Assembly: GCA_903822185.1 (NCBI GenBank)
Contig: CAIJOA010000011.1
Span: 248,001-312,000, forward strand
Direction of reading: 5' to 3'
Source: an uncultured Rhodospirillales bacterium
GTDB lineage: Bacteria > Pseudomonadota > Alphaproteobacteria > ATCC43930 > CGMCC-115725
DNA: 64,000 nucleotides
The number at the start of each line of letters is the position of its first letter. Positions within the stretch are counted from its first letter, which is position 1. Positions 1 through 64,000 of the stretch are shown in pieces. The notes under the pieces were generated by a model, which saw only the letters and a program-made list of their open reading frames with translations, was not told the DNA's origin and searched no databases. The translations under genes were made by a program, and so were the position numbers.

Positions 1-1570
1 ATTCAGATCCGCGTACGCACATCTTGCCGCGTTCGTCCTGCCACAGCTTTTCGGTCGTGTGCAGATAGCCGAGGGCGCGAGCGACGGTGCCGAAGTCGTA
101 TTCTTTGAAATGCTCGGCAATGTCGGTGTAATAGACCGGCAGCTTCGCGATCAGCTCGAGAATCTTTTCCGACAGCGCTTTGACGTCGGCCTCGGTGCCG
201 TTCTTGCCGGGCGTGTCGCCTTTGCCTTTGAGGTAATCGCCGATCTTCGCCGTATCGGCATAAGCATAGGAAATACGCTCGAACCGTTCCTTCGGAATAC
301 CTTCGGAAATCGTCGCATCGATACCGACCTTGGCCGTCGTCGGCACGACACCTTGCGGCATCGGCAGGAGGCTGGGGTCGAGCGGTTTGCCGCGCGCTTC
401 GGTGATGACCATGATATCGCGGTCGCCCTGCACGCGGGTCGCAATCGCCCATTCGACATCGTTGGCGTTGAAGACGTCGATATCGTCATCGACGACGACG
501 ACATGCTTCAAATCCATCACCGACAAGGCCGCGAGCAGCGCGTTCTTGCCCTCGCCCGCCTGCTTCTTGATCGAAATGACCGCGTGCCAGAAGGCGCAAC
601 CGCCCAGCGTGACATTGATGTCCTTCACCTGCACGCCAGCGGTGCGCAGCGCCTGACGGATCGCGGCATAGCGCGTCGGCGCGGCGAGCCAGGTATTTTC
701 CCACGGCATATGCAGCGCGTAATAGACCGCGTCCTTGCGATGCGAGATTGCCTTCACCCGCACCAACGGGTTCCAGTGCAGCCCACCCATCAGCCGGGTG
801 AATTCGCCGAAGCGACCTTCAGGCCAGGTCCAGCCGGTTGGCAGGATTTCGGCTTCGATGACGATTTCGGAATCGGCGATGTAGGGCAGATCGATGGTCT
901 GGCATTGCGCCAATTCGACCGGTTCGCCGCGCATGCCGCCGGCGATGCCCATTTCATCGACGCCGAGCGGCGCGCGATAGCCCGAGCCCATGATTTCGAA
1001 CGGATGATTGCCGATGCTGATCGAGATCGGCAGCGGCTTGCCCGCCTTGAAAGCACGATCGGCGAAGAGCCGCATATTGTTCGGCGTCACCACGTCGATG
1101 CCGGTGAGGCCCTTTTCCTTTACGAGGAAGCGGTAGATGCCACTGTTGAGGCCCAATTCGGGATCGCGGGCGATGACGATGCCGGCAGTGATGACGGGAC
1201 CGCCATCGAACACCGAACACATCGGAATAGGGAGGTCGTACAAATTCGCATCGTCGCCGACCAGGGTGACTTCGCGCGTCGGCGAGGTTTCCACCATTTT
1301 TGGCGGTATCGGATGGTCGAGCGCGTTTTTGAGCTTATCTTCGATTTCGCGATACGTTTCACAGCCCATCGACATGATGGCGCGTTCGCGCGAGCGGATG
1401 ATGCCGGAGACGACCGGCATCTTATAACCGATCACATTATGGAAATAGAGCGCGGTTTCGGCCTGATCCACCAGGGTCGCGATATGGCGGATATCAACGG
1501 GTTGGTGCAGATCGACCAGCTCGCCAGCCTGCCGCAACCTATCGAGGAAACCACGAAAGCTCTCGGTCAT
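1..1570 (-). CDS. UbiD family decarboxylase (3' end cut by window edge)
   Basis: This reading frame runs open from an ATG at 1570 to the left window edge, giving 523 codons without a stop, so the C-terminus lies outside. It contains typical UbiD-family stretches: an N-terminal FRGFLDRLRQAGEL segment, the PIPMCSVFDGGPVITAG region, and a GRFGEF motif near residue 265 corresponding to the EGxxGE motif around the prenylated-FMN site. UbiD enzymes reversibly (de)carboxylate aromatic or unsaturated acids with prFMN supplied by a UbiX partner, which is not in this window. The gene diverges from the MDR-thioesterase-ligase run at 1637, suggesting a shared catabolic role. A second complete UbiD lies at 32539-34062. 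The substrate cannot be deduced from sequence. Confidence 0.9.
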   Translation of the reverse strand, partial: MTESFRGFLDRLRQAGELVDLHQPVDIRHIATLVDQAETALYFHNVIGYKMPVVSGIIRSRERAIMSMGCETYREIEDKLKNALDHPIPPKMVETSPTREVTLVGDDANLYDLPIPMCSVFDGGPVITAGIVIARDPELGLNSGIYRFLVKEKGLTGIDVVTPNNMRLFADRAFKAGKPLPISISIGNHPFEIMGSGYRAPLGVDEMGIAGGMRGEPVELAQCQTIDLPYIADSEIVIEAEILPTGWTWPEGRFGEFTRLMGGLHWNPLVRVKAISHRKDAVYYALHMPWENTWLAAPTRYAAIRQALRTAGVQVKDINVTLGGCAFWHAVISIKKQAGEGKNALLAALSVMDLKHVVVVDDDIDVFNANDVEWAIATRVQGDRDIMVITEARGKPLDPSLLPMPQGVVPTTAKVGIDATISEGIPKERFERISYAYADTAKIGDYLKGKGDTPGKNGTEADVKALSEKILELIAKLPVYYTDIAEHFKEYDFGTVARALGYLHTTEKLWQDERGKMCVRGSE

Positions 1571-1636
1571 GGATGCGTCCTGGGGCAAGGTTTGCTACAA
1601 GTCGTTAACGCTACAAAAGGGCAAGGAGCTGCGCAA

Positions 1637-2656
1637 GTGAGTGAAGAGACAATGCGCGCGTTGGTGTTGAAGGCGCATGGCGGGCTCGACAACCTGACCG
1701 TGGTCAACGATTACCCGCGTCCGAAGGCAATCGAAGGCCACGTCGTCATCCGTGTGCGGGCCAGCTCGTTCAATTATCATGACGTGTTCACGATGCGCGG
1801 CATGCCCGGCATCAAGGTGCCGCTGCCGATCGTCATCGGCCTCGACATGGCCGGCGAAATCGCCGAGGTCGGCGATGGCGTCGCACGCTGGAAAAAAGGT
1901 GACCGCGTTCTCGTCAACCCGGTCAACAAGCGTAAAGGCTTGCTGGGCGAGATGATGGATGGCGGCATGGCGCAATATTGTCTTGTCGCCGTTGATCAAT
2001 TGATCGCGATGCCCGACGACGTCACCTTCGCCGAAGCCGCATCGCTGCCGGTCGCTTACGGCACCGCGCATCGCATGCTGATCACCCATGACACGATCAA
2101 GCCGGGCGAGAAGGTACTCATCCTCGGCGCATCGGGCGGTGTCGGCACCGGTTGCGTCATTCTCGCCAAGATGCTGGGCGCGCATGTCATCGCCTGCGCC
2201 AGCAGCGACGAGAAGCTGAAGCGCCTGTCTGAAATGGGTGCCGACGAAACGCTCGATTACACCAAGCAGGATTTCTCGAAATGGGTGGTCGAGAAATACG
2301 GCAAGCCGCAGCGCCGGTCGTATGAAGGCGGCCTCGACGTGATCATCAATTTCACCGGCGGCGATACCTGGAACCCGTCGCTGAAATGCCTGAAACGCGG
2401 CGGTAAGCTGCTGGTTTGCGGCGCGACTGCCGGCCACGATCCGAAAGAGGATCTGCGTTACATCTGGACCTTCGAGTTGAAAGTCATCGGCTCGAACAGT
2501 TTCTATGACGAAGATCTGAGCGGACTTATGACTCTCATCGGCCAGAAGAAGATCAAGCCGGTGATCGACAAGGTCCTTCCGCTTGACCAGGCCGCCGAAG
2601 GCCTGCGCCTTATTCAAGATCGCGAAATCATCGGGAAAGTGATCATCGAACCATGA
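1637..2656 (+). CDS. Quinone-oxidoreductase-like MDR dehydrogenase
   Basis: This is a 339-residue medium-chain dehydrogenase/reductase. The GroES-like N-terminus contains SSFNYHDV, typical of zinc-independent quinone oxidoreductase-like members, and the Rossmann nucleotide-binding motif GASGGVG lies near the middle. The likely reaction is NAD(P)H-dependent reduction of an enone, quinone or enoyl-CoA type substrate. I chose the GTG at 1637 because AAGGAG (1623-1628) sits 8 bases upstream; the ATG at 1652 is the alternative. The frame stays open far upstream to position 59, but that part is antisense to the UbiD gene and has no homology of its own. The stop overlaps the next start (ATGA at 2653-2656), so the two are translationally coupled. 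Confidence 0.88.
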   Translation: MSEETMRALVLKAHGGLDNLTVVNDYPRPKAIEGHVVIRVRASSFNYHDVFTMRGMPGIKVPLPIVIGLDMAGEIAEVGDGVARWKKGDRVLVNPVNKRKGLLGEMMDGGMAQYCLVAVDQLIAMPDDVTFAEAASLPVAYGTAHRMLITHDTIKPGEKVLILGASGGVGTGCVILAKMLGAHVIACASSDEKLKRLSEMGADETLDYTKQDFSKWVVEKYGKPQRRSYEGGLDVIINFTGGDTWNPSLKCLKRGGKLLVCGATAGHDPKEDLRYIWTFELKVIGSNSFYDEDLSGLMTLIGQKKIKPVIDKVLPLDQAAEGLRLIQDREIIGKVIIEP

Positions 2657-3072
2657 GCGAAGACATCACTCTCGAACGTGCCCAGGAACTAATCACCCGC
2701 GCGCCGTATCACCAATGGCTGGGCCTCAAGGTCACCGCGCTGACCGATAATTCGATCGAGATCACAGCGACGTGGCGCGAGGAATGGGTCGTCAACCCGG
2801 AACGCCGCTATACCCATGGTGGCATTCTCGCCGCGCTGATCGACCTCGCCGCCGATTGGGCGCTGCTCAAAAGCAACGGCCGTCCGGTTCCGACCGTCGA
2901 TCTGCGCGTCGATTATCACCGTGCTGCGATGCCGGGCGATCTGACCTGCAAAGGCACCGTCATTCGCGGCGGCCGTCAGGTTTCCACCTGCGAAGCGCAA
3001 ATCTTCGATAAAGACGGCAAGCTGCTCGCCAGCGGCCGCGGCACCTATCTCACTGCACCGCCGGAAAAATAA
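2653..3072 (+). CDS. PaaI-type hotdog-fold thioesterase
   Basis: A 139-residue single hotdog domain. The segment HGGILAALIDLAADWAL matches the core helix of PaaI/YbgC-like acyl-CoA thioesterases (general HGG...D pattern), followed by DLRVDYHRAA and the typical beta strands. Such proteins hydrolyse acyl- or aryl-CoA, either to salvage CoA or as a pathway step. It overlaps the upstream dehydrogenase by four bases, and its stop codon directly abuts the start of the acyl-CoA ligase, so all three are probably cotranscribed. Pairing with a CoA ligase suggests both act on the same CoA-bound intermediate. Length is normal for the family. Confidence 0.88.
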   Translation: MSEDITLERAQELITRAPYHQWLGLKVTALTDNSIEITATWREEWVVNPERRYTHGGILAALIDLAADWALLKSNGRPVPTVDLRVDYHRAAMPGDLTCKGTVIRGGRQVSTCEAQIFDKDGKLLASGRGTYLTAPPEK

Positions 3073-4581
3073 ATGGCATCTTTCACCAACCTGGGCGATC
3101 TGATCCGCCGCGACCGCGATCCGTCGAAGGTCGCGGTCATCGACCTGGGCGGTGAAACCGGGCCACGCGAATTTTCCTTCGCCGCCATCGATGCGATGGC
3201 CAAGGGCGTTGCGCGCGGCTTGATCGCACGCGGCCTCAAGCGCGGCGACCGCGTGGCAATCCTGTCATTGAACCGGGCCGAATATATCGCCGCTTATTAC
3301 GGCATCATGCGGGCCGGGCTGATCGCTGTGCCGGTCAATTTCAAGTTCCCGGCCTCAACCATCGACTACATCCTGCGCGACAGCGGCGCGAAGCTGGTGT
3401 TCTGCGATGCGCCCCGGCGCGACGATGTACCGGCGGATTTCCCCGCCATCGCCTTCGGCGCTGAATTCGATGCGTTCCTCGATCCCGGCGACTTCGAGTC
3501 CGTCCTCCCCGCGCCGGACGAGCCGGCGATGTTTCTTTATACCTCGGGCTCGACCGGGACGCCGAAGGGCGTCGTGCTATCGCACCAAAGCCATCTTTGG
3601 GTCGTCGAGATGCGTCTCGCCGGTCAAGACATCGAACGTCATCGTTATCTGATCGCGGCGCCGCTCTATCACATGAACGCCCTGGCGCTGTCGAAGCTCG
3701 CCAGCGCCGGCTATGCGAGTATCGTGCTGATGCCGCAATTCGCGGCGCGCGACTATATCGAGGCCATCGGCACCTATCATTGCACCTGGCTGACCGCCGT
3801 GCCGCCGATGGTGGCGATGATGCTGCGCGAAAACGATCTGCTGGCGCGCACCGATGTATCGTCGGTCGAGTTCGTCCGCATGGGATCGGCGCCGGTCAGT
3901 CCGAGCCTTTGGGCGGCGCTGGCCCGCGCCTTGCCCCAGGCCAAGGCGACCAATGCCTATGGCACGACCGAAGCCGGCCCCGTCGTCTTCGGCCCGCATC
4001 CCAAAGGCCTGCCGCAACCGCCGGACAGTGTCGGCTATCCGCATCCACAAGTGCAGCTTCGTCTTGTCGAAGGCGACGGCCGCAGCGTGTCGCAAGGCGT
4101 TCTCGAAATGAAATGCCCGGCGGTGATGCTGGGCTATCACAATCGGCCCGATTTGCGCGGTGTCATCACGTCCGACGGTTTCTACGTGACGCGCGACGTT
4201 TTTCGGCGCGACGAAAACGGCTTTCATTATTTCGTCGGGCGCAGCGACGACATGTTCGTCTGCGGTGGCGAGAACATCTATCCGGGCGAAGTCGAGCGCA
4301 TGCTCGAAACCCATCCAGCGATCGCCCAAGCCGCCGTCGTGCCGATCGAGGACGACATCAAAGGCCAGAAGCCGGTCGCCTTCGTCGTCAAGAAAGACAA
4401 CGCGACGCTCAGCGCCGAAGACGTGAAGCAACATGCCCTCGCTCATGCGCCGCCGAACGAGCATCCGCGCTTTGTCTGGTTCCTCGACAAGCTGCCGCTG
4501 GCCTCGACCAACAAGGTCGATCGGGCGGCGCTGACGGCAATGGCGCGCGAGCGGGTCAAGGCTGGTAACGGCACGGTTTAG
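3073..4581 (+). CDS. AMP-forming acyl-CoA synthetase / CoA ligase
   Basis: A 502-residue member of the ANL adenylate-forming superfamily. The ATP-binding P-loop YTSGSTGTPKG is at residues 156-166, the acyl-adenylate motif NAYGTTEAGP lies in the middle, and the C-terminal lobe has GRSDDMFVCGGENIYPGEVE plus a late lysine in STNKVDR, where the catalytic lysine is expected. The reaction is carboxylate + ATP + CoA to acyl-CoA + AMP + PPi. The start abuts the thioesterase stop with no gap, indicating one operon with the MDR enzyme and thioesterase. The acid substrate cannot be read from sequence; aromatic or branched acids are plausible given the neighbours. Confidence 0.9.
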   Translation: MASFTNLGDLIRRDRDPSKVAVIDLGGETGPREFSFAAIDAMAKGVARGLIARGLKRGDRVAILSLNRAEYIAAYYGIMRAGLIAVPVNFKFPASTIDYILRDSGAKLVFCDAPRRDDVPADFPAIAFGAEFDAFLDPGDFESVLPAPDEPAMFLYTSGSTGTPKGVVLSHQSHLWVVEMRLAGQDIERHRYLIAAPLYHMNALALSKLASAGYASIVLMPQFAARDYIEAIGTYHCTWLTAVPPMVAMMLRENDLLARTDVSSVEFVRMGSAPVSPSLWAALARALPQAKATNAYGTTEAGPVVFGPHPKGLPQPPDSVGYPHPQVQLRLVEGDGRSVSQGVLEMKCPAVMLGYHNRPDLRGVITSDGFYVTRDVFRRDENGFHYFVGRSDDMFVCGGENIYPGEVERMLETHPAIAQAAVVPIEDDIKGQKPVAFVVKKDNATLSAEDVKQHALAHAPPNEHPRFVWFLDKLPLASTNKVDRAALTAMARERVKAGNGTV

Positions 4582-4629
4582 GCCGCCCCCTACCCCGGCT
4601 ATAGTGAACGACAACAAGGGGAGGCAGAA

Positions 4630-5319
4630 ATGGTCAATACGGTTTCGATCGATGTCGCGGGCGGCAAGATGGATGTCTTGCTGGGCGTTCCCGAAGGCGC
4701 AGGCCCTTTCCCGACCATCGTCGTGGTGCATCACCGCTGGGGGCTCGACGGCTTCACCAAAAGCGTCGTCGAACGGCTCAACCAGAACGGCTTCATCGCC
4801 GGAGCATTGGAATTCTATCATCGCCGTCCCAAAGGCGAAGACACGGCAGAATCGGTCACGTTGCTTAATGACGATGAACTGATCGCCGATCTCCGCGCCG
4901 GTACGAACTATCTGCAATCCCTGCCCCAGGCGAAACGCGGCAGCGAAGCGATCATGGGCCATTGCATGGGTGGCCGCGTCTCCTTCCTCGGCGCGACGGC
5001 GCATCCTTTCAAAGCGGCCGTGATGCTGTATGGCGGCGGCGTCAATCATTCGCGCAAGGGCAACCCGCCAATCCTGACCCGGGCATCGAATATCGGCTGC
5101 CCGATCCTCGGCTTCTTCGGTAAGGACGACAAGAACCCGAGCCCGGCCGACATGGTCGAGATCGACACCGAGCTGACACGCATCGGTAAGAAGCACGAGT
5201 TCCACGCCTATGACGGCGCGGGCCACGCCTTCCAGAACTTCACCGACGAACGTTATCGCCCCGAAGCGTCGGAAGACGCCTGGCGGCGCTATCTCGCCTT
5301 CTTCAAAGAGACGCTTTAA
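4630..5319 (+). CDS. Dienelactone hydrolase family protein
   Basis: A 229-residue alpha/beta hydrolase of the dienelactone hydrolase family. The nucleophile is the cysteine in GHCMGGR (Cys112), as in true dienelactone hydrolases; an acid around Asp166/167 (GKDDKN) and a histidine near 199 (GAGHAF) complete the triad. A strong Shine-Dalgarno (AGGGGAGG) precedes the ATG. Classical members open the lactone ring in chlorocatechol or protoanemonin pathways; others act on varied esters. It lies 48 bases downstream of the CoA ligase on the same strand and probably belongs to the same catabolic transcript. Confidence 0.88.
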   Translation: MVNTVSIDVAGGKMDVLLGVPEGAGPFPTIVVVHHRWGLDGFTKSVVERLNQNGFIAGALEFYHRRPKGEDTAESVTLLNDDELIADLRAGTNYLQSLPQAKRGSEAIMGHCMGGRVSFLGATAHPFKAAVMLYGGGVNHSRKGNPPILTRASNIGCPILGFFGKDDKNPSPADMVEIDTELTRIGKKHEFHAYDGAGHAFQNFTDERYRPEASEDAWRRYLAFFKETL

Positions 5320-5353
5320 CGAAGACTAAAAAATATAAATCGAGGGGGAAACC

Positions 5354-6325
5354 ATGCAGCCGATCGTCGAATTCCACACCCACATCATCCCGCCCGAAGA
5401 CACGCTCGATCCGCATTGGCGCGGCAAATGCCCGCTGACGATCGAGAACGTGATCGAGGCCCACGACCAGAACGACATCGCCCTGTCAGTCGTCACCGAT
5501 TCGATCCACCAGTTGAAAGATTACGACAAAGCCCAAGCACTCGACACGTTGAAAGGTTGGCACGACCGCGCCGCCGCCTTGCAGGAAAAACATCGCGGCA
5601 AGATCGTCTGTTTCGGCAGTACCGTGCCGACCGGCGGCAAAGATTTTGAAAAGGAACTGGTCCGCGCTTTCGATGAATTGAAGCTCAAGGGCGTCTTCAT
5701 CACTTCCAGCATGTGGAAGACCTATCCGGATGATGAAGAGGCGATCCCTTTCTGGGAGATCGTCGCCGACCGTGATCTCCCGGTCTTCATCCATCCGCCG
5801 TCGAGCGCTTACGGCGAAGAACGGATGCGCAATTACGGCCTCAATTCCAGCATCGGCCGTCCTGCCGATAACATGCTGTGCCTCGCACGGCTGATCGTCA
5901 GTGGTATCTATGAACGCTTTCCAAAACTGAAAATCGTCGCCTCGCATCTCGGCGGCGGCATCTCCGAAGTCATCGGCCGCATGGATTACGCCTATGAAAT
6001 GCGCGACGACAGCTTTCTCGGCAATTATTCACCGGTGCTGATCAAAGCCCCGCCGAGCCATTACCTCAAGAAGATGTATCTCGATCTTGCCTGTTATCAC
6101 CTGCCGGCGGCGAAATGTGCGATGGAGACGGTCGGCGTCGATCACGTCGTCTATGGCAGCGACGCGCCGCCGCTGACCTGGTTGAAACCGCGTGCGATTC
6201 AGTTGGTCAAAGATCTGCCCGTGACCGAGGAAGAACGCGCCAAAATTTTCGCCGGCAACGCGCTGAAACTGATGAAGCTGACCAAAGACGAACTGCCGCC
6301 GGTGCTGCAGCAATACGCCGTCTGA
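5354..6325 (+). CDS. Amidohydrolase-2 (ACMSD-like) family protein
   Basis: A 323-residue metal-dependent hydrolase of the amidohydrolase-2 group, which includes ACMSD and gamma-resorcylate decarboxylase. The N-terminal EFHTHIIPP carries the first metal-binding HxH, ASHLGGGI supplies the later histidine, and VVYGSDAPP carries the catalytic aspartate near the C-terminus. Members perform non-oxidative decarboxylation or hydrolysis in aromatic degradation. AGGGGGA lies just upstream of the ATG. It follows the dienelactone hydrolase by 34 bases and ends three bases from a convergent MFS gene. Two further family members are in the window (30231-31163 and 59539-60600). Confidence 0.87.
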   Translation: MQPIVEFHTHIIPPEDTLDPHWRGKCPLTIENVIEAHDQNDIALSVVTDSIHQLKDYDKAQALDTLKGWHDRAAALQEKHRGKIVCFGSTVPTGGKDFEKELVRAFDELKLKGVFITSSMWKTYPDDEEAIPFWEIVADRDLPVFIHPPSSAYGEERMRNYGLNSSIGRPADNMLCLARLIVSGIYERFPKLKIVASHLGGGISEVIGRMDYAYEMRDDSFLGNYSPVLIKAPPSHYLKKMYLDLACYHLPAAKCAMETVGVDHVVYGSDAPPLTWLKPRAIQLVKDLPVTEEERAKIFAGNALKLMKLTKDELPPVLQQYAV

Positions 6326-6328
6326 CGC

Positions 6329-7906
6329 CTACGTCTTTCTGCGCGGCGCGCCAATCGTCAGCGCCGCGCAGAGGCCGCTTGCAACAGCAAGCCCGGATGC
6401 CGTCAGCATCACCAGCCGGAACGCACGAACGAACGACTCATCGATAGCGGTCTTCAACGCAAGCCGGGTCGCCGCATCGGCATCGCGCGGCGCTGCCGTC
6501 TCGGCCAATCGCGGCACTTGTTCATCCATCACCTGACGCAGCGCCGGCGCGATATTCATGCTTTCCATCCGCGCATCGAGGGCTGTGCCGAAGGTGCCGA
6601 CCGCCATCGCGCCGAACAGGGCCACGGCGAGAAGTCCCGCAATACGCGCCGCCGCATTATTGATACCCGAGGCGGCACCGGCCCGGCGTTGATCGACCGC
6701 GCCCATCACCACCGTCGTCAACGGCGCGACGCTGACCGTCATGCCGAGGCCGAGCACCAGCATCGCCGGAAAGAACGTCGTCCAATACGATCCGCCGATA
6801 CCCGGCAGCAGGAACAACGCGAAACCGCATGCGGCGATCAGCGGCCCGACGATCAGCGGCAAACGCGCGCCGTAATGCCCGATTAACGCGCCCGACCATC
6901 GCGACAACAATCCCATCATCAGGCTGAGCGGCAGGAAGGATGCGCCGGCCATCGCCGCCGAATAGCCCTGGATGCGAATGAGATTGAACGGCAGGAAGAA
7001 TAGCGCCCCGCTAAGCGCGCTGTAGAGCAGCAAGGTCATCGCGTTGGCGCCGCTGAAAGCTCGTGCGCGAAAAAGATCGAGCGGCATCATCGGCGCCGCC
7101 GTTCGTCCTTCGAACCAAATGAATCCGGCCAACGCGACCAAGCCACTCACGACGGGCTCGAGAACGGCACGGTCGGTCCAGGGCACATCCGACGCCATGC
7201 TGGCGCCATAGGCAAGTCCGCCAAGACCGAGCGTCGCCAGCAACGCACCCCGCCAATCGACCGGTGCATCCTTTCCCGCGACATGGCTTTCGGGCACATG
7301 ACGCAATGCGATCGCCAGGGCGATCAGCGCCAGCGGTACATTGATGAAGAACACTGCGCGCCATGACAGCCAATCGACGAGCATGCCGCCGAGCACTGGT
7401 CCCAAAGCCGTCGTCAGCGCGGAGAACCCGGCCCAGGTGCCGATCGCCTTGCCGCGTTCGTTCTCGGCGAAGGCTGCGCTGATGATCGCAAGACTGCCCG
7501 GCACGAGCATCGCCCCGCCGATCCCTTGCGCCGCACGCGCAGCGATCAGAACGACGGCATTGGGCGCAAAGCCGCAGACGACCGATGCCACCGTAAAAAC
7601 GAAGATGCCCAGTACGAAGACCCGCTTGCGGCCGAAGCGGTCGCCTGCCGCGCCACCGACCAGGATCAGCGCGCCGAGCATCAAGAGATAAGCGTTGATG
7701 ACCCACTGCGTCGCCTGCACCGATGCGACGAGATCGGCTTGGATTGCCGGCAACGCGACGTTGACCACCGAGCCATCGATGAAGGCCAGACTGGAACCGA
7801 GGATTGTCGCCGCTAATACCCAGGGCTTGGCGCGGGCATCGCAGCCGACGGTCTCGACCGCACGACCGGCGGCTTCATCACATGGCGTCGGCCCCAGTGC
7901 GGTCAC
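6329..7906 (-). CDS. MFS drug-efflux transporter, DHA2 (EmrB/QacA) type
   Basis: A 525-residue membrane protein with about 14 predicted transmembrane segments, the length and topology of the DHA2 drug:H+ antiporter branch. Family signatures include FIDGSVVNVALPAIQ at the first helix, GDRFGRKRVFVLG in the loop between helices 2 and 3, and GPVLGGMLVDWLSWRAVFFINVP in motif C. The function is probably proton-driven export of toxic organics. The gene runs against the amidohydrolase with a three-base gap and lies four bases downstream of the CocE-type hydrolase, so it may share that transcript. No membrane-fusion partner is present. Confidence 0.88.
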   Translation of the reverse strand: MTALGPTPCDEAAGRAVETVGCDARAKPWVLAATILGSSLAFIDGSVVNVALPAIQADLVASVQATQWVINAYLLMLGALILVGGAAGDRFGRKRVFVLGIFVFTVASVVCGFAPNAVVLIAARAAQGIGGAMLVPGSLAIISAAFAENERGKAIGTWAGFSALTTALGPVLGGMLVDWLSWRAVFFINVPLALIALAIALRHVPESHVAGKDAPVDWRGALLATLGLGGLAYGASMASDVPWTDRAVLEPVVSGLVALAGFIWFEGRTAAPMMPLDLFRARAFSGANAMTLLLYSALSGALFFLPFNLIRIQGYSAAMAGASFLPLSLMMGLLSRWSGALIGHYGARLPLIVGPLIAACGFALFLLPGIGGSYWTTFFPAMLVLGLGMTVSVAPLTTVVMGAVDQRRAGAASGINNAAARIAGLLAVALFGAMAVGTFGTALDARMESMNIAPALRQVMDEQVPRLAETAAPRDADAATRLALKTAIDESFVRAFRLVMLTASGLAVASGLCAALTIGAPRRKT

Positions 7907-7910
7907 GCCC

Positions 7911-9617
7911 TCATTCCCCCGTCAGCGGCCATCCATCCGTATTCGGCGCCCACGACCCCGGCGTCAGCGGCCAGTTGATGTCCGCGACCGGCGACGTCAC
8001 CGTCGCAATCTCGGGCGCGTCGGGAATGACTGGCAACAGCAGATGCGACGGATGCGCTGCATCGTGATGGATCGTGTTCTCGACCGGCCAAGGCAACAGC
8101 AGTACGTCGATCTGACGCAGCGGGTTGGTGTATTGGATATCCTCGCTCGAAATCTGAAGCTGCAACCGATGACCGGCTTTGATCGTATGGAAGACGGGGC
8201 GCAGCTCGATCTGGAATTCGTAAATCTTGCCCGGCTCCAACAATTCGGATTCAAGGAACGGATGGAACGGTTGCCCCGGCTTCGACCGCGCTGGATCGAG
8301 CGCGCGGAAAGATGCTTTGAGAATGCCGCGGCTTAAGGGGCGCGCCGTGCCGTCAGGTTGGATGTCGGCCAGCTTCACGAACCAGGCCGTATCGATCTGC
8401 GACGACGACGCATAAAAGGTCAGGCTGACCGGACCTTGCAACGTCAGCGACTTCTCCGCCGGCGCGGTCGTGTAAGCGAGCGCCGGTTTGCCGGCCGCGA
8501 GCTGCGCATAAGAATCCGGCATGCGATAGCTATCGGGCTTTTCGTCGCCAGCCGGTGCGGCACGATCGAGGCTGCCTTCGTGCAGATAGAATTTAGTCCA
8601 TTCCATCCGCGCCAGCGGATATTCATTCTCGTAACGCCACTTGCGCGTACCGGAATCGAAGATCGCGGCCAGCGGCTCATTCATGATGCCGTTATCGATG
8701 CCTTTGAGCCAATAATCGAACCAGCGCAGCATCTGTCGGTTGAGATTGCGATCGGTGAGATAGCGCATATGCGACCAGAACCCGGTCGGCGGCACGACGA
8801 GCAGTTTCTTCGGCGCGTCGATTTCGGGAAAGCCTGCAAGCTGTCCGCGCATATGCATCGCCCCGCCCTGCGGCACGATACTCATCACCGGCGTTTTGAT
8901 CTTATCGAGTTTGGTCCAGGCCGAACGTTCCCAATACCACGGCCCATCGACCGGATGATTGGCGATCTCGTAATGTGCGTTCATCGGCGGCAGCTTGCCT
9001 TCGACCGGCCCCGGCCAGGCGAACATATTGGTATGATAATTGATCCAATTGTTCATGAATTCGGCATTGAAGATGCCGCCTTGGTAACAGGCGTCGCGAT
9101 AAAGATCGGTCGTCGCATCGCATTGGCAGATACATTTGAGATGCGGCGGCTGCGCTGCGGCGGCGATGTATTGGCTCCAGCTCCAATAGGAATCGCCGAT
9201 CATCCCGACATTGCCGGTACACCAGGGCTGCTGCGCCATCCATTCGATCAGGTCATAACCGTCGGTGCGCTCATGCTCGTCGAACCAGGCCCATTGGCCT
9301 TGGCTCAACCCACCGCCGCGTCCCTGCGCGATGACATGGACATAGCCTTTCGGGACATAGAACGAGGTCGCGCCGGATTCGATCGCATGACTCCAATGCG
9401 GCGGCTTGCGCTGGATGTCCTTGTTGTAAGGCGAGAGCGAGAGCAACGCCGGATATTCGCCGTCCTGCTCGGGCCGATAGACATCGACCGCGAGCCGCAC
9501 GCCGTCGCGCATCGTCACATAGACGTTGGCATCGACCTTGATGCCGGGCACCGGTACCGGTGGCGCCTTCACCAGTTCGGCCGGATGCAGCAGCGTCACC
9601 TTCGGATCGTCGGCCAT
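7911..9617 (-). CDS. CocE/NonD-type alpha/beta hydrolase
   Basis: A 568-residue protein with the X-Pro dipeptidyl peptidase/cocaine esterase architecture: an N-terminal alpha/beta hydrolase core (VTMRDGVRLAVDVYRP, residues 34-49), a cap, and a C-terminal jelly-roll domain. The nucleophile region reads GMIGDSYWSW with Ser143; the family motif is usually GxSYxG, so the fifth position is Trp rather than Gly. A GGGAGGG Shine-Dalgarno precedes the ATG at 9617. Substrates in this family are esters or amides; the true one is unknown. It sits between a DHA2 transporter and another alpha/beta hydrolase, all on the same strand. Confidence 0.85.
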   Translation of the reverse strand: MADDPKVTLLHPAELVKAPPVPVPGIKVDANVYVTMRDGVRLAVDVYRPEQDGEYPALLSLSPYNKDIQRKPPHWSHAIESGATSFYVPKGYVHVIAQGRGGGLSQGQWAWFDEHERTDGYDLIEWMAQQPWCTGNVGMIGDSYWSWSQYIAAAAQPPHLKCICQCDATTDLYRDACYQGGIFNAEFMNNWINYHTNMFAWPGPVEGKLPPMNAHYEIANHPVDGPWYWERSAWTKLDKIKTPVMSIVPQGGAMHMRGQLAGFPEIDAPKKLLVVPPTGFWSHMRYLTDRNLNRQMLRWFDYWLKGIDNGIMNEPLAAIFDSGTRKWRYENEYPLARMEWTKFYLHEGSLDRAAPAGDEKPDSYRMPDSYAQLAAGKPALAYTTAPAEKSLTLQGPVSLTFYASSSQIDTAWFVKLADIQPDGTARPLSRGILKASFRALDPARSKPGQPFHPFLESELLEPGKIYEFQIELRPVFHTIKAGHRLQLQISSEDIQYTNPLRQIDVLLLPWPVENTIHHDAAHPSHLLLPVIPDAPEIATVTSPVADINWPLTPGSWAPNTDGWPLTGE

Positions 9618-9642
9618 CGTGCCCTCCCTCGCTTATCGCTTT

Positions 9643-10890
9643 TTAGATCGCGGTTTTCTTGATGCGACCGCCATTGTCGATATACCAGCGTTCACGCGGG
9701 CAGGCATCGCCCTTGAGCATCTGCGCCATCCAATCGGCCATGAAGGTTGGGAAGTAAGGCCCGAGATTGGTCGAAGGCGTGCCCGATACGCTATGCGCCG
9801 CACCCTGATAGATCGCCAGTATCTTCGGCCCCGGCAGCGAGCGGATCAGGTCCTCGGTATATTTCAGCGGCGAGTGATTGTCGTATTCGCCGGTGACGCA
9901 GAGATACGGCATGTTGATCTTCGCCGTATGGCCTTCCCAGGTCAGGGTCTTGGCGAATTTGTCGAACTGCGTTTCGTCGTTGAGACCCGCCATATACATG
10001 AAGCGGCGTTTGAAGCTGGGCGGCGATTCCTCGAAAATGGTGTGGCAACCGGGCTCGTGGCAGGTGCCGGAAATCGCGACCGCCTTGTACCGGCTTTCGC
10101 CCGCCGCCGCGATGGTGGCGAAGAAGGTGCCGAAGCTGCGGCCCGAAATGCCGATGCGGTCGGCATCGATTTCCGGACGCGCGGCGAGCCATTCATACAT
10201 CGCCTTGCCTGCTTCGAGCCACGACGGGACATTGACGGGAATACCCAGGACCGCGCTTTCATATTGGCCGGGACCATCGACCGTCAGCACCGCCATGCCG
10301 CGCTGCATCCAGCGGTCGCCATAGAGCGGCGTGTCGCGTTCCTTGTAACCGTCCATACCGGAGATGACGACAACCGCCGGTAGCTTGCCGCCGGTGTAAC
10401 CTGGCGGAAGATGCAGCCAGCCGGGCAGATGTTTGCCCAGAAACGGTATCCATGCCGCCTCGACATGGTGATCGGCAAGCTCGCCATAGCGCGCATAACA
10501 TTCGCGCTTACGCTGGTTGTAGAAAAGATTGGTCTCGTTGTTTTCGAGGATCGGCCATTGCGCCGAGGCCCACCAATGCGCGGCCATGAAATAATTTTCG
10601 CGCGCGGTGACAAGATCGCCCGCCGCTTCGACGGCTTTGGCCTTGGCTTCACGCCGCGCGGCGACCGCCTCGAATTCCGGCGCTATGTCGGTGAATTTCT
10701 GCATGCGCTGACGCAGCTGCGCACCGTCGGGTCCGGCTTCCGGGCCGGCCAGCCCGATGATGTTGCCGATCCGGCCCTGATCGAATTCGACGCCGTTCGC
10801 CTTGATGATGCCGTCAATCAGCCAGCGCTGTTCGTTCCAGCGCCGGCAATTCGGCTCGCCGTCGATGCTGATTTTTTGCTCATAGGACAT
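9643..10890 (-). CDS. Alpha/beta hydrolase, 2,6-dihydropseudooxynicotine-hydrolase-like
   Basis: A 415-residue alpha/beta hydrolase with a long helical N-terminal cap (about residues 1-150), a VVVISGMDGYKE oxyanion-region strand, and the nucleophile elbow GRSFG (Ser252). VTGEYDNHSP and GAAHSVSG towards the C-terminus are good candidates for the acid and histidine. This arrangement resembles the FrsA / 2,6-dihydropseudooxynicotine hydrolase group, which cleaves C-C bonds or esters. The start at 10890 is chosen for GGGAGGAAGAAC directly upstream; longer readings have no ribosome site. It lies 25 bases upstream of the CocE-type hydrolase on the same strand, a probable operon. Confidence 0.82.
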   Translation of the reverse strand: MSYEQKISIDGEPNCRRWNEQRWLIDGIIKANGVEFDQGRIGNIIGLAGPEAGPDGAQLRQRMQKFTDIAPEFEAVAARREAKAKAVEAAGDLVTARENYFMAAHWWASAQWPILENNETNLFYNQRKRECYARYGELADHHVEAAWIPFLGKHLPGWLHLPPGYTGGKLPAVVVISGMDGYKERDTPLYGDRWMQRGMAVLTVDGPGQYESAVLGIPVNVPSWLEAGKAMYEWLAARPEIDADRIGISGRSFGTFFATIAAAGESRYKAVAISGTCHEPGCHTIFEESPPSFKRRFMYMAGLNDETQFDKFAKTLTWEGHTAKINMPYLCVTGEYDNHSPLKYTEDLIRSLPGPKILAIYQGAAHSVSGTPSTNLGPYFPTFMADWMAQMLKGDACPRERWYIDNGGRIKKTAI

Positions 10891-11039
10891 GTTCTTCCTC
10901 CCGCGCGGATTCTGGTTTGGCGACTTATGTGGCATAGGACGCCAGCCGAGACAACGGGGCCACGACGGGACGATTGCCAAGTACCGGGCCGAAACCTATC
11001 GTCCTCTTTAACGACATCGATAAACACAGGGAGGGCGTC

Positions 11040-11981
11040 ATGAAGCTACTGACATTCGAGAAATACGGCACCGCGCGGGTCGGCGCATCCATCGCCGAAG
11101 GCGTGGTCGATCTGACGCTGGCGCTCTCGACGACCCATCCGAACATCAAGGTCGCAGGTTCGCTGCTGTCGATCATCCAGTCGGGCATCGACATCGATCA
11201 TTTCGCCGAGGAAAGCATCGGTGATTTGCGCAAGTCCGGACGGTTGGGACGCCACATGGTCGAGAACCCGACGTTCTTGCCGCCGATTCCGAACCCGCCC
11301 AAGATCCTGGCTCTGGCGTTGAACTTCCAGGAACATATCGACGAGACGAATCTCAAATTTTTCGAGGAGCCGATCGTCTTCGCGAAATACCCGTCGAACC
11401 TGGTCGGACACGACGCCGAAATTGAACTGCCGCCCTTCCCGCAGAAGGTCGATGAAGAGCATGAACTGGGACTGATCGTCGGCAAGGACTGCCGCCACAT
11501 CACCCCATCGCAGGCCAAGGATTACATCTTCGGCTGGACGATCTGCAACGACGTCTCGGCCCGCCAGCGGCAGCGCGAACGCGGCCAGATGGGGCAGCCT
11601 TACGCCTATGCGAAAAACCTGGCGAGCTTCGCCCCGATGGGACCGTGGATCGTCACCAGCAAAGAAATACCCGATCCGCGCAACCTGAAGATGGACGTGC
11701 GCATCAACGGCAAGGTCACGCGCAGCGGCAATAGCGGCAAGATGATCTTCGATCCTTACACCGTGCTGGCCTATTGCTCGGACTACACACCGATGCAGGC
11801 CGGCGACATCATCTCGCTCGGCACCTTCGCCGGCGACAAGCAGATCAAAGCCGGCGACACCGTCGAACTCGAGATTGAGAAGATCGGCATTCTGCGCAAC
11901 AAGGTCGTCGCGTCGAAAGCGGTATGGCCAAGCTTCACCGCGAATGAACCGACGGGACCCTTGGTGAAAGAGAAAAAATAA
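11040..11981 (+). CDS. Fumarylacetoacetate hydrolase (FAH) family protein
   Basis: A 313-residue FAH-fold enzyme. The metal ligands are present as DEEHELG (Glu140, Glu142) and TICNDVSAR (Asp171), followed by the FAPMGPWIV strand typical of the family. Members are hydrolases, decarboxylases or isomerases of ring-cleavage products. The ATG at 11040 follows a GGGAGG ribosome site. It is divergent from the hydrolase/DHA2 run at 10890, with 149 bases between. This is one of four FAH-family genes in the window. A REP-like palindrome follows its stop codon. The exact substrate is unknown. Confidence 0.88.
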   Translation: MKLLTFEKYGTARVGASIAEGVVDLTLALSTTHPNIKVAGSLLSIIQSGIDIDHFAEESIGDLRKSGRLGRHMVENPTFLPPIPNPPKILALALNFQEHIDETNLKFFEEPIVFAKYPSNLVGHDAEIELPPFPQKVDEEHELGLIVGKDCRHITPSQAKDYIFGWTICNDVSARQRQRERGQMGQPYAYAKNLASFAPMGPWIVTSKEIPDPRNLKMDVRINGKVTRSGNSGKMIFDPYTVLAYCSDYTPMQAGDIISLGTFAGDKQIKAGDTVELEIEKIGILRNKVVASKAVWPSFTANEPTGPLVKEKK

Positions 11982-11996
11982 AACAGAAGTTTAAAT

Positions 11997-12076
11997 CGTC
12001 ACCCCCGCGAAAGCGGGGGTCCATCCTTCGACGGTACGAACGGCACCATGGATTCCCGCTTTCGCGGGAATGACGA
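11997..12076. repeat. REP-like palindromic intergenic element, family A
   Basis: The element has CGTCACCCCCGCGAAAGCGG on the left and the sequence GGATTCCCGCTTTCGCGGGA followed by ATGACG on the right, so the whole unit is an imperfect inverted repeat with two GC-rich hairpins. Units starting CGTCA(C/T) and ending ATGACG are common intergenic repeats in alphaproteobacteria. It lies between the convergent ends of an FAH gene and an SBP gene. It could also act as a transcription terminator or mRNA stabiliser, although no long T run follows. Confidence 0.75.
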
Positions 12077-12087
12077 TAAGTAATAAA

Positions 12088-13089
12088 TTACCGTCCCGGC
12101 AGCGGCACGACATATCGCTTGTCGATGATGTCGTCGCCGCTGACATTTTCTTTCAGCATGTTCTGCGATTTGAACCAGGCGATCTGGTGCATGATGTCTT
12201 TGACATCGACACGCGCTTCGCGGTCGATGAACGGCATCGCGAGCTTGAGCTGTTCCGACGACTGGCCGACATATTTAGAGATAACTGCCAGAACTTCCGG
12301 TGCGGTTTCCCGATCCATCCGCTTCTCGCCGGGGCCGGTGAAGGCATCGTGATAATCGTGAATGCCGCGTATATAAGCGCGCAGGAATTTCTTGATGGTG
12401 TCGCCATTCTCGTTCGCAAGCTTGGTCGAGGTGAAGACCGAGCCTAACTGCCACGGCACGACATCGCCGGCGAAGCCGATCAGCTTGACCTTATCCGCTT
12501 GTAGCGCGGGGGTGAAAAAGGTCGAGGGCATCATCGCGCCATCGACCTGATTGCCGATCGCGGCGGTAAGCTGGTTCGGGTTCGATTGCAGCGCCGTGAT
12601 CTGGATCGTGCTGAAATCGATGCCGAAATGTTCGGCGATCAGCGCCCAGGCATAATGCGGCGCGCCGCCGATCTGCGTCGTCGAGAGCTTCTTACCGGCC
12701 ATGTCCTTGAAGGAACGAAAGCCCTTTTCGTAGGCCGCATTCGAGACGATCGCGCCGTTCGCCTGAAAGGTCGGCCAATCCATGATGTATCCGGCGATGA
12801 TCTTGAGCGCGCCTTGACCCGCCAGCGCGTAAAAGCCCGCCGGCGGCGGCGTCACGCCGACATCGATATCGCCGGAAACATTGGCGACCGCGATCGGCCC
12901 CGATGATTCAAAGAACACAAATTGCGCGTTGAGCCCTTCGGCGGCGAAGTAGCCGCGATCCTGCGCAAGATAAAGCGGACCCGCGCCAGAAACTTTGATC
13001 GTGCCGATCTTAATATCTTCGGCCGAAGCCTGCACCGCGGCAACGCACAGCGCCAAGGCGGCGATAAATTTGATCCCCTGACGAAACAT
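12088..13089 (-). CDS. ABC transporter substrate-binding protein, NitT/TauT type
   Basis: A 333-residue exported protein: a Sec signal peptide (hydrophobic IAALALCVAAVQ with a predicted cut after ASA near residue 23), then a periplasmic-binding fold of the SsuA/ThiY/NMT1 type (IKIGTIKVSGAGPLYLAQDRGYFAAEGLNAQ). It presumably binds a small organic anion or aromatic in the periplasm. GGGGAGGGG precedes the ATG at 13089. No permease or ATPase lies beside it, as for the other four SBPs of the window. It is convergent with the FAH gene across the REP-like element. Confidence 0.87.
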   Translation of the reverse strand: MFRQGIKFIAALALCVAAVQASAEDIKIGTIKVSGAGPLYLAQDRGYFAAEGLNAQFVFFESSGPIAVANVSGDIDVGVTPPPAGFYALAGQGALKIIAGYIMDWPTFQANGAIVSNAAYEKGFRSFKDMAGKKLSTTQIGGAPHYAWALIAEHFGIDFSTIQITALQSNPNQLTAAIGNQVDGAMMPSTFFTPALQADKVKLIGFAGDVVPWQLGSVFTSTKLANENGDTIKKFLRAYIRGIHDYHDAFTGPGEKRMDRETAPEVLAVISKYVGQSSEQLKLAMPFIDREARVDVKDIMHQIAWFKSQNMLKENVSGDDIIDKRYVVPLPGR

Positions 13090-13167
13090 AGACCCCTCCC
13101 CGCGTTCTTCCCTTATTGGAGAGGAGGGTATGCCGTGACCGGCGACGGAGCAAGCCGCCCGATATCT

Positions 13168-13557
13168 TTAGGGAGCGGCCTTCGCGATGCGCCACTTGAT
13201 GGGCAACGGGCTGCCGTCGGGAAACCGGCGCAGCGTGACGTTGAGGCGCGAGGCAGGACGGATGACGAACCCGCAAAAATGAAAGCCGGCATCCGTTGCG
13301 GCGTTTGCATCTTCGGCAGCGATGACGAGGCAAGATGCACTGCAATCGCAGCAACGATAGATCGTTTCGTGCCCTTCATAAAGCGGCGTCGCACGATCGC
13401 AACTCTGGGAGAGTTTGCACGCCGGGCACACAACTAAAATATCGCTCTCGCTGATGGCGAGGCGATCCAATGGGCGACGCTGATTGAAAATGGTCGAGAG
13501 CAGCCGCGGCGGCTCGAAATCCGATTGGTCGGTGTGATGCAGGCTACGCTGGGTCAT
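13168..13557 (-). CDS. Hypothetical protein with a putative zinc ribbon
   Basis: A 129-residue protein that I cannot assign to a named family. It contains CPAC (about residues 44-47) and, some 25 residues later, YRCCDCSASC, a spacing compatible with a four-cysteine zinc ribbon. The C-terminal part is rich in aromatic and basic residues. A strong GGAGGAG six bases before the ATG at 13557 supports this frame over the overlapping alternatives. It has no signal peptide. A role in nucleic-acid or protein binding is only a guess. Confidence 0.6.
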   Translation of the reverse strand: MTQRSLHHTDQSDFEPPRLLSTIFNQRRPLDRLAISESDILVVCPACKLSQSCDRATPLYEGHETIYRCCDCSASCLVIAAEDANAATDAGFHFCGFVIRPASRLNVTLRRFPDGSPLPIKWRIAKAAP

Positions 13558-13650
13558 GAACTACTCCTCCAATCGAGGGCGGATCGGCCCCGGCGGGAAT
13601 GCCACCGGGGCCTTTCGCAACGGGCTTTCCGCTGCCCTTAGTTCATCAGG

Positions 13651-13920
13651 TTACGGCTGCTTCTTGTTTGCGCCGCCACTGCCATGCTGGCCTTGGTCGC
13701 GATGGGCGTCATTGCCCTGCTGGCGATCGCCGCCGCCCTGCTGGTTCTGCTGCTTTTGCGCGTTGTCATGCTGGCCACCCTGCTGGTGTCCGCCTTGCTG
13801 ATTGCCCTGCTGCTGTTGGGCATTATCTTTCTGACCGCTGCCCTGTTGGGCACCGCCCTGCTGATTGCCTTGCTGTTGCTGGCGTGGGGGATATTGCTGC
13901 TCACGATTTTGGTTAGACAT
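13651..13920 (-). CDS. Low-complexity Gln/Gly/Asn-rich small protein
   Basis: An 89-residue protein composed largely of Gln, Gly, Asn, His and Asp. It has no hydrophobic core and is almost certainly intrinsically disordered. A unit of the form DNAQ..QQ..NQQGG repeats at least twice. I chose the ATG at 13920 because GGAG lies nine bases upstream; an ATG two codons earlier is too close to that site. The opposite strand reads as a leucine-rich membrane-like frame because CAG codons become CTG, which is a mirror artefact risk. Function unknown; similarity to stress-induced hydrophilic proteins is possible. Confidence 0.58.
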   Translation of the reverse strand: MSNQNREQQYPPRQQQQGNQQGGAQQGSGQKDNAQQQQGNQQGGHQQGGQHDNAQKQQNQQGGGDRQQGNDAHRDQGQHGSGGANKKQP

Positions 13921-14027
13921 AGGCATCTTCTCCAAAATGGTTTCTCGTAACTCCCTCATAACTTCGAGACCGCCGCAGGGTTGCCATTAAAAATCTGCAA
14001 TCCGAACAAATTTGTCGAAGCTCGAAA

Positions 14028-14405
14028 TCACGCCTTTTCTTCGATCGCATCGACCCGGTCTGGATAAAAGGCGAGATGATCCTTGATCGAGGCGACCGCA
14101 TCGTAGGGGGCTTCATAGGTCCACACCGCATTCACCGACCGATCGCCGCCAATCGCAACACTGTAATAGGCGCACTCACCTTTATAGGGGCAATAGGTCT
14201 GATGATCCGTTCGCTGCAGCAGGGACATATCGACGTCCTTGCGCGGGATATAGAAGACGCCGGGATAGGACGCCTCGCGCAGCGTCAATGCCTCACGCGT
14301 GTCCGCGATGACGCGCCCGCCAATCGTTACGACAACATGCGATTGGCTCGGCACGATGGTGATCGGATGATCCGGGCCGGGTTGTTTGATGGGTTTCACC
14401 GTCAT
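14028..14405 (-). CDS. DUF427 domain-containing protein
   Basis: A 125-residue DUF427 protein. Typical features are HVVVTIGGRVIADTREALTLREASYPGVFYIPRKDV in the first half, YCPYKGECAYYSV in the centre (family hallmark CPYKG) and a late WTYEAPYDAV...HLAFYPDRV. The family is a compact beta fold, found alone or fused, without a firmly established reaction. It is 22 bases from the downstream end of the MFS gene and on the same strand, so it may be its partner in one transcript. Confidence 0.88.
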   Translation of the reverse strand: MTVKPIKQPGPDHPITIVPSQSHVVVTIGGRVIADTREALTLREASYPGVFYIPRKDVDMSLLQRTDHQTYCPYKGECAYYSVAIGGDRSVNAVWTYEAPYDAVASIKDHLAFYPDRVDAIEEKA

Positions 14406-14426
14406 GATTTTTCTTCTCGATGAACG

Positions 14427-15698
14427 TTACGAGCAGGGACGCGGCGAAATCACGGTGCCGCGATATTCGATCACGGGCCCCCGGTCTTTCGCGAGGAGCG
14501 ATCCCCACATCGACGCGGCGAAGGTGATGACGACCATGCTCAAAAGCGCGATCACGGCAGAGCCGTAATCGATCGCGGTTTCGAGGCCCCAGCGTGTCGC
14601 CGCTGCGCCGATCAAGATGGCGGCGATGCCCTGGACCAGATAAGCCACGAGATAGAGCGCCGAGAGGATACCGCCGCGCTGCTTCGCCGGAGCATGGGCG
14701 CTGAGCAGGGTCAGGCCGCCGACAAAGAGAAGGCTGTACCCGATCCCGGCGGATGCGACCGCGATGAGAAATATCGGCAGGTTATGTTCGCTCGCCGAGA
14801 TGCCCAGAAACCCCATGCCTGCCATGGTCGCCGTACCACCGAGAATCATGGCGATGTTGGCCTGCAGTTTTTTCGCGCCGAATCCGGCGATACCGGCGGC
14901 GACCGCAAAGAGCGACAAGGTTGCGGCACTGACCAGCGCATTGCCCGATCCGATCAAGTCGTGCGCGATCTGCGCACCGAGCGCCAGCAGCACCGCACCC
15001 AGGGCATAGGCACTCGCGACCGCACTGACCGACACCGCGAATATCCTGCCGATCTTCTTGGGAATGATGATACCCGTGGGCCGCCAACGCGCCGACGTCT
15101 CGACGGTCTTATGACGCGGCAAAAACCAAGCTGCAGCGAACAGGACGGCAAGCACGACGGCCAGCACGGCAAAGTTTAGCCGCGTCGGCAAAGGCGCGTA
15201 TTGGATGAGCGCACCACCGACGATCATTGCCGCGATCAAGCCCAGCGCCTGTGCCGCAAGCGTGACGGCGCTGGCGCGAGCCGCGGCACCCACCGGGCCG
15301 AACTCGATCATCGCCGCGGTTGCCGGACCGGCGGAAAGACCGACCCCGACGCCCATCAGAATACGTCCGGCGAAAACCCAACCGACATTCGGGGCCACCG
15401 CGAAAAGCGCAACGCCCAGGAACGATGCGCCGAGCCCCCACAACATCGCGGCGCGCCGTCCAATATGGTCGGAAAGATTGCCGAAGATGATCAGCACCGT
15501 CACGACGACGATCGGGTAGATGGCGAAGATCGCCGTCGTCACGGTCGGCGACAATCCCCATTCCGCAGCGTACAGCGGATAGGTCATGGCTGGCGCCGCG
15601 CTCGTCCACAAAGTGTGGGCGACCACGGCGGCAGCGATCCAAAAACTTGCTTGCTGACCAAAAGTGTAAGGCGTTGTTTGAGTTTGCTCGTTACGCAT
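14427..15698 (-). CDS. MFS transporter (12 TM)
   Basis: A membrane protein of about 423 residues with 12 predicted transmembrane helices. The motif FGNLSDHIGRRAAMLWG corresponds to the conserved MFS loop between helices 2 and 3 (usual form GxLaDrxGrkxxl). The ATG at 15698 has AGGA eight bases upstream; a possible ATG at 15713 lacks a good site. The sequence ends close to the DUF427 gene and starts 27 bases downstream of the SDR stop, so SDR-MFS-DUF427 could be one transcript under the TetR protein encoded at 16635-17216. Substrate unknown; efflux is likely. Confidence 0.82.
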   Translation of the reverse strand: MRNEQTQTTPYTFGQQASFWIAAAVVAHTLWTSAAPAMTYPLYAAEWGLSPTVTTAIFAIYPIVVVTVLIIFGNLSDHIGRRAAMLWGLGASFLGVALFAVAPNVGWVFAGRILMGVGVGLSAGPATAAMIEFGPVGAAARASAVTLAAQALGLIAAMIVGGALIQYAPLPTRLNFAVLAVVLAVLFAAAWFLPRHKTVETSARWRPTGIIIPKKIGRIFAVSVSAVASAYALGAVLLALGAQIAHDLIGSGNALVSAATLSLFAVAAGIAGFGAKKLQANIAMILGGTATMAGMGFLGISASEHNLPIFLIAVASAGIGYSLLFVGGLTLLSAHAPAKQRGGILSALYLVAYLVQGIAAILIGAAATRWGLETAIDYGSAVIALLSMVVITFAASMWGSLLAKDRGPVIEYRGTVISPRPCS

Positions 15699-15724
15699 GG
15701 CGATTGTCCTCATGTCCGTGCGGC

Positions 15725-16471
15725 TTATTGCGCGGACTTGCCGCCATCGATGGCGACGATCTGGCCGGTGATGAAGGAAGCTTTGTCGGACGCGAGAAAC
15801 AGAATGGCCTGGGCGATCTCGTCCGGTTGACCGACACGCTTCATCGGCACGCCCGCGATGAGGGCGGCTTTGCGGTCGGCATTGCCGGTGAAGCGATTGA
15901 GCAGTTCGGTTTCGACCGGACCCGGCGCGACGGCATTGACGCGAACGCCGGAACCGACAACTTCCAGCGCGGCCGATTTTGTCAGGCCTTCGATCGCATG
16001 CTTGCTGGCCGTATAGATCGACGCGCCCGGCCCGCCTTTATGACCCATGGTCGAGGAGACATTGACGATGCTGCCCTGCCCTTGCTTCTGCATCGCACGC
16101 AGTTCGTACTTCATCGCCAGCACCGTGCCGAGCACATTGGTGTCGAAGGTCGCGGCATAACTCTCGGCGGTCTGCTCGGTGACGGGGCCTGGCTGGCCTT
16201 CGGTGCCGGCGGAGTTAATCGCGACATCGACGCGGCCGAAGCGCGCGATGGTCTGACCGACCAACTTTTCCATATCTTCATCGCGCCGCACATCCGCCTG
16301 GATAAATTCGGCCTGCGCGCCGTGATCGCGCAATTCCATCGCCAAGGCGCGCCCCGCATCCTCGCGACGGCCGGATACGACGATGCGTGCGCCGTCTTGT
16401 GCGAAAGCCAAAGCCGCCGCGCGACCGATGCCGCTGAGCGCACCGGTGATCAAAACAACTTGGTTGGCCAT
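15725..16471 (-). CDS. SDR family NAD(P)-dependent oxidoreductase
   Basis: A 248-residue classical short-chain dehydrogenase. It has the cofactor motif TGALSGIG (residues 9-16), the NSAG strand, a catalytic serine in VNVSS, and the YTASK (YxxxK) active site, followed by VNAVAPGPVET. The C-terminus IDGGKSAQ fits the family. It is probably a 3-oxoacyl-reductase-like or alcohol dehydrogenase of unknown substrate. Its promoter region holds a pair of inverted operator-like sites (16523-16575) that resemble a site in front of the upstream TetR gene, so it is very likely the regulated target. Confidence 0.9.
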   Translation of the reverse strand: MANQVVLITGALSGIGRAAALAFAQDGARIVVSGRREDAGRALAMELRDHGAQAEFIQADVRRDEDMEKLVGQTIARFGRVDVAINSAGTEGQPGPVTEQTAESYAATFDTNVLGTVLAMKYELRAMQKQGQGSIVNVSSTMGHKGGPGASIYTASKHAIEGLTKSAALEVVGSGVRVNAVAPGPVETELLNRFTGNADRKAALIAGVPMKRVGQPDEIAQAILFLASDKASFITGQIVAIDGGKSAQ

Positions 16472-16522
16472 GACGATTGTTCCTCGAAACGGGCGGCGCG
16501 TTGTTGCGCTGCGGTGAGGAAC

Positions 16523-16575
16523 AATATGTACGTCCGTATTTATTAATCAAGAAAAATAATACGGTCGTACATATT
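16523..16575. promoter_or_regulatory. Paired inverted operator-like sites upstream of the SDR gene
   Basis: Two 18-base sites, AATATGTACGTCCGTATT (16523-16540) and, on the other strand, AATATGTACGACCGTATT (16558-16575), differ at one base and lie in opposite orientation. Each contains the palindromic core TACGNNCGTA, as expected for a TetR-family dimer. The AT-rich stretch between them probably carries the promoter. A third related site (15 of 18 matches) lies at 17223-17240 before the TetR gene. The simplest reading is repression of the SDR gene by that TetR. Confidence 0.72.
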
Positions 16576-16634
16576 TAATTTTTAGAAGGAGAGGCCTACC
16601 TCAGAAGTCGAAGTAATTTCAATGGATTGAGATG

Positions 16635-17216
16635 TTAGTGCAGGACGGTCGAGAACAAGATGTCCTGGAACCGCTGGACCGGTGCGGCACTGCGTTCCGC
16701 TTTAGCGAGGAGGTTGGCGCCCTGCAGCGACGAGACGATAAAGCCGGCGATCTGATCGCAATCGAAGTCGGCGCGCAGCTCGCCCGCCTTCACCGCGGCC
16801 TTGAGACAATAGGCGATCGAGTCCTGCACCTCGGCGAAGATCTCGACCAAGCGGCCACGAATGGCGTCGCTATGATCGCAGGCTTCGGCGGTGAAATTTC
16901 CGAAGAGGCAACCGTTTCGCATATTGTCGCGATTGAGCCGGTTCTTGCCCGCATCGATATATGCGGCAAGCCTTTCCAGCGGCGGCAGCGAATCATTGCG
17001 CAGCGTGTCGCGCATCACCGCGCGGCTGTTGACGAGATAGAGCTCGATGATCTCGAGACCGAAGGCTTCCTTCGACGCGAAGTGATTGGTAAACGAGCCC
17101 TGCGGCACGCCGGCGGCCTGAACGATGTCGCGCACGCTGGCGCCGCCGAAGCCACGCTCATGCACGACGCGGAGTCCTTCGGCGAGAATCTTTTCGCGGT
17201 TTGACGGTTTAGCCAT
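16635..17216 (-). CDS. TetR family transcriptional regulator (SDR-linked)
   Basis: A 193-residue repressor. The N-terminal helix-turn-helix reads GFGGASVRDIVQAAGVPQGSFTNHF followed by KEAFGLEII, and the rest is an all-helical ligand domain of the LmrA/YxaF-like type. The ATG at 17216 is preferred over one at 17237 because the protein alignment starts there and the upstream extension overlaps the operator-like site. It lies upstream of, and on the same strand as, the SDR gene. It is a paralogue of the TetR at 17350-17925, but the operator-like sequences of the two modules differ, so they probably sense different ligands. Confidence 0.9.
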   Translation of the reverse strand: MAKPSNREKILAEGLRVVHERGFGGASVRDIVQAAGVPQGSFTNHFASKEAFGLEIIELYLVNSRAVMRDTLRNDSLPPLERLAAYIDAGKNRLNRDNMRNGCLFGNFTAEACDHSDAIRGRLVEIFAEVQDSIAYCLKAAVKAGELRADFDCDQIAGFIVSSLQGANLLAKAERSAAPVQRFQDILFSTVLH

Positions 17217-17222
17217 TAGTCT

Positions 17223-17240
17223 AATATGTCCGTCCATAGT
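17223..17240. promoter_or_regulatory. Operator-like site before the tetR gene
   Basis: AATATGTCCGTCCATAGT matches the SDR-promoter site AATATGTACGTCCGTATT at 15 of 18 positions and begins 7 bases before the chosen ATG of the TetR gene. Binding here would block initiation, suggesting autorepression. It is less symmetric than the SDR sites, so affinity may be lower. Confidence 0.55.
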
Positions 17241-17314
17241 AATTCGTCAAGTCTTACCCTTTCTAGCGGGAGGTGGTCGTTAACGAAGGTTAACGCCTCA
17301 TCATTCAAAGCTCC

Positions 17315-17343
17315 TTGACTTTTAAGACGACCGGTCATATTTT
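17315..17343 (+). promoter_or_regulatory. Promoter with embedded operator for the second tetR
   Basis: TTGACT (17315-17320) and TATTTT (17338-17343) are spaced by 17 bases and form a good sigma-70 type promoter. The spacer holds TTTTAAGACGAC (17320-17331) and the palindrome GACCGGTC (17329-17336). The same 12-mer recurs before the MFS gene at 17970. The expected transcription start falls within a few bases of the ATG at 17350, and no Shine-Dalgarno is visible, so the transcript may be leaderless. Confidence 0.65.
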
Positions 17344-17349
17344 CTCCGC

Positions 17350-17925
17350 ATGGCAAGACACAATGTCCGTGAGCAACTTCTCGACGCAGGCCTGAAAACT
17401 CTTCTCGAACAGGGCTTCAATGGCTGCGGCGTCCAGGACATCACCGAAGCAGCCGGGGTGCCGAAAGGCTCGTTCTACAACCACTTCGAGAGCAAAGAGG
17501 CGCTTGGCGCGGAAATCGTCGAGCGTTACGGCGCTCGAAGCGAACGCCGCGCCGAAGTCCGTGACCTATCTATGCCCGGTCTCGAACGTCTAAAACGGCA
17601 TTTCCGTAGCCTTAACGACTCGTTGGTCGCCCGTAATTTCAGCCGAGGCTGCCTTTTAGGCAATTTCAGCGCCGAAATGGCCGATAAAAGCCCGATGATC
17701 CGGGAAAAACTGGCCGTGCTCTTCGCGGAGTGGACTAAAGACCTCGAAATCGCGATCCGCGATGCCCAAAGCGACGGTTCGATCAAAACCACGCTCGATC
17801 CGGCGGTCCTCGCCGGCTTTCTGCTCGACAGCTTCGAGGGCGCATTGCTGCGCGCCCGCGTCGATCGCAATAGCGATGCGCTGGAGCGCTTCATGACTTT
17901 GGCTTTCACACAAATCCTGATCTGA
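17350..17925 (+). CDS. TetR family transcriptional regulator (MFS-linked)
   Basis: A 191-residue repressor with the N-terminal helix-turn-helix GFNGCGVQDITEAAGVPKGSFYNHF and a helical ligand-binding domain; the C-terminal GFLLDSFEGALLRARVD helix is typical of the dimerisation end. It is closely related to the divergently placed TetR at 16635-17216. The ATG at 17350 has no Shine-Dalgarno but lies just after a promoter, pointing to leaderless translation. It is followed after 86 bases by an MFS exporter whose upstream region carries the same TTTTAAGACGAC element, so it probably represses itself and that exporter. Confidence 0.9.
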   Translation: MARHNVREQLLDAGLKTLLEQGFNGCGVQDITEAAGVPKGSFYNHFESKEALGAEIVERYGARSERRAEVRDLSMPGLERLKRHFRSLNDSLVARNFSRGCLLGNFSAEMADKSPMIREKLAVLFAEWTKDLEIAIRDAQSDGSIKTTLDPAVLAGFLLDSFEGALLRARVDRNSDALERFMTLAFTQILI

Positions 17926-17969
17926 CGAATGAACCGGGCCAAGATAGCTCGCGGCTCTTTTCAAGCTGA

Positions 17970-17996
17970 TTTTAAGACGACTGACCATCTTATTTT
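17970..17996. promoter_or_regulatory. Operator-like repeat before the MFS gene
   Basis: TTTTAAGACGAC (17970-17981) repeats exactly the element in the tetR promoter at 17320-17331 and is followed by the related TGACCAT (CGGTCAT in the other). A T-rich TATTTT (17991-17996) could be the -10 region. AGGA (18002-18004 region) then precedes the MFS ATG. The direct repeat of the element before both genes argues for common control by the TetR. Confidence 0.6.
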
Positions 17997-18011
17997 AACT
18001 AGGAACCGACC

Positions 18012-19253
18012 ATGACCACCGCCGCGCTCACCACCTCCTCCCCTTCCCGATTGCCGCTCTACTTCCTCGCCCTCGGCACCTTCGCCATCGGTACCGAGGG
18101 ATTCATGATCGCGCCGCTGCTGCCCGATCTCGCTGCCGATCTGTCGGTCAGCGTCATGGCCGCCGGACAGCTCGTCACGATCTTTGCGCTGACCTACGCG
18201 CTGAGTTCGCCGGTCCTGACGACGCTCACCGCCGGCTTCGATCGCCGTCATCTGTTAATCGGCGCGATGACAGGCTTTGCCCTCGCCAATGTCATCGCTT
18301 ATTCGGCACAGAATTACTGGATGCTGATGGCGGCCCGCGTGCTGCTCGCCATCGCCGCGGGGCTTTATGTGCCCAGCGCCAACGCGTTGGCCGGCACATT
18401 GTTGAAACCCGAACATCGCGGCAGCGCCCTCGCCGTGGTCAATGCCGGCACGACGATCGCCATCGCCCTGGGCGTGCCGCTGGGCGCGATCGTCGGCGAT
18501 CACTTCGGCTGGCGCCTCACCTTTGCCGGCGTCGGCACCATGGCGCTGATCGCGACGATCGGCCTTGTCACCGGCTTGCCGCGCGACATCGGCGGCGCAC
18601 CGGCCGCGGTCAGTCTGAGCGCACGTATCGCCGTCGTGAAACAGCCCCGCGTCCTGCCGACCGTGCTGGTGACGACGCTCTTCGCCATGGGCGGCTACAC
18701 GCTCTACATCTATCTCGCGCTCTATCTCACCATGGCGACAACGCTGCGCGGTTTCGGCATCAGCGCCGTGCTCTTCACCTGGGGCAGCTCGGCGGCCATC
18801 GGCACCTTTGCCGGCGGGATGCTCGCTGACCGCTTCGGATCGCGGCGCGTCATTGCCGCAGGCTTGGCGATGTTCGCCGCAGCGCTGATCGCCCTTTCTT
18901 TGATCGCGATCGCCGTTCCGCCGGCCTTCGCGACAATTCCGGTGTTCATCGTCATCGGCTTGTGGGGCTTTGCCGGCTGGTCGTTCTTCACAGCGCAGAT
19001 ATCGCACTTGATCAGCATCGCCAGCGCAAAGTTTGCGGCGATCGTGCTATCGCTGAACTCGTCGTTTCTCTACCTCGGCTTTTCGCTCGGCGCGATAACA
19101 GGATCACTGACTCTGGCGCGCGGAACCCCGGCCGATCTCGGTCTTGTCGGCGGACTCCTGACTCTGGCCGGACTGGCGCTCTCGCTCTGGACAGGACGCC
19201 AACCCAAGCCCGCGGAGCCGGTTGTCGCAAACGCGATGGCCTGCCGCTCGTAA
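18012..19253 (+). CDS. MFS transporter, DHA1-like efflux
   Basis: A 413-residue protein with 12 predicted transmembrane helices. The start FALGTFAIGTEGFMIAPLLPDLAADLSVS matches the AraJ/PbuE/NepI-like DHA1 branch (GTEGF...LP motif), which exports sugars, purines or drugs. AGGA lies seven bases before the ATG. It is preceded by the TetR gene on the same strand and by the shared operator-like element, a common arrangement for inducible efflux. A strong hairpin terminator follows. Confidence 0.88.
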   Translation: MTTAALTTSSPSRLPLYFLALGTFAIGTEGFMIAPLLPDLAADLSVSVMAAGQLVTIFALTYALSSPVLTTLTAGFDRRHLLIGAMTGFALANVIAYSAQNYWMLMAARVLLAIAAGLYVPSANALAGTLLKPEHRGSALAVVNAGTTIAIALGVPLGAIVGDHFGWRLTFAGVGTMALIATIGLVTGLPRDIGGAPAAVSLSARIAVVKQPRVLPTVLVTTLFAMGGYTLYIYLALYLTMATTLRGFGISAVLFTWGSSAAIGTFAGGMLADRFGSRRVIAAGLAMFAAALIALSLIAIAVPPAFATIPVFIVIGLWGFAGWSFFTAQISHLISIASAKFAAIVLSLNSSFLYLGFSLGAITGSLTLARGTPADLGLVGGLLTLAGLALSLWTGRQPKPAEPVVANAMACRS

Positions 19254-19278
19254 GACATAACGCATGTTGACCAAGCAG

Positions 19279-19307
19279 CGGCGTCACCTTCGGGTGGCGC
19301 CGTTTTT
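19279..19307 (+). terminator. Rho-independent terminator after the MFS gene
   Basis: CGGCGTCACC, loop TTCG, GGTGGCGCCG (19279-19302) forms a nearly perfect stem with a stable tetraloop and is followed by TTTTT. It ends transcription of the tetR-MFS unit. Confidence 0.85.
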
Positions 19308-19313
19308 CTTGGC

Positions 19314-19811
19314 CTAGATCGTATAGAAATCCATCATCGTCGGAATGTAATCATTCAACAGCAGCATCTTCTTGCGCTTGATGCGCCAGCCATCGCCGAC
19401 AGCGGCGAGACGATGCTCGCAGCGAGTGATGGCGATATGTTGTTCGCGCCGTGGAATATTGAAAATCTGCGTCGTGATGACGGAACGTGCGACGATCGCA
19501 TCGCCCTCCATCTCGGCCAAAACGTTGCTGACGATATGCGCGGTGCGCGGCAGCGACGACGAAGCGGCAGACTTACCTGACCGCACGCGGGCGATACGCT
19601 CGGCCAATTCCAGATGGCTCGCAATGTAAAGCAGCGAGACTTCGGTGCTGGTATCGGCTGTCGGCGTATCGTCGGTGCGCCATGCCGGCACCCAGAATTC
19701 CGGATGTGCATCATAAAGCGCGAGCCATTCATCCCAACGCCGTTCGTCGAGAAATAGCGCCTCGCGATAAAGCAGCTCGGCGGCGATACGGTGGGCTTCG
19801 TCGCCGGTCAT
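19314..19811 (-). CDS. Aromatic-ring-hydroxylating dioxygenase beta subunit
   Basis: A 165-residue SnoaL/NTF2-like protein of the ring-hydroxylating dioxygenase small-subunit family: AAELLYREALFLDERRWDEWLALYDAHPEFWVPAW at the N-terminus and a C-terminal GDGWRIKRKKMLLLND. The start at 19811 overlaps the alpha-subunit stop (ATGA), which indicates translational coupling for 1:1 assembly; an in-frame earlier start exists but lies inside the alpha gene. It has a structural role in the alpha3beta3 oxygenase. It is convergent with the MFS gene across a terminator. Confidence 0.9.
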   Translation of the reverse strand: MTGDEAHRIAAELLYREALFLDERRWDEWLALYDAHPEFWVPAWRTDDTPTADTSTEVSLLYIASHLELAERIARVRSGKSAASSSLPRTAHIVSNVLAEMEGDAIVARSVITTQIFNIPRREQHIAITRCEHRLAAVGDGWRIKRKKMLLLNDYIPTMMDFYTI

Positions 19812-21145
19812 GTCGGCGCTCCGCCCAAAGCCCGGGTCAATCGCGCACGCCATTCACGCAGCGGACCATGAAACAACGTCTCGTCGCAGATACCGGCGCT
19901 GCTCGAAATCGAAGCCACCGGGGTTACGCCGAGTTCGACCGCCTCGGGACTGATGGCAGGATCACCCGCGCCGAGGCCGCGCATATAGCCCTGCTGCCAA
20001 TCCACCAGATCGCTCTGCTGACCCGCGTGACAGGATTCGAAAATCACCGTGTCGTCCGGCGTGGCGAGGCCGCTGGGATTGAAGAACTCTTCATATTGGC
20101 GGATGCGCAGCGTGCGCGCTTCGCGGCTCTCGCCTTTGGGCGCGATGCAATAGGTCGTGATCTCGGTCTTCCCCGCGCCCAGCGGACGATTGACCCGAAT
20201 CTGCAGCGATGCGTTTTCGAGCAGTTGCAAGTTCGGGAAGATCAGCAGGTTGCGCGTATAGAACATCCACTTCGTCTTCATCTCGCCGACGCGGCGCTTC
20301 ACGCTTTCGATGTCGCGATAAAGCGGCCGTGATTCGGGATTGTCGTTCGCGCCCCACAGCACGTTATGGCCGTGCGCGAAGGTGAAGGACCCGCGCCGCG
20401 CATCGACCTCGCGGAAATTCGAAAGATAGGAAGGCCGCTGCGCCGCCTCGGCGGTTTTCCGCTGCCCCAGCAATTGAATGTAGGAAAGATGCGTCGGCAC
20501 GAAGTGGTAGGAATCCGCGCTGTTCTCGATCTGCAGCTTCCAGTTGGCGTTGAAAGTGTAGTTGACCGTGCCCGGCACGATCTCGAGCCCATCCTCACCC
20601 TGATCGACGACGAGGTCAATGAAGGTCCGCGCCTCGCCGAGATGGTCTTCGAGCGGCAGAACGTCGGCGTTGAGACTGGCGAAGAGGAAGCCGCGATAAT
20701 TCCCGAACCGCGCGACCGGGCGCAGATTGTGATCTTCCTTGGCGAAGGCCGGCGGATAAGCACCTTCGGCCAGCGCCGGGATCGAGACGTTGCGCCCGCC
20801 GCTGTCATAGGCCCAGCCGTGATAGGGACAGACGAAATGCTTGCGCGTGCCGGCGGCAGCCTGACACACCATCGCACCGCGATGGCGGCAGGCATTGAGG
20901 AAGGCATTGATCTTGCCGCCGCTGTCACGCGCCACGATCACCGGCTGGCGGCCGATATAGGTGGTGAAGAAATCGTCCGGCTTTGCGACCTGACATTCGA
21001 GCCCGACGAAAACCCAATTGCCTTCGAAGATATGTTTCAGCTCCAGCTCGCACAGATCTTCGTTGCGAAAGATGTCGGCATGGACGCGAAAGATGCCGTC
21101 GTTCGGACGGTCATCGATCATCTTTTCGATGTCGATCGGTTTCAT
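19808..21145 (-). CDS. Rieske aromatic-ring-hydroxylating dioxygenase alpha subunit
   Basis: A 445-residue large subunit. The Rieske [2Fe-2S] ligands are Cys86/His88 (ACRHRG) and Cys106/His109 (CPYHGW). The mononuclear iron triad begins with ADSYHFVPTH (Asp211 bridge, His214, His219). GGGAG precedes the ATG by eight bases. Together with the overlapping beta gene it forms the terminal oxygenase that adds O2 to an aromatic ring. No ferredoxin or reductase gene is adjacent, so electron-transfer partners must be encoded elsewhere. The neighbouring LigB-type dioxygenase could cleave the resulting diol. Confidence 0.93.
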   Translation of the reverse strand: MKPIDIEKMIDDRPNDGIFRVHADIFRNEDLCELELKHIFEGNWVFVGLECQVAKPDDFFTTYIGRQPVIVARDSGGKINAFLNACRHRGAMVCQAAAGTRKHFVCPYHGWAYDSGGRNVSIPALAEGAYPPAFAKEDHNLRPVARFGNYRGFLFASLNADVLPLEDHLGEARTFIDLVVDQGEDGLEIVPGTVNYTFNANWKLQIENSADSYHFVPTHLSYIQLLGQRKTAEAAQRPSYLSNFREVDARRGSFTFAHGHNVLWGANDNPESRPLYRDIESVKRRVGEMKTKWMFYTRNLLIFPNLQLLENASLQIRVNRPLGAGKTEITTYCIAPKGESREARTLRIRQYEEFFNPSGLATPDDTVIFESCHAGQQSDLVDWQQGYMRGLGAGDPAISPEAVELGVTPVASISSSAGICDETLFHGPLREWRARLTRALGGAPT

Positions 21146-21189
21146 TGGCGTTCTCCCTGAAGGGATAGTGCCATGGCTGCGGCAAAAGA

Positions 21190-21215
21190 AAAGGGCCGCC
21201 CGAAGGCGACCCTTT
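21190..21215 (-). terminator. Terminator after the extradiol dioxygenase
   Basis: On the minus strand, AAAGGGTCGCC, loop TTC, GGGCGGCCCTTT forms a hairpin that runs into TTTTCTTTT. It lies 24 bases beyond the stop of the gene at 21239-22309 and just upstream of the Rieske alpha gene, so the two are probably separate transcripts or partially attenuated. Confidence 0.75.
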
Positions 21216-21238
21216 GCCGTGTCGAAGAAAAACCCTGC

Positions 21239-22309
21239 TTAAGCGGGCTCGAACATCGCCGTTACCTTGGTCGCGTTGAAGATGTAGGTCGGCAGAATAT
21301 TCGACCAAGTCACCTTCTGATTGAGCTCTTTCATCGCGCCCATGAGCGCGAACCAGTTGAGCGTCTCGTGACCGCCGCAATCCTCGACCTGTTCCAGCGA
21401 GAATTTCTGCCAGAGATCGTAATCGCCTTTGACCATCGCATCGTAAAGCTTCAGGTCGGTCTCGATATCGGGCGTCATGCGCCAGGTCTTCTGGGTCAGG
21501 AACGAATGCGACCAGGACGACGAGGCCATCAGCGCGACCTTGTAGGGGCTTTCGCGAGCGATCTTCGCGACGGCCTGGCCCAGCGCGAAGCAACGCTTCG
21601 GCGTCGGTGAATGCGGATCCGGAGGCGGCTTGTGGCTGAGATTGTCGGCGAAGCCGTGATAACCGATGACCTCGCGGCCATAGCAGTTGATCGAGCAGGG
21701 GATGATCTTGTGCGGGAAGCCCTTGCGATAATAATCGAGATAGAGCGTCGCGTTGAGAAACGCATGCGCCAGGCCAGGATGCTCGTTCGGCTGGTACGAG
21801 TAGCACATGTCGAAATTCTCATCGAGCAGCTTATCGACGAAGTATTTCGCGGCCTCGCGATGGAAGTGCAGCTTGAATTCGAAATCCATCGGCTCACCCC
21901 AGACATTGGGCTTGCCCTTCATCGAACCGGACGACGACGCCTGCAGCCAGGGCTTCACCGTCATGTCGCCGTCATAGGCGAGAATGCAGAACGGCGGGAT
22001 GATGCCTTCTTTGTAATTCTCGTACTGATCGTCGCCCCACATGAAGATGAAGTCGGGCTTGTATTCGTCGAGCGCCGCGCGCACGCGATTGAAGTCCTGA
22101 AGCATCGCCTCGTGATGCGCGCCGCCGGCGGCTGCACCTTTGTCGTCGCTCCATTCCTTCTTCATGGCCTCGGGCCACTTCGAAATGTCCTTCGCCGAAT
22201 CCGGAATGGCCGGATCGGCAAGGCGCTGGCTCAGCAAAAATGCCATGTCGCCTTTGGGACGGCTGAATAGAGGGGAATGCGAAATGCCGAATCCGCGGAC
22301 TTCACCCAT
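21239..22309 (-). CDS. Class III (LigB-type) extradiol ring-cleavage dioxygenase
   Basis: A 356-residue protein of the protocatechuate-4,5-dioxygenase beta-chain superfamily. GISHSP near the N-terminus provides His11, a likely metal ligand; AHHEAML (His65/66) and the family-characteristic MWGDDQYENYKE follow, then IPPFCILAYD. It presumably cleaves a dihydroxylated ring next to a hydroxyl group using Fe(II). It is longer than LigB and has no adjacent LigA, so it would be a single-chain type. AGGAGG precedes the ATG by eight bases. Located between Rieske oxygenase and FAH genes, it fits a hydroxylate-cleave-hydrolyse route. Confidence 0.82.
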   Translation of the reverse strand: MGEVRGFGISHSPLFSRPKGDMAFLLSQRLADPAIPDSAKDISKWPEAMKKEWSDDKGAAAGGAHHEAMLQDFNRVRAALDEYKPDFIFMWGDDQYENYKEGIIPPFCILAYDGDMTVKPWLQASSSGSMKGKPNVWGEPMDFEFKLHFHREAAKYFVDKLLDENFDMCYSYQPNEHPGLAHAFLNATLYLDYYRKGFPHKIIPCSINCYGREVIGYHGFADNLSHKPPPDPHSPTPKRCFALGQAVAKIARESPYKVALMASSSWSHSFLTQKTWRMTPDIETDLKLYDAMVKGDYDLWQKFSLEQVEDCGGHETLNWFALMGAMKELNQKVTWSNILPTYIFNATKVTAMFEPA

Positions 22310-22517
22310 GGCTGAATCCTCCTAACGCCAAAACTACTTGAGGGTCAGGTTAATCCCGATGGCGGGTTATTTCCAGCCTCCCGCACTCCCGTTCCCGTTG
22401 AGGGCAACGGATAGGAATAGCGGAACCGTCCGCCGGATTGTCGCGTCGCGACGCCCGTCCTATGTTGCCCGGCCATGGACGGGGCATCGAGACCCCGAAA
22501 TCAAGTGAGGCTTCCGC

Positions 22518-23423
22518 ATGAAAATCGCTTTGGCCGATATGCCCTGGCCGTTCCTGTCCGAGACCCGCGTCGTCGCACAGAACGGTACCGGCAATTGGCA
22601 TGACTTTGCCGCCGTCGCCCCCGATGTCGCCATCGTATCCGGGGCGCCCCAGGCTCCCCTCTCGCAAGTCTTATCCCACATGACCAAGATCGGATCGAGC
22701 GGCCGGCGAAAGCTGGAAGGCGCTTTGGACAAGCGCAGCAACGGCACAGCGGCCCCCGCTTTCGTCAAACCGATCGATCCCCTGGCCAAGATTTTCCTGA
22801 CCGAGGCGCGTGTCGCCTTCAGCAAGTCGAACGATCAGGAAGCCGCACTGAAATGGGTCACGGGCTTTTCGCTGTTCGAGAGCGCGACCACCAATCCTGG
22901 CGCGACCGTCAAACTGCCCGACCCGTCGGCGCCCTATGACATCGAAGCGACGCTCGTCGCAGTGTTGGGTCAGCAAGCCAATCGCGTCAACGGCAGTGCC
23001 GCCAGCCGCAGCATCGTGGGCTACACGCTGATGGCGCAGATCACCAACCGCACCATGTTCGACCGCGAATGGAAGACCAGCAACAATCTCTTCGCCAAGA
23101 ACGGCTATGAGCTGTCGCCGATCGGCCCGGCGATCTGGGTCGCGGGCGCGAACGAATTGCTGCCGGCGACCGAGATCACCCTGACCATCAACGGCCAGCA
23201 GCGGCAACGCTTCACCGTCGCCGATTTCGCCCACAGCATCGCCACCGCGACCAAGGCCTGGTCGCGTTGCGGCCTCGAGACCGGCGACATGGTCGCCCTC
23301 GGTGCGGCGATCTGCCGATCGCAGAACGGCAACGAGGTCGATTCGCCGATCACGATTAAGCCGGGCGACAAGATCGAAGTCGCCTGCGCCCCGATCGGCA
23401 CCCTCGCCGCCACAATCACCTAA
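22518..23423 (+). CDS. Divergent FAH-fold protein with altered metal site
   Basis: A 301-residue protein whose second half aligns with FAH-family enzymes: YDIEATLVAVLG matches DYEVEIAVVIG of the next gene, and YTLMAQITNRTM matches YTLYNDLSDRD. In that alignment Glu143 is kept but the second ligand Glu becomes Thr145 and the Asp ligand becomes Gln174, so the usual divalent metal site looks lost. The C-terminal GDMVALGAAICRSQNG...KPGDKIEV retains the family layout. It lies 16 bases before an intact FAH gene on the same strand, suggesting a non-catalytic partner or an enzyme with changed chemistry. Confidence 0.72.
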   Translation: MKIALADMPWPFLSETRVVAQNGTGNWHDFAAVAPDVAIVSGAPQAPLSQVLSHMTKIGSSGRRKLEGALDKRSNGTAAPAFVKPIDPLAKIFLTEARVAFSKSNDQEAALKWVTGFSLFESATTNPGATVKLPDPSAPYDIEATLVAVLGQQANRVNGSAASRSIVGYTLMAQITNRTMFDREWKTSNNLFAKNGYELSPIGPAIWVAGANELLPATEITLTINGQQRQRFTVADFAHSIATATKAWSRCGLETGDMVALGAAICRSQNGNEVDSPITIKPGDKIEVACAPIGTLAATIT

Positions 23424-23439
23424 CGCGGGAGAAGCTCAG

Positions 23440-24414
23440 ATGCGTTTTGTTACTTTCGAACCCGCCGCCGGCATCGAACGTTTCGGGGTCCTCTTGGCCG
23501 ATGGCCGTATCGCCGATTGCGAAGGCGCTTTCGCCGCCGTCCTCGGCAAGACGCTGCAGCCGGAACGTGCCGCTGTTCTCGCCCGCGCAATCGCGCCGCC
23601 CAATGCACAGGACTTCATCGGCAATGGCGACATCGCCCTCGACGCCGCCCGGCAGATCATCGCCGCCGCCAAGGAAGGCGAACTGAAAGGCCTGCGCGGC
23701 GAGAAGATCGTCTTCGCCTTCAGTGAGGTGAAGCTGCAGGCCCCGATGCCGCGACCGCGCAAGTTCATCGCCGCCGGCAAAAACTACTTCGAGCATCAAG
23801 CCGAAATGGGCCGCGCGCCCGACGCGCAGGTGCCGCTGCTGCCGATCGCCCATGTTCAGTTCGCCTCGACGATCGTCGGACCGGATGCGACCGTCGCGAT
23901 CCCGCCCGAGACCAAGCATCTCGACTACGAGGTCGAAATCGCCGTCGTCATCGGCAAACGCGCGCATAACGTCAGCAAGGACAACGCGCTCGACTATCTC
24001 TTCGGCTACACGCTTTATAACGATCTGTCGGATCGCGACACTTATCGCGGCGAATCACGTCTCGGCGGCGGCGTCGGCCTCTTGGGCAAGAACTTCATCG
24101 GCTTCTCGCCGTCCGGCCCGTGGATCGTCACGCCGGACGAGATCGGCGATCCGCAGGTGCTGGCACTGAAGAGCCGCGTCAACGGCAACATGCGCCAGGA
24201 CTCGACGGCCGAACGCATGATGTACAAGATCAACGAACAGATCGCCCATTGGTCGCAGATCGGCCTCGAGCCGGGCGACATGATCGGCACCGGCACGCCG
24301 GGCGGCGTCGCCGCCGGCCGCAAGCCCGATCAAGAGTCTTGGTGGCTCAAATCGGGCGACGTCGTCGAAATCGAAGTCGAGAAAATCGGCAAACTCACAA
24401 CCCATATCGCCTAA
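23440..24414 (+). CDS. FAH family hydrolase/decarboxylase
   Basis: A 324-residue intact FAH-family enzyme. The metal ligands are Glu164 and Glu166 (DYEVEIAVVIG) and Asp195 (YNDLSDRD), followed by FSPSGPWIVTPDEIGD and the GTGTPGGVAAGR loop. The ATG at 23440 follows GGGAG. Related proteins act on ring-cleavage products (oxalocrotonate decarboxylase/hydratase, acylpyruvate hydrolase). It is adjacent to the divergent FAH (22518-23423) and upstream of a SnoaL-like gene, probably in one operon. Confidence 0.9.
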   Translation: MRFVTFEPAAGIERFGVLLADGRIADCEGAFAAVLGKTLQPERAAVLARAIAPPNAQDFIGNGDIALDAARQIIAAAKEGELKGLRGEKIVFAFSEVKLQAPMPRPRKFIAAGKNYFEHQAEMGRAPDAQVPLLPIAHVQFASTIVGPDATVAIPPETKHLDYEVEIAVVIGKRAHNVSKDNALDYLFGYTLYNDLSDRDTYRGESRLGGGVGLLGKNFIGFSPSGPWIVTPDEIGDPQVLALKSRVNGNMRQDSTAERMMYKINEQIAHWSQIGLEPGDMIGTGTPGGVAAGRKPDQESWWLKSGDVVEIEVEKIGKLTTHIA

Positions 24415-24433
24415 TCCAAGGAGGAACGAAGAC

Positions 24434-24874
24434 ATGGACGCAAAGCAACGCAAAGAAATCGAACAGGAATGCAAAGACCTGATCATCGCCATCACCCAGT
24501 ACGGCGATGCCCGCAACGCGGAAAAGGCGGTCTCGCTGTTCGCCGAGGACGGCACCTGGTTGCGCGGCGGCAAGCCCTATAAAGGCCCGGCCGAAATCCT
24601 GACCTCGTACGGCCGCGGTTCGAAGACGCAGCTTGCCCGCCATATCAATGGCGGCACGATGGTCACCGTGATCGACGACAGCCACGCCGAAGCCGTGACC
24701 TATTACATGGCGCTGCATCACGACCCGAAGGTCGAAGACGCGAAGCTGCCCCTGCCCTTCGATCCCCCGTTCAGCATGGGCGAATGGCACGACAAGTTCG
24801 TCAAGACCGCTGCCGGCTGGCGCTTCTCGTCACGCGAAACCAAGCGCCTGTTCGAACGCCAGGGCGGCCACTGA
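24434..24874 (+). CDS. SnoaL/NTF2-like domain protein
   Basis: A 146-residue single-domain alpha+beta barrel protein: an N-terminal helix (KEIEQECKDLIIAITQYGDARNAEKAVSLFAEDGTWLRGGKPYKGPAEIL) typical of SnoaL-like folds and a C-terminal AGWRFSSRETKRLFER strand. The family includes isomerases, hydrolases and small accessory subunits. A ribosome site (AAGGAGG) lies in the 19-base gap after the FAH gene. It is likely to be a tailoring enzyme or isomerase in the same pathway; the reaction is unknown. Confidence 0.85.
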   Translation: MDAKQRKEIEQECKDLIIAITQYGDARNAEKAVSLFAEDGTWLRGGKPYKGPAEILTSYGRGSKTQLARHINGGTMVTVIDDSHAEAVTYYMALHHDPKVEDAKLPLPFDPPFSMGEWHDKFVKTAAGWRFSSRETKRLFERQGGH

Positions 24875-24890
24875 TCGAAGGCTGATCGCG

Positions 24891-25937
24891 ATGAGACATC
24901 CCCCTCACCCTCTCGCTCCTCGGGTCCCTCCCTCTCCCCGCTGGGGAGAGGGTTGGGGTGAGGGGGTCATCGCGGCACTATTTCTCCTGGTCTTATCGAT
25001 CGTTCCCGCATCCGCCGGGGAAAAAACCAGCCTCTCTTACGTCAATTGGAATGCCGATTTCGGCTACATCATGGCCGCGATCGACGAAGGCTATTTCACC
25101 GCCGAGGGCCTTGATGTCGAGCTGACATCGGCAGGCGGCGGGGTTGCCGTGCCGGCGATGCTGTCGGGCACGCTCGATTTCACCGCCTCGGGATCTTCCG
25201 CGATCAGCGCCATTCTCAAAGGCGCGAAGCTGAAGGTCATCATGGTCGGGCAAGACCGGCCCGGTTGGCAGCTTTGGTCAACCCAACCGCAGATCAAATC
25301 GATTGCCGACTTCAAGGATCAGCAGATCGGCGTTATCACCCGCGGCGACACGGGCGAGATCGCCATGCGCTATCTTTTGAAGCTGCATAATCTGCCGCGC
25401 GATTACGTCGCCTTCACCCCGCTGGGCAATGGTGCGTCGCGCATGGCGGCGATTTCGACCGGCTCGATCCCCGGCGGGATGCTGGTGTGGGGCGAAGTCG
25501 AAAAGCTGAAGACCACCGGCGCACTCGACAAAGGCCGCATGGTCAGCAACCTCACCAACGAAGTTCATATGGTCTTCAACGGCCTCGCCACCAGCGATCG
25601 CCTTTTGAAGGAAAAACCGGAACTGGTTTTGAAGATGGTCCGTGCGCTGGCGAAGGGACAGGCTTTCATTCGCCTCAAGCGCGAGAAGGCGGTCGCGATG
25701 ATCGCCCATTACGCCAAGACCGAAGAGAAAGATGCGGCGTCCGATTATGATCACATCCAGCCCGCCATCGCGCGTAACGGAACCGTCGAACCCAACGTGC
25801 AGTCCGACGAAATCACGCTCCGCAGCGAGATGCAGGACATCCCGCCAGCACAACGCCTGACGCCGAAAGACGTGTTCGATTTCGGCCCGATCCGCCGCGT
25901 CGATGCTGAGTTCAACGCCTCAGGCTGGAAGCCCTAA
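24891..25937 (+). CDS. ABC substrate-binding protein with repeat-derived N-terminus
   Basis: A 348-residue NitT/TauT-type periplasmic binding protein. The mature part (EKTSLSYVNWNADFGYIMAAIDEGYF...) is very similar to the next gene, roughly two thirds identical by eye. Its signal peptide is odd: about 24 Pro/Arg/Gly/Trp-rich residues precede the hydrophobic core VIAALFLLVLSIVPASA, and the DNA encoding them is a palindromic repeat (24900-24966). The ATG at 24891 is the only in-frame start available upstream of the core. Removing the insert leaves a normal signal peptide like that of its neighbour. Whether the long n-region still allows export is unclear. Confidence 0.85.
   Translation: MRHPPHPLAPRVPPSPRWGEGWGEGVIAALFLLVLSIVPASAGEKTSLSYVNWNADFGYIMAAIDEGYFTAEGLDVELTSAGGGVAVPAMLSGTLDFTASGSSAISAILKGAKLKVIMVGQDRPGWQLWSTQPQIKSIADFKDQQIGVITRGDTGEIAMRYLLKLHNLPRDYVAFTPLGNGASRMAAISTGSIPGGMLVWGEVEKLKTTGALDKGRMVSNLTNEVHMVFNGLATSDRLLKEKPELVLKMVRALAKGQAFIRLKREKAVAMIAHYAKTEEKDAASDYDHIQPAIARNGTVEPNVQSDEITLRSEMQDIPPAQRLTPKDVFDFGPIRRVDAEFNASGWKP
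24900..24966. repeat. Palindromic repeat inside a signal-peptide coding region
   Basis: Outer arms CCCCCTCACCC (24900-24910) and GGGTGAGGGGG (24956-24966) and inner arms CCCTCTCCCC (24930-24939) and GGGGAGAGGG (24943-24952) form a nested hairpin. This is the layout of common proteobacterial intergenic repeats (CCCTCACCC...CTCTCCCC type). Here it lies in frame within the start of an SBP gene and encodes most of its n-region. Confidence 0.78.
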
Positions 25938-25944
25938 TCCAAAA

Positions 25945-26931
25945 ATGAAATCGTCTTTTCTCGCGGCGCTGTTAGCGCTCGTCATGATCACACCGGCATT
26001 CGCACTCGAAAAGACCACACTGTCCTACGTCACCTGGAATGCCGACTTCGGCTACATCATGGCCGCCGTCGATAAAGGCTACTTCATCGAGGAAGGCCTC
26101 GACGTCGAACTTGTCGCAGCCGGTGGCGGCGTCGCCATTCCGGCGATGATATCGAACAGCCTCGATTTTTCCGGCTCGGGTTCGACCGCGATCAGCGCCA
26201 TTCTCAAAGGCGCGAAACTTAAAGTCCTCATGGTCGGGCAAGACCGGTCCGGCTGGCAGCTTTGGTCGCAAAACCCGCAACTCAAAGAACTCGCCGATCT
26301 CAAGGATCAACAGATCGGCGTGATCAGCCGCGGCGATAGCGGCGAGATCGCCATGCGCTATCTGTTAATGAAGCATAATCTGCCGTCGAACTACGTCGCC
26401 TATACGCCCCTTGGCAATGGAACGGGACGTCTCGCGGCGATATCGACCGGCGCCATTCCCGCCAATCTGATGGTCTGGGGCGAAGTCGAGAAGCTGAAGA
26501 CTCAAGGCAGCCTCGCCGGGGCGCATCTGATTAGCAATCTGACCACCGAATTCCGCATGGTCTTCAATGGCCTCGCCAGCAGCGACCGCATGATCCACGA
26601 TCAGCCCGACACCGTTCTAAAAATGGTGCGCGCATTGATGAAGGGACAAACCTATGTCCGCAGCTTCCGCGACCAATCCGTCGCGATGATGGCGCGCTAT
26701 TCCAAGAGCGAAGAGAAGGACGCTGCCTCGGATTACGATCACATCCTGCCGGCGATCGCGCGCGACGGCACCGTCGATGCCAGCGTGCGCGCCAACGAAG
26801 TCAGCCTGCGCAGCGAGATGCTCGACATCCCGTCGTCATCGACAATGAAAGCGCAGGACGTATTCGACTTCCTGCCGGCGCGCGAAGCGCTGGAAGAACT
26901 GACCAACGAAGGTTGGAAGCCGACGCCGTAA
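25945..26931 (+). CDS. ABC substrate-binding protein (tandem duplicate)
   Basis: A 328-residue periplasmic binding protein with a clean Sec signal peptide (MKSSFLAALLALVMITPAFA) and a mature NitT/TauT/SsuA-like fold. It starts eight bases after the stop of its paralogue and has no clear Shine-Dalgarno of its own, so it may be translated by coupling. High similarity to the preceding gene marks a fairly recent tandem duplication. No permease or ATPase genes accompany the pair. The substrate is probably related to the adjacent aromatic pathway. Confidence 0.9.
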   Translation: MKSSFLAALLALVMITPAFALEKTTLSYVTWNADFGYIMAAVDKGYFIEEGLDVELVAAGGGVAIPAMISNSLDFSGSGSTAISAILKGAKLKVLMVGQDRSGWQLWSQNPQLKELADLKDQQIGVISRGDSGEIAMRYLLMKHNLPSNYVAYTPLGNGTGRLAAISTGAIPANLMVWGEVEKLKTQGSLAGAHLISNLTTEFRMVFNGLASSDRMIHDQPDTVLKMVRALMKGQTYVRSFRDQSVAMMARYSKSEEKDAASDYDHILPAIARDGTVDASVRANEVSLRSEMLDIPSSSTMKAQDVFDFLPAREALEELTNEGWKPTP

Positions 26932-26945
26932 GAGGCGTCACGACA

Positions 26946-27869
26946 TCAGCTTTTCTTTTTCGCCGCCTTGATGGCCGCCGCCTGATTGGCCGCCACCGCG
27001 ATAGCGTTATCGACAAAACGGGTCAGCACCGCCGACGTATGGTTCTTGCGCCAGACCAGATCGAACGGGCTCGGCATCGACAGATCCTTGATCTGACGGA
27101 ACGTCACTTCCTGCACCGGGCGAAACCGCATCGCCGAACTGACAATCCCAAGCCCCATTCCGACCGAGACGAGGCTGAGGACGATCGTGCTGCTCGCCTC
27201 TTGCACGACGCGCGGCGCGATGTTCGCGGCCAGAAATTTGGCCATCAATGAGTCGTAATAATCCGGGTTGATCTGACGCTGAATGCAGAGCAGCGGTTCG
27301 TCGCGCAGATCGGCAAGATGCAGCACGGGCTTATCGACAAGGCGGTGCGTCTTGGGCAAAGCGAGCAACACATTCTCGACCGCCATCTCGCGGCGCTCGA
27401 ACTCCTTATCGACAAGCGACACGCGATAGCGAAAGCCCGCATCGATACGGCCCTGGCGCAAGGCCTCGACCTGTGGGCCGGACGCCATCGGAATGAGGCT
27501 CAGTTCGACATTACTTTGTGCGGTGCGGAAGGTCCGGATCGCTTCGGTAAGCGCAGCGTGTCCCGAGGCTGCCTCGCTGAACGCGATGCGCAGCACCCCG
27601 ACTTGTCCGCGCCCGACACGCTTCACCAGTTCCGCGGTCGTACCGAGATCGTCGAGAATGCGCTTTGCCTCAACCAACAAGACGCGCCCCGGCTCGGACA
27701 AGCGCACGCCGCGCGGCAGCCGGTCGAATAAGGATACGCCGAGTTCCTTTTCCAGCGCCGTCACGTGCCGCGACAAGGCCGGTTGGGCCAAATGCAGGGT
27801 CTGTGCGGCACGGCGGAAATGTTCGGCTTCGGCGACGGCGACAAAGGACCTGAGATTGCGGATTTCCAT
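26946..27869 (-). CDS. LysR family transcriptional regulator
   Basis: A 307-residue LysR-type regulator: the N-terminal winged helix (MEIRNLRSFVAVAEAEHFRRAAQTLHLAQPALSRHVTALEKELGVSLFDRL) and a C-terminal periplasmic-binding-like effector domain. It is transcribed divergently from the Rieske oxygenase at 27994, with a palindromic T-N11-A site (27879-27895) directly upstream. This is the classical layout for a LysR activator of an adjacent catabolic gene. It is convergent with the tandem SBP genes. Confidence 0.93.
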   Translation of the reverse strand: MEIRNLRSFVAVAEAEHFRRAAQTLHLAQPALSRHVTALEKELGVSLFDRLPRGVRLSEPGRVLLVEAKRILDDLGTTAELVKRVGRGQVGVLRIAFSEAASGHAALTEAIRTFRTAQSNVELSLIPMASGPQVEALRQGRIDAGFRYRVSLVDKEFERREMAVENVLLALPKTHRLVDKPVLHLADLRDEPLLCIQRQINPDYYDSLMAKFLAANIAPRVVQEASSTIVLSLVSVGMGLGIVSSAMRFRPVQEVTFRQIKDLSMPSPFDLVWRKNHTSAVLTRFVDNAIAVAANQAAAIKAAKKKS

Positions 27870-27878
27870 GGCCCAGTT

Positions 27879-27895
27879 GATACCGATATCGTATC
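27879..27895. promoter_or_regulatory. LysR-type binding site
   Basis: GATACCGATATCGTATC is an interrupted palindrome (GATAC...GTATC) containing T-N11-A, the consensus LysR recognition form. It begins nine bases before the lysR start codon and 22 bases upstream of the -35 box of the divergent oxygenase promoter, positions suited to autorepression and activation. Confidence 0.62.
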
Positions 27896-27916
27896 AGAAT
27901 ATCAATAATTCGGTAT

Positions 27917-27945
27917 TTGACGTATCGGTTGGGTCTTGTGATTAT
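27917..27945 (+). promoter_or_regulatory. Promoter of the Rieske oxygenase gene
   Basis: TTGACG (27917-27922) and GATTAT (27940-27945) are 17 bases apart, and a TG dinucleotide overlaps the start of the -10. The predicted transcript start would give a leader of about 40 bases including the AGGGAGGA ribosome site before the ATG at 27994. Confidence 0.55.
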
Positions 27946-27993
27946 CCCCTCGGACTTCGGCGCGAAATGTGCGGGTCTAGGGAGGAAACCGCC

Positions 27994-29160
27994 ATGAAAG
28001 AAGCAGAAAACTCTCTCATGACGGAGATAAGTCCGGGCAAACCGGCAGGCGACATGCTGCGGCGCTATTGGTGGCCAATCATGATCGCGGACCATCTGGG
28101 CACCGAACCGAAACTCGTCAAATTACTGCATCAGGAATTCGTGCTGTTCCGCGCCGGAAACGGCGAACTCGGACTGCTCGATAAGCACTGCTGCCACCGC
28201 AACGCGTCGCTCGAATATGGCCGCGTCGAACAAGACGGCCTGCGCTGCTGCTATCACGGCTGGCTCTATGCGACCGACGGCAAATGCCTCGACCAGCCTT
28301 GCGAGCCCGCCTTCAGCGACTTGAAGGACAAGGTCCGCCAGGGCGCTTATTCCGTGCGCGAGGTTTCGGGGTTCATCTTCGCCTATATCGGCCCGAAGCC
28401 GGCGCCCGAATTTCCGAATTACGATCTGCTGTTCAACCCTAACTGCCACAAAATTCTCAGCGCGCGCGACATCTACGGCAACTGGTTGCAACGAGCCGAA
28501 AACATGGTCGATTCGCTGCATGTCATGGCGTTGCACGCCAGCGTCTATCCCGAGATCGCGATGCAGCGTCCCGATGTCTGCCAGTGGATCGAACGCGATT
28601 ACGGCATCGAGATGTATCTCGAATATCCGAACGGCATCAAAGACCGCCATCACTACGTCTTTCCGGCGATCAACCGCGTCCAGGTCTGCCGCTCGGGGCA
28701 AGAGCCTTATCAGTTTATGCAGTGGATCACGCCACTGGACGACACCAAATCGATCTCGTTCCAGATCTGGGGTTCCGAACGCGGCGAGCCACCCTACACA
28801 ATCACGGCCGCGAAATATCAGGCGAACGGGATGGGCGACTTCAAGCGCATCGAAGACGGCTGGTGGAATCTTTGGGACCGCGATCAAGACGACGCGGCCA
28901 TCGAAAGCCAGGGCCTCGTCACCAATCGCGCCAACGAGAACCTGGGCACGTCGGACCGCGGCATCGTCATGATGCGCCGCATGGTCAAGGAATCGATCGA
29001 AGCCGTGCAAAAGGGCAAAGACCCGAACCACGTCATTCGTGGCGACAACCCGACGATCGAACTCGAAGCCTTCAAGACCATCATCGGCGACAAGAAGGGC
29101 GAAATCCGCAACGCCGAGTTGGGCAAGAAGCTGCACGTCATCGAGCCGTTCGATCTCTGA
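27994..29160 (+). CDS. Rieske (2Fe-2S) aromatic oxygenase, single-component alpha type
   Basis: A 388-residue oxygenase of the phthalate-4,5-dioxygenase/VanA-like group. Rieske ligands: Cys66-x-His68 (HCCHRNASLEYG) and Cys85-x-x-His88 (RCCYHGW). The mononuclear iron site is in AENMVDSLHVMALH (Asp172, His175, His180). The ATG at 27994 has AGGGAGGA upstream; a longer open frame extends back over the antisense of lysR and is rejected. The family works as a trimer without a beta subunit and needs a separate reductase, not present here. It is divergent from the LysR gene, which probably controls it. Confidence 0.92.
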   Translation: MKEAENSLMTEISPGKPAGDMLRRYWWPIMIADHLGTEPKLVKLLHQEFVLFRAGNGELGLLDKHCCHRNASLEYGRVEQDGLRCCYHGWLYATDGKCLDQPCEPAFSDLKDKVRQGAYSVREVSGFIFAYIGPKPAPEFPNYDLLFNPNCHKILSARDIYGNWLQRAENMVDSLHVMALHASVYPEIAMQRPDVCQWIERDYGIEMYLEYPNGIKDRHHYVFPAINRVQVCRSGQEPYQFMQWITPLDDTKSISFQIWGSERGEPPYTITAAKYQANGMGDFKRIEDGWWNLWDRDQDDAAIESQGLVTNRANENLGTSDRGIVMMRRMVKESIEAVQKGKDPNHVIRGDNPTIELEAFKTIIGDKKGEIRNAELGKKLHVIEPFDL

Positions 29161-29282
29161 GCCGCGCTGAGCGGCTTCAGCATCCGGCCCCTTGGTCATC
29201 CCTTCGTTCCGGGCTACCTTTCCCTTTCCGCCGCCGGGCTCTGCCTGTCGGGCAAGAGGTATCCCACAAGACGAGGCACTTC

Positions 29283-30185
29283 ATGACCGATTCCGCCGCC
29301 AAGACCGCTGCCAACGAAGCGATCCGCAAGCTGGGCCGCGCCTTCAATCCCGACATCCTCAAGGCGACTTACGCGATCTATAAGCCGCTGCAGGAGCGCG
29401 CGCCGAAGGACGGCGTCGAGATCACCAAAGACGTTGCCTATGGCGACGATGCCCGTCACCGCATCGATATCTTCGCGCCGGCAAAGAAGCCCTCCAAGGC
29501 CCCGGTGGTCGTCTATGTCCATGGCGGCGGCTATGTCGCCGGCGAGCGCAGCCCGCTGCCCGGTCTCATCTATGACAACGTGCCAACCTTCTTCGCCCGC
29601 AACGGCGTGATCGGCATCAACGCCACCTATCGCCTGGCGCCCGATCACAAATGGCCCAGCGGCGCGGCCGATCTCGGCAAGATCGTCGAATGGCTGCAGG
29701 CGAACATCGCGTCCTACGGCGGCGATCCGGAAAAGATTTTCCTATTGGGTCAATCGGCCGGCGCGACCCATGTCGCGACCTGGACCTTCGTCCCCGAGGT
29801 GCATGGCGCCAAAGGCCCGCGCATCGCCGGTGCGATGCTGTTGTCGGGCGTCTATGCGCCGCAGAATCCGGAGTTCAGCCCCGAGAAGCCCGCCGGCAAT
29901 TCAATCGCCTATTACTGCGAAGACGAAAGCAACTGGCAGGCGATGAGCCCGCTCAATCATGTGAAGCCGGGCCATCCCCCGATCCTCATCGGCGTCACCG
30001 AGTTCGACCCCTATCCGCTGGCCTGGCCGACGGCGGCGCTGACCGCGGCGCTGGTCAAATGCGATAAGAAGATGCCGTGGTTTGTTTTCGGCAAAGACCA
30101 CAACCATGTCTCGCCGGCGATGCAGATCAACAGCGAGGTCGATGATCTCGGCCCCGAGCTGCTGGCCTTCGTCAACAGCATCTGA
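29283..30185 (+). CDS. Alpha/beta hydrolase (HSL/BD-FAE-like esterase)
   Basis: A 300-residue esterase. The oxyanion motif HGGG is at residues 80-83, the nucleophile elbow GQSAG has Ser158, and SPLNHVKPGHPPILIGVTEFDP carries the probable acid, with His in DHNHVS near the C-terminus. No signal peptide is present, so it is cytoplasmic. It follows the Rieske oxygenase after 122 bases, and a strong bidirectional terminator follows. It may hydrolyse an ester in the same catabolic route. Confidence 0.87.
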   Translation: MTDSAAKTAANEAIRKLGRAFNPDILKATYAIYKPLQERAPKDGVEITKDVAYGDDARHRIDIFAPAKKPSKAPVVVYVHGGGYVAGERSPLPGLIYDNVPTFFARNGVIGINATYRLAPDHKWPSGAADLGKIVEWLQANIASYGGDPEKIFLLGQSAGATHVATWTFVPEVHGAKGPRIAGAMLLSGVYAPQNPEFSPEKPAGNSIAYYCEDESNWQAMSPLNHVKPGHPPILIGVTEFDPYPLAWPTAALTAALVKCDKKMPWFVFGKDHNHVSPAMQINSEVDDLGPELLAFVNSI

Positions 30186-30188
30186 ATA

Positions 30189-30225
30189 AAAAGCCCCTCT
30201 CTCCCAGGCAGAGAGAGGGGCTTTT
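30189..30225. terminator. Bidirectional terminator between convergent genes
   Basis: A perfect 15-bp stem, AAAAGCCCCTCTCTC (30189-30203) with GAGAGAGGGGCTTTT (30211-30225), encloses a seven-base loop. T-rich tracts on both sides allow it to serve the esterase gene (+) and the amidohydrolase gene (-). Confidence 0.92.
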
Positions 30226-30230
30226 ATCTC

Positions 30231-31163
30231 TTACGCCCTAAAACGCTCGAACATGCGGTGGGCGTTGCCTTCCTCGATCGCATGCAAATCTTCGGCGCTG
30301 AGGCCCAGCGCCCGCATCGGATCTTTGGTCGATCCCATCGTGCCCCACGGAAAATCGCTGCCGAAGAAGATTTGCGTCGGCGGCACCAGCTTGAGCAACG
30401 CGCCGAAGGTCATCGGGTTGTTCATGCTCGCGGTATCGAAGTTAAGCCGCTTCAATTCGGGAATGACGCCGTTCGGCGCCTTGTCGCCCAGCGACCGTCC
30501 CCAGCCCGCAACGCGCCCGGCGACCGCCGACAAAGCCCCGCCGCAATGCGAGAAGATGAAGCGGATGTCGGGGCAACGCGCGAAGGTGCCGTTGGACAAA
30601 AGACTGACGATGGCGCGTGTATTGTCGAACATGAATTCGAGGATCGCGATCGGCACGCCCGGCACCATGTTGACGCAGCAATCGACCGCCGCCGGATGCG
30701 AATAGACGATCGCCTTGCGCCGGTTGAGTTCGTCATAGACCGGCGCGAATTTCGGATCGCCGGGATAGACACCGTCGTAGTTGGTCAGCAGGCAAATGCC
30801 GTCGGCCTTCAGCACGTCCAGCGCATAGGCGATCTCTTTGAGACTGCCCTCGACATCAGGTAGCGGGATGGTCGCGAAGAAACCGAAACGGGTGGGATAA
30901 TCGCGCGCGAGCTGCGCCGTATATTCATTGAGCGTACGGGCAAGGCCGCGGCTTTCCTCGACCTTGCCGGTCCAACAGCCGGGCGCGGAGATCGAGAGGA
31001 TCGAGGTAGCGGCGCCGACCTTGTCCATCTCGTCGATCGACCATTGCGGCGTCCACTCGGTGAGCTTCAGCCCCCAATAGCCAGTCCGCTTGATCCGCTC
31101 TTCCTGCAGCGCCAGGAATTCGGGCAGCATGATGTGATGATGAACGTCGATGATGCCAGCCAT
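30231..31163 (-). CDS. Amidohydrolase-2 (ACMSD-like) family protein
   Basis: A 310-residue metal-dependent hydrolase/decarboxylase: the HxH in IIDVHHHIMLPEF at the N-terminus, FIFSHCGGALSAV in the middle and IFFGSDFPWG near the end, all family hallmarks. The ATG at 31163 is preferred because GGGGAG lies nearby and the start aligns with the first strand; a reading from 31220 would add 19 unrelated residues. It resembles the Tat-type paralogue at 59539-60600. It lies downstream of the MFS gene on the same strand and may share its transcript. Confidence 0.87.
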   Translation of the reverse strand: MAGIIDVHHHIMLPEFLALQEERIKRTGYWGLKLTEWTPQWSIDEMDKVGAATSILSISAPGCWTGKVEESRGLARTLNEYTAQLARDYPTRFGFFATIPLPDVEGSLKEIAYALDVLKADGICLLTNYDGVYPGDPKFAPVYDELNRRKAIVYSHPAAVDCCVNMVPGVPIAILEFMFDNTRAIVSLLSNGTFARCPDIRFIFSHCGGALSAVAGRVAGWGRSLGDKAPNGVIPELKRLNFDTASMNNPMTFGALLKLVPPTQIFFGSDFPWGTMGSTKDPMRALGLSAEDLHAIEEGNAHRMFERFRA

Positions 31164-31216
31164 GGTTTCGCTCCCCGAGATTATTTCGTGAAAGCTACCA
31201 GCCGCCTTCGCGTGGT

Positions 31217-32401
31217 TCAATCGCGGGAAGCGCGCGCCAGCAGCGGCCAGACAAAATCGACGAGGACGACGACAAAGATGGTGCCCGCGCCTAGCGCGAA
31301 CAGCAGACGATGGTCGCCGCCACTGAGATTGAAGATCGCCGAGGAAGCATAGGCGCTGGCCGCCTGCGCGGCGGCGAAGACGATCGTTGCCCGACTCCAG
31401 ATCACATTCTGGCGCGCCGCATCAGGCACCTTCTTATTGATCCAGGCCAAGACGAGCGGCACTATTCCGGGTGGGAACGTTCCGGCCATGACGCTGAGCG
31501 CACCGATCGCGGCGTAATTTTCGGCGAAGGCAAGTCCGCTCATGACGAACACTTGGACCGACAGCAGGATTCGCGTCGCAAGCCGCGCGCCGAGGCGATC
31601 CGCCATGAAGCCGTATAAGGGCGGCCCGATCATCGCGCCGATGCCATAGAGCACCCAGAAGAACGAGCCGAAATGCGGCCCCGCCCCGAGGCCGCGTGCG
31701 ACGAAATCGGCCAGAAACACCATCGGCGGCACCAGCCCCACCGCCATCAGCGCATATTCCGTATAGACGATGCCGATGCGCGGTGCCGCCGACGTCACCG
31801 CGGTCTTGGATGGCGCGACTTGCGCGCGAGGCCAGGCAAACCAGCTTACCGCCGTCAGGACGAAAGCAATCCCGCCCAGCACCAGCCACGTATCCCGCAG
31901 ACCATAATCGAGCAGCAGCGGCACCAAACTGCCCGACGCGACGATACCGAACCCAACACCGAGAAAGACCCCGCCGCTGGCAAGGCCACGATGATGGGCC
32001 GGCACATGCGGCAGCACGGTGCCCGTTACCAGCACCATGATCGTGCCGCCCGCCACGCCCGACAGGAAACGCCAGGCGAAGAACCAGCTTAATGACAAGG
32101 GATAAGCGCAGGCGACAAACGAAGCGGCGACGAGCAGCATCATAAACCGCAGTGTCCAGACATTCGTCGCCCGCGCTGCGATCGTCCGCCCCAGCATCGC
32201 GCCCAGCAGATAGCCGGCGAGATTGGCCGCGCCGAGATAGACCGTATCCGAGGCCGAGAACCAGCGCGCCTCGATCAAGACCGGCAGCAACGGCGTATAG
32301 GCGAAGCGCGCCAGGCCGATCCCGATGAGGCTCGCGCACAGGCCGGCGAAGATATATTTGGCGACCGCCCGTGACGCCGTCTCGGTGTTACCCCCGGCCA
32401 T
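31217..32401 (-). CDS. MFS transporter, YbfB/YjiJ-like
   Basis: A 394-residue protein with about 12 hydrophobic helices. The beginning GLCASLIGIGLARFAYTPLLPVLIEARWFS and the later LSGVAGGTIMVLVTGTVLPHVPAHHRGLASG fit the YbfB/YjiJ branch of the major facilitator superfamily. Function is unknown; uptake or efflux of a monocarboxylate-like compound is possible. It is divergent from the UbiD gene at 32539 and upstream of an amidohydrolase on the same strand. Confidence 0.85.
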   Translation of the reverse strand: MAGGNTETASRAVAKYIFAGLCASLIGIGLARFAYTPLLPVLIEARWFSASDTVYLGAANLAGYLLGAMLGRTIAARATNVWTLRFMMLLVAASFVACAYPLSLSWFFAWRFLSGVAGGTIMVLVTGTVLPHVPAHHRGLASGGVFLGVGFGIVASGSLVPLLLDYGLRDTWLVLGGIAFVLTAVSWFAWPRAQVAPSKTAVTSAAPRIGIVYTEYALMAVGLVPPMVFLADFVARGLGAGPHFGSFFWVLYGIGAMIGPPLYGFMADRLGARLATRILLSVQVFVMSGLAFAENYAAIGALSVMAGTFPPGIVPLVLAWINKKVPDAARQNVIWSRATIVFAAAQAASAYASSAIFNLSGGDHRLLFALGAGTIFVVVLVDFVWPLLARASRD

Positions 32402-32538
32402 AAAGTACGACCTCCCAGATTACGGCGGCGATCTTGTCAGCGGATCGGCGCTTTTCCAAGCCAGGCCGCCGCATGGCAGCCCTGATTGCCCGCCTTCGCC
32501 GCGGGTGATATGACCGCGGACTGCATGGGGAGAAAACG

Positions 32539-34062
32539 ATGGCCACCGATTTGAACAAATTCCGGCTGCGCAGCTTCGTCGAGCGGTTGAGTGCGTTGGG
32601 CGAGGTGGCGACGCATGACGCGCCGATCGCCCTGGGCGCGCTCGCAACTGCCGTCGAAGCCGTGACCAAGGCCACGATCTTCCGCCATGTCGGACCCGAA
32701 GGCTTCGAGATGGTGGCCGGTGTCGCCAGCAGCCGCAGCCGCCTTGCCGCGGCCTTCGGTACCGACGAGAAGGGCCTTCTGGCCGAATATCGCCGCCGCA
32801 TCCGCGCGCCGCAAAAGACGGAAGAAATTCCATCCAGCGAAGCGCCGGTGCATCAAGTCGTCCTGACCGGCGACAAGATCGACCTCACCCGCCTGCCCTT
32901 TTATCTCCAGCATGAGTTCGACGGCGCGCCCTATATCTCGGCAGCGATCGATTACACCATCGATCCGGCGACCGGAAAATCCAATGTCGGCTGCCGCCGC
33001 CTGATGCTGAAAAGCAAAAACCAGTTGCGATCGAACCTGACCCAGCCGTCCGACCTGCGGCAAATCTATCTCGCCGCCGTCGAACGCAAAGAGAAGCTGC
33101 CGGTGAGTTTCGTTATCGGCTCGCATCCCTGTGACTTCCTCGCCGCCGTCTCCAAAGCCCCGATGGACGAGTTCGTCCTGACCGCGACGATCCGCGGCGA
33201 GACCATGGCGATGGTGCGCGGCATTACCAACAACATCCCGGTCCCCGCCGATGCCGAGTTGGTTCTCGAAGGCTATTTCGACGAACGCGGCTATACCGAG
33301 ATTGAAGGCCCCTACGGCGAACTTTACGGTCTTTATGGCCCGATGCACCCCGATCCGATTTTCCACGTCACCGCCATCACGATGCGCAAGGACGTGTTGC
33401 ACCAGACTCTGCTGCATGGCGGCCGGAACCTGTCGCGCAACGATGCGTCACAGTTGTCGGGCCTCAATTTCGAATTGCTGATCTCGCATACCCTCCATAT
33501 GGCGGGCATCCATGTCACCGACGTCTATTTGCCGCCGGCCGCGACCGGGCTTCATGTCGCACGCGTCGCGATCAAACAGACTGCCGCCGGCCAAAGTCGC
33601 GCTGCGATCGATGCTCTTTTGAAGCTGCCGCTGGTGAAGCACGTCTTCCTGGTCGATGACGACATCGATATTCATTCCGAAGAGTCGATGGACTATGCCT
33701 TCGCCACCCGTTTCCGCGTTGATCGCGATCTCGTTACCGAAGGCGATCACTTCGCCTTGTCGATGGACCCGACCAGCGAAAAGGGAAAAATGGTCAAAGC
33801 CGGGTTTGATTTGACCAAGACCTTCGGCGCGCCGGACATCATCGAGAACCGCGAATCCTTCACCCCGAACCTCAAGCTGAAGCCGCGTTTCCAGACCGTC
33901 CAGCAGGCGCTGGAATCGGGGCCGAAATATTTCATGCAGTTGATGGAAGACATCGGCACCGAAGACGGCCGCGAACTGACGCTGGAGATCGATCGCTTGC
34001 TCGATCAAGGCCTCATCGGCCGCGGCGACAACGGCGAGTGGTGCCTGAAGACGCCGGCGTAA
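32539..34062 (+). CDS. UbiD family decarboxylase
   Basis: A complete 507-residue UbiD-family protein: FRLRSFVERLSALGEV at the start, YISAAIDYTIDPATGKSNVGCRRLMLKS in the prFMN-binding region, the EIEGPYGELYGLYGP motif, and a C-terminal dimerisation domain. Members (de)carboxylate aromatic or alpha,beta-unsaturated acids. GGGGAG precedes the ATG. No UbiX-like flavin prenyltransferase is adjacent. It differs clearly from the UbiD at 1-1570, so the substrates are probably different. Confidence 0.93.
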   Translation: MATDLNKFRLRSFVERLSALGEVATHDAPIALGALATAVEAVTKATIFRHVGPEGFEMVAGVASSRSRLAAAFGTDEKGLLAEYRRRIRAPQKTEEIPSSEAPVHQVVLTGDKIDLTRLPFYLQHEFDGAPYISAAIDYTIDPATGKSNVGCRRLMLKSKNQLRSNLTQPSDLRQIYLAAVERKEKLPVSFVIGSHPCDFLAAVSKAPMDEFVLTATIRGETMAMVRGITNNIPVPADAELVLEGYFDERGYTEIEGPYGELYGLYGPMHPDPIFHVTAITMRKDVLHQTLLHGGRNLSRNDASQLSGLNFELLISHTLHMAGIHVTDVYLPPAATGLHVARVAIKQTAAGQSRAAIDALLKLPLVKHVFLVDDDIDIHSEESMDYAFATRFRVDRDLVTEGDHFALSMDPTSEKGKMVKAGFDLTKTFGAPDIIENRESFTPNLKLKPRFQTVQQALESGPKYFMQLMEDIGTEDGRELTLEIDRLLDQGLIGRGDNGEWCLKTPA

Positions 34063-34230
34063 TCCGCGCCGCGCGTCTCTCGACCTCTCTAAAACATCTC
34101 GCGTATTTTAAGTAATCGCGTGCGGCGCGCTGACGCGTGCGCACGTATTCGTACGCTTCATCAAGATTTGATTCACGCCTCGGGCTTCTAATTCGTCATG
34201 CACAAATGTGCGGTGACGACCCGTGGGGGG

Positions 34231-34318
34231 ACGCCATCACGATAACGGCATAACCGGGGAGACCCGGCGACGCAAAGCTTACGGTCCATGTTGGATAGCG
34301 GGGCTACCGAAAGTAGGC
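34231..34318 (+). promoter_or_regulatory. Cyclic di-GMP-I (GEMM-I) riboswitch
   Basis: The segment holds the diagnostic conserved blocks of the c-di-GMP-I aptamer: ACGGCATAACC, a P2 hairpin CCGGG-GAGA-CCCGG with a GNRA loop, the invariant GACGCAAAGC, then CGGTCC and GGATAGCGGGGCTACCGA (tetraloop-receptor arm). The 3' end runs into AGTAGG, the likely Shine-Dalgarno of the gene at 34324, six bases before its ATG, so ligand binding could control translation. A weak promoter (TTGATT at 34168, TAATTC at 34189) may lie upstream. Boundaries are approximate. Confidence 0.88.
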
Positions 34319-34323
34319 ATACG

Positions 34324-35052
34324 ATGTGGGGTCGATTTATTCTGGCGCTCTGCGGAATCGCAGCGCTGGCCTGTGCCTCTGCCGCTCCAAGCTGGGCAGC
34401 GCGGACACCAAGCAACGATACAAGTTACGGCGATAATTACAGCTATGCCTATCATCCGGCCTTGTTCGGATCGCGCGAGATGTATTCCTCGCACACCGAA
34501 CGGTTCCGGGCATGGAACGATATGCTGTCGCGAACGGGGTCGGAATTTTCGGGGTCGCAGCGCATCTGTGCGACGGATCGCGACACCCGCTGCATTCCCG
34601 CCGAATGGCAAGCGCTGATCAACGAGTTGCGCGGGCAGGACATTCACACGCAGATCGAGCGCGTAAACCAGGCGATGAACCGTCACCCCTACGTGACGAC
34701 CGTCGCCAACTGGCATCAGTCGATGTATTGGGAAACGCCCTACGAGTTCCTGCGTTACGGCGGGCAATGTCAGGATTATGCGATCGTCAAATATTATCTG
34801 CTGCGCGCCGTCGGCGTGCCCGCAGATCAGTTACGCATGGTCGTGCTCCATCATGCCGCGCGGGCCGTCGATCATGCGGTGCTGGCGGTCTATATCGATC
34901 ACGACATCAAGATCCTCGACAATCTGCGCAGCGACATCGTCTCGGCCGACAGCATCTCCTATTACCGGCCCTATTACTCGATCAACGAGAACGGCTGGTG
35001 GTATCACGTTGGCGGCCAATCAATGATCCGCGTCGCCGGCGGCTATCGCTGA
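34324..35052 (+). CDS. LapG-like transglutaminase-like cysteine protease (BTLCP/DUF920)
   Basis: A 242-residue exported protein. After a signal peptide (core FILALCGIAALACASAAP, cut near residue 26) comes a BTLCP domain with the catalytic triad Cys149 (YGGQCQDYA), His184 (VDHAVLAV) and Asp199 (KILDNL). LapG, the best known member, is a periplasmic calcium-dependent protease that cleaves surface adhesins to release biofilm cells. The ATG at 34324 follows AGTAGG; an ATG at 34288 lies inside the riboswitch and is rejected. It is controlled by a c-di-GMP riboswitch. No lapD or large adhesin gene is in the window. Confidence 0.88.
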   Translation: MWGRFILALCGIAALACASAAPSWAARTPSNDTSYGDNYSYAYHPALFGSREMYSSHTERFRAWNDMLSRTGSEFSGSQRICATDRDTRCIPAEWQALINELRGQDIHTQIERVNQAMNRHPYVTTVANWHQSMYWETPYEFLRYGGQCQDYAIVKYYLLRAVGVPADQLRMVVLHHAARAVDHAVLAVYIDHDIKILDNLRSDIVSADSISYYRPYYSINENGWWYHVGGQSMIRVAGGYR

Positions 35053-35061
35053 GAACTTTGC

Positions 35062-35089
35062 TTGACGCGCCCCCTGTGCCCCATAGACT
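35062..35089 (+). promoter_or_regulatory. Putative promoter of the SBP gene
   Basis: TTGACG (35062-35067) and TAGACT (35084-35089) are 16 bases apart, followed by an AGGGGGG ribosome site before the ATG at 35113. It begins ten bases after the protease stop, so the SBP can be expressed independently of the riboswitch. Confidence 0.5.
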
Positions 35090-35112
35090 TCGGGGCAACA
35101 GGGGGGACGTCG

Positions 35113-36039
35113 ATGCGGCTGATAAGCGGAATAACCGCGGCCATCGTTCTGTTGGCGGCGTATGGCGCGAACGCGCAAACCAAAGTCACGATCAGTTACG
35201 GCCCGGCCGGCGGCTGGATGCCGGCCTTCGTCGCGAAGGAGCAAGGCTTCTTCGCCAAGCACGGACTCGACGCGACCCTGCAACTGATCGCCGTCGGATC
35301 GAACCAGCCGGCAGCGTTGATCTCGAATCAGATTCAAATCTCGGGCATCAATCCGGCCATCGCCATCTTCGCCGATGAAGGCGGGGCCGACATCAAGGTG
35401 ATCGCCGGCGCCTCGGGACAATCGAAGACATCGACCAGCGGCGGGCTGATGGCCCGCACCGGCCTTGCCATCCCGACGCCTGCCGATCTCGTCGGCAAGA
35501 AGGTCGCGGTGCCTGGCATCAACAGCGTCTATCACGTCGCCTTCATGAAATGGCTGAAGACCAAAGGCGTCGATCCGGCCAAGGTCGAATATATGGAAGT
35601 GGCGATCAACGCGATGAGTGACATGCTGCGCAACGGCCAAGCCGACGCCGCTTTGCCGGTCGAGCCTTTCGCCAGCCAGATCGAGCAGAATAAGACCGGC
35701 TATATGGTCTCGGCCTTCACCGCCGACCTCGCCGATCCCTATACCCACTATTCGGTCTATGCGATGGACGACGCTTATATGAAGGCGCATCCCGACGTCG
35801 CGCCGGCCTTTAAGGCAGCCTTGAACGAAGCGCTTGCCTGGATACCGCAAAACGACGAGGCGGCGCGGCGGACGCTGATCACCTATCTGCACCTGCCTGA
35901 AAAGGTCGCGCTGACCGGCAAGCTGTCGGACATGCGCGTCGCCATCACCGCCGATCAGATGCAATGGTGGATCGACGCCTGCAAAGAACTGGGCCTGACG
36001 AAAGGCACGATCAAACTAGCTGACGTGTTCGCGCCGTAA
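35113..36039 (+). CDS. ABC substrate-binding protein, NitT/TauT type
   Basis: A 308-residue periplasmic binding protein with a signal peptide (MRLISGITAAIVLLAAYGANA) and an NMT1/SsuA-like fold beginning TKVTISYGPAGGWMPAFVAKEQGFFAKHGLD. AGGGGGGA precedes the ATG. It stands alone between a promoter and a REP element, with no transporter genes next to it. Its neighbour on the other strand is an LLM-type monooxygenase, so it could bind a sulfonate or aromatic substrate, but nothing proves this. Confidence 0.87.
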   Translation: MRLISGITAAIVLLAAYGANAQTKVTISYGPAGGWMPAFVAKEQGFFAKHGLDATLQLIAVGSNQPAALISNQIQISGINPAIAIFADEGGADIKVIAGASGQSKTSTSGGLMARTGLAIPTPADLVGKKVAVPGINSVYHVAFMKWLKTKGVDPAKVEYMEVAINAMSDMLRNGQADAALPVEPFASQIEQNKTGYMVSAFTADLADPYTHYSVYAMDDAYMKAHPDVAPAFKAALNEALAWIPQNDEAARRTLITYLHLPEKVALTGKLSDMRVAITADQMQWWIDACKELGLTKGTIKLADVFAP

Positions 36040-36049
36040 CCCATTTCAT

Positions 36050-36127
36050 CGTCATTGCGAGGAGCGCAGCGACGAAGCAATCCAGTATGCGGCCAGACTG
36101 GATTGCTTCGCTTCGCTCGCAATGACG
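36050..36127. repeat. REP-like palindromic element, family B (copy 1)
   Basis: CGTCATTGCGAGGAGCGCAG...GAAGCAATCCAG on the left is mirrored by CTGGATTGCTTCG...CTCGCAATGACGG on the right. A second copy with the same arms is at 59347-59420. It lies between the convergent ends of an SBP and a monooxygenase gene. Confidence 0.85.
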
Positions 36128-36135
36128 GCTGAGCG

Positions 36136-37473
36136 TTAGGTACTTTTCGGGAAGAACCGGTTTTCCGGTCGCGGCAGGCCCAGATTTTCGCGTAGCGTCT
36201 TGCCTTCATATTCCTTGCGGAAGATACCCCGGCGCTGCAGTTCGGGGACGACGCGATCGACGAAATCGTCGAGCCCCGCCGGTAGGAACGGGAACTGCAA
36301 GTTGAAACCGTCGGATCCTTCTTCGACCAGCCATTCTTCCATCTGATCGGCGATGGTTTGCGGCGTGCCGACCATGGCAAGACCGGCATGGCCGCCAAGG
36401 CGCTGGGCCAATTGCCGAACGGTCATGTTCTCGCTCTTCGCCAATTCGATCGCGCGCTCGCGACCGCTTTTGCTGGCGTTGCTTTCGGGAATCTCCGGCA
36501 GAGGTCCATCGGGATCGAAGCTCGAAGCGTCATGGCCGAGTGCGATCGAGAGCGACGCGATCGCGCTTTCGTAATTGACGAGGCTGTCGAGCAGCGCGCG
36601 CTTCTTCTTCGCCTCTTCGACGGTGTCGCCGACGACAACGAAACAACCCGGTAAGATCTTGATGTGATCGCGCGACCGTCCCGCCTTCTCGGCGCGGTCT
36701 TTCACGTCTTTATAGAAACGCTGACCCGCAGCGAGGGTGGATTGCGCGGTGAAAACGACCTCGGCGGTTTCGGCGGCGAGCTGACGCCCCGGATCGGATG
36801 CTCCCGCCTGCACGATCACCGGCCAGCCCTGCACCGGCCGCGCGACGTTGAGCGGGCCGCGTACATCGAGGAACTCGCCCTTATGATCGAGGACATGCAT
36901 CTTGTCGGGGTCGAAATAAATGCCGCTTTCGGCATCGCGGATAAAGGCATCGTCGGCGAAGCTGTCCCAGAGGCCGGTCACGACATCGAAGAATTCGCGC
37001 GCACGGCGATAACGCTCGCCATGCTCCATATGATCTTCCATGCCGAAATTCTTCGCGGCATCGGGATTGGAAGTGGTCACCACATTCCAGCCGGCGCGGC
37101 CATTGCTGATATGGTCCAGCGAGGCGAATTTGCGCGCAACGTGATAGGGCTCGTTAAAGGTCGTGGAAGCGGTGGCGATGAGGCCGATATGTTCCGTCAC
37201 CGCGGCCAGCGCCGGCAGCAAGGTCAGCGGATCGAACGAGGTCACCGTCGCGCTGCGCCGCAACGCTGCGACCGGCATATTCAGCACGGCGAGATGATCC
37301 GCCATGAAGAAGGCGTCGAACTTGCCCTCCTCCAGCTTTTGCGTAAACCGCTTGAGGTGCTGGAAATTGAAATTCGCATCGGCATAAGCGCCAGGATAGC
37401 GCCAGGCTGCGGTGTGGATGCTGACAGGACGCATGAAAGCGCCAAGACGCAGTTGGCGGGTACTACTCATCAT
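36136..37473 (-). CDS. LLM-class flavin-dependent monooxygenase (NtaA/DszA-like)
   Basis: A 445-residue bacterial-luciferase-like monooxygenase. The start LRLGAFMRPVSIHTAAWRYPGAYADANFNFQHLKRFTQKLEEGKFDAFFMADHL and GRAGWNVVTTSNPDAAKNFG are typical of the NtaA/SnaA/DszA/SoxA group, which uses FMNH2 from a separate reductase to oxidise chelators or organosulfur compounds. It starts ATG-ATG at 37473/37470, with GAGG upstream. It ends against a REP element and diverges from the FAH gene at 37578. No flavin reductase gene is nearby. Confidence 0.9.
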   Translation of the reverse strand: MMSSTRQLRLGAFMRPVSIHTAAWRYPGAYADANFNFQHLKRFTQKLEEGKFDAFFMADHLAVLNMPVAALRRSATVTSFDPLTLLPALAAVTEHIGLIATASTTFNEPYHVARKFASLDHISNGRAGWNVVTTSNPDAAKNFGMEDHMEHGERYRRAREFFDVVTGLWDSFADDAFIRDAESGIYFDPDKMHVLDHKGEFLDVRGPLNVARPVQGWPVIVQAGASDPGRQLAAETAEVVFTAQSTLAAGQRFYKDVKDRAEKAGRSRDHIKILPGCFVVVGDTVEEAKKKRALLDSLVNYESAIASLSIALGHDASSFDPDGPLPEIPESNASKSGRERAIELAKSENMTVRQLAQRLGGHAGLAMVGTPQTIADQMEEWLVEEGSDGFNLQFPFLPAGLDDFVDRVVPELQRRGIFRKEYEGKTLRENLGLPRPENRFFPKST

Positions 37474-37577
37474 CGCCTCATCACTGGTTGCACCCCTTTA
37501 TAGCACGGGACGCCCCCTTTGGCGTCGCGCGCGGGACGCGCTAAACTCGCCAAAATCGTAGCAGGAGGAACGTCCCC

Positions 37578-38618
37578 ATGAAGATCGTAGTGTTCGGTGA
37601 TGATCACCGCGTCGGCTATCAGCAAGGCAACGAGATCGTCGATATCTCGGCGGCCTATGCCAAATTCCTCCGCGAACATAACAACGAGCGTTATCCGATC
37701 GGCCTCGCCGATAAGACCGCGCCGGCCGAGCTGGCCCGCTTCATCGAGGCCGGCCCCGCCGCATTGGAAAATGCCCAGCAGGCGGTCGATTATCTTTACG
37801 GCAAGGCGGCAAGCCGCACCGGCGTCGCCGGCGAGCAACTGATCCACGCTTACAACGAGGTCACGATCCACGCACCGATGCCCGACCGCGCCCGGGTCGC
37901 CTGCGCCGGCGCCAATTATTCCGACCATGCCCTCGCCATGGCGATCAAGATGCACGCCGGCAAGGAAGGCCCGATGCCGACCGAAGCCGATGCCCGCGCC
38001 AAGCTGCGCGAGGGCGGCATCCGCGGTTTCTGGAAGGTCGGACGCGACGCGCTCGGCCCCGATGGCGAGGTGATCTATCCCGCCTGGGCGAACCGTTTCG
38101 ATTACGAAGGCGAGATCGCCATCATCATCGGCAAGAAGGGCAAGGACATCAAAGCCAAGGACGCGCGGCCCTATATCTGGGGCGTCACGTTGCTGGGCGA
38201 TTGGAGCGTCCGCTGGCCCGCCGAAAAGAATAAGGGTAGCCGCTTCGCCACCTCGAAGAATTTCGATACCGGCTTCTCGATCGGTCCCTGCATCTGCGTC
38301 GGCGAGCCTGGCCTCGATCCTTATGACGCCGAAGTTCAGACGCTGGTCAATGGCGAGGTGCGCCAGAACTACCGCACCACCGGCATGGCGCTCGATTTCG
38401 GCGAGTATCTCGAAGAGCTATCGACCGACATGACCTTCCATCCCGGCGACATCATCTCGGGCGGCACCGCGGCCGGCACGGCGGCGGATTCAAGCCCGCT
38501 CCTCGCCGACAAGACGCAGTCGAACGATCGCTACCTGAAGCCCGGCGACGTCGTCGAGATCAAGTCGCCGATCATCGGCAGCCTGAAGGCGACGATCATT
38601 AAAAAGCCCGAAGCCTAA
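37578..38618 (+). CDS. FAH family protein
   Basis: A 346-residue FAH-fold enzyme, longer than the others because of an insert before the core. Metal ligands are present: FDYEGEIAIIIG (two Glu) and LLGDWSVR (Asp), with FSIGPCICVGEPGLDPYDAEVQTLVNGEVRQ and GGTAAGTAADSS completing the active-site region. AGGAGG precedes the ATG. It is divergent from the LLM monooxygenase. Probably a hydrolase of a ring-cleavage or acylpyruvate-type product. Confidence 0.88.
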   Translation: MKIVVFGDDHRVGYQQGNEIVDISAAYAKFLREHNNERYPIGLADKTAPAELARFIEAGPAALENAQQAVDYLYGKAASRTGVAGEQLIHAYNEVTIHAPMPDRARVACAGANYSDHALAMAIKMHAGKEGPMPTEADARAKLREGGIRGFWKVGRDALGPDGEVIYPAWANRFDYEGEIAIIIGKKGKDIKAKDARPYIWGVTLLGDWSVRWPAEKNKGSRFATSKNFDTGFSIGPCICVGEPGLDPYDAEVQTLVNGEVRQNYRTTGMALDFGEYLEELSTDMTFHPGDIISGGTAAGTAADSSPLLADKTQSNDRYLKPGDVVEIKSPIIGSLKATIIKKPEA

Positions 38619-38680
38619 AACGAACGGAAAGGCGCGCCGCCGCCATAGATTGGCCATGACCGGTGACTAAACATCGCGGC

Positions 38681-39430
38681 ATGAAGCGCGCCTTTCCGAT
38701 TCTTTTTATTCTCTTTGGCCTTAGCGCCTGCGCGGCACCCGACGCGCATATCCCCGATTTCGCCCGCCTGCCCTACGAGCAAATCTCGCGCGAGACGGTC
38801 GTTGCCATCGCGCTGCGCGAATGGCGGCTGTTCGGCTCGTTGTCGGGCGATGACGACGCGCCATCGACCAACATAAAATACGAACGCGAACCCGGCCTCT
38901 GGCAAAGGGTCGGCGAATATTGGTGGCTCGGCCTGAACGCTGAATGGAGCGAGCGGCGTTGGACCGGCAAGCATGACGAAACCGGCCATGTGTTTGCGCC
39001 GCAACGCGACGAAACCTACGCCTGGTCGGCAGCTTTCATTTCCTACGTCATGCGTATTTCCGGCGCGGGCAATCGCTTCCCCTACTCACCGCGCCATGCC
39101 GACTACATCAACGCCGCGCGGCGCGCGTCACTCGCGAACGACATGTCCGCTTTGCTCTGGGCTGAATCGCCAAATGACTATGCGCCGCATCTGGGCGACC
39201 TGATCTGCTTCGGCCGTGAGCGTGCCGGCGGTTTGCGTTTCGAAGATTTACCCGCGCCGTCTTTTCCGGGTCATTGCGAAATTGTCGTCGCAACCGAGCC
39301 CGACCGCGTCGCGGTGATCGGGGGTAATGAAGACGACGCGGTGGAGATGAAACATCTGCCGGTCACCGCCGACGGTAGGCTCGTCTCAGCGAATTACCTC
39401 GCCGTGCTTGAGGTGCGCTACCCGCGTTGA
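38681..39430 (+). CDS. DUF2272 domain lipoprotein
   Basis: A 249-residue protein with a lipoprotein signal (FILFGLSAC, lipid cysteine at residue 17) and a DUF2272 domain: AIALREWRLFG, YAWSAAFISYVMRISGAG, HADYINAARRAS and HLGDLICFGRERAG. The family resembles NlpC/P60-like CHAP folds, and SAAFISYVM is the region where those have their catalytic cysteine; here no Cys is at that spot, but His in PGHCEIVVA remains. The ATG at 38681 is preferred over GTG at 38663, since the shorter form gives the proper lipobox position. Confidence 0.78.
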   Translation: MKRAFPILFILFGLSACAAPDAHIPDFARLPYEQISRETVVAIALREWRLFGSLSGDDDAPSTNIKYEREPGLWQRVGEYWWLGLNAEWSERRWTGKHDETGHVFAPQRDETYAWSAAFISYVMRISGAGNRFPYSPRHADYINAARRASLANDMSALLWAESPNDYAPHLGDLICFGRERAGGLRFEDLPAPSFPGHCEIVVATEPDRVAVIGGNEDDAVEMKHLPVTADGRLVSANYLAVLEVRYPR

Positions 39431-39439
39431 TCCGACCGA

Positions 39440-39721
39440 TTAGTTCGTTTCTTCGTGCGTGATCGGCGCTGGGGAACGTGGTGGCTCGGGCGTGCGGCCG
39501 TTGAACTTGTCGGACGCGGCCTGGGCGCCGGCCTTAACCGCTTCCCAAGTCTGGATTGCACCCTGTTTGATACCTTGGCCGATATTTGAAGCGCCTTCGC
39601 CGATCTGTTGCGCGCCGTTGCGGAACTGATCGCCGGTCGAGGTGCCCGAATCCTGCGCATGTGCGCCGACCGCGAGAAACATCGCCAGCACGACAAATCC
39701 AGCCCGAATCATATGTTTCAT
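39440..39721 (-). CDS. Small exported protein, hypothetical
   Basis: A 93-residue protein with a signal peptide (MKHMIRAGFVVLAMFLAVGAHA) followed by a short acidic/amphipathic helix region (GDQFRNGAQQIGEGASNIGQGIKQGAIQTWEAVKAGAQAASDKF) with small-residue repeats and a disordered Pro-rich tail. GGAG lies eight bases before the ATG at 39721. Unknown function; an envelope or stress-related role is conceivable. It is convergent with the DUF2272 gene and lies just downstream of the Rieske oxygenase on the same strand. Confidence 0.7.
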   Translation of the reverse strand: MKHMIRAGFVVLAMFLAVGAHAQDSGTSTGDQFRNGAQQIGEGASNIGQGIKQGAIQTWEAVKAGAQAASDKFNGRTPEPPRSPAPITHEETN

Positions 39722-39734
39722 CGCATCGTCTCCA

Positions 39735-40763
39735 TCACACCGCTTGTTCGGCCGCAATCAATCGATCCATCACCCGGCGCACCTTCACCGCGCCGACATC
39801 GACATTGAAGAGAACGGGCTCGACGTCGGGAAATTCCGCCTCGTCCATCCGGCGCTGGATCGCCGACAGCATCCAACCGTCTTCCTCGACGATCACCGCC
39901 CGCTGTTGCTCAATAAAGTGGCGATCGACTGCCTCGTCGCCCAGCGCGAAATTGCGGCTCCGTAAGGTAAACTCGTGAAGTGACGTTTCGGTTTCCGGTG
40001 TTACGCAATGGGTGACGATCAGGCGCACGCCCTGATCGCGCGGCGCACCGGCATCGACCGCCGCCAGATCGACCTTGAGGATGCCGGGTGGCTGGAAATG
40101 CGTCTCGCGGTAATGATCGGTCAGCGGCCCGAACTTCCATACCTTGGCGAAGGTCGGTGACGGCAAGGAGTCGCGCAAGACCCAGTTCACCGTGACCGTA
40201 TCGCCATCGTCCGTCGTCGTCATCGTCGCCTGCGTGTTCTCGCCGTGGCCCTGCGAGATAAGCCCGCGATGCAGATAATCGGCATGCGACAAATCCATCA
40301 GATTGTCGAACATCAAACCGACGGCGTAAGGCAGATTGAAATAATTGCGCACGGTGCGGAACTTCGCCGTATCGCGCAGGAAGGCGAGATTGGGAATGGC
40401 ATCGAGACGCGCCTGCGCCGCATCGCCCATCCACACCCACATCAATCCGTGCCGTTCCACTAGCGGATAAGCCCGCGTCGTCATCTTGGGCGGCACCGTG
40501 CCGGGCGGATGCGGATTAAGGACGCAACGGCCGCCGCCATCGAATTGCAAACCGTGATATTTGCATTCGATCCGGTCGCCCATAAGTGTTCCCATGCTGA
40601 GCGGCGCGAAGCGATGGGGACAGCGATCCTCGATACAGACGGCTTTCCCGTCTTCCTGCCGGAACATCACGACGTGCTCGCCGGTGATCTGGCGCGCCAG
40701 CAGCGTCCGGTCGATTTCCTCGGGCCAAGCGGCGACGTACCAGGCATTTTTCAAAAACGGCAT
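39735..40763 (-). CDS. VanA-like Rieske oxygenase
   Basis: A 342-residue single-component oxygenase of the vanillate O-demethylase type: NAWYVAAWPEEI at the start, Rieske ligands Cys48/His50 (RCPHRF) and Cys67/His70 (CKYHGLQF), and the iron site DNLMDLSHADYLH (Asp157, His160, His165). The ATG at 40763 follows GGGAGGAG. The longer open frame back to 40871 is rejected. The partner reductase (VanB type) is not present. The likely reaction is O-demethylation or hydroxylation of a methoxylated aromatic. It is divergent from an MFS transporter, a natural uptake partner. Confidence 0.92.
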   Translation of the reverse strand: MPFLKNAWYVAAWPEEIDRTLLARQITGEHVVMFRQEDGKAVCIEDRCPHRFAPLSMGTLMGDRIECKYHGLQFDGGGRCVLNPHPPGTVPPKMTTRAYPLVERHGLMWVWMGDAAQARLDAIPNLAFLRDTAKFRTVRNYFNLPYAVGLMFDNLMDLSHADYLHRGLISQGHGENTQATMTTTDDGDTVTVNWVLRDSLPSPTFAKVWKFGPLTDHYRETHFQPPGILKVDLAAVDAGAPRDQGVRLIVTHCVTPETETSLHEFTLRSRNFALGDEAVDRHFIEQQRAVIVEEDGWMLSAIQRRMDEAEFPDVEPVLFNVDVGAVKVRRVMDRLIAAEQAV

Positions 40764-40899
40764 CGCTGCTCCTCCCACGCGGATCGGCGCCCAGGCTAAC
40801 CGCCACCACGGCGTCCGTCCACGGCCCATAAACCTTGACGCCGCGAGAGAGATAAGGCACGAACCCCACAATAATTCGTATCAAGGGGGAGCGACGCCG

Positions 40900-42165
40900 A
40901 TGGGTGGCAAAATCCGAAACCGCTGGGCTGTGGTCTGCGGTTGTTTCATCGCCATGATGGCCAATAACGGGGTCATCAGCAATTTCACCTTCGGCGTTTT
41001 CCTGAAGCCGATCACCGAAGAATTCCATTGGGGCCGGGCCGATCTGACATCGGCGATGTTCCTCGCCGGCGTCGTCGCCGCGTTCGTTACACCGGTCGTC
41101 GGCAAGCTGATGGACATCTATGGCGTTCAGCGCGTCGCCCTGCCCGGCATCGTGCTCTATGCCCTGACCGTCGGCTGCTTCTCGCTGCTGGAGCCCTCGT
41201 TCGTCATGCTCTATGTCCTCGCGGCAACCGCGGCAGTCATGGGCCATGTCCAGACGCCGATGGGCTATTCCAAAGTCATTTCCAGCCGGTTCGAGGATTA
41301 TCGCGGCCTTGCGCTGGGCATCGCCATCTCGGGTGTCGGCCTCGGCACGGCGGTCATCCCGCAGATCGCGCAATATCTGATCTCGATCTTCGGCTGGCGC
41401 CTCGCCTATGTCGGCGTCGGCTGCACCGTCTTCCTGCTCGCCTTCCCGATGATCGCCCTGTTCCTCGCCGAGCCCGGCAAGACGCGCGCCGAACGCCATG
41501 CCGCCCGCGGCGTGACCGATCTGACGCCCGGCCCCTCGGCCTCGTCGGTCATCAAAGGCGACCGCCGTTTCTGGATGCTACTGGTGATGTTCTTCATCTC
41601 AGCCATCGCCATCAACGGCACGATCACGCACATCGTCGCCTCGATGACCGATCGCGGCTTCTCGCCGGCCGTCGCCACCAGCGTGTTGTCGTCCGCCGGT
41701 ATCGCCCTCATCGTCGGCCGCCTGATCTCGGGATATTGCCTCGACCGGATCTTTGGTCCCTATGTCGCCGTCGTCTTCTTCCTGATGGCGGCCTCGGGCA
41801 TCGCGATCATCGCCAGCGGCAGCGGCGGCCTCACCACCGCCTTCGTCGGGACGGTCCTGTGCGGCATGGGCCTGGGCGCGGAAGGCGATCTGCTCGGCTA
41901 TTTCGTCGGGCGCTATTTCGGCCTCAAGTCGTTCGGCACGCTCTATGGCTTCATGATCGGCGTGTTCTCGCTCGGGAACGGCGTTGGACCGTGGCTGATG
42001 GGTCTGTCGTTCGACAAGACCCATTCCTACACCACCGCCTCGACCGGTTTCGTCGGGCTTCTGGTGCTGTGCTGCGTCATCGTCCTGTGCCTTGGGGCCT
42101 ACAGCTTCCCGCCGAAGCGGGCGGTGCTGGGCGCCCGGGTCGCCGCGGACGCCGCTTCGGCCTAA
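40900..42165 (+). CDS. MFS transporter, OFA/monocarboxylate-like
   Basis: A 421-residue protein with 12 transmembrane helices. The start RWAVVCGCFIAMMANNGVISNFTFGVFLKPITEEFHW and GVVAAFVTPVVGKLMDIYGVQRVALPG are typical of the oxalate/formate antiporter and monocarboxylate branch. AAGGGGGAG precedes the ATG at 40900. It is divergent from the VanA-like oxygenase, so uptake of an aromatic acid is a plausible role. A longer reading from 40561 is rejected because it is antisense to the oxygenase. Confidence 0.88.
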   Translation: MGGKIRNRWAVVCGCFIAMMANNGVISNFTFGVFLKPITEEFHWGRADLTSAMFLAGVVAAFVTPVVGKLMDIYGVQRVALPGIVLYALTVGCFSLLEPSFVMLYVLAATAAVMGHVQTPMGYSKVISSRFEDYRGLALGIAISGVGLGTAVIPQIAQYLISIFGWRLAYVGVGCTVFLLAFPMIALFLAEPGKTRAERHAARGVTDLTPGPSASSVIKGDRRFWMLLVMFFISAIAINGTITHIVASMTDRGFSPAVATSVLSSAGIALIVGRLISGYCLDRIFGPYVAVVFFLMAASGIAIIASGSGGLTTAFVGTVLCGMGLGAEGDLLGYFVGRYFGLKSFGTLYGFMIGVFSLGNGVGPWLMGLSFDKTHSYTTASTGFVGLLVLCCVIVLCLGAYSFPPKRAVLGARVAADAASA

Positions 42166-42277
42166 CCGGGATTTCGGGGCGCGGCGGCCAAGCGGGTCGC
42201 CGCGCCCCCAATCTCGCGGTCTTGGGCTGGACACCCCGGCCAAATTTTGCGATAAGCCACGGCCCGTCCGGCACGGC

Positions 42278-42353
42278 GCCCAGGTAGCTCAGTTGGTAGA
42301 GCACGTGACTGAAAATTACGGTGTCGTTGGTTCAATTCCAACCCTGGGCACCA
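42278..42353 (+). tRNA. tRNA-Phe (GAA)
   Basis: A complete 76-base cloverleaf: acceptor GCCCAGG/CCTGGGC, D arm with AGCTCAGTTGGTAGAGCA, anticodon stem CGTGA/TTACG with loop CTGAAAA (anticodon GAA), T arm GTTGG-TTCAATT-CCAAC, and an encoded CCA at 42351-42353. It lies about 1.5 kb from the yacG gene. Confidence 0.97.
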
Positions 42354-42402
42354 TTCTTTCAAAGACTTAGCGGACCGCTGACGCGGCTTGCGCCCAAAAG
42401 AA

Positions 42403-42424
42403 AAGCCCCGCCGAAGCGGGGCTT
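42403..42424 (-). terminator. Terminator after the glycine-zipper lipoprotein gene
   Basis: A 9-bp stem, AAGCCCCGC/GCGGGGCTT, with loop CGAA (plus-strand reading). On the minus strand it is followed by TTTTCTTTT, so it ends the gene at 42450-42701. It could also slow transcription from the tRNA side. Confidence 0.82.
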
Positions 42425-42449
42425 AACATTTGGAGCTGCCGAAAGGGGC

Positions 42450-42701
42450 TTAGCGTTCCCAGACCGGCTTGCCGAGATCGATCGCGCTCGGGCTGGTCAC
42501 CGCGCCGGTAATAGCACCGGCACCGGCACCGATCGCCGCGCCCGTTCCGGCACCGACCGGACCGGCAATGGCGCCAACGGCAGCGCCCGTACCCGCACCA
42601 ATCGCTGCGCCGCTGAGCGCCCGGTCACCGACCGTCTGCCCGCACGCCGCGAGGCCAAGCGAAACACCCGCAACCATCAAACCCTGCAAAATAACTCTCA
42701 T
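42450..42701 (-). CDS. Glycine-zipper lipoprotein (YMGG-like)
   Basis: An 83-residue lipoprotein: signal MRVILQGLMVAGVSLGLAAC with the lipid cysteine at 20, then GQTVGDRALSGAAIGAGTGAA with repeated GAxxGA units forming a glycine zipper, and TSPSAIDLG at the end. GGAG lies eight bases before the ATG at 42701. A clear paralogue is at 54897-55142. Such proteins sit in the outer-membrane or periplasmic side and are often stress-related; the exact role is unknown. Confidence 0.85.
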   Translation of the reverse strand: MRVILQGLMVAGVSLGLAACGQTVGDRALSGAAIGAGTGAAVGAIAGPVGAGTGAAIGAGAGAITGAVTSPSAIDLGKPVWER

Positions 42702-42811
42702 GGTTTTCTCCAATGTGTATGTCGTGACGAGATAAGACCGTCGCGGCAAAATGGTTGCACTGTTACGATCGATCCGGGGAGGCAACACGCGCTGACATTA
42801 AGGGGGTTATC

Positions 42812-43852
42812 GTGCCGAAACGGATTTTCCTGATCGTCTCTCTTCTGCTCTCCGCCATGACCGCGACCGCCTCGGCTCAGCCGCTGGCGACAGTGAGCAT
42901 CGGCGTCATTTCCTTGCTCTCGACGACACCGATCTATATCGCGCAGGAAAAAGGATATTTCCGCGACGCCGGATTGGATGTGCAGGTCGAGCCGATCGCA
43001 TCGACCGGCAGCTCGATGCCGCTCCTAGCGCAGAACAAGTTGCAGATGCTGTTCGGCGGCCTTAGCGCCGCTTACTGGAACGCCATCGGCACCGACCTAC
43101 CGTTGACCATGACCTTCGACGGCGCATCGAGCCCCAGCTTCTCCGACCTTCTGATCCGCACCGATTTGGCGAGCACGATCAAGGGACCGGCCGATCTCAA
43201 AGGCCGTACCATCGGCGCGAACGCACCAGGGGCCATTCCGATCTATCAACTGGCGAAGATGCTCGAGAGCGCAAACCTGTCGCTGAACGACGTCACGATC
43301 AAATACATCCCGATGCCGCAGATGGGCATCGCCCTCGGCAACCAAGCCCTCGACGCCGCCGAGATGTCACCGCCGCTCGACAGTCTGGCGATCCAGCAAA
43401 AGGTCGCGGTGCATCTGCTTAATCTAGACGAGATCGTTCGGCCGCAGCCGGTCGTGCTTGCTGCCTTCACCGCGAATACCGACTGGATCAAGCAGGATCG
43501 CGCCCAAGCGCATCGCTTCTTCGTCGCCCTTGGCCGCGCGACACGCGATTTCTGTCAGGCCTATCATCATGGCCCCAACCGCGACGCGATCATCGACGTG
43601 ATGGTGAAATATAAAACCGTCCGCGACCGGGAACTGGCGGAGTCCATTCCCTGGACTTCGCGCGACGTGAACGGACGCCTCAACATTGCCAGCGTCACCG
43701 ACATTCAGGACGTGTTCTTCAAGGAAGGGCTGATCAAACAGAAGTTCCCTGCCAGTCGCCTGGCCGATGTCAGCATCGCCGAAGAAGTCGCAAAAGAACT
43801 GGGGCCGTTCGTCATCGCCAACAAGGACGACAAGACCGAAGGCTGCCGCTAA
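42812..43852 (+). CDS. ABC substrate-binding protein, NitT/TauT type
   Basis: A 346-residue periplasmic binding protein. A signal peptide (MPKRIFLIVSLLLSAMTATASA) precedes an NMT1/SsuA-like fold, ATVSIGVISLLSTTPIYIAQEKGYFRDAGLDVQVE. I chose the GTG at 42812 because AAGGGGG lies just upstream and the ATG at 42755 would prepend 19 non-signal residues. The stop overlaps the yacG stop by four bases on the other strand. It is the fifth SBP in the window without a membrane partner. Confidence 0.85.
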   Translation: MPKRIFLIVSLLLSAMTATASAQPLATVSIGVISLLSTTPIYIAQEKGYFRDAGLDVQVEPIASTGSSMPLLAQNKLQMLFGGLSAAYWNAIGTDLPLTMTFDGASSPSFSDLLIRTDLASTIKGPADLKGRTIGANAPGAIPIYQLAKMLESANLSLNDVTIKYIPMPQMGIALGNQALDAAEMSPPLDSLAIQQKVAVHLLNLDEIVRPQPVVLAAFTANTDWIKQDRAQAHRFFVALGRATRDFCQAYHHGPNRDAIIDVMVKYKTVRDRELAESIPWTSRDVNGRLNIASVTDIQDVFFKEGLIKQKFPASRLADVSIAEEVAKELGPFVIANKDDKTEGCR

Positions 43853-44052
43853 TCGGGCGTGTCTTCGTCCAGCGGCCGGTCTTCTTCCTCTTCGTTCCCC
43901 TCGGTGGTCGGGACGCGGTAATTGCCGCCGATCCAACGCCCCAGATCCAGCAGCGCGCAGCGCCGCGAGCAAAACGGACGGTTCTGAACCACGGCGGGTT
44001 TGCCGCAGATCGGGCAAACGCTGATGGGAATGATGTCGGGTTGGTCGCTCAT
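43849..44052 (-). CDS. yacG: YacG-like zinc-ribbon DNA gyrase inhibitor
   Basis: A 67-residue YacG/DUF329 protein: CPICGKP (two cysteines) and FCSRRCALLDLGRWIGGNY (two more) make a four-cysteine zinc finger, followed by an acidic tail. In E. coli YacG binds GyrB and inhibits DNA gyrase. It is the last gene of the murA-hisG-hisD-maf-RNase block, 17 bases after the RNase E/G-like gene, matching its usual place in alphaproteobacteria. Confidence 0.93.
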   Translation of the reverse strand: MSDQPDIIPISVCPICGKPAVVQNRPFCSRRCALLDLGRWIGGNYRVPTTEGNEEEEDRPLDEDTPD

Positions 44053-44069
44053 GTCACCCTATAGATAGG

Positions 44070-45272
44070 TCATGCGGGGCGAATATCGAAGGCCTCGCGT
44101 GCACCCGATGCACGCGCTTCAACCACGAGCGGCCGGCCCAGCCGCGTTTCCAGCATCCGCCGCACGGCCTCGCCCTCGCCGTCGTCCAACGCCGCCGCGA
44201 TTTCCGGATGTACGATCAGCATCAACGCCCGCCCCGGCTGCGCCGCGGCTTCACGCGCCACCGCACGCAAGGCTTCCAGTGCGAGCGTGATCGCGCTCTT
44301 GCGCCGCGTACCGTCCGGCGCGCGTTCGTAAAGGATGTCGCCCAGCGGCGCGTGGCGGCGCTTGCGCACCAGTTCCATATGCCCCAGCCGGGTCCAGCCG
44401 AGGACGTCCGCTTTTTCCGGATCGGACGCGAGCGCGGTTTTCAGCGCCGCCTGCACCGCTTCGCGATCACTGCGTTTTTCGATACCGACGAAATCGATCA
44501 CCACCGGCCCGGCAATATTTCGTAATAGGATTTGTCGGGCCACCTGTTGCGCCGCTTCGAGATTGGCGGCGAGGCCGGAATCCTTGCCGCTATCGACGTC
44601 GATCACCGTCGCGGCGTATGTCGTCTCGATATGCAGCGTGCCCCCACCCGGCAGGGCGACCAGCGACGCCAAGGCGGTGTCGATATCCACCTGAACACCG
44701 GCCGCTTCAAACACGGGCGTCGGCTCGGCATGGACGACAAGCTCGATCACCGCGTCGGGATTGCGCCGGGCGAGAAAGCCGCGCGCCTCGGCAAAGGCGG
44801 CGCGATCATCGATGACGATACGCGCCGGCAGCGGATCGAGGAATTGCATGATCACCGCCGCGATCGGCGGTTCGGGCTGCGCCAAGCGCGCGGGCGCCTT
44901 CACTTTGCTGGCGAGAATTTCGAGATTGGGACGGCGGCGGTCGTTGGCGCGCAGAACACGAACGCCCGCCGCTTTATCGTCGCGCGCCTCTTTGACGATT
45001 TCGACGATGACCGCTTGGCCTTCGGTCAGGCCGGTAATCCCGGTACGGCGGTCGGCATCGCGCGCATCGAGAAAGGCCGGGCGGTCAAACCCCAAATCGA
45101 CCAGCGCCGCCGGTAGTTCCGGGCGCAGCGCCGCGATCCGGCCGAGATAGATTTCGCCGACGCGGCTGGGCGCACCAGTACGCAACAGGCGCAACCCGAC
45201 CAGTTCATCGTCTTCCGCGAGTGCGGCCCATATCTCGCCGGGGGATACCGACAAGAAGAGCGTGCGGCTCAC
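44070..45272 (-). CDS. Ribonuclease E/G family protein
   Basis: A 400-residue RNase G-like protein. An S1-type RNA-binding region (RVGEIYLGRIAALRPELPAALVDLGFDRPAFL, about 37-68) is followed by the catalytic core with TVIDVDSGK (Asp225) and VVIDFVGIE (Asp260), which correspond to the Mg2+-binding Asp pair of RNase E. The protein contains no cysteine, so the zinc-link of RNase E/G is absent. The start GTG at 45272 overlaps the maf stop (GTGA), indicating coupling. A longer reading inside maf is rejected. It probably trims rRNA or mRNA 5' ends. Confidence 0.9.
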   Translation of the reverse strand: MSRTLFLSVSPGEIWAALAEDDELVGLRLLRTGAPSRVGEIYLGRIAALRPELPAALVDLGFDRPAFLDARDADRRTGITGLTEGQAVIVEIVKEARDDKAAGVRVLRANDRRRPNLEILASKVKAPARLAQPEPPIAAVIMQFLDPLPARIVIDDRAAFAEARGFLARRNPDAVIELVVHAEPTPVFEAAGVQVDIDTALASLVALPGGGTLHIETTYAATVIDVDSGKDSGLAANLEAAQQVARQILLRNIAGPVVIDFVGIEKRSDREAVQAALKTALASDPEKADVLGWTRLGHMELVRKRRHAPLGDILYERAPDGTRRKSAITLALEALRAVAREAAAQPGRALMLIVHPEIAAALDDGEGEAVRRMLETRLGRPLVVEARASGAREAFDIRPA

Positions 45273-45841
45273 TTGCCGAAGCCCTGACCTTCGAGCAGCG
45301 CCAGTGTCTCGAATAACGGTAGCCCGACGACATTGGTGTAGGAGCCGATGATGCCGCGCACGAAGCGCGCCGCGAGACCTTGGATTGCATAGCCGCCCGC
45401 TTTGCCTTCCCATTCGCCGCTGGCGATATAGGCGTCGATCTCAGCCTCGGTGATGCGCTTCATCTGCACCACCGTCACGACGCGGCGTTGGGCCAGCTTG
45501 CCGGACGGCGTCACCAGCGCGATGCCGCCGTGAACGCGATGGCGGCGCCCCGACAGCAATTCGAGGCATTTGCGCGCTTGCTGCGCGGTTTCGGCTTTCG
45601 GCAAGATCCGCCGGCCGCAACCGACAACCGTATCCGCGCCCAGCACGAAGGCATCGGCATGACGCGCGGCGACATGACGTGCTTTCTCTGCCGCGAGACG
45701 TTCGGCGTGCAGCAGCGGCAACTCGTCTTTGCGCGGCGTCTCGTCGATATCGGCGGGGTCGATCGCGTCGGGCGTAATGCCGACTTGGGCCAGCAGATCG
45801 CGCCGACGTGGCGAGGACGACGCTAGGATAAGGCGCGTCAT
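45269..45841 (-). CDS. maf: Maf-like nucleoside triphosphate pyrophosphatase
   Basis: A 190-residue Maf/YhdE-type protein: LILASSSPRRRDLLAQVG at the N-terminus, LGADTVVGCGRRILPKAE (substrate site), SGRRHRVHGG and GKAGGYAIQGLAARFV with GSYTNVVGLPL. Maf proteins hydrolyse dTTP, UTP or modified pyrimidine nucleotides. It overlaps the LMW phosphatase stop (ATGA at 45838-45841) and the RNase start, forming a coupled row. infA, frequently found just before maf in relatives, is not here. Confidence 0.93.
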   Translation of the reverse strand: MTRLILASSSPRRRDLLAQVGITPDAIDPADIDETPRKDELPLLHAERLAAEKARHVAARHADAFVLGADTVVGCGRRILPKAETAQQARKCLELLSGRRHRVHGGIALVTPSGKLAQRRVVTVVQMKRITEAEIDAYIASGEWEGKAGGYAIQGLAARFVRGIIGSYTNVVGLPLFETLALLEGQGFGK

Positions 45842-46272
45842 TGCGGCGCCGTCGGAAAACGTTCGGCGATGCGTTTGCGCAATTGATCGCGCACCATCCG
45901 ATAGGCGGTCAGAATTTCCTCGCGATTGCCTTCGACGGCGGTCGCGTCGAAGATCGGCCAGAATTCGACTTCGCAAGCGGTCGTCCGCGTCAGTTCGACC
46001 GCCGAATGTTGCGCATCGGGCGACAGCGAGACGACGAGGTCGAACGAGGTATCTTCCAACTCGTCGAAGCTTTTCGGCTGATGCGCTTTCAGGTCGATGC
46101 CGATCTCGGCCATCACGCTGACGGCGAAAGGATCGACCGGGGCGGTCCGAACGCCGACGGAATCGATATAGATATGCCCGCCATGAAGTTGGCGCAGCAG
46201 AGATGCCGCCATCGGCGAGCGGATCGAATTCAACGTGCAGGCAAAGAGCACGCTTCCGGGAAGACGCGCCAT
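45838..46272 (-). CDS. Low-molecular-weight phosphotyrosine phosphatase family protein
   Basis: A 144-residue LMW-PTP/arsenate-reductase-like protein. The catalytic loop is CTLNSIRSP (C-x5-R, Cys12), and an acidic FWPIFDATAVEG region corresponds to the general-acid loop. The start at 46272 lies four bases after the UPF0262 stop. In many alphaproteobacteria this gene sits between UPF0262 and infA/maf. Its physiological substrate is unknown. Confidence 0.9.
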   Translation of the reverse strand: MARLPGSVLFACTLNSIRSPMAASLLRQLHGGHIYIDSVGVRTAPVDPFAVSVMAEIGIDLKAHQPKSFDELEDTSFDLVVSLSPDAQHSAVELTRTTACEVEFWPIFDATAVEGNREEILTAYRMVRDQLRKRIAERFPTAPQ

Positions 46273-46276
46273 CGCC

Positions 46277-46753
46277 TCAACCCCGGATATGCAGAACGCA
46301 GAGCAGCGTGAAGAGACGCCGCGCGGTGTTGAGATCGACCTCGACGCGCTCGGCCAGCCGCTCGCGCAATTTCTCGCCGCCTTCGTTATGGACGCCGCGG
46401 CGGCCCATATCGATGGCTTCGATCTTGCTGGGGCTGGCATCGCGCAGCGCCGTGTAATAGCTGCCGCAGATCATAAAGTAATCCTTCACGATCTTTTGGA
46501 ACGGCGACAGCGGCAGCAATATCTGTTCGAGCGGTTCATCCGATGCATCGCGGATATCGAGCGTCAGCCGGTTCTCGGTCACGCTGAGATGCAGATGGAA
46601 CGGGCCTTCGATGTTCGAGACGGGACAGAAGCTGTTATCGACGAGCAGATCGGAAATCGCAATCTGGCGCTCATGTTCGATATCGGCATTGCGGCGAACG
46701 ACGGTGCGTTCGTCGAGCGTGATCTGGGCGATGCGTTGTTCGCCGTCGGCCAT
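46277..46753 (-). CDS. UPF0262 family protein
   Basis: A 158-residue alphaproteobacterial UPF0262 protein: ITLDERTVVRRNADIEHERQIAISDLLVDNSF at the start, LTLDIRDASDEPLEQILLPLSPFQKIVKDYFMICGSYYTAL in the centre and a C-terminal helix. Function unknown. It directly follows hisD with the stop and start adjacent (46754/46753), the position the family always occupies in this block. Confidence 0.93.
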   Translation of the reverse strand: MADGEQRIAQITLDERTVVRRNADIEHERQIAISDLLVDNSFCPVSNIEGPFHLHLSVTENRLTLDIRDASDEPLEQILLPLSPFQKIVKDYFMICGSYYTALRDASPSKIEAIDMGRRGVHNEGGEKLRERLAERVEVDLNTARRLFTLLCVLHIRG

Positions 46754-48058
46754 TTAAGACGCGCCGCCCATATTGAGGCGAATGGCGATCGAACGGGCAT
46801 GGGCATCGAGCCCTTCGGCTTCCGCCAGCACCACCGCTGCCGGGCCGATCGCCTGAAGGCTAGCCGCATCGCAACCGAGGAAGGTGGTGCGCTTCATGAA
46901 ATCGAGCACGCCCAGCCCCGACGAGAAACGCGCGCTGCGCGCCGTCGGCAGAACGTGATTCGGGCCGGCGATATAGTCGCCGATCGCTTCGGGCGTATGA
47001 CGGCCGAGGAACAACGCGCCGGCATGGCTGATACGTTCCGCCAACGCATCGGGATCATCCACCGCGAGTTCGACATGTTCGGCTGCGATACGATCTACCA
47101 ATGGGATCGCATCTTCGAGATTTTTGACGAGGATCGTCGCACCATGCTGTTGCCAGCTCTCGGTGGCGATGGCCTGGCGCCCCAGACCTTTGAGTTGGCG
47201 CTCGACCGCATCGCGCACCGCCGCAGCAAAGCCGGCATCATTGGTGATCAGAATCGACTGCGCCGCAGTGTCATGCTCGGCTTGCGACAAGAGATCGGCG
47301 GCGATCCAATCGGGATTGTTGTTGCCGTCGGCGACGACGAGAATTTCCGACGGGCCGGCGATCATGTCGATGCCGACCGTGCCGAAGACGCGGCGCTTGG
47401 CGGCGGCGACATAGGCATTGCCCGGCCCGGTGATCTTATCGACCGGCGCGATCGTCGCCGTGCCATAGGCGAGCGCGGCAACCGCCTGCGCCCCACCGAT
47501 GCGATAGATTTCCGAAACGCCGGCGATCTTTGCCGCCGCCAGTACCAATGGATTGAGCACGCCATCCGGCGATGGCACGACCATCACGATGCGGCCGACA
47601 CCCGCAACCTTCGCCGGTACGGCATTCATCAACACCGATGAGGGATACGACGCCGTTCCGCCCGGCACATACAAACCAACCGCACTGATCGGGCGATAGC
47701 GCCAACCGAGGCGCACGCCCGCCGGATCACGATAATCGAGATCGCTCGGAAGTTGCTGTCGGTGATACGCGACGATGCGCTGATGCGCGAGTTCGAGCGC
47801 GTCGAGCGCAGCCTTGGTACAGCCTTTCCAAGCGTCGGCAATCTCTCCGGCCGAAACGCGCAAGGTCTCGGCCGTAAGATCGAGCCGGTCGAAACGCTTG
47901 GTCAGGTCGAGAACCGCCTGATCGCCGCGAACTCGCACGTCTTCGATGATCGTCGCGACCACCGCATCGACATCCGCCGACAGCTCGCGCTTAGCGTCGA
48001 GGAATTTCGCGAATGAGTCGGCGAAGCCCGGCGCGTTGCTGTCGAGCTCAAGCGGCAT
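46754..48058 (-). CDS. hisD: Histidinol dehydrogenase
   Basis: A 434-residue HisD, which oxidises L-histidinol to histidine in two NAD-dependent steps. The signature [35 protein letters not shown] is present; [14 protein letters not shown] and [11 protein letters not shown] carry zinc and catalytic residues. The gene overlaps hisG by 11 bases and abuts UPF0262. It is the last step of histidine synthesis; the remaining his genes are elsewhere. Confidence 0.97.
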
Positions 48059-48710
48059 CGGCCGCCTCGCGGAAACGCTCGACCCAGTAATTCACTTCGG
48101 TCGCACGCGTCTTGAGGGCAGCACGATTGACGATGAAGCGCGAGGTGATGTCGGCGATATGTTCCAGTTCGATAAGGCCGTTCGCGCGCAGGGTGCTGCC
48201 GGTCGCGACCAGATCGACGATCTGACGCGAGAGTCCCATGCGCGGCGCCAGTTCCATCGCGCCATTGAGAACGATGCACTCCGCCTGAACGCCGCGTTGG
48301 GCGAAATGGCGGCGGGTCATCTCGGGATATTTGGTCGCGATGCGGACATGGCTCCAGCGCGACGGGTCTTCCTTGCCCTCATCTTCCTTGGGACCAGCCA
48401 CGATTAGACGGCAACGGCCGATATCGAGATCGAGCGGCGCATAGATTTCCGAATAGCCGAATTCCATCAGCACATCGTTACCAGCAACACCAAGCTGTGC
48501 GGCGCCGAAGGCAACAAAGGTCGCCACGTCGAAGCTGCGCACGCGGATGACATCGAGATTGTCGTGGTTGGTCTTGAAGCGAAGCTGGCGCGACGACGGA
48601 TCGTCGAACGCATCTTCGATGACGATGCCGGCACGCTTCAAGAGCGGCGTCACCTCTTCGAGGATACGTCCCTTGGGCAGCGCCAGAACCAGCGTCTCAT
48701 TACCGCGCAC
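48048..48710 (-). CDS. hisG: ATP phosphoribosyltransferase, short form
   Basis: A 220-residue HisG of the short type, lacking the C-terminal regulatory domain of long His[21 protein letters not shown] starts the fold, and [16 protein letters not shown] forms the PRPP-binding loop near the end. The short form needs HisZ for activity and histidine feedback; hisZ is not in this window. It catalyses the first committed step of histidine synthesis. It is coupled to hisD by an 11-base overlap. Confidence 0.95.
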
Positions 48711-48735
48711 GATCGACTCCTAAAAACAGCAGAAC

Positions 48736-49182
48736 CTAATCCGATTCCGCGACGGGATGCTTGGGCTGCCACCGCGTCGGCCAAGGCTCGCCGAGATCGT
48801 CTAAATGGCACATGACCCGACCGACTTCCAGCCGCACCGAAATCCCGTCGGCGAAATCGAGAATCAGTGCCGTCGGTGTTTCCAAAGAATCCGGACGAAT
48901 GGCGAGCAGCGACAAAATCCGATCTTCATCACGCGGACTGAAGCCGCGGCGCTGTACCGACGTGACGCGATCGACGCAGAGGCCGGTCATCGTTCGTTCG
49001 AGACTGGCCCGCGCCTCACCGCCCGGCGGCATTTCCCAACAGAAGCGGTTCGCAACCAGCACGAAGCGTTCTTCCTCGGGCAGATAAATCATCTCGCCGA
49101 CCGCCACCAACGCATCCTGGAGGATCGTCGATATCACAGCGATATCGTCGTTATCCACCGCGCGGAGTTTGAGAGCGGGCAT
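48736..49182 (-). CDS. DUF2948 family protein
   Basis: A 148-residue alphaproteobacterial DUF2948 protein: LKLRAVDNDDIAVISTILQDALVAVGEMIYLPEEERFVLVANRFCWE and ILSLLAIRP...LDFADGISVRLEVGRVMCHLDDLGEPWPT. The function is unknown, but the position between murA and hisG/hisD is conserved. It starts ten bases after murA. Confidence 0.92.
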   Translation of the reverse strand: MPALKLRAVDNDDIAVISTILQDALVAVGEMIYLPEEERFVLVANRFCWEMPPGGEARASLERTMTGLCVDRVTSVQRRGFSPRDEDRILSLLAIRPDSLETPTALILDFADGISVRLEVGRVMCHLDDLGEPWPTRWQPKHPVAESD

Positions 49183-49191
49183 CGCGTCGTC

Positions 49192-50478
49192 CTAATCGTC
49201 GGTCAGGCGCTCGATCTCGGCGCCGCATGCAGCCAGCTTCTCCTCGACGCGTTCATAGCCGCGATCGAGATGATAGACGCGATTGATGATCGTCTCGCCC
49301 TCGGCGGCAAGACCGGCCAACACCAGCGACACCGAGGCGCGCAGATCGGTCGCCATGACTTCGGCACCGTTGAGATGCGCGACGCCGCGCACCATCGCCG
49401 ACGAGCCATGAACGTTTATATTCGCACCCATGCGGCACAGTTCCGGCACATGCATGAAGCGGTTCTCGAAGATCGTTTCGGTGATCATCGCTGCGCCGTC
49501 GGCGGTGCTCATCAGCGCCATCATTTGCGCCTGCAGATCGGTCGGGAAACCGGGGAACGGTTCGGTCATGACATCGATGCCGTTGAGCCGTCCGTTGCTG
49601 CGCCGGACATGGATGCCCTTTGCCGTTTCGGTCACGGCGACGCCGGCGCTTTGCAATCCTACGGCTACCGCCGACACGAGATCGTAGCGCGCACCGACGA
49701 GATCGAGCTCACCGCCGGTGATCGCCGCGGCCATGATGTAAGTGCCGGTCTCAATGCGGTCGGGCACGACGGTATGTTCGGCGCCGTGCAGTTTCTTGAC
49801 GCCGGTGATGGTGATGCGGTCATTGCCCGCGCCCTCGATCTTCGCGCCCATCGCATTGAGACACACGGCAAGATCGACGATCTCGGGCTCGCGCGCGGCA
49901 TTGACCAACGTGGTCTGCCCGTCGGCCAGCGTCGCCGCCATCATCAGATTCTCGGTCGCACCAACTGACACGGTGGTGAAATTAATCTCCGCGCCTTTCA
50001 GCCCTTGCGGCGCCGACGCTTCGATATACCCGCCGCGCAGATCGATCTTCGCGCCAAGACGTTCGAGACCTTTGACATGCAGATCGACCGGACGCGTGCC
50101 GATGGCGCATCCGCCCGGCAGCGAGACGCGCGCCTCGCCGCAACGCGCCAGCAACGGACCCAGCACCAGCACAGACGCGCGCATACGGCGCACGAGATCG
50201 TAAGGCGCGGTGGTCGAGACGATGCGCCTGGCGTTGAGTTGCAGCGCATGGCCATGCTCATGCGCGCTCTCCGCGCCGGTCAGCGTGATCGTGCAGCCAT
50301 GCTGCACAAGCAGATGCTGCAAGGTGGTTATGTCGGCCAACACCGGCACGTGACGCAGCGTCAGTGTCTCGTCGGTCAACAAGGCAGCGATCATCAAAGG
50401 CAGCGCCGCATTCTTGGCGCCACCGATGGGTATCGTGCCGGAAAGCGGCTTTCCGCCTCGGATTCGAATTCTGTCCAT
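49192..50478 (-). CDS. murA: UDP-N-acetylglucosamine 1-carboxyvinyltransferase
   Basis: A 428-residue MurA that transfers enolpyruvate from PEP to UDP-GlcNAc, the first committed step of peptidoglycan synthesis. [22 protein letters not shown] carries the conserved Lys-Asn pair; the catalytic and fosfomycin-sensitive cysteine is in [14 protein letters not shown]. The full-length EPT fold is present. It heads the conserved block and is essential. A small basic protein gene lies just upstream. Confidence 0.98.
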
Positions 50479-50530
50479 GCTCGGATCGACTTTAAAACGG
50501 TAGCTTTTCTAGGGGATTAGCCCCTCCGGC

Positions 50531-50713
50531 TCAAGCGCGCTCGGGCGTCTCGCCTTCGCCGGAAGCCTCGACCTCGCCGGCCGAACGCTCGCGCGCCTGC
50601 GCCTTGCGGCGCAGGAGGTTGGCGCGCAGCGCAGCGGCCAGACGCTCTTCACGAACCCGCTCGATCCGGGCGCGCTCGCTGGCACGCCCGGGCGGGGTCT
50701 TCGGGTCGGTCAT
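50531..50713 (-). CDS. Small basic/acidic helical protein upstream of murA
   Basis: A 60-residue protein with a basic helix (RASERARIERVREERLAAALRANLLRRKAQARER) and an acidic tail (GEVEASGEGETPERA). It resembles short hypothetical proteins frequently annotated before murA in alphaproteobacteria. Function unknown; nucleic-acid contact is conceivable. It lies 52 bases upstream of murA and 18 bases downstream of the siderophore-interacting protein gene. Confidence 0.6.
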   Translation of the reverse strand: MTDPKTPPGRASERARIERVREERLAAALRANLLRRKAQARERSAGEVEASGEGETPERA

Positions 50714-50731
50714 GCCGGACTGCCTAGTCGA

Positions 50732-51568
50732 TCAACGGGCGTCGCTGCGGTCATCGACATGGTCGTGGCCGCCGATGCGGCCCGGACGCCAATAACCCTC
50801 GGAATATATCCGGTCGCGCGGCAGGCCGCGTTCGATCAGGAACTGGCGCTGGGCGCGGACATTGCTGGTCTCGCCCAGGATGTAGGCAAAGCCGTTGCCG
50901 GCTGGGAGCGTGAACTTCTCGACCGTGTCGATCATCAGACGCCCGGGACCAGGATGGCCGGGGCGCTTGAGATAAGTCAGATGCAGCGTCGCCGCCGTTT
51001 CGAGCGGCTGCTTATCGCTTTCCGCGCCGATTTCGATGAAGACGAAGGCTTCGGTGCTGGCCGGCAGGGATTCGACCAAGGCATAGATCGCTGGCAGAGC
51101 GGTCTCGTCGCCGGTGAAAAGATGCCAGGAAGCGTCGGTAGCGACGGCCATGCGGCCGCGCGGACCACGAATTTCGACCACATCGCCGATTTTCGCTTCA
51201 CGCGCCCAACGCACACCGGGGCTGGCATCGCCGTGCAGCACCACATCGACGTCGATCAGCTGCGCCGCCGGGTCGAAGGCGCGAATGGTATAATGGCGGC
51301 GCGCGGGCTCGCCGTCGGCTTGGGGTAGTTGAAGAACGATTTCCTGCGCCGCACGCGGGCGAAATTCGCTCAGATCTGAGGCCGTCAGCTGAATCCGGCG
51401 CATATTCGGGGTCACATCCCGGGCGCTGGCGACCCGTAGGGTCCAAGGCTTGCCGCGACGGCGTTCAAGTTCGGCGTCGCTCAACATCGGGCGCGTGCGC
51501 TCTGACGAAGGTGGGGCTGGGGCGGGTTGGCCGGCGTCGGAGGCCGGTGCTGGGACGATCTGGTCCAT
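50732..51568 (-). CDS. Siderophore-interacting protein (FAD-binding reductase)
   Basis: A 278-residue SIP/ViuB-like ferric-siderophore reductase. RRHYTIRAFD is the FAD-binding RxYTxR motif, GDASPGVRWAREAKIGDVVEIRGPRG follows, and the NADPH-side domain ends with the family's YWRPGR motif. These proteins reduce Fe3+ in siderophores in the cytoplasm. The ATG at 51568 (MDQIVP) is preferred to earlier in-frame ATGs (51610, 51652), but none has a strong ribosome site. A Pro/Ala-rich lead of about 35 residues precedes the fold. Confidence 0.88.
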   Translation of the reverse strand: MDQIVPAPASDAGQPAPAPPSSERTRPMLSDAELERRRGKPWTLRVASARDVTPNMRRIQLTASDLSEFRPRAAQEIVLQLPQADGEPARRHYTIRAFDPAAQLIDVDVVLHGDASPGVRWAREAKIGDVVEIRGPRGRMAVATDASWHLFTGDETALPAIYALVESLPASTEAFVFIEIGAESDKQPLETAATLHLTYLKRPGHPGPGRLMIDTVEKFTLPAGNGFAYILGETSNVRAQRQFLIERGLPRDRIYSEGYWRPGRIGGHDHVDDRSDAR

Positions 51569-51710
51569 GATTTCTGTTCTTTCTTCTGTTTTCGGCAGCG
51601 ATTGTATCATGAAATGGGGCCGATCTTCGCCCGGAACGAGGTCCCCAGACATGCAAAATCACCCGCGAGCGCCGGCGGGTCGATCAAAAGAACAGATTTT
51701 CAGGAAAAAC

Positions 51711-51785
<75 letters not shown>

Positions 51786-52099
51786 GTGCGGCGGCGGGAA
51801 TACACGACCGGATGCGGCTTGGCAACCTCCCGGCCCGGGATTCGGCGCCTGGTCGATACATCCAATGCCGGTGAAATTGTATTCGATACTTTCCCCAACC
51901 GCCGAAATCGATGATACAGTCTCTAATAGATCGGCAGTTGGGCAGCTTTTTATGCAATAGGCCCCTGCTCCCCGAACCACGGTCAGCATTTCTGCGCCCT
52001 TGGTTCGAAGTTTATCTAAATTCCCCCCTGATCGCACAAGCGCGCGTCAATTCGATCGCGTAGCGTCTTCCTTGTCGAACTGAAGACCTGGGGGACATC
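51786..52099. other. Intergenic region with no supported gene
   Basis: Between tRNA-Thr and the next small protein I see no convincing gene. Short frames on the minus strand have no ribosome site or family features. The region must hold the tRNA-Thr promoter (minus direction) and the promoter for 52100, but no clear boxes were identified. GGGGGA just before 52100 acts as ribosome site. Confidence 0.5.
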
Positions 52100-52372
52100 T
52101 TGAAAATTCTGCTGATCGCCGTGACCGCTCTGACCATGCTGAATATCGGTAGCGCGATGGCTTCGCCGAACGAAGCGCCCCATCACGAAACAAAGGTCTT
52201 CGTGGAAACGGCTTCGGTGCATCACGAGCGGATGCAAGATATCCTCACCCCGGCCAAAGACATGTCGGCGACTGAAACGCCGGATACCGCCAATGCCGAG
52301 GCCGCGACCAGCGTCCGCCGTTGTTCCGGCAACGCCCTTCTCTGTCATGAGATGTTGCTGACGGGGCACTGA
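52100..52372 (+). CDS. Small exported hypothetical protein
   Basis: A 90-residue protein with a signal peptide (MKILLIAVTALTMLNIGSAMA), a His-rich segment (HHETKVFVETASVHHERM), and two cysteines near the C-terminus in RRCSGNALLCHEM that may form a disulphide. The start is TTG at 52100, with GGGGGA about six bases upstream; no ATG gives a complete signal peptide. Function unknown; the His residues could bind metal. Confidence 0.58.
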   Translation: MKILLIAVTALTMLNIGSAMASPNEAPHHETKVFVETASVHHERMQDILTPAKDMSATETPDTANAEAATSVRRCSGNALLCHEMLLTGH

Positions 52373-52383
52373 GAGACCGTCGC

Positions 52384-52779
52384 TTAAAGGGATGCACCGC
52401 GAGTCAGTTTTCGCATCTTGAGCCGCAGCGCCATATTCTCTTCCGCGACTTCGGCGAAATTTCGCCGCTGTACGAAAAGGATCCGGCAGACGAGCGCCAC
52501 AACCCCGACATAGAGCAGCAGCGTGATGCCGTAACGGCCGCTCGCGAGTTGGAACGATCCATAAGGCGGCAAGAAGTAAAACCACGTCACGATCGCCGCG
52601 ATCAACACAGCGAGCGCCGCCGACAATCCACCGCCGATCGCAACCGTGACCATCGCTGCCGGCAATAAAATTAAATACGGCGCCTCAATACCGAACGTCG
52701 CCAATTCAAGCGCCGCGATGGTCGTGAATCCCATGATCGCAATGGCGACGCATAGATGGAATCGCAATTCCAACTTCAT
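52384..52779 (-). CDS. Stand-alone DUF4118 (KdpD-like) membrane protein
   Basis: A 131-residue protein with four hydrophobic helices and the DUF4118 pattern (APYLILLPAAMVTVAIGGGLSAALAVLIAAIVTWFYFLPPYGSF). In KdpD and related histidine kinases this module is the membrane sensor; here it stands alone and ends in a short basic/coiled tail (NFAEVAEENMALRLKMRKL). The ATG at 52779 begins the first helix; the longer reading to 53049 is out of place. Role unknown, possibly stress-related. Confidence 0.72.
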   Translation of the reverse strand: MKLELRFHLCVAIAIMGFTTIAALELATFGIEAPYLILLPAAMVTVAIGGGLSAALAVLIAAIVTWFYFLPPYGSFQLASGRYGITLLLYVGVVALVCRILFVQRRNFAEVAEENMALRLKMRKLTRGASL

Positions 52780-52823
52780 GACTGCCCCTCGGTAGCCTTT
52801 GGCGTCAGGCTGGACGAAACGTC

Positions 52824-53000
52824 TCAGCCCCAGCGCCGCTGATTTTCCGTCAATCTCATATGTGATTCGATTTTTCCGGCTAGCAACTGCCGGTGCATGT
52901 AGCGACGGTAACGTCCATCGCGAAATGCGTAGCCACCCCAGAAGCCGAGCATAAAAATGACGGCAATGACGCAGGCCAAGATGAGAATAACGTCCAACAT
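52824..53000 (-). CDS. Small single-pass membrane protein
   Basis: A 58-residue protein with one N-terminal transmembrane helix (MLDVILILACVIAVIFMLGFWGGYAF) and a basic cytoplasmic tail (RDGRYRRYMHRQLLAGKIESH). A GGGGGG ribosome site lies six bases before the ATG at 53000. It lies upstream of, and on the same strand as, the DUF4118 gene. Not recognised as a named family. Confidence 0.6.
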   Translation of the reverse strand: MLDVILILACVIAVIFMLGFWGGYAFRDGRYRRYMHRQLLAGKIESHMRLTENQRRWG

Positions 53001-53242
53001 GCCAACCCCCCGATTGACTGTTTCTCCCCAGCGCAAACCCTACACCCATCCTTTCGGCGCAAGCACGCGCTTTTTATTGAATCATCGCTTCTTTCGCGCA
53101 GATCGCCTTTAGCGACGGATATATTTCTTCGATACAGTGTTATTGCACAGATCGATGAATTGCCTGCTGAGGGCAATGCAGTGCTAAACTACCCTCGGAA
53201 GACGATGTCACGATAACGCTTACCCTGAACGCTGGAGAGTTT

Positions 53243-53494
53243 ATGTCGGTCTTAGCTTGGATCTTTTTGGGACTGATCGCCGGCTTCATTGCCAGCAAGA
53301 TCGTCAATCGTACAGGATCTGGCTTACTGCTCGATATCGTCCTCGGCATCGTCGGCGCGATGATCGGCGGTTGGATTATGACGAACCTGGGCGAAGCGGG
53401 TGTGACCGGCTTTAATCTCTACAGCATGTTGGTCGCCGTCTTAGGTGCTGTCGTGCTTCTGGTCGTCGTTCATCTGATTCGACGCGTTGTTTGA
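53243..53494 (+). CDS. GlsB/YeaQ/YmgE family stress membrane protein
   Basis: An 83-residue transglycosylase-associated (YeaQ/YmgE/GlsB) protein with three helices: AWIFLGLIAGFIASKIV, LLLDIVLGIVGAMIGGWIM and YSMLVAVLGAVVLLVVVHLIRRV, with the typical glycine spacing. Such proteins are induced by envelope or osmotic stress. GGAG precedes the ATG. Its stop overlaps the next start (TGATG). Confidence 0.93.
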   Translation: MSVLAWIFLGLIAGFIASKIVNRTGSGLLLDIVLGIVGAMIGGWIMTNLGEAGVTGFNLYSMLVAVLGAVVLLVVVHLIRRVV

Positions 53495-53784
53495 TGGCGC
53501 GCAATCCTTGGTTCGATATCGGCTTCAATGCCTGGATGCTGACCGTCGAGGCCGCGACGGTGATCGGCCTCAGAACAATGAAAGTTGCCGCTGGTGGTAC
53601 ACTTGCCGCTGACGAGATGCAGTTGATGAGCAGCGAGAAGATCAAAGCTATGCTGTCCCTGCAAACCATGGCGATGTCGGGAAAATTGGGCAGCTCGGCC
53701 CCGCACGCGGCGTCCCGCATCCTGACGCATTACCGGCGCAAGGTTCGCGCCAATCGCCGTCGGCTATCGAAGACCGACGATTGA
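53494..53784 (+). CDS. Conserved small hypothetical protein
   Basis: A 96-residue protein translationally coupled to the GlsB gene (ATG at 53494 overlapping the TGA). It contains AWMLTVEAATVIGLRTMKVAAGGTLAADEMQLMSSEKI and ends HYRRKVRANRRRL, a pattern shared with small alphaproteobacterial proteins sometimes labelled antifreeze-like or phasin-like. It looks all-helical and amphipathic and has no signal peptide. Function unknown. Confidence 0.72.
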   Translation: MARNPWFDIGFNAWMLTVEAATVIGLRTMKVAAGGTLAADEMQLMSSEKIKAMLSLQTMAMSGKLGSSAPHAASRILTHYRRKVRANRRRLSKTDD

Positions 53785-53827
53785 CACGCGCCAATAGTTA
53801 AATCTTCCCATACTTAAATCTTGAAGG

Positions 53828-53852
53828 GGAACGAATTGCGGCATTGCCGGTT
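53828..53852 (+). promoter_or_regulatory. EcfG-type general stress promoter
   Basis: GGAAC (53828-53832), a 17-base spacer and GTT (53850-53852) fit the alphaproteobacterial extracytoplasmic sigma EcfG consensus (GGAAC-N16/17-GTT). It precedes the PRC-barrel lipoprotein gene by about 150 bases. An identical arrangement occurs at 54838-54862. No sigma-70 boxes were evident. Confidence 0.68.
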
Positions 53853-54004
53853 AGGTAACTGGCGCCGCGTCCATGAATACGGCCGCGCCTCCTGCCGGGT
53901 CTGACCAATCTTGATGGCGAGACGGAAGGCGGCGGTGCGTTTCATCTAGCGAAGCCAAGACTCTTTTTGGTCAACGCATAGATTTAAACGCACGAGGTCA
54001 TTCC

Positions 54005-54817
54005 ATGAATCACAAACTCGCCTTCTCCCTTCTCGCCTGCCTTGCTGCGACGAGCTGCGCGCCGATGCCGCCGCCGGAAGTCGCTTCGCGGATCAATTTC
54101 AATGCCGGCATTTGGGACAACGAACCGCTGGTGCCGCCGGCCGGTTACATCACCGTGACGCAAGGCAGTGCGCTGATCGGTGCGCCGCTTTATGACAGCA
54201 ATGGTATGAGCGTCGCGTCCATCAATTATCTCTTGGCCGACCCCGTCACCGGTCAAGCTCATTACATCGTCGTTTCCAGCCCGGCCCTCGCCTCTTACGT
54301 CATCGTGCCGATCGCGGCACTGCAGATTTCGCCTGATCGTATCACCGCCGACGTACCGCAAGGCGCACTGATGCGTTTGCCGCGTCTGCAAGCAGATGCG
54401 TTCGTCTATCGCTATCCGCGCACGGCGATGGCGATGCCGCTGGTCGCGCCTTTAACGCCGGTTGCTGTCGCGGTCGTCTTGCCGCCGGCACTGCCGCCGA
54501 TGGCTCCCGCGGTCGAGCCGCTTAATCTCATGAGCCGCGGCAGCATCGTCGGCTACACCGTGTTCGATGCCAACGGCCAACCGGTCGGCACCGTCAACGC
54601 GGTTTCGGCACGGCCTGGCACCGGCGAGATCCGCTACGTCGTCGTCGCGAGTCCGAATTTCGGGTTCGATAACTTCATCGTCATTCCGGCGCCGAACGCA
54701 CAAGCGCGTGGCAACAATTCTGTCGTGCTAACCGCATCGGCCGGAAACTGGATGCAGGCACCGCGCTACAACAGCGGCCAGCTTCGCCAGATGTACGGAT
54801 CAAGCGGCGTTTATTGA
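54005..54817 (+). CDS. Exported lipoprotein with two PRC-barrel domains
   Basis: A 270-residue protein. A signal peptide ends at a lipobox (TSC, lipid Cys18). Two PRC-barrel-like units follow: GSALIGAPLYDSNGMSVASINYLLADPVTGQAHYIVV (about 54-90) and GSIVGYTVFDANGQPVGTVNAVSARPGTGEIRYVVV (about 180-215), joined by a Pro/Ala-rich linker. PRC-barrels usually occur in cytoplasmic or photosynthetic proteins; tandem exported copies are typical of alphaproteobacterial envelope-stress genes. GAGG lies eight bases upstream. It is controlled by the EcfG-type promoter above. Confidence 0.82.
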   Translation: MNHKLAFSLLACLAATSCAPMPPPEVASRINFNAGIWDNEPLVPPAGYITVTQGSALIGAPLYDSNGMSVASINYLLADPVTGQAHYIVVSSPALASYVIVPIAALQISPDRITADVPQGALMRLPRLQADAFVYRYPRTAMAMPLVAPLTPVAVAVVLPPALPPMAPAVEPLNLMSRGSIVGYTVFDANGQPVGTVNAVSARPGTGEIRYVVVASPNFGFDNFIVIPAPNAQARGNNSVVLTASAGNWMQAPRYNSGQLRQMYGSSGVY

Positions 54818-54837
54818 GCACAACTGGACATTCGATC

Positions 54838-54862
54838 GGAACCAAGTTTTCGATCGAATGTT
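54838..54862 (+). promoter_or_regulatory. EcfG-type promoter overlapping an inverted repeat
   Basis: GGAAC (54838-54842), 17 bases, and GTT (54860-54862) match the EcfG consensus. The same DNA forms an inverted repeat, CATTCGATCG (54829-54838) with CGATCGAATG (54851-54860), so it may also be a protein-binding site or a hairpin end of the upstream transcript. The promoter serves the lipoprotein gene at 54897. Confidence 0.65.
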
Positions 54863-54896
54863 TGGATGACAACGATTTTAAGATAGGAGCGATGTC

Positions 54897-55142
54897 ATGC
54901 GTAAATATTGGGTAGCGACTGCCTTCGTCGTCAGCTCTCTTACCCTTGCCGCTTGCGGTCAAACGCCGGGATGCCGTGCGCTGACGGGCGGCGCCATCGG
55001 TGCAGCCGGCGGTGCGGCCTTGGGCGCGATCGGCGGCAATCCTGGTCTTGGCGCGGTGGCCGGCGGTGTAGCCGGTGCAGCGGCTGGCGGCCTGACCTCG
55101 CCGAATGCGGTCTCCGCGGGTCCGTCACCCGTCTGCTACTAA
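54897..55142 (+). CDS. Glycine-zipper lipoprotein (paralogue)
   Basis: An 81-residue lipoprotein: signal MRKYWVATAFVVSSLTLAAC (Cys20), then GQTPGCRALTGGAIGAAGGAALGAIGG and further GAxxG units, ending LTSPNAVSAGPSPVCY. It shares the LAACGQT.G.RAL.G.AIGA frame with the protein at 42450-42701. AGGAG precedes the ATG. Two extra cysteines (positions 26 and 80) distinguish it. It lies behind the EcfG-type promoter and before a strong terminator. Confidence 0.85.
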   Translation: MRKYWVATAFVVSSLTLAACGQTPGCRALTGGAIGAAGGAALGAIGGNPGLGAVAGGVAGAAAGGLTSPNAVSAGPSPVCY

Positions 55143-55159
55143 TCCCACGCGAATGGGCA

Positions 55160-55200
55160 ACGCCGGCATTGTCGCGAGACGATGCCGGCGTTTTCTTTTT
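55160..55200 (+). terminator. Rho-independent terminator
   Basis: ACGCCGGCAT (55160-55169) and ATGCCGGCGT (55182-55191) form a perfect 10-bp stem with a 12-base loop, followed by TTTTCTTTTT. It ends the lipoprotein transcript. Confidence 0.9.
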
Positions 55201-55267
55201 CGCGTGCGCCTTCCCGATGCTGTGTTAGTTTTTCGCCAAGCGAAAAAACCTTTGGGAGGCAACTTTG

Positions 55268-56032
55268 ATGAATGAACTCGATCAAGCGCGCCGCGATCTC
55301 GTCATCGCAAACCGTATTCTCGCGCGCGAAGAGGTGGTCGATGCTTATGGCCATATCAGCATGCGGCATCCGACCGACCCCAGCAAATATCTGTTGTCAT
55401 GGTCGCGCAGTCCGGAACTGGTCGATGGCACCGATATCGTCGAATTCTATCTCGATGGCCGCAAGGTGAATGACGATGGACGGCCGCCTTATCTCGAACG
55501 GTTCATTCACGGCGCGATCTACGAAGCGAAACCCGAAGTGAAGGCCGTCGTTCACAGCCACGCCGAAGACATGCTGCCCTATGGTCTGACCGAAATGAAG
55601 CTGGTCCCGGTGATTCATTCGGGCAGCGTTATCGGCAACGACGTGCCGACCTGGGACATCGCCGATAATTTCGGCACCTCGACCAATCTGCTCGTCACCA
55701 ACATGGAACAGGGGCGCGATCTGGCGAAGTGCCTCGGCGATAACCGGCTTGTCTTGATGCGCGGGCACGGCTTTGCCGCGGCGGGGCGTTCACTCATGGA
55801 TACGGTACGCATCGGCGTTTATGCGCCGAAGAATGCGCGCGTTCATACGGCGGCGATGCGCTTCGGCGCCCTGAAGCCAATGCACCCTGGCGAGGTCGCC
55901 GCGCGTACAAATCTGTTCAATCCCGATACGGCCGAGATGTGGCGCGCTTGGGAATATTGGGCGCGCCGCGCCGGCGTCGCCAATCTTCTCGGTGAACCGC
56001 CAGCCGCCGCGACGGGACGCAAAAGCTCCTAA
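55268..56032 (+). CDS. Class II aldolase/adducin family protein
   Basis: A 254-residue class II aldolase (fuculose-1-phosphate aldolase-like). DAYGHISMRHP near the N-terminus and VHSHAEDMLPYGL (zinc-binding histidines) are typical, as is LMRGHGFAAAGRS with the third His. The ATG at 55268 follows GGGAGG by eight bases. Related proteins act as decarboxylases or aldolases on sugar phosphates and aromatic acids (for example hydroxyphthalate decarboxylase-like), so the substrate is open. It stands alone. Confidence 0.88.
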   Translation: MNELDQARRDLVIANRILAREEVVDAYGHISMRHPTDPSKYLLSWSRSPELVDGTDIVEFYLDGRKVNDDGRPPYLERFIHGAIYEAKPEVKAVVHSHAEDMLPYGLTEMKLVPVIHSGSVIGNDVPTWDIADNFGTSTNLLVTNMEQGRDLAKCLGDNRLVLMRGHGFAAAGRSLMDTVRIGVYAPKNARVHTAAMRFGALKPMHPGEVAARTNLFNPDTAEMWRAWEYWARRAGVANLLGEPPAAATGRKSS

Positions 56033-56144
56033 GCACGCAACCAAGTCTCGCCCTGCGATGAAGGCAGGGTGAGACTTGTGACGTCTTCTCGGAGAGAGTT
56101 CCGATCACGGCGCACAGCTCTTAACCAAGGCCCAAAACGAAAAG

Positions 56145-56168
56145 GGGCCGCACAACGAGGCGCGGCCC
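56145..56168 (-). terminator. Terminator after the amidase gene, with adjacent hairpins
   Basis: GGGCCGC (56145-56151) and GCGGCCC (56162-56168) form a hairpin that on the minus strand runs into CCTTTTCGTTTT, ending the amidase transcript. A separate 15-base inverted repeat (CAAGTCTCGCCCTGC at 56042-56056 with GCAGGGTGAGACTTG at 56064-56078) follows the aldolase gene and may end it. The rest of 56033-56279 shows no gene. Confidence 0.7.
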
Positions 56169-56279
56169 AAGTTCAGGGAGGAAAAGCCCGAAGGACTTAC
56201 AAACGCGGAGGATGAGCCCCGCACTGCACAGGCAATTTAGACGATTGCTCGTGAAAAAATCGTTAAGGCCTAAAGGGAC

Positions 56280-57098
56280 TTAAGCGCCGCTGCGCGCGAC
56301 CATATCGAAGTACGTGTTCACCGACTTGCTCAGCGCGCTTGCGACAACGGAGCGATAGCTGCCTTTGCGCAGTTCGGCTTCCTCGTCGTGATTCGATAGA
56401 CAGCCGATCTCGACCAATGCCGAGGGAATATCCGGGGCCTTCAACACGACGAACGCCGCCGAGCGATGCGTATTCGGCAGCAGGCGCACATGGCGGCCCA
56501 ATTCGCCGACGAGCTGTTGCGCCAGCTGGATCGACTGGTTGTTGGTTTCACGGCGGGCAAGATCGAACAGGATCTCGTTCACTTGCGGGTCGGGCGTGTA
56601 ATTGACGCCGGCGACGATGTCCGACCGGTTCTCACGCTCGGCGACGGCCGCGGCTTCGCGATCGGACGCTTTTTCCGACAAGGTGAAAACCGACGCGCCG
56701 CGGACGGTACGTTCCGGCAAGGCGTCGGCATGAACCGACAGGAACAGATCGGCCGTCCGTGCACGCGCGCGAATAACGCGTTCCTGCAACGGGACGAATT
56801 TGTCGCTGTTGCGGCTGAGATAGATGCGATAGCGCTTGGTCGCTTCGAGCTGGCGGGCAAGCTGCAGCGCGGTGTCGAGCACGACGTCTTTCTCATACGT
56901 ACCGACTCGGCCGATGCAGCCGGGATCGACCCCGCCGTGACCGGCATCGATGACGATCGTATAGGGCTTCGGCAAAGCCGGCCCCGCCGGGCGGCGCGCT
57001 TCAACGGCCCATGCGCTTTGGAACGGCGCGCTCAAACCAGCGGCAGCCGCAACCGAACTCAATCCCTGGAGGAAAAGACGCCGAGCGATACGATCCAT
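56280..57098 (-). CDS. N-acetylmuramoyl-L-alanine amidase (Amidase_3)
   Basis: A 272-residue zinc amidase that cuts between MurNAc and the stem peptide during cell separation. The signal MDRIARRLFLQG...AWA has the twin-arginine pattern (RRLFLQ), so export is probably via Tat. The catalytic zinc residues are His54 (DAGHGG), Glu69 (TYEKDV), His123 (SVHAD) and the catalytic Glu230 (ALVEIG). No AMIN domain is present between signal and catalytic domain. The gene is followed by a terminator. Confidence 0.92.
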   Translation of the reverse strand: MDRIARRLFLQGLSSVAAAAGLSAPFQSAWAVEARRPAGPALPKPYTIVIDAGHGGVDPGCIGRVGTYEKDVVLDTALQLARQLEATKRYRIYLSRNSDKFVPLQERVIRARARTADLFLSVHADALPERTVRGASVFTLSEKASDREAAAVAERENRSDIVAGVNYTPDPQVNEILFDLARRETNNQSIQLAQQLVGELGRHVRLLPNTHRSAAFVVLKAPDIPSALVEIGCLSNHDEEAELRKGSYRSVVASALSKSVNTYFDMVARSGA

Positions 57099-57222
57099 AG
57101 CGATGCCCCGAGCTGTTGCTCATTAATCGGAAATCTCTCAATCCGATTAAAGAACTCCAACATCAAAGCTAGGTTAATTCTCAGAAAAAGTCTATATCCA
57201 GTTGTGAATTAACGGTAAAAAA

Positions 57223-58218
57223 TTAGGAAGCCGTTAAATCTACCACAACCCTGCCGCGAACTTCTCCTTTGAGAATCTGCCTGCCCAGTTCCGGCAAGGC
57301 GGACAGCGGCACGGTTTCGGTAACGGCATCCAATTTTTCCGTCAGTAGATCGCGCGCGAGCTGATCCCAGGCCGCGCGGCGGCGGTCGATCGGGCATTTC
57401 ACGGAATCGATCCCCAGCAGGTTCACCCCGCGCAGCAAGAAAGGGATGACCGTGGTCGGCAGATCGCTGCCCCCGGCGAGACCACAGGATGCAACCGAGC
57501 CGCGATACCGGATTTGGGTCAGAAGATTGGCGAGCGTCGTCCCACCGACAGCATCGATCGCGCCTGCCCAGAGTTCGGTTGCCAAGGGCCGGGTCGGTGC
57601 TTGCGCCAACTCCGCCCGATCAAGGACCGTCGTCGCGCCGAGGCTTTTGAGGTGATCCGTGAGGGCCGGGCGACCGCTGGAGGCGGCAACCGGATAGCCC
57701 AGACCGGCCAACAAGATGATGGCCACGCTGCCAACGCCGCCCGCTGCGCCTGTCACCAAGACCTCGCCGGCTTCCGGCGTCAGCCCGTGATCTTCAAGCG
57801 CCATCACCGCGAGCATCGCCGTCAATCCCGCGGTTCCAATCGCCATCGCATGATGTAAGGAAAGTCCTTGTGGCCGTGGCACAAGTTGACTCGCCTGGAC
57901 TCGGGCCCGACTCGCATAACCACCCCATTGCGACTCGCCGACACCCCATCCGGTAAGAATAACCTCGTCGCCCACGCGATAATCGGGCGAGGTTGAATCG
58001 GCCACCACCCCGGCGAAATCGATGCCCGGCACGTGAGGATATTTCCGGACCAGCCGCCCAAGGCCGTTCAAAACGAGCCCGTCTTTATAATTGAGGGTCG
58101 AGTAGCGGACATCGACCGTGACCTCGCCCGGCGGCAGTTGCCCGTCGTCGAGCGTTGTCAGCCGCGAGGTGACCTTGCCCTCGGTTTCCTCCAGCAACAA
58201 CGCCTTGAAGCTTCCCAT
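57223..58218 (-). CDS. Acrylyl-CoA reductase-like MDR (AcuI/YhdH)
   Basis: A 331-residue medium-chain reductase of the AcuI/YhdH group: STLNYKDGLVLNGLGRLVRKYPHVPGIDFAGVV at the N-terminus, VTGAAGGVGSVAIILLAGLGY as nucleotide-binding motif, and YRGSVASCGLAGGSDLPTTVIPFLLRGVNLLGIDSV towards the end. AcuI reduces acryloyl-CoA to propionyl-CoA with NADPH. It is divergent from the dihydroorotase gene. Confidence 0.9.
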   Translation of the reverse strand: MGSFKALLLEETEGKVTSRLTTLDDGQLPPGEVTVDVRYSTLNYKDGLVLNGLGRLVRKYPHVPGIDFAGVVADSTSPDYRVGDEVILTGWGVGESQWGGYASRARVQASQLVPRPQGLSLHHAMAIGTAGLTAMLAVMALEDHGLTPEAGEVLVTGAAGGVGSVAIILLAGLGYPVAASSGRPALTDHLKSLGATTVLDRAELAQAPTRPLATELWAGAIDAVGGTTLANLLTQIRYRGSVASCGLAGGSDLPTTVIPFLLRGVNLLGIDSVKCPIDRRRAAWDQLARDLLTEKLDAVTETVPLSALPELGRQILKGEVRGRVVVDLTAS

Positions 58219-58305
58219 CCCCTCGCCTCCCCCAATTGTGGCCGCTCGCCCGGGCCGCCTCTATATTAGCAACCCCGCGCGCAGACATGTCGAAACGGAG
58301 CGACC

Positions 58306-59340
58306 TTGGACAGCATCACCATCCGCCGGCCCGACGACTGGCATGTGCATCTGCGCGACGGGGCCATGCTCAAGGCGGTCGTGCCGGAGACGGCGCGGGA
58401 ATTCGGACGGGCGATCGTGATGCCCAATCTGGTACCGCCGGTAACGACCGTGGCCGCCGCCGAGGCCTACCGGGCGCGCATCCTCGCCGCCCTGCCCGCC
58501 GGGTCGCGTTTCACCCCGCTGATGACCGCCTACCTGACCGATGCCAGCAACGCCGACGAGATCGCGCGTGGGTTCGAGAGCAAGGTTTTCACCGCCGCCA
58601 AGCTTTATCCCGCCAACGCGACGACCAATTCGGCGTCGGGCGTCACCGACCTCGCCAAGATCGCGCCGGTGTTGGCGCGCATGGAGCAGCTCGGCATGCC
58701 GCTGCTGATCCATGGCGAAGTTACGGACCCCGCAATCGACGTGTTCGACCGCGAGGCGGTGTTCATCGAGCGCATCCTGATCAAGCTGATGCGCGATTTT
58801 CCCGCTCTCAAGATCGTGCTCGAACATATCACGACGAAAGACGCGGCGGATTTCGTTGCGGCGGCCGGACCGACCCTCGCGGCGACGATCACCGCGCATC
58901 ACCTTGTCATCAATCGCAACGCGATCTTTCAAGGCGGCTTGCGGCCGCACATGTATTGTCTGCCGATTGCCAAGCGCGAGATTCATCGCCTGGCCCTGCG
59001 CCAAGCCGCGACATCGGGCGATGCGAAATTTTTCCTCGGCACCGACAGCGCACCGCATCCGATCCACGACAAGGAAAAAGACTGCGGCTGTGCCGGTATC
59101 TTCACCGCGCCGGTTGCGCTCGAAATCTATGCGCAGGTTTTCGATGAAGAGAACGCACTGACCAAGCTGGAAGCCTTCGCCAGCCTCAACGGCCCCCGCT
59201 TCTATAAATTGCCACCCAACGAGGATCGCGTGACGCTGCGACGGGAAGCGATGCAAGTACCAGACGCGATCACCGGCGATGCCGGCGCCGTTCAAACCTT
59301 CCTCGCCGGACAAACGATCGCCTGGCGTATTAAGCTCTAA
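58306..59340 (+). CDS. pyrC: Dihydroorotase (class II, PyrC)
   Basis: A 344-residue E. coli-type dihydroorotase, which closes carbamoyl-aspartate to dihydroorotate in pyrimidine synthesis. [10 protein letters not shown] provides zinc ligands His13 and His15; [12 protein letters not shown] carries the carboxylated-lysine region, LLIHGEV and EHITTKDA the other histidines, and LGTDSAPH the catalytic Asp. The start is TTG at 58306, with CGGAG seven bases upstream; no better start exists. A family B repeat follows. Confidence 0.95.
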
Positions 59341-59346
59341 ACTTTA

Positions 59347-59420
59347 CCGTCATTGCGAGCGTAGCGAAGCAATCCAGTCGGCGGACACACTGGATTGCTT
59401 CGCTACGCTCGCAATGACGA
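59347..59420. repeat. REP-like palindromic element, family B (copy 2)
   Basis: CGTCATTGCGAGCGTAGCGA...AGCAATCCAGT and the mirrored ACTGGATTGCTTCGCTACGC...TCGCAATGACG form a nearly perfect inverted repeat. The arms match copy 1 at 36050-36127. It lies after pyrC. Confidence 0.88.
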
Positions 59421-59538
59421 GACAAGAAATTTTCCTTGGCGCACTGGACATTGGCCGCTTATTCTTGACGCATAACAACTGTCGTGGGCGACGCGCATAA
59501 CATAACAAACGCGCGCCTTACTTACTGGGGGGACTTCC

Positions 59539-60600
59539 ATGAGCCATTCGGCCAAGAGCGATAACGCGCGTCTTATCACCACACGGCGGACCATTCTCGG
59601 CGGCATGACGGCGTTCGGGGCGAGCGCCATGCTTCCCGCGAGCGTCCGCGTCGCCGAAGCAGCGATGCCCAAGAAGCATCAGCGCATCGACGTGCATCAT
59701 CATTTCGTCCTGCCCGATTATGCCGAGCGCGGCGGCAAGACCCCGCCGCTCAAGAATTGGAGCGTGCAGAAATCCCTTGAGGATATGGATAAAGGCGGCG
59801 TCACCACCGCGATGCTGTCGGTCACGACGCCGACGCTGCAGGTCTATGCTGTCAACGGCAACATGATGGACCCGACGCTGATCCGGCGCTCAAACGAAAT
59901 CGGAACGCGGATCGTTACCGATCATCCCAGCAAGTTCGGCATGTTCGCGACCCTGCCCCTAACCGACCCGGATGCGAGCCTCAAAGAAATCGAATATGTC
60001 TATGACACGCTGAAGGTCGATGGCATCGCGCTCTTCACCAGCTATGGCAATCAATGGCTGGGCAATGCCGTTTTCGATCCGGTCTTTGCCGAACTCAATC
60101 GCCGCAAGGCGGTGATCTATACCCATCCGGTTTCGCCGACCTGCTGCACCGGCCTCATCAAAGAGGTGAACGAGTCAGAGATCGAATACGGGACGGACAC
60201 GTCGCGCGCGATCGCTAGCATGGTCTTCACCGGCGCGTCGCAACGCTTCCCCGACATCCGGATGATCTTCTCGCATGGCGGCGGTACCGTGCCGTTCCTG
60301 ATCCGACGCTTCTTGAAGGACGCGAAGGGCACGCCGGCGCTCGCGAAGATTCTGCCGAACGGCTTTATGCCTGAGTTGCTACGCTTCTATTTCGATATCG
60401 CGCAAATTCCGATCCGCGCGCCGCTGCTCGCGCTGAAGGACGTGATCCCTGTCCCGCACCTCGTCTTCGGCACAGACTATCCCTACCTCACCGCCGCCGA
60501 ACATGTCGAAGGCTTGAAGGAAGCGAAAGTCTTCACGGCAAAGGAATTACGGATGATCGACGAGGGTGTCGCGAATTTGGTGCCGCGACTGAAAGCGTAA
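59539..60600 (+). CDS. Exported (Tat-type) amidohydrolase-2 family protein
   Basis: A 353-residue protein whose N-terminus TTRRTILGGMTAFGASAMLPASV is a twin-arginine signal, followed by a metal-dependent hydrolase domain: RIDVHHHFVLPDY (metal HxH), MIFSHGGGTVPFL and HLVFGTDYPY. It resembles the cytoplasmic paralogue at 30231-31163. GGGGGGA precedes the ATG. A Tat-exported ACMSD-like enzyme would act on a substrate in the periplasm after cofactor loading in the cytoplasm. Confidence 0.87.
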   Translation: MSHSAKSDNARLITTRRTILGGMTAFGASAMLPASVRVAEAAMPKKHQRIDVHHHFVLPDYAERGGKTPPLKNWSVQKSLEDMDKGGVTTAMLSVTTPTLQVYAVNGNMMDPTLIRRSNEIGTRIVTDHPSKFGMFATLPLTDPDASLKEIEYVYDTLKVDGIALFTSYGNQWLGNAVFDPVFAELNRRKAVIYTHPVSPTCCTGLIKEVNESEIEYGTDTSRAIASMVFTGASQRFPDIRMIFSHGGGTVPFLIRRFLKDAKGTPALAKILPNGFMPELLRFYFDIAQIPIRAPLLALKDVIPVPHLVFGTDYPYLTAAEHVEGLKEAKVFTAKELRMIDEGVANLVPRLKA

Positions 60601-60639
60601 AACGCGCAGCGAGGTATAGCCCTCGCCGCGCTGCCGATC

Positions 60640-60984
60640 TTATTTCTTGCGTGCTTTCCGGGCGGCGTAGCGCGCGTCGCGTTCCGACTTCTTTTGGATG
60701 ATCAGCCGTTCCTGCTCAGCCGCGGCCTCGAGGGCTTCGGCGATCTTGCGTTCTTCTTCGGCTTTCTTTTCCGCAATGATGCGTTCCTGCTCGGCGATCT
60801 TCGCAGCTTTGCGTTCGGCCTCGCGTGCCTCGCGGGCCTTCTCGCTGGCCATGCGCGCAGCAGCGCGTTCGGCAACGACGGCCGGGTCAACAGCGGCGGC
60901 TTGGGCCTTGGCCCGTTCGATCAGCGCCTGCTTCGCCTTCGCCGCGACGTTCAATCTATCGGCGAAGTTATCTCGATCTTTCAT
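60640..60984 (-). CDS. DUF6481-type coiled-coil protein
   Basis: A 114-residue highly charged protein, almost entirely Ala/Glu/Lys/Arg, predicted as one long helix (KQALIERAKAQAAAVDPAVVAERAAARMASEKAREAREAERKAAKIAEQERIIAEKKAEEERKI). It starts MKDRDNFADRL and ends RYAARKARKK, which fits the small DUF6481 family. Function unknown; an RNA-binding or stress role has been suggested only by composition. GGAACGG lies near the start. Confidence 0.75.
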   Translation of the reverse strand: MKDRDNFADRLNVAAKAKQALIERAKAQAAAVDPAVVAERAAARMASEKAREAREAERKAAKIAEQERIIAEKKAEEERKIAEALEAAAEQERLIIQKKSERDARYAARKARKK

Positions 60985-61339
60985 GCAATCCGTTCCTTGA
61001 CGCGGAAGCGCCGTTCATAGGGCCAAACGGCGCGTCTCGACAAGGCCTGGACGGCCGCAAAGGTTGCAATTCGGCCTTGAATTAAGCGCCTGCGTCTTTC
61101 TGGAAACGCTTGTGGCCGATCTGCCGAGTCGCGCCAGCGCGAATCAGGGTGATCCGGGCTCTTTCGGGGCGCGTATCGCTTGCGTGACCAGGCGACGACC
61201 GTGGCTCTTCTCGTACCCCCGATGGGGCAACAGCAATCCTTGTGACACGCGCGCTCCCCTCCACCGGGGGAACGGGTTGCGATGAGGGGGATGACGGTCC
61301 CCCTCATCCACCGCCCCACCAGCCCCCATGGAGACGACA
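60985..61339. repeat. Non-coding region with palindromes
   Basis: No gene is supported in this 355-base gap. At its right end GATGAGGGGGA (61281-61291) and TCCCCCTCATC (61298-61308) make a perfect 11-bp hairpin within a G/C-tract rich stretch (61196-61330), similar in composition to the repeat at 24900-24966. Short frames here lack family features and ribosome sites. Confidence 0.5.
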
Positions 61340-61894
61340 ATGCGCCGCATGACCGGTCTGGCCTTTACGATCGCGGCGATGTTGGCCCTGGGCGGATGCG
61401 CCAGCGAGGGGACGCCGCTGACGCTGGCCCCGCAGGTCGATCTCGATCGCTATGCCGGCCGCTGGTACATCATCGCGAACATTCCCTATTTCGCCGAGAA
61501 CGGCAAAGTCGGCAGCTATTTCGATGTCAGCTTCCCGAATGGCGACGTGCATGACGTTTATGTCGGCCGGGCCAAAAGCTTCGACGCCGAGCCATCCACG
61601 GTGACGATGGGCGGCTATGTCGTACCGGGCAGCGGCAACGCACGGTGGCGCGAATCGCCGTTCTGGCCGATCTATCTGTCGTACCTGGTCCTTTATGTCG
61701 ATCCGGATTACCGGACGGCCCTCGTCGGCTATCCGGGACGCGACTATGGATGGGTGCTGGCCCGGGAGCCGAATCTGGACGACAAGACGTATCAGGGCTT
61801 GTTGGATCGCTTTGCGGCCCAGGGATACGACATCACGCAGTTCAAGCGCGTGCCGCAAACTCCGGCTCAGATCGGCCAGCCGGGCTTTCAATAA
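61340..61894 (+). CDS. Lipocalin family lipoprotein (Blc-like)
   Basis: A 184-residue bacterial lipocalin. The lipoprotein signal ends LGGC (Cys20), then YAGRWYIIANIPYF (lipocalin GxW motif), a beta-barrel with AKSFDAEPSTVTMGGYVV and SYLVLYVDPDYRTALVGYPGRDYGWVLAREP (C-terminal signature). Such outer-membrane lipocalins bind lipids or membrane breakdown products under stress. The ATG at 61340 has GGAG upstream; an ATG at 61328 is possible. Confidence 0.88.
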   Translation: MRRMTGLAFTIAAMLALGGCASEGTPLTLAPQVDLDRYAGRWYIIANIPYFAENGKVGSYFDVSFPNGDVHDVYVGRAKSFDAEPSTVTMGGYVVPGSGNARWRESPFWPIYLSYLVLYVDPDYRTALVGYPGRDYGWVLAREPNLDDKTYQGLLDRFAAQGYDITQFKRVPQTPAQIGQPGFQ

Positions 61895-61901
61895 ATGGAA
61901 A

Positions 61902-62408
61902 TTAGGCGAAGATCGCTTTGGTCGAATTCGGCGGCGGACCGTACGACGTGCTGGTCTCGCTGGAGCCGTCCGAATAGGTCGTGACGGTCGTGATCTGACC
62001 ACTGGACGAGGTCGTGTTCGTCTCGCTGACCACGGTCTTCGATTTGGACGACGAGGCCCCGCCTCCACCGCCATGAGCGCCACCACCGGCCGGCGGGGCG
62101 CTACGGGCAGCACCGCCACTCTTACCCGACAGGGCATTTTGCAGATTGGCGAAAGCTTGCTGCGAGGCGGCGGCATCGCCGGTCTCGAGCGCATGGCCCA
62201 GAAGATCGACCTGCTTTTGCAGCGTGGAGCTTGTGGTGAAGGGTTTGAGCTGCTGGAAGTTCAGAAAAGCTTGCTGCGCGTCAGCGACATCGCCCGATTG
62301 AATGGCTTGGCCCAGCTTGTCGAAAAGGGCCTTCGCCTGCAGCGCCTTGCTTTGAGACGCTGCGGCATTGCCGCTGGAACCTGAATCGAGAACGCCGGCG
62401 AGAGACAC
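61902..62408 (-). CDS. Hypothetical protein with duplicated helical motif and Ser/Thr tail
   Basis: A 168-residue protein. Two copies of a helical unit occur, LGQAIQSGDVADAQQAFLNFQ (about 32-52) and LGHALETGDAAASQQAFANLQ (about 70-90), then a Gly-rich stretch and a Ser/Thr-rich beta-like tail (VVSETNTTSSSGQITTVTTYSDGSSETSTSYG). The start is GTG at 62408 with AGAGG upstream. No signal peptide is seen. Not recognised as a named family; it could be a secreted or surface protein exported by another route. Confidence 0.68.
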   Translation of the reverse strand: MSLAGVLDSGSSGNAAASQSKALQAKALFDKLGQAIQSGDVADAQQAFLNFQQLKPFTTSSTLQKQVDLLGHALETGDAAASQQAFANLQNALSGKSGGAARSAPPAGGGAHGGGGGASSSKSKTVVSETNTTSSSGQITTVTTYSDGSSETSTSYGPPPNSTKAIFA

Positions 62409-62643
62409 GGGTAACCTCTGATTAACTATCCGAGCGCGATTGCGCGCCGAATACCCCCTTGGATGATTTCATTATCGGCCGACGAAAGTTAAGCCGGCGC
62501 TAAGGCCCGCCACAAATTGGACATTTTCCCGCGCCTCGGACTGCGTCAAAGCGGCCCGGCAATGCCTCTATTCTTCGTCAGGAAGGCCGCAATCGCCCCG
62601 TAGGGTGCTTCTCAACGGATCGAATCACCCAGGAGAAGACACC

Positions 62644-62808
62644 ATGACCATCCTTAAAATGACGATCGTTTCGATGGCGATGCTGGCCCTGGCGGGTTGC
62701 GTCGTTGCCCCTTACGGCGAACGCGGCGGCCGCGGTTACGATCGTGGCTACGAACACCATGACGATGGCGGCCATCATGACGACGGCGGCGATCGTCACT
62801 GGCACTAA
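62644..62808 (+). CDS. Small histidine-rich lipoprotein
   Basis: A 54-residue lipoprotein: signal MTILKMTIVSMAMLALAGC (Cys19), then a short mature chain rich in Gly, Arg and especially His and Asp (EHHDDGGHHDDGGDRHWH). The His/Asp repeat may bind metal ions. GGAG precedes the ATG at 62644 by nine bases. It is followed by a strong terminator. Function unknown. Confidence 0.7.
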   Translation: MTILKMTIVSMAMLALAGCVVAPYGERGGRGYDRGYEHHDDGGHHDDGGDRHWH

Positions 62809-62828
62809 GCTTTAAGTTCTTGAGATGC

Positions 62829-62858
62829 AAACGGCGGGAGCAATCCCGCCGTTTTCGT
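62829..62858 (+). terminator. Rho-independent terminator
   Basis: AAACGGCGGGA (62829-62839), loop GCAA, TCCCGCCGTTT (62844-62854), a perfect 11-bp stem followed by TCGTTTTC. It ends the His-rich lipoprotein gene and may also serve the convergent cytochrome b561 gene. Confidence 0.9.
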
Positions 62859-62860
62859 TT

Positions 62861-63412
62861 TCAGCCGCCGGGCAGCATTCGCGTTAAGACGCGGTCGCGC
62901 ATCCAGAAATGATGATAGAGCGCGGCCAGAACATGCAGACCGATCAGCACCAGAATCGTATAGGCGGCCTTGGTGTGGAGTTCGCCGAATTCATGCACCG
63001 CCCATGATTGCGGTCCCGGAAAACGCGGTAGTTCGAAAGCATTGAAGAAATTGATGCTGAGATTATGCGCCGACGCATTCACCCAGCCCATAAACGGCAA
63101 AATGATCAGCAGCAGATAGAGCAGATCCTGCGTCGCACGCGCGAGGATATTCTGCCAGCGCGGCACGCCATCATTCAACAACGGTACCCGATGGCCGACG
63201 CGCCAGACCAGCCGGAACAGGATCAGCACGAGAATGATCGTGCCGAAGGTGAAATGAATGTTGATCGATGCCGTGGGCGCAGTGTTGCGGCCGATATGCG
63301 GCATGATCCAGGCCGAGCAGAATTGTACGATCAGCAATAGGAAGATCAGCCAATGCAGCCATTTGGCGACAGCGCCATAGCCCGGCTGCGTGGCGTTTCG
63401 TTCCTCGATCAT
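62861..63412 (-). CDS. Cytochrome b561 family protein
   Basis: A 183-residue CybB-type di-haem cytochrome b561 with four helices. AKWLHWLIFLLLIVQFCSAW holds a haem histidine near the start, NIHFTFGTIILVLILFRLVWRV a second, and HEFGELHTKAAYTILVLIGLHVLAALYHHFW the third and fourth. It probably passes electrons from quinol to a periplasmic acceptor; the adjacent cytochrome c is an obvious candidate partner. Confidence 0.92.
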   Translation of the reverse strand: MIEERNATQPGYGAVAKWLHWLIFLLLIVQFCSAWIMPHIGRNTAPTASINIHFTFGTIILVLILFRLVWRVGHRVPLLNDGVPRWQNILARATQDLLYLLLIILPFMGWVNASAHNLSINFFNAFELPRFPGPQSWAVHEFGELHTKAAYTILVLIGLHVLAALYHHFWMRDRVLTRMLPGG

Positions 63413-63526
63413 CGTCGCGTCCCCGATTTGATATCGTCGCTCATAACAAATCAGCCGCGAGCGGAAGGATCAAGCATCGGCACACAAAGCGCTGCCGTTT
63501 TCACCGAGGCAGGGTGAGTCTTTGGG

Positions 63527-63901
63527 TTATTTCAACGTCGCCAGATAGTCGATCAGTTGGCTTCGTTCTTTTGCATTCTTGAGGCCGGGGAAAGCCATCT
63601 TGGTACCAGCGACAACACCCTGCGGACTGGTCAGGTAGTTGTTAAGCATCGGCTTGGTCCAGACGAGATTGGCCTTGGCCATCGCGTCGGAATAGGGAAA
63701 GCCGTCGATACTTCCCGACTTGCGTCCGACGATTCCGAACAACGAAGGACCGGTCTTTTGCAAACCGGCCTCGGGCGCGTGACAGACGAGACAGTTATCG
63801 CCGAACACGTCGGCGCCATCGGCATGAGCTGACGTTGCCATCGCTGGGAGCAGAAACGCCGCGACCCAGAGGGCCGCGGCGCGATTGATTTTCATCACCA
63901 T
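63527..63901 (-). CDS. Class I cytochrome c
   Basis: A 124-residue periplasmic cytochrome c of the mitochondrial-like type: a signal peptide (LWVAAFLLPAMATSAHA), the haem motif CLVCH (Cys37, Cys40, His41), GPSLFGIVGRKSGSIDGF, and the axial Met102 in TKMAFPG. It ends YLATLK. Both ATG 63901 and ATG 63895 are possible starts. It may receive electrons from the b561 protein or from the enzyme truncated at the window edge. Confidence 0.93.
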   Translation of the reverse strand: MVMKINRAAALWVAAFLLPAMATSAHADGADVFGDNCLVCHAPEAGLQKTGPSLFGIVGRKSGSIDGFPYSDAMAKANLVWTKPMLNNYLTSPQGVVAGTKMAFPGLKNAKERSQLIDYLATLK

Positions 63902-63911
63902 CGAAGATCGC

Positions 63912-64000
63912 TTACGTGGCGTCCGCGAGAACGGTCAGTTGCGAGGGCTTCGACTTGAAGGGCTCGAAGGTCGCCTTGTGGCCCTTGTTGTCGGTCGCGG
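63912..64000 (-). CDS. C-terminal end of a truncated gene
   Basis: The last 89 bases on the minus strand encode 28 residues ending KPSQLTVLADAT before a TAA at 63912-63914; the rest is outside the window. The stretch is too short to identify. It lies 11 bases upstream of the cytochrome c start on the same strand, so it is probably cotranscribed with it and may encode a redox enzyme, but this is only inferred from position. Confidence 0.5.
   Translation of the reverse strand, partial: ATDNKGHKATFEPFKSKPSQLTVLADAT

Follow-up and report, generated by a model that had tools for sequence, protein, structure and literature searches.

Known Links Between c-di-GMP and Surface Proteases

Control by c-di-GMP of the adhesin-cutting BTLCPs, transglutaminase-like cysteine proteases of the PF06035 family, has so far been described as a protein-level process in which a membrane receptor sequesters the protease. 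LapG, the protease of the LapD/LapG system of Pseudomonas fluorescens, is held after its synthesis by the transmembrane receptor LapD and is inactive at high c-di-GMP. DvhG/DvhD of Desulfovibrio vulgaris likewise combines a BTLCP, a type I secreted adhesin and control by c-di-GMP, without a canonical LapD; here control was proposed to lie with the protein receptor DvhD, an HD-GYP protein with dCache, and DvhG keeps a calcium site that is required for activity, its calcium-ligand variant D316A/E318A being inactive (PMC13090378). Not every alphaproteobacterial BTLCP has to be an adhesin protease: HvyA of Caulobacter, with a signal sequence and a C-H-D triad, restricts capsulation in G1 cells. 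HvyA is itself G1-restricted and PleC-dependent, is encoded among capsule export genes, has conserved calcium ligands and is not known to be under a riboswitch (PMC4241560).

At the RNA level, the zmpI gene of Clostridioides difficile is negatively regulated by a class I c-di-GMP riboswitch, and its product, the exported protease Zmp1/PPEP-1, releases surface adhesins (PMC6366702). The principle of placing a riboswitch on an adhesin-releasing protease is already known from this example, which differs in being a zinc metalloprotease of an unrelated family, acting on sortase-anchored adhesins in a Gram-positive organism (PMC6366702). A BTLCP under a riboswitch would parallel it using unrelated parts. 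We found no paper in the open-licence literature that links a c-di-GMP-I riboswitch with a BTLCP or LapG.

The stretch of DNA analyzed here, hereafter the window, comprises 64,000 nucleotides from an uncultured Rhodospirillales bacterium. It holds an aptamer that shares with known c-di-GMP-I riboswitches (RF01051) its sequence, P2/P3 architecture and contacts of the G20/A47/C92 type, and that likewise lies in the 5′ leader directly before the Shine-Dalgarno (SD) sequence. It departs from them in having a BTLCP gene as its target, in an A-G mismatch within P3, and in a P3 5′ strand that would double as an anti-SD. With LapD/LapG the locus has in common the BTLCP fold, the C-H-D triad and c-di-GMP as the signal, and the likeness extends to type I secretion genes beside the second BTLCP copy of the host. 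It differs in that control would act at the RNA, LapD was not found, the calcium ligands are replaced, unlike in DvhG and HvyA, and the equivalog cut-off is missed.

The c-di-GMP-I Aptamer of the Window

An earlier note on this DNA, drawn from the letters alone, had proposed a c-di-GMP-I riboswitch placed directly on a LapG-like protease gene. The covariance scan gave no poor score, the leader lying well above the RF01051 gathering score of 35 bits (Table 1; E 2.9e-8, computed for the 64 kb window), and the GEMM-I blocks that the note had read in the leader are all present: GACGCAAAGC at 34269-34278, the GNRA-capped P2, and GGATAGCGGGGCTACCGA at the 3′ side of the aptamer. G 34247, A 34274 and C 34307 are presumably the usual ligand-contacting G20, A47 and C92 in Vc2 numbering. 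By homology the leader is confirmed as a c-di-GMP-I aptamer, and it would be expected to bind c-di-GMP. The c-di-GMP-I-GGC variant (RF03167) was rejected, with 48.3 bits below a cut-off of 59 and a consensus that calls for G at the position of A 34274.

Table 1. Features of the riboswitch leader and protease gene, in window positions.
Feature	Position	Strand	Basis
c-di-GMP-I (GEMM-I) riboswitch aptamer	34237..34311	+	RF01051, 56.1 bits
P2 hairpin CCGGG-GAGA-CCCGG, GNRA tetraloop	~34254..34267	+	sequence and alignment to RF01051 P2
GCUUAC, part of P3 5′ strand, proposed anti-Shine-Dalgarno	34277..34282	+	pairs with 34313-34318 in MFE and centroid
GUAGGC, including Shine-Dalgarno GUAGG (34313-34317)	34313..34318	+	6 nt 5′ of ATG 34324
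BTLCP (PF06035) transglutaminase-like cysteine protease, 242 aa	34324..35052	+	PF06035, triad, fold

As the note had described, the 3′ end of the aptamer adjoins the SD, which begins 2 nt past the end of the match, and 12 nt separate the match from ATG 34324. This is the likely start codon and opens a signal-peptide-like N-terminus; the in-frame ATG 34288 was rejected as a start, as it falls within the aptamer and gives no signal peptide. The riboswitch thus lies directly on the BTLCP gene, in an architecture that fits translational control.

Recurrence of Aptamer-BTLCP Pairs

The host genome, a 4.27 Mb draft that is 95% complete, has exactly two matches to RF01051 and two to PF06035, and the two sets pair off, each PF06035 gene having one aptamer immediately 5′ of it. 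The GTDB-like host family (39 genomes) has 13 aptamers in ten genomes. Downstream of 12 of them we found a BTLCP gene, using a profile built from the family, and at the thirteenth (L007) a contig end interrupts the gene after a matching N-terminus. A chance match is rejected because both aptamers and both BTLCPs of the host genome are paired and the same holds for 13/13 aptamers in the family. The link is one-way, an aptamer implying a BTLCP and not the reverse, since the family also holds BTLCPs without an aptamer: ten in the profile search, with no Rfam match at those examined. Two aptamer-less members, L016 and L017, are canonical LapG-type BTLCPs. The first of them (G016:C79; PF06035 148.7 bits) comes from a genome in which another BTLCP is aptamer-linked.

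Throughout the class the aptamer is present in 33 of 385 genomes. Outside the host family there are five aptamer-BTLCP pairs, all in family f41 (L060, L067, L071, L073, L080). When 52 BTLCPs are placed on a tree, the aptamer label needs five changes, and none of 500 shuffles needed as few, a comparison that near-copies inflate; the linkage is therefore clustered, yet was gained or lost more than once. Other aptamers of the class sit 5′ of genes for ParA-like ATPases, flagellins, response regulators and more. Those 5′ of a ParA/MinD-like ATPase gene occur in other alphaproteobacterial families (L044, L046, L050, L051, L053, L054, L055, L058; likewise L062, L064, L076, L079, L083, L086), some of them ~90-130 bases 5′ of the start, and the ATPases carry the motif SQKGGSGKTT. 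This set, a further c-di-GMP-I regulon whose target would be a partitioning-type ATPase, may deserve a study of its own. Family f68 has up to five c-di-GMP-I aptamers per genome, with three (L077, L089, L090) directly 5′ of flagellin-like genes.

A BTLCP of LapG Fold

The window protein matches PF06035 with 56.9 bits (cut-off 27), has the catalytic triad C149, H184 and D199, and begins with a hydrophobic, signal-peptide-like N-terminus that suggests a periplasmic location. Its nearest solved structures, by sequence and by fold, are LapG of Legionella and Pseudomonas; the predicted structure gave a Foldseek value of 4.1e-12 and a VIA Z of 18.2 to L. pneumophila LapG, with a mean pLDDT of 77.9 for a model confident in its core and not at residues 19-44 and the C-terminus. 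Of the earlier description as a LapG-like protease, the PF06035 assignment, the triad and the LapG fold hold, but the identity with LapG does not. The protein is no LapG in the strict sense, because it scores 91 bits against the LapG equivalog NF045674 (cut-off 320) and the D/E calcium ligands flanking the catalytic Cys are replaced by Q148 and Q150. Judged by sequence and model, it is a LapG-fold BTLCP and no LapG orthologue; the second BTLCP copy of the host reaches 90.9 bits with NF045674.

The presence of Q148 and Q150 may mean that the enzyme works without calcium, or that it is altered or inactive. The motif QCQD/QCED is common to the whole host-family clade, its four aptamer-less members included, whereas DCED is kept in four of the five f41 proteins (the pattern gave no motif in the fifth, L073), so that only in the host family does loss of the calcium ligands coincide with aptamer linkage. 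The two Gln residues could be taken for the mark of a relic whose aptamer or protease is no longer functional, and the same could be said of the aptamer, which is the lowest-scoring of the 13 in the host family (56.1 bits vs up to 71) and has a weak P3 with one non-standard pair, the A-G mismatch, in the alignment to RF01051. Such decay is nevertheless very improbable in our view. The aptamer still scores far above gathering and keeps its ligand-contacting bases, the change in P3 is matched by a change in the SD, the open reading frame is intact with triad and core residues invariant over the BTLCP alignment, and the altered calcium positions are not the decay of a single copy, given that QCQD/QCED is shared by the whole clade.

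Proposed Expression Platform

An intrinsic terminator was rejected as the expression platform; the leader has no terminator-like site, which makes translational control the simplest reading. The overall stability of the leader is unremarkable (z 0.4), and a hairpin just 5′ of the aptamer is found at most loci, but shuffles are often equally stable. Folded without ligand, the P3 5′ strand and the SD form a helix of 6 bp in both the MFE and the centroid structure. The probability that the SD is unpaired is ~0.1 in the free ensemble and ~0.6 with the aptamer P3 enforced, a difference reproduced, at 25 and 37 °C, with most of the 24 transcript ends tried and weakest at the longest 5′ extension. 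This gain in SD access is partly built in, because enforcing P3 excludes the SD helix by construction; the informative parts are instead that the SD is not re-sequestered once P3 is enforced, and the covariation.

Both the P3 strand and the SD of the window depart from the family consensus (GCCUCC and GAGG), yet they pair, with a native energy of -8.4 kcal/mol compared with a mean of -3.7 kcal/mol when the P3 strand is crossed with the SDs of other loci. In permutations the native pairing was equalled in 0/5000 cases for 18 loci, in 2/5000 for 13 less redundant loci, and in 150/5000 for the host family alone. As a MAFFT leader alignment puts the window SD off by one base, changes in P3-SD pairing were counted on hand-registered leaders; strict changes on both sides are seen in two pairs, C-G to A-U in the window and G-C to A-U in L013, a level that 48 of 500 shuffles reach. 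Within the host family the covariation appears modest, resting on the window and L013, and is suggestive rather than conclusive; at the five f41 loci the pairing is weak. Genus g6 (L006-L008) has another hairpin, GGGGCUUC/GAGGCCCC, which sets the P3 3′ strand against the SD and, from its fold, predicts an ON switch as well.

From evidence that is all sequence-based, we favor, at about an even chance, a translational riboswitch through which c-di-GMP raises the synthesis of a LapG-fold BTLCP that processes or sheds an exported surface protein. The aptamer, as the 5′ leader of a gene for a signal-peptide-bearing BTLCP, would govern its translation. Without ligand, the P3 5′ strand would pair with the SD and block initiation; with c-di-GMP bound, it would be drawn into P3, leaving the SD free and more protease to be made. 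The signal seems in this way to set the amount of protease made, rather than only restraining the finished protease. The ON sign predicted by folding of the window leader is the opposite of classical LapD/LapG logic and would pre-load or balance the protease at high c-di-GMP. The model yields a clear ON/OFF prediction at two complementary sites.

An OFF switch, in which a P1 stabilized by ligand extends into the SD so that the protease is repressed by c-di-GMP and induced when the signal is low, would be in keeping with classical LapG logic and with Zmp1 of C. difficile. In several relatives the flank 5′ of the aptamer indeed pairs with the SD (CCUCA/UGAGG in L009 and L010, CCUUA/UGAGG in L011, GACUUU/GAGGUC in L001), and the SD of L010 stays paired in the constrained state. 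For genera g10/g11, pairing of CCUCA in the flank with UGAGG of the SD could lengthen P1 in the bound state and hide the SD, which would make the switch OFF. The permutation of flank against SD gave 11/5000 within the host family, but 484/5000 once near-identical loci were removed. In the window the flank offers only GCC/GGC, 3 bp, against the competing P3-SD helix of 6 bp that dominates the free ensemble, and we consider an OFF switch rather unlikely.

LapD, Adhesins and Secretion in the Host Genome

The earlier note had seen no lapD or adhesin gene nearby, and a profile search of the window agrees, with none next to the protease gene, whose neighbors are catabolic (UbiD-like, NMT1-like, LLM monooxygenase, FAA hydrolase). 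A search for LapD and LapA-like adhesin genes in the 95%-complete assembly also found neither. The LapD periplasmic domain PF16448 has no match in the host genome, though the model does match in 13 relatives. The LapA-type retention module NF033682 and the RTX repeat PF00353 are both without a match in this draft, from which large repetitive genes may be lost, and the genomes compared are mostly draft MAGs, where large repetitive adhesin genes are often missing. Among the four GGDEF proteins that the host genome encodes, two have GGEEF and resemble active diguanylate cyclases in sequence, and a third is a PAS-GGDEF-EAL protein that, by inspection, lacks the LapD architecture.

The note had offered the riboswitch as an alternative or added layer of biofilm-release control. 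An added layer over LapD does not apply, as the searches turned up no LapD and no LapA-type adhesin; RNA control may instead be the only c-di-GMP input to the window protease, and biofilm-release control by this copy would be plausible. The favored ON switch would then serve a branch of the protease that has lost the calcium ligands beside its catalytic Cys, in a genome without a detected LapD. Tentatively, and with some doubt, one may go further and suppose that this branch swapped post-translational LapD sequestration for a riboswitch, which became the sole route of c-di-GMP to the protease while the calcium site was lost. Under this reading the sign would be reversed in part of the branch, and adhesion would carry a built-in brake or stockpile. 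A regulon in which every detected aptamer of the family stands on a BTLCP gene would be a second route for the signal, at the RNA, in genomes without a detected LapD, and would help to explain the role of the many alphaproteobacterial BTLCPs without LapD.

As for the substrate, it would most likely be a large exported surface protein, processed or shed by the protease. The second BTLCP copy of the host is found 3′ of, and in the same orientation as, a type I secretion cluster with TolC-type (TIGR01844), LssB-type (TIGR03375, 957 bits) and HlyD-type (TIGR01843) genes, from which a prepilin-peptidase-like, an RHH/PAS and an unassigned gene separate it; the order is conserved in the congener (L156). 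The aptamer-linked BTLCP gene of G038 (L162) is divergently oriented to a locus that encodes TpsB (ShlB/POTRA) and a TpsA-type protein of 2135 aa. The latter has a TPS domain and DUF5649 repeats; with TpsB (943-9298) it forms a pair resembling CdrA/CdrB, and by that analogy it is a candidate substrate; LapG of P. aeruginosa targets CdrA, an adhesin of the two-partner-secretion type (PMC4694147). These neighborhoods favor an adhesin-processing role without proving it, least so for the window copy.

The protease might instead act like HvyA and regulate capsule or envelope polysaccharide, in which case the riboswitch would tie envelope coating to the sessile/motile decision. HvyA shows that a BTLCP with a C-H-D triad can have such a role, the window score of 57 bits with PF06035 is far below the 150-230 bits of canonical LapG-type relatives, and an aptamer-linked BTLCP of the congener, 55% identical to that of the window (L157 8274-10366), follows cheB and adjoins a chemotaxis cluster. 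We find this doubtful, however, as the closest solved structures are those of LapG (in a comparison that included no HvyA structure), the window copy has no capsule export genes beside it, and the secretion cluster by the second copy and the TpsA/TpsB genes by that of a relative are both of adhesin-export types. The predicted calcium-binding residues are moreover conserved in HvyA (PMC4241560) and not in the window protein.

Two matches to the suhB/mmgR sRNA family of Rfam (43.6 and 46.3 bits, cut-off 41) were also found in the host genome, at window positions 56130-56203 (-) and at L155 2735-2806 (-). The L155 match precedes the TolC gene of the type I secretion cluster and shares its strand.
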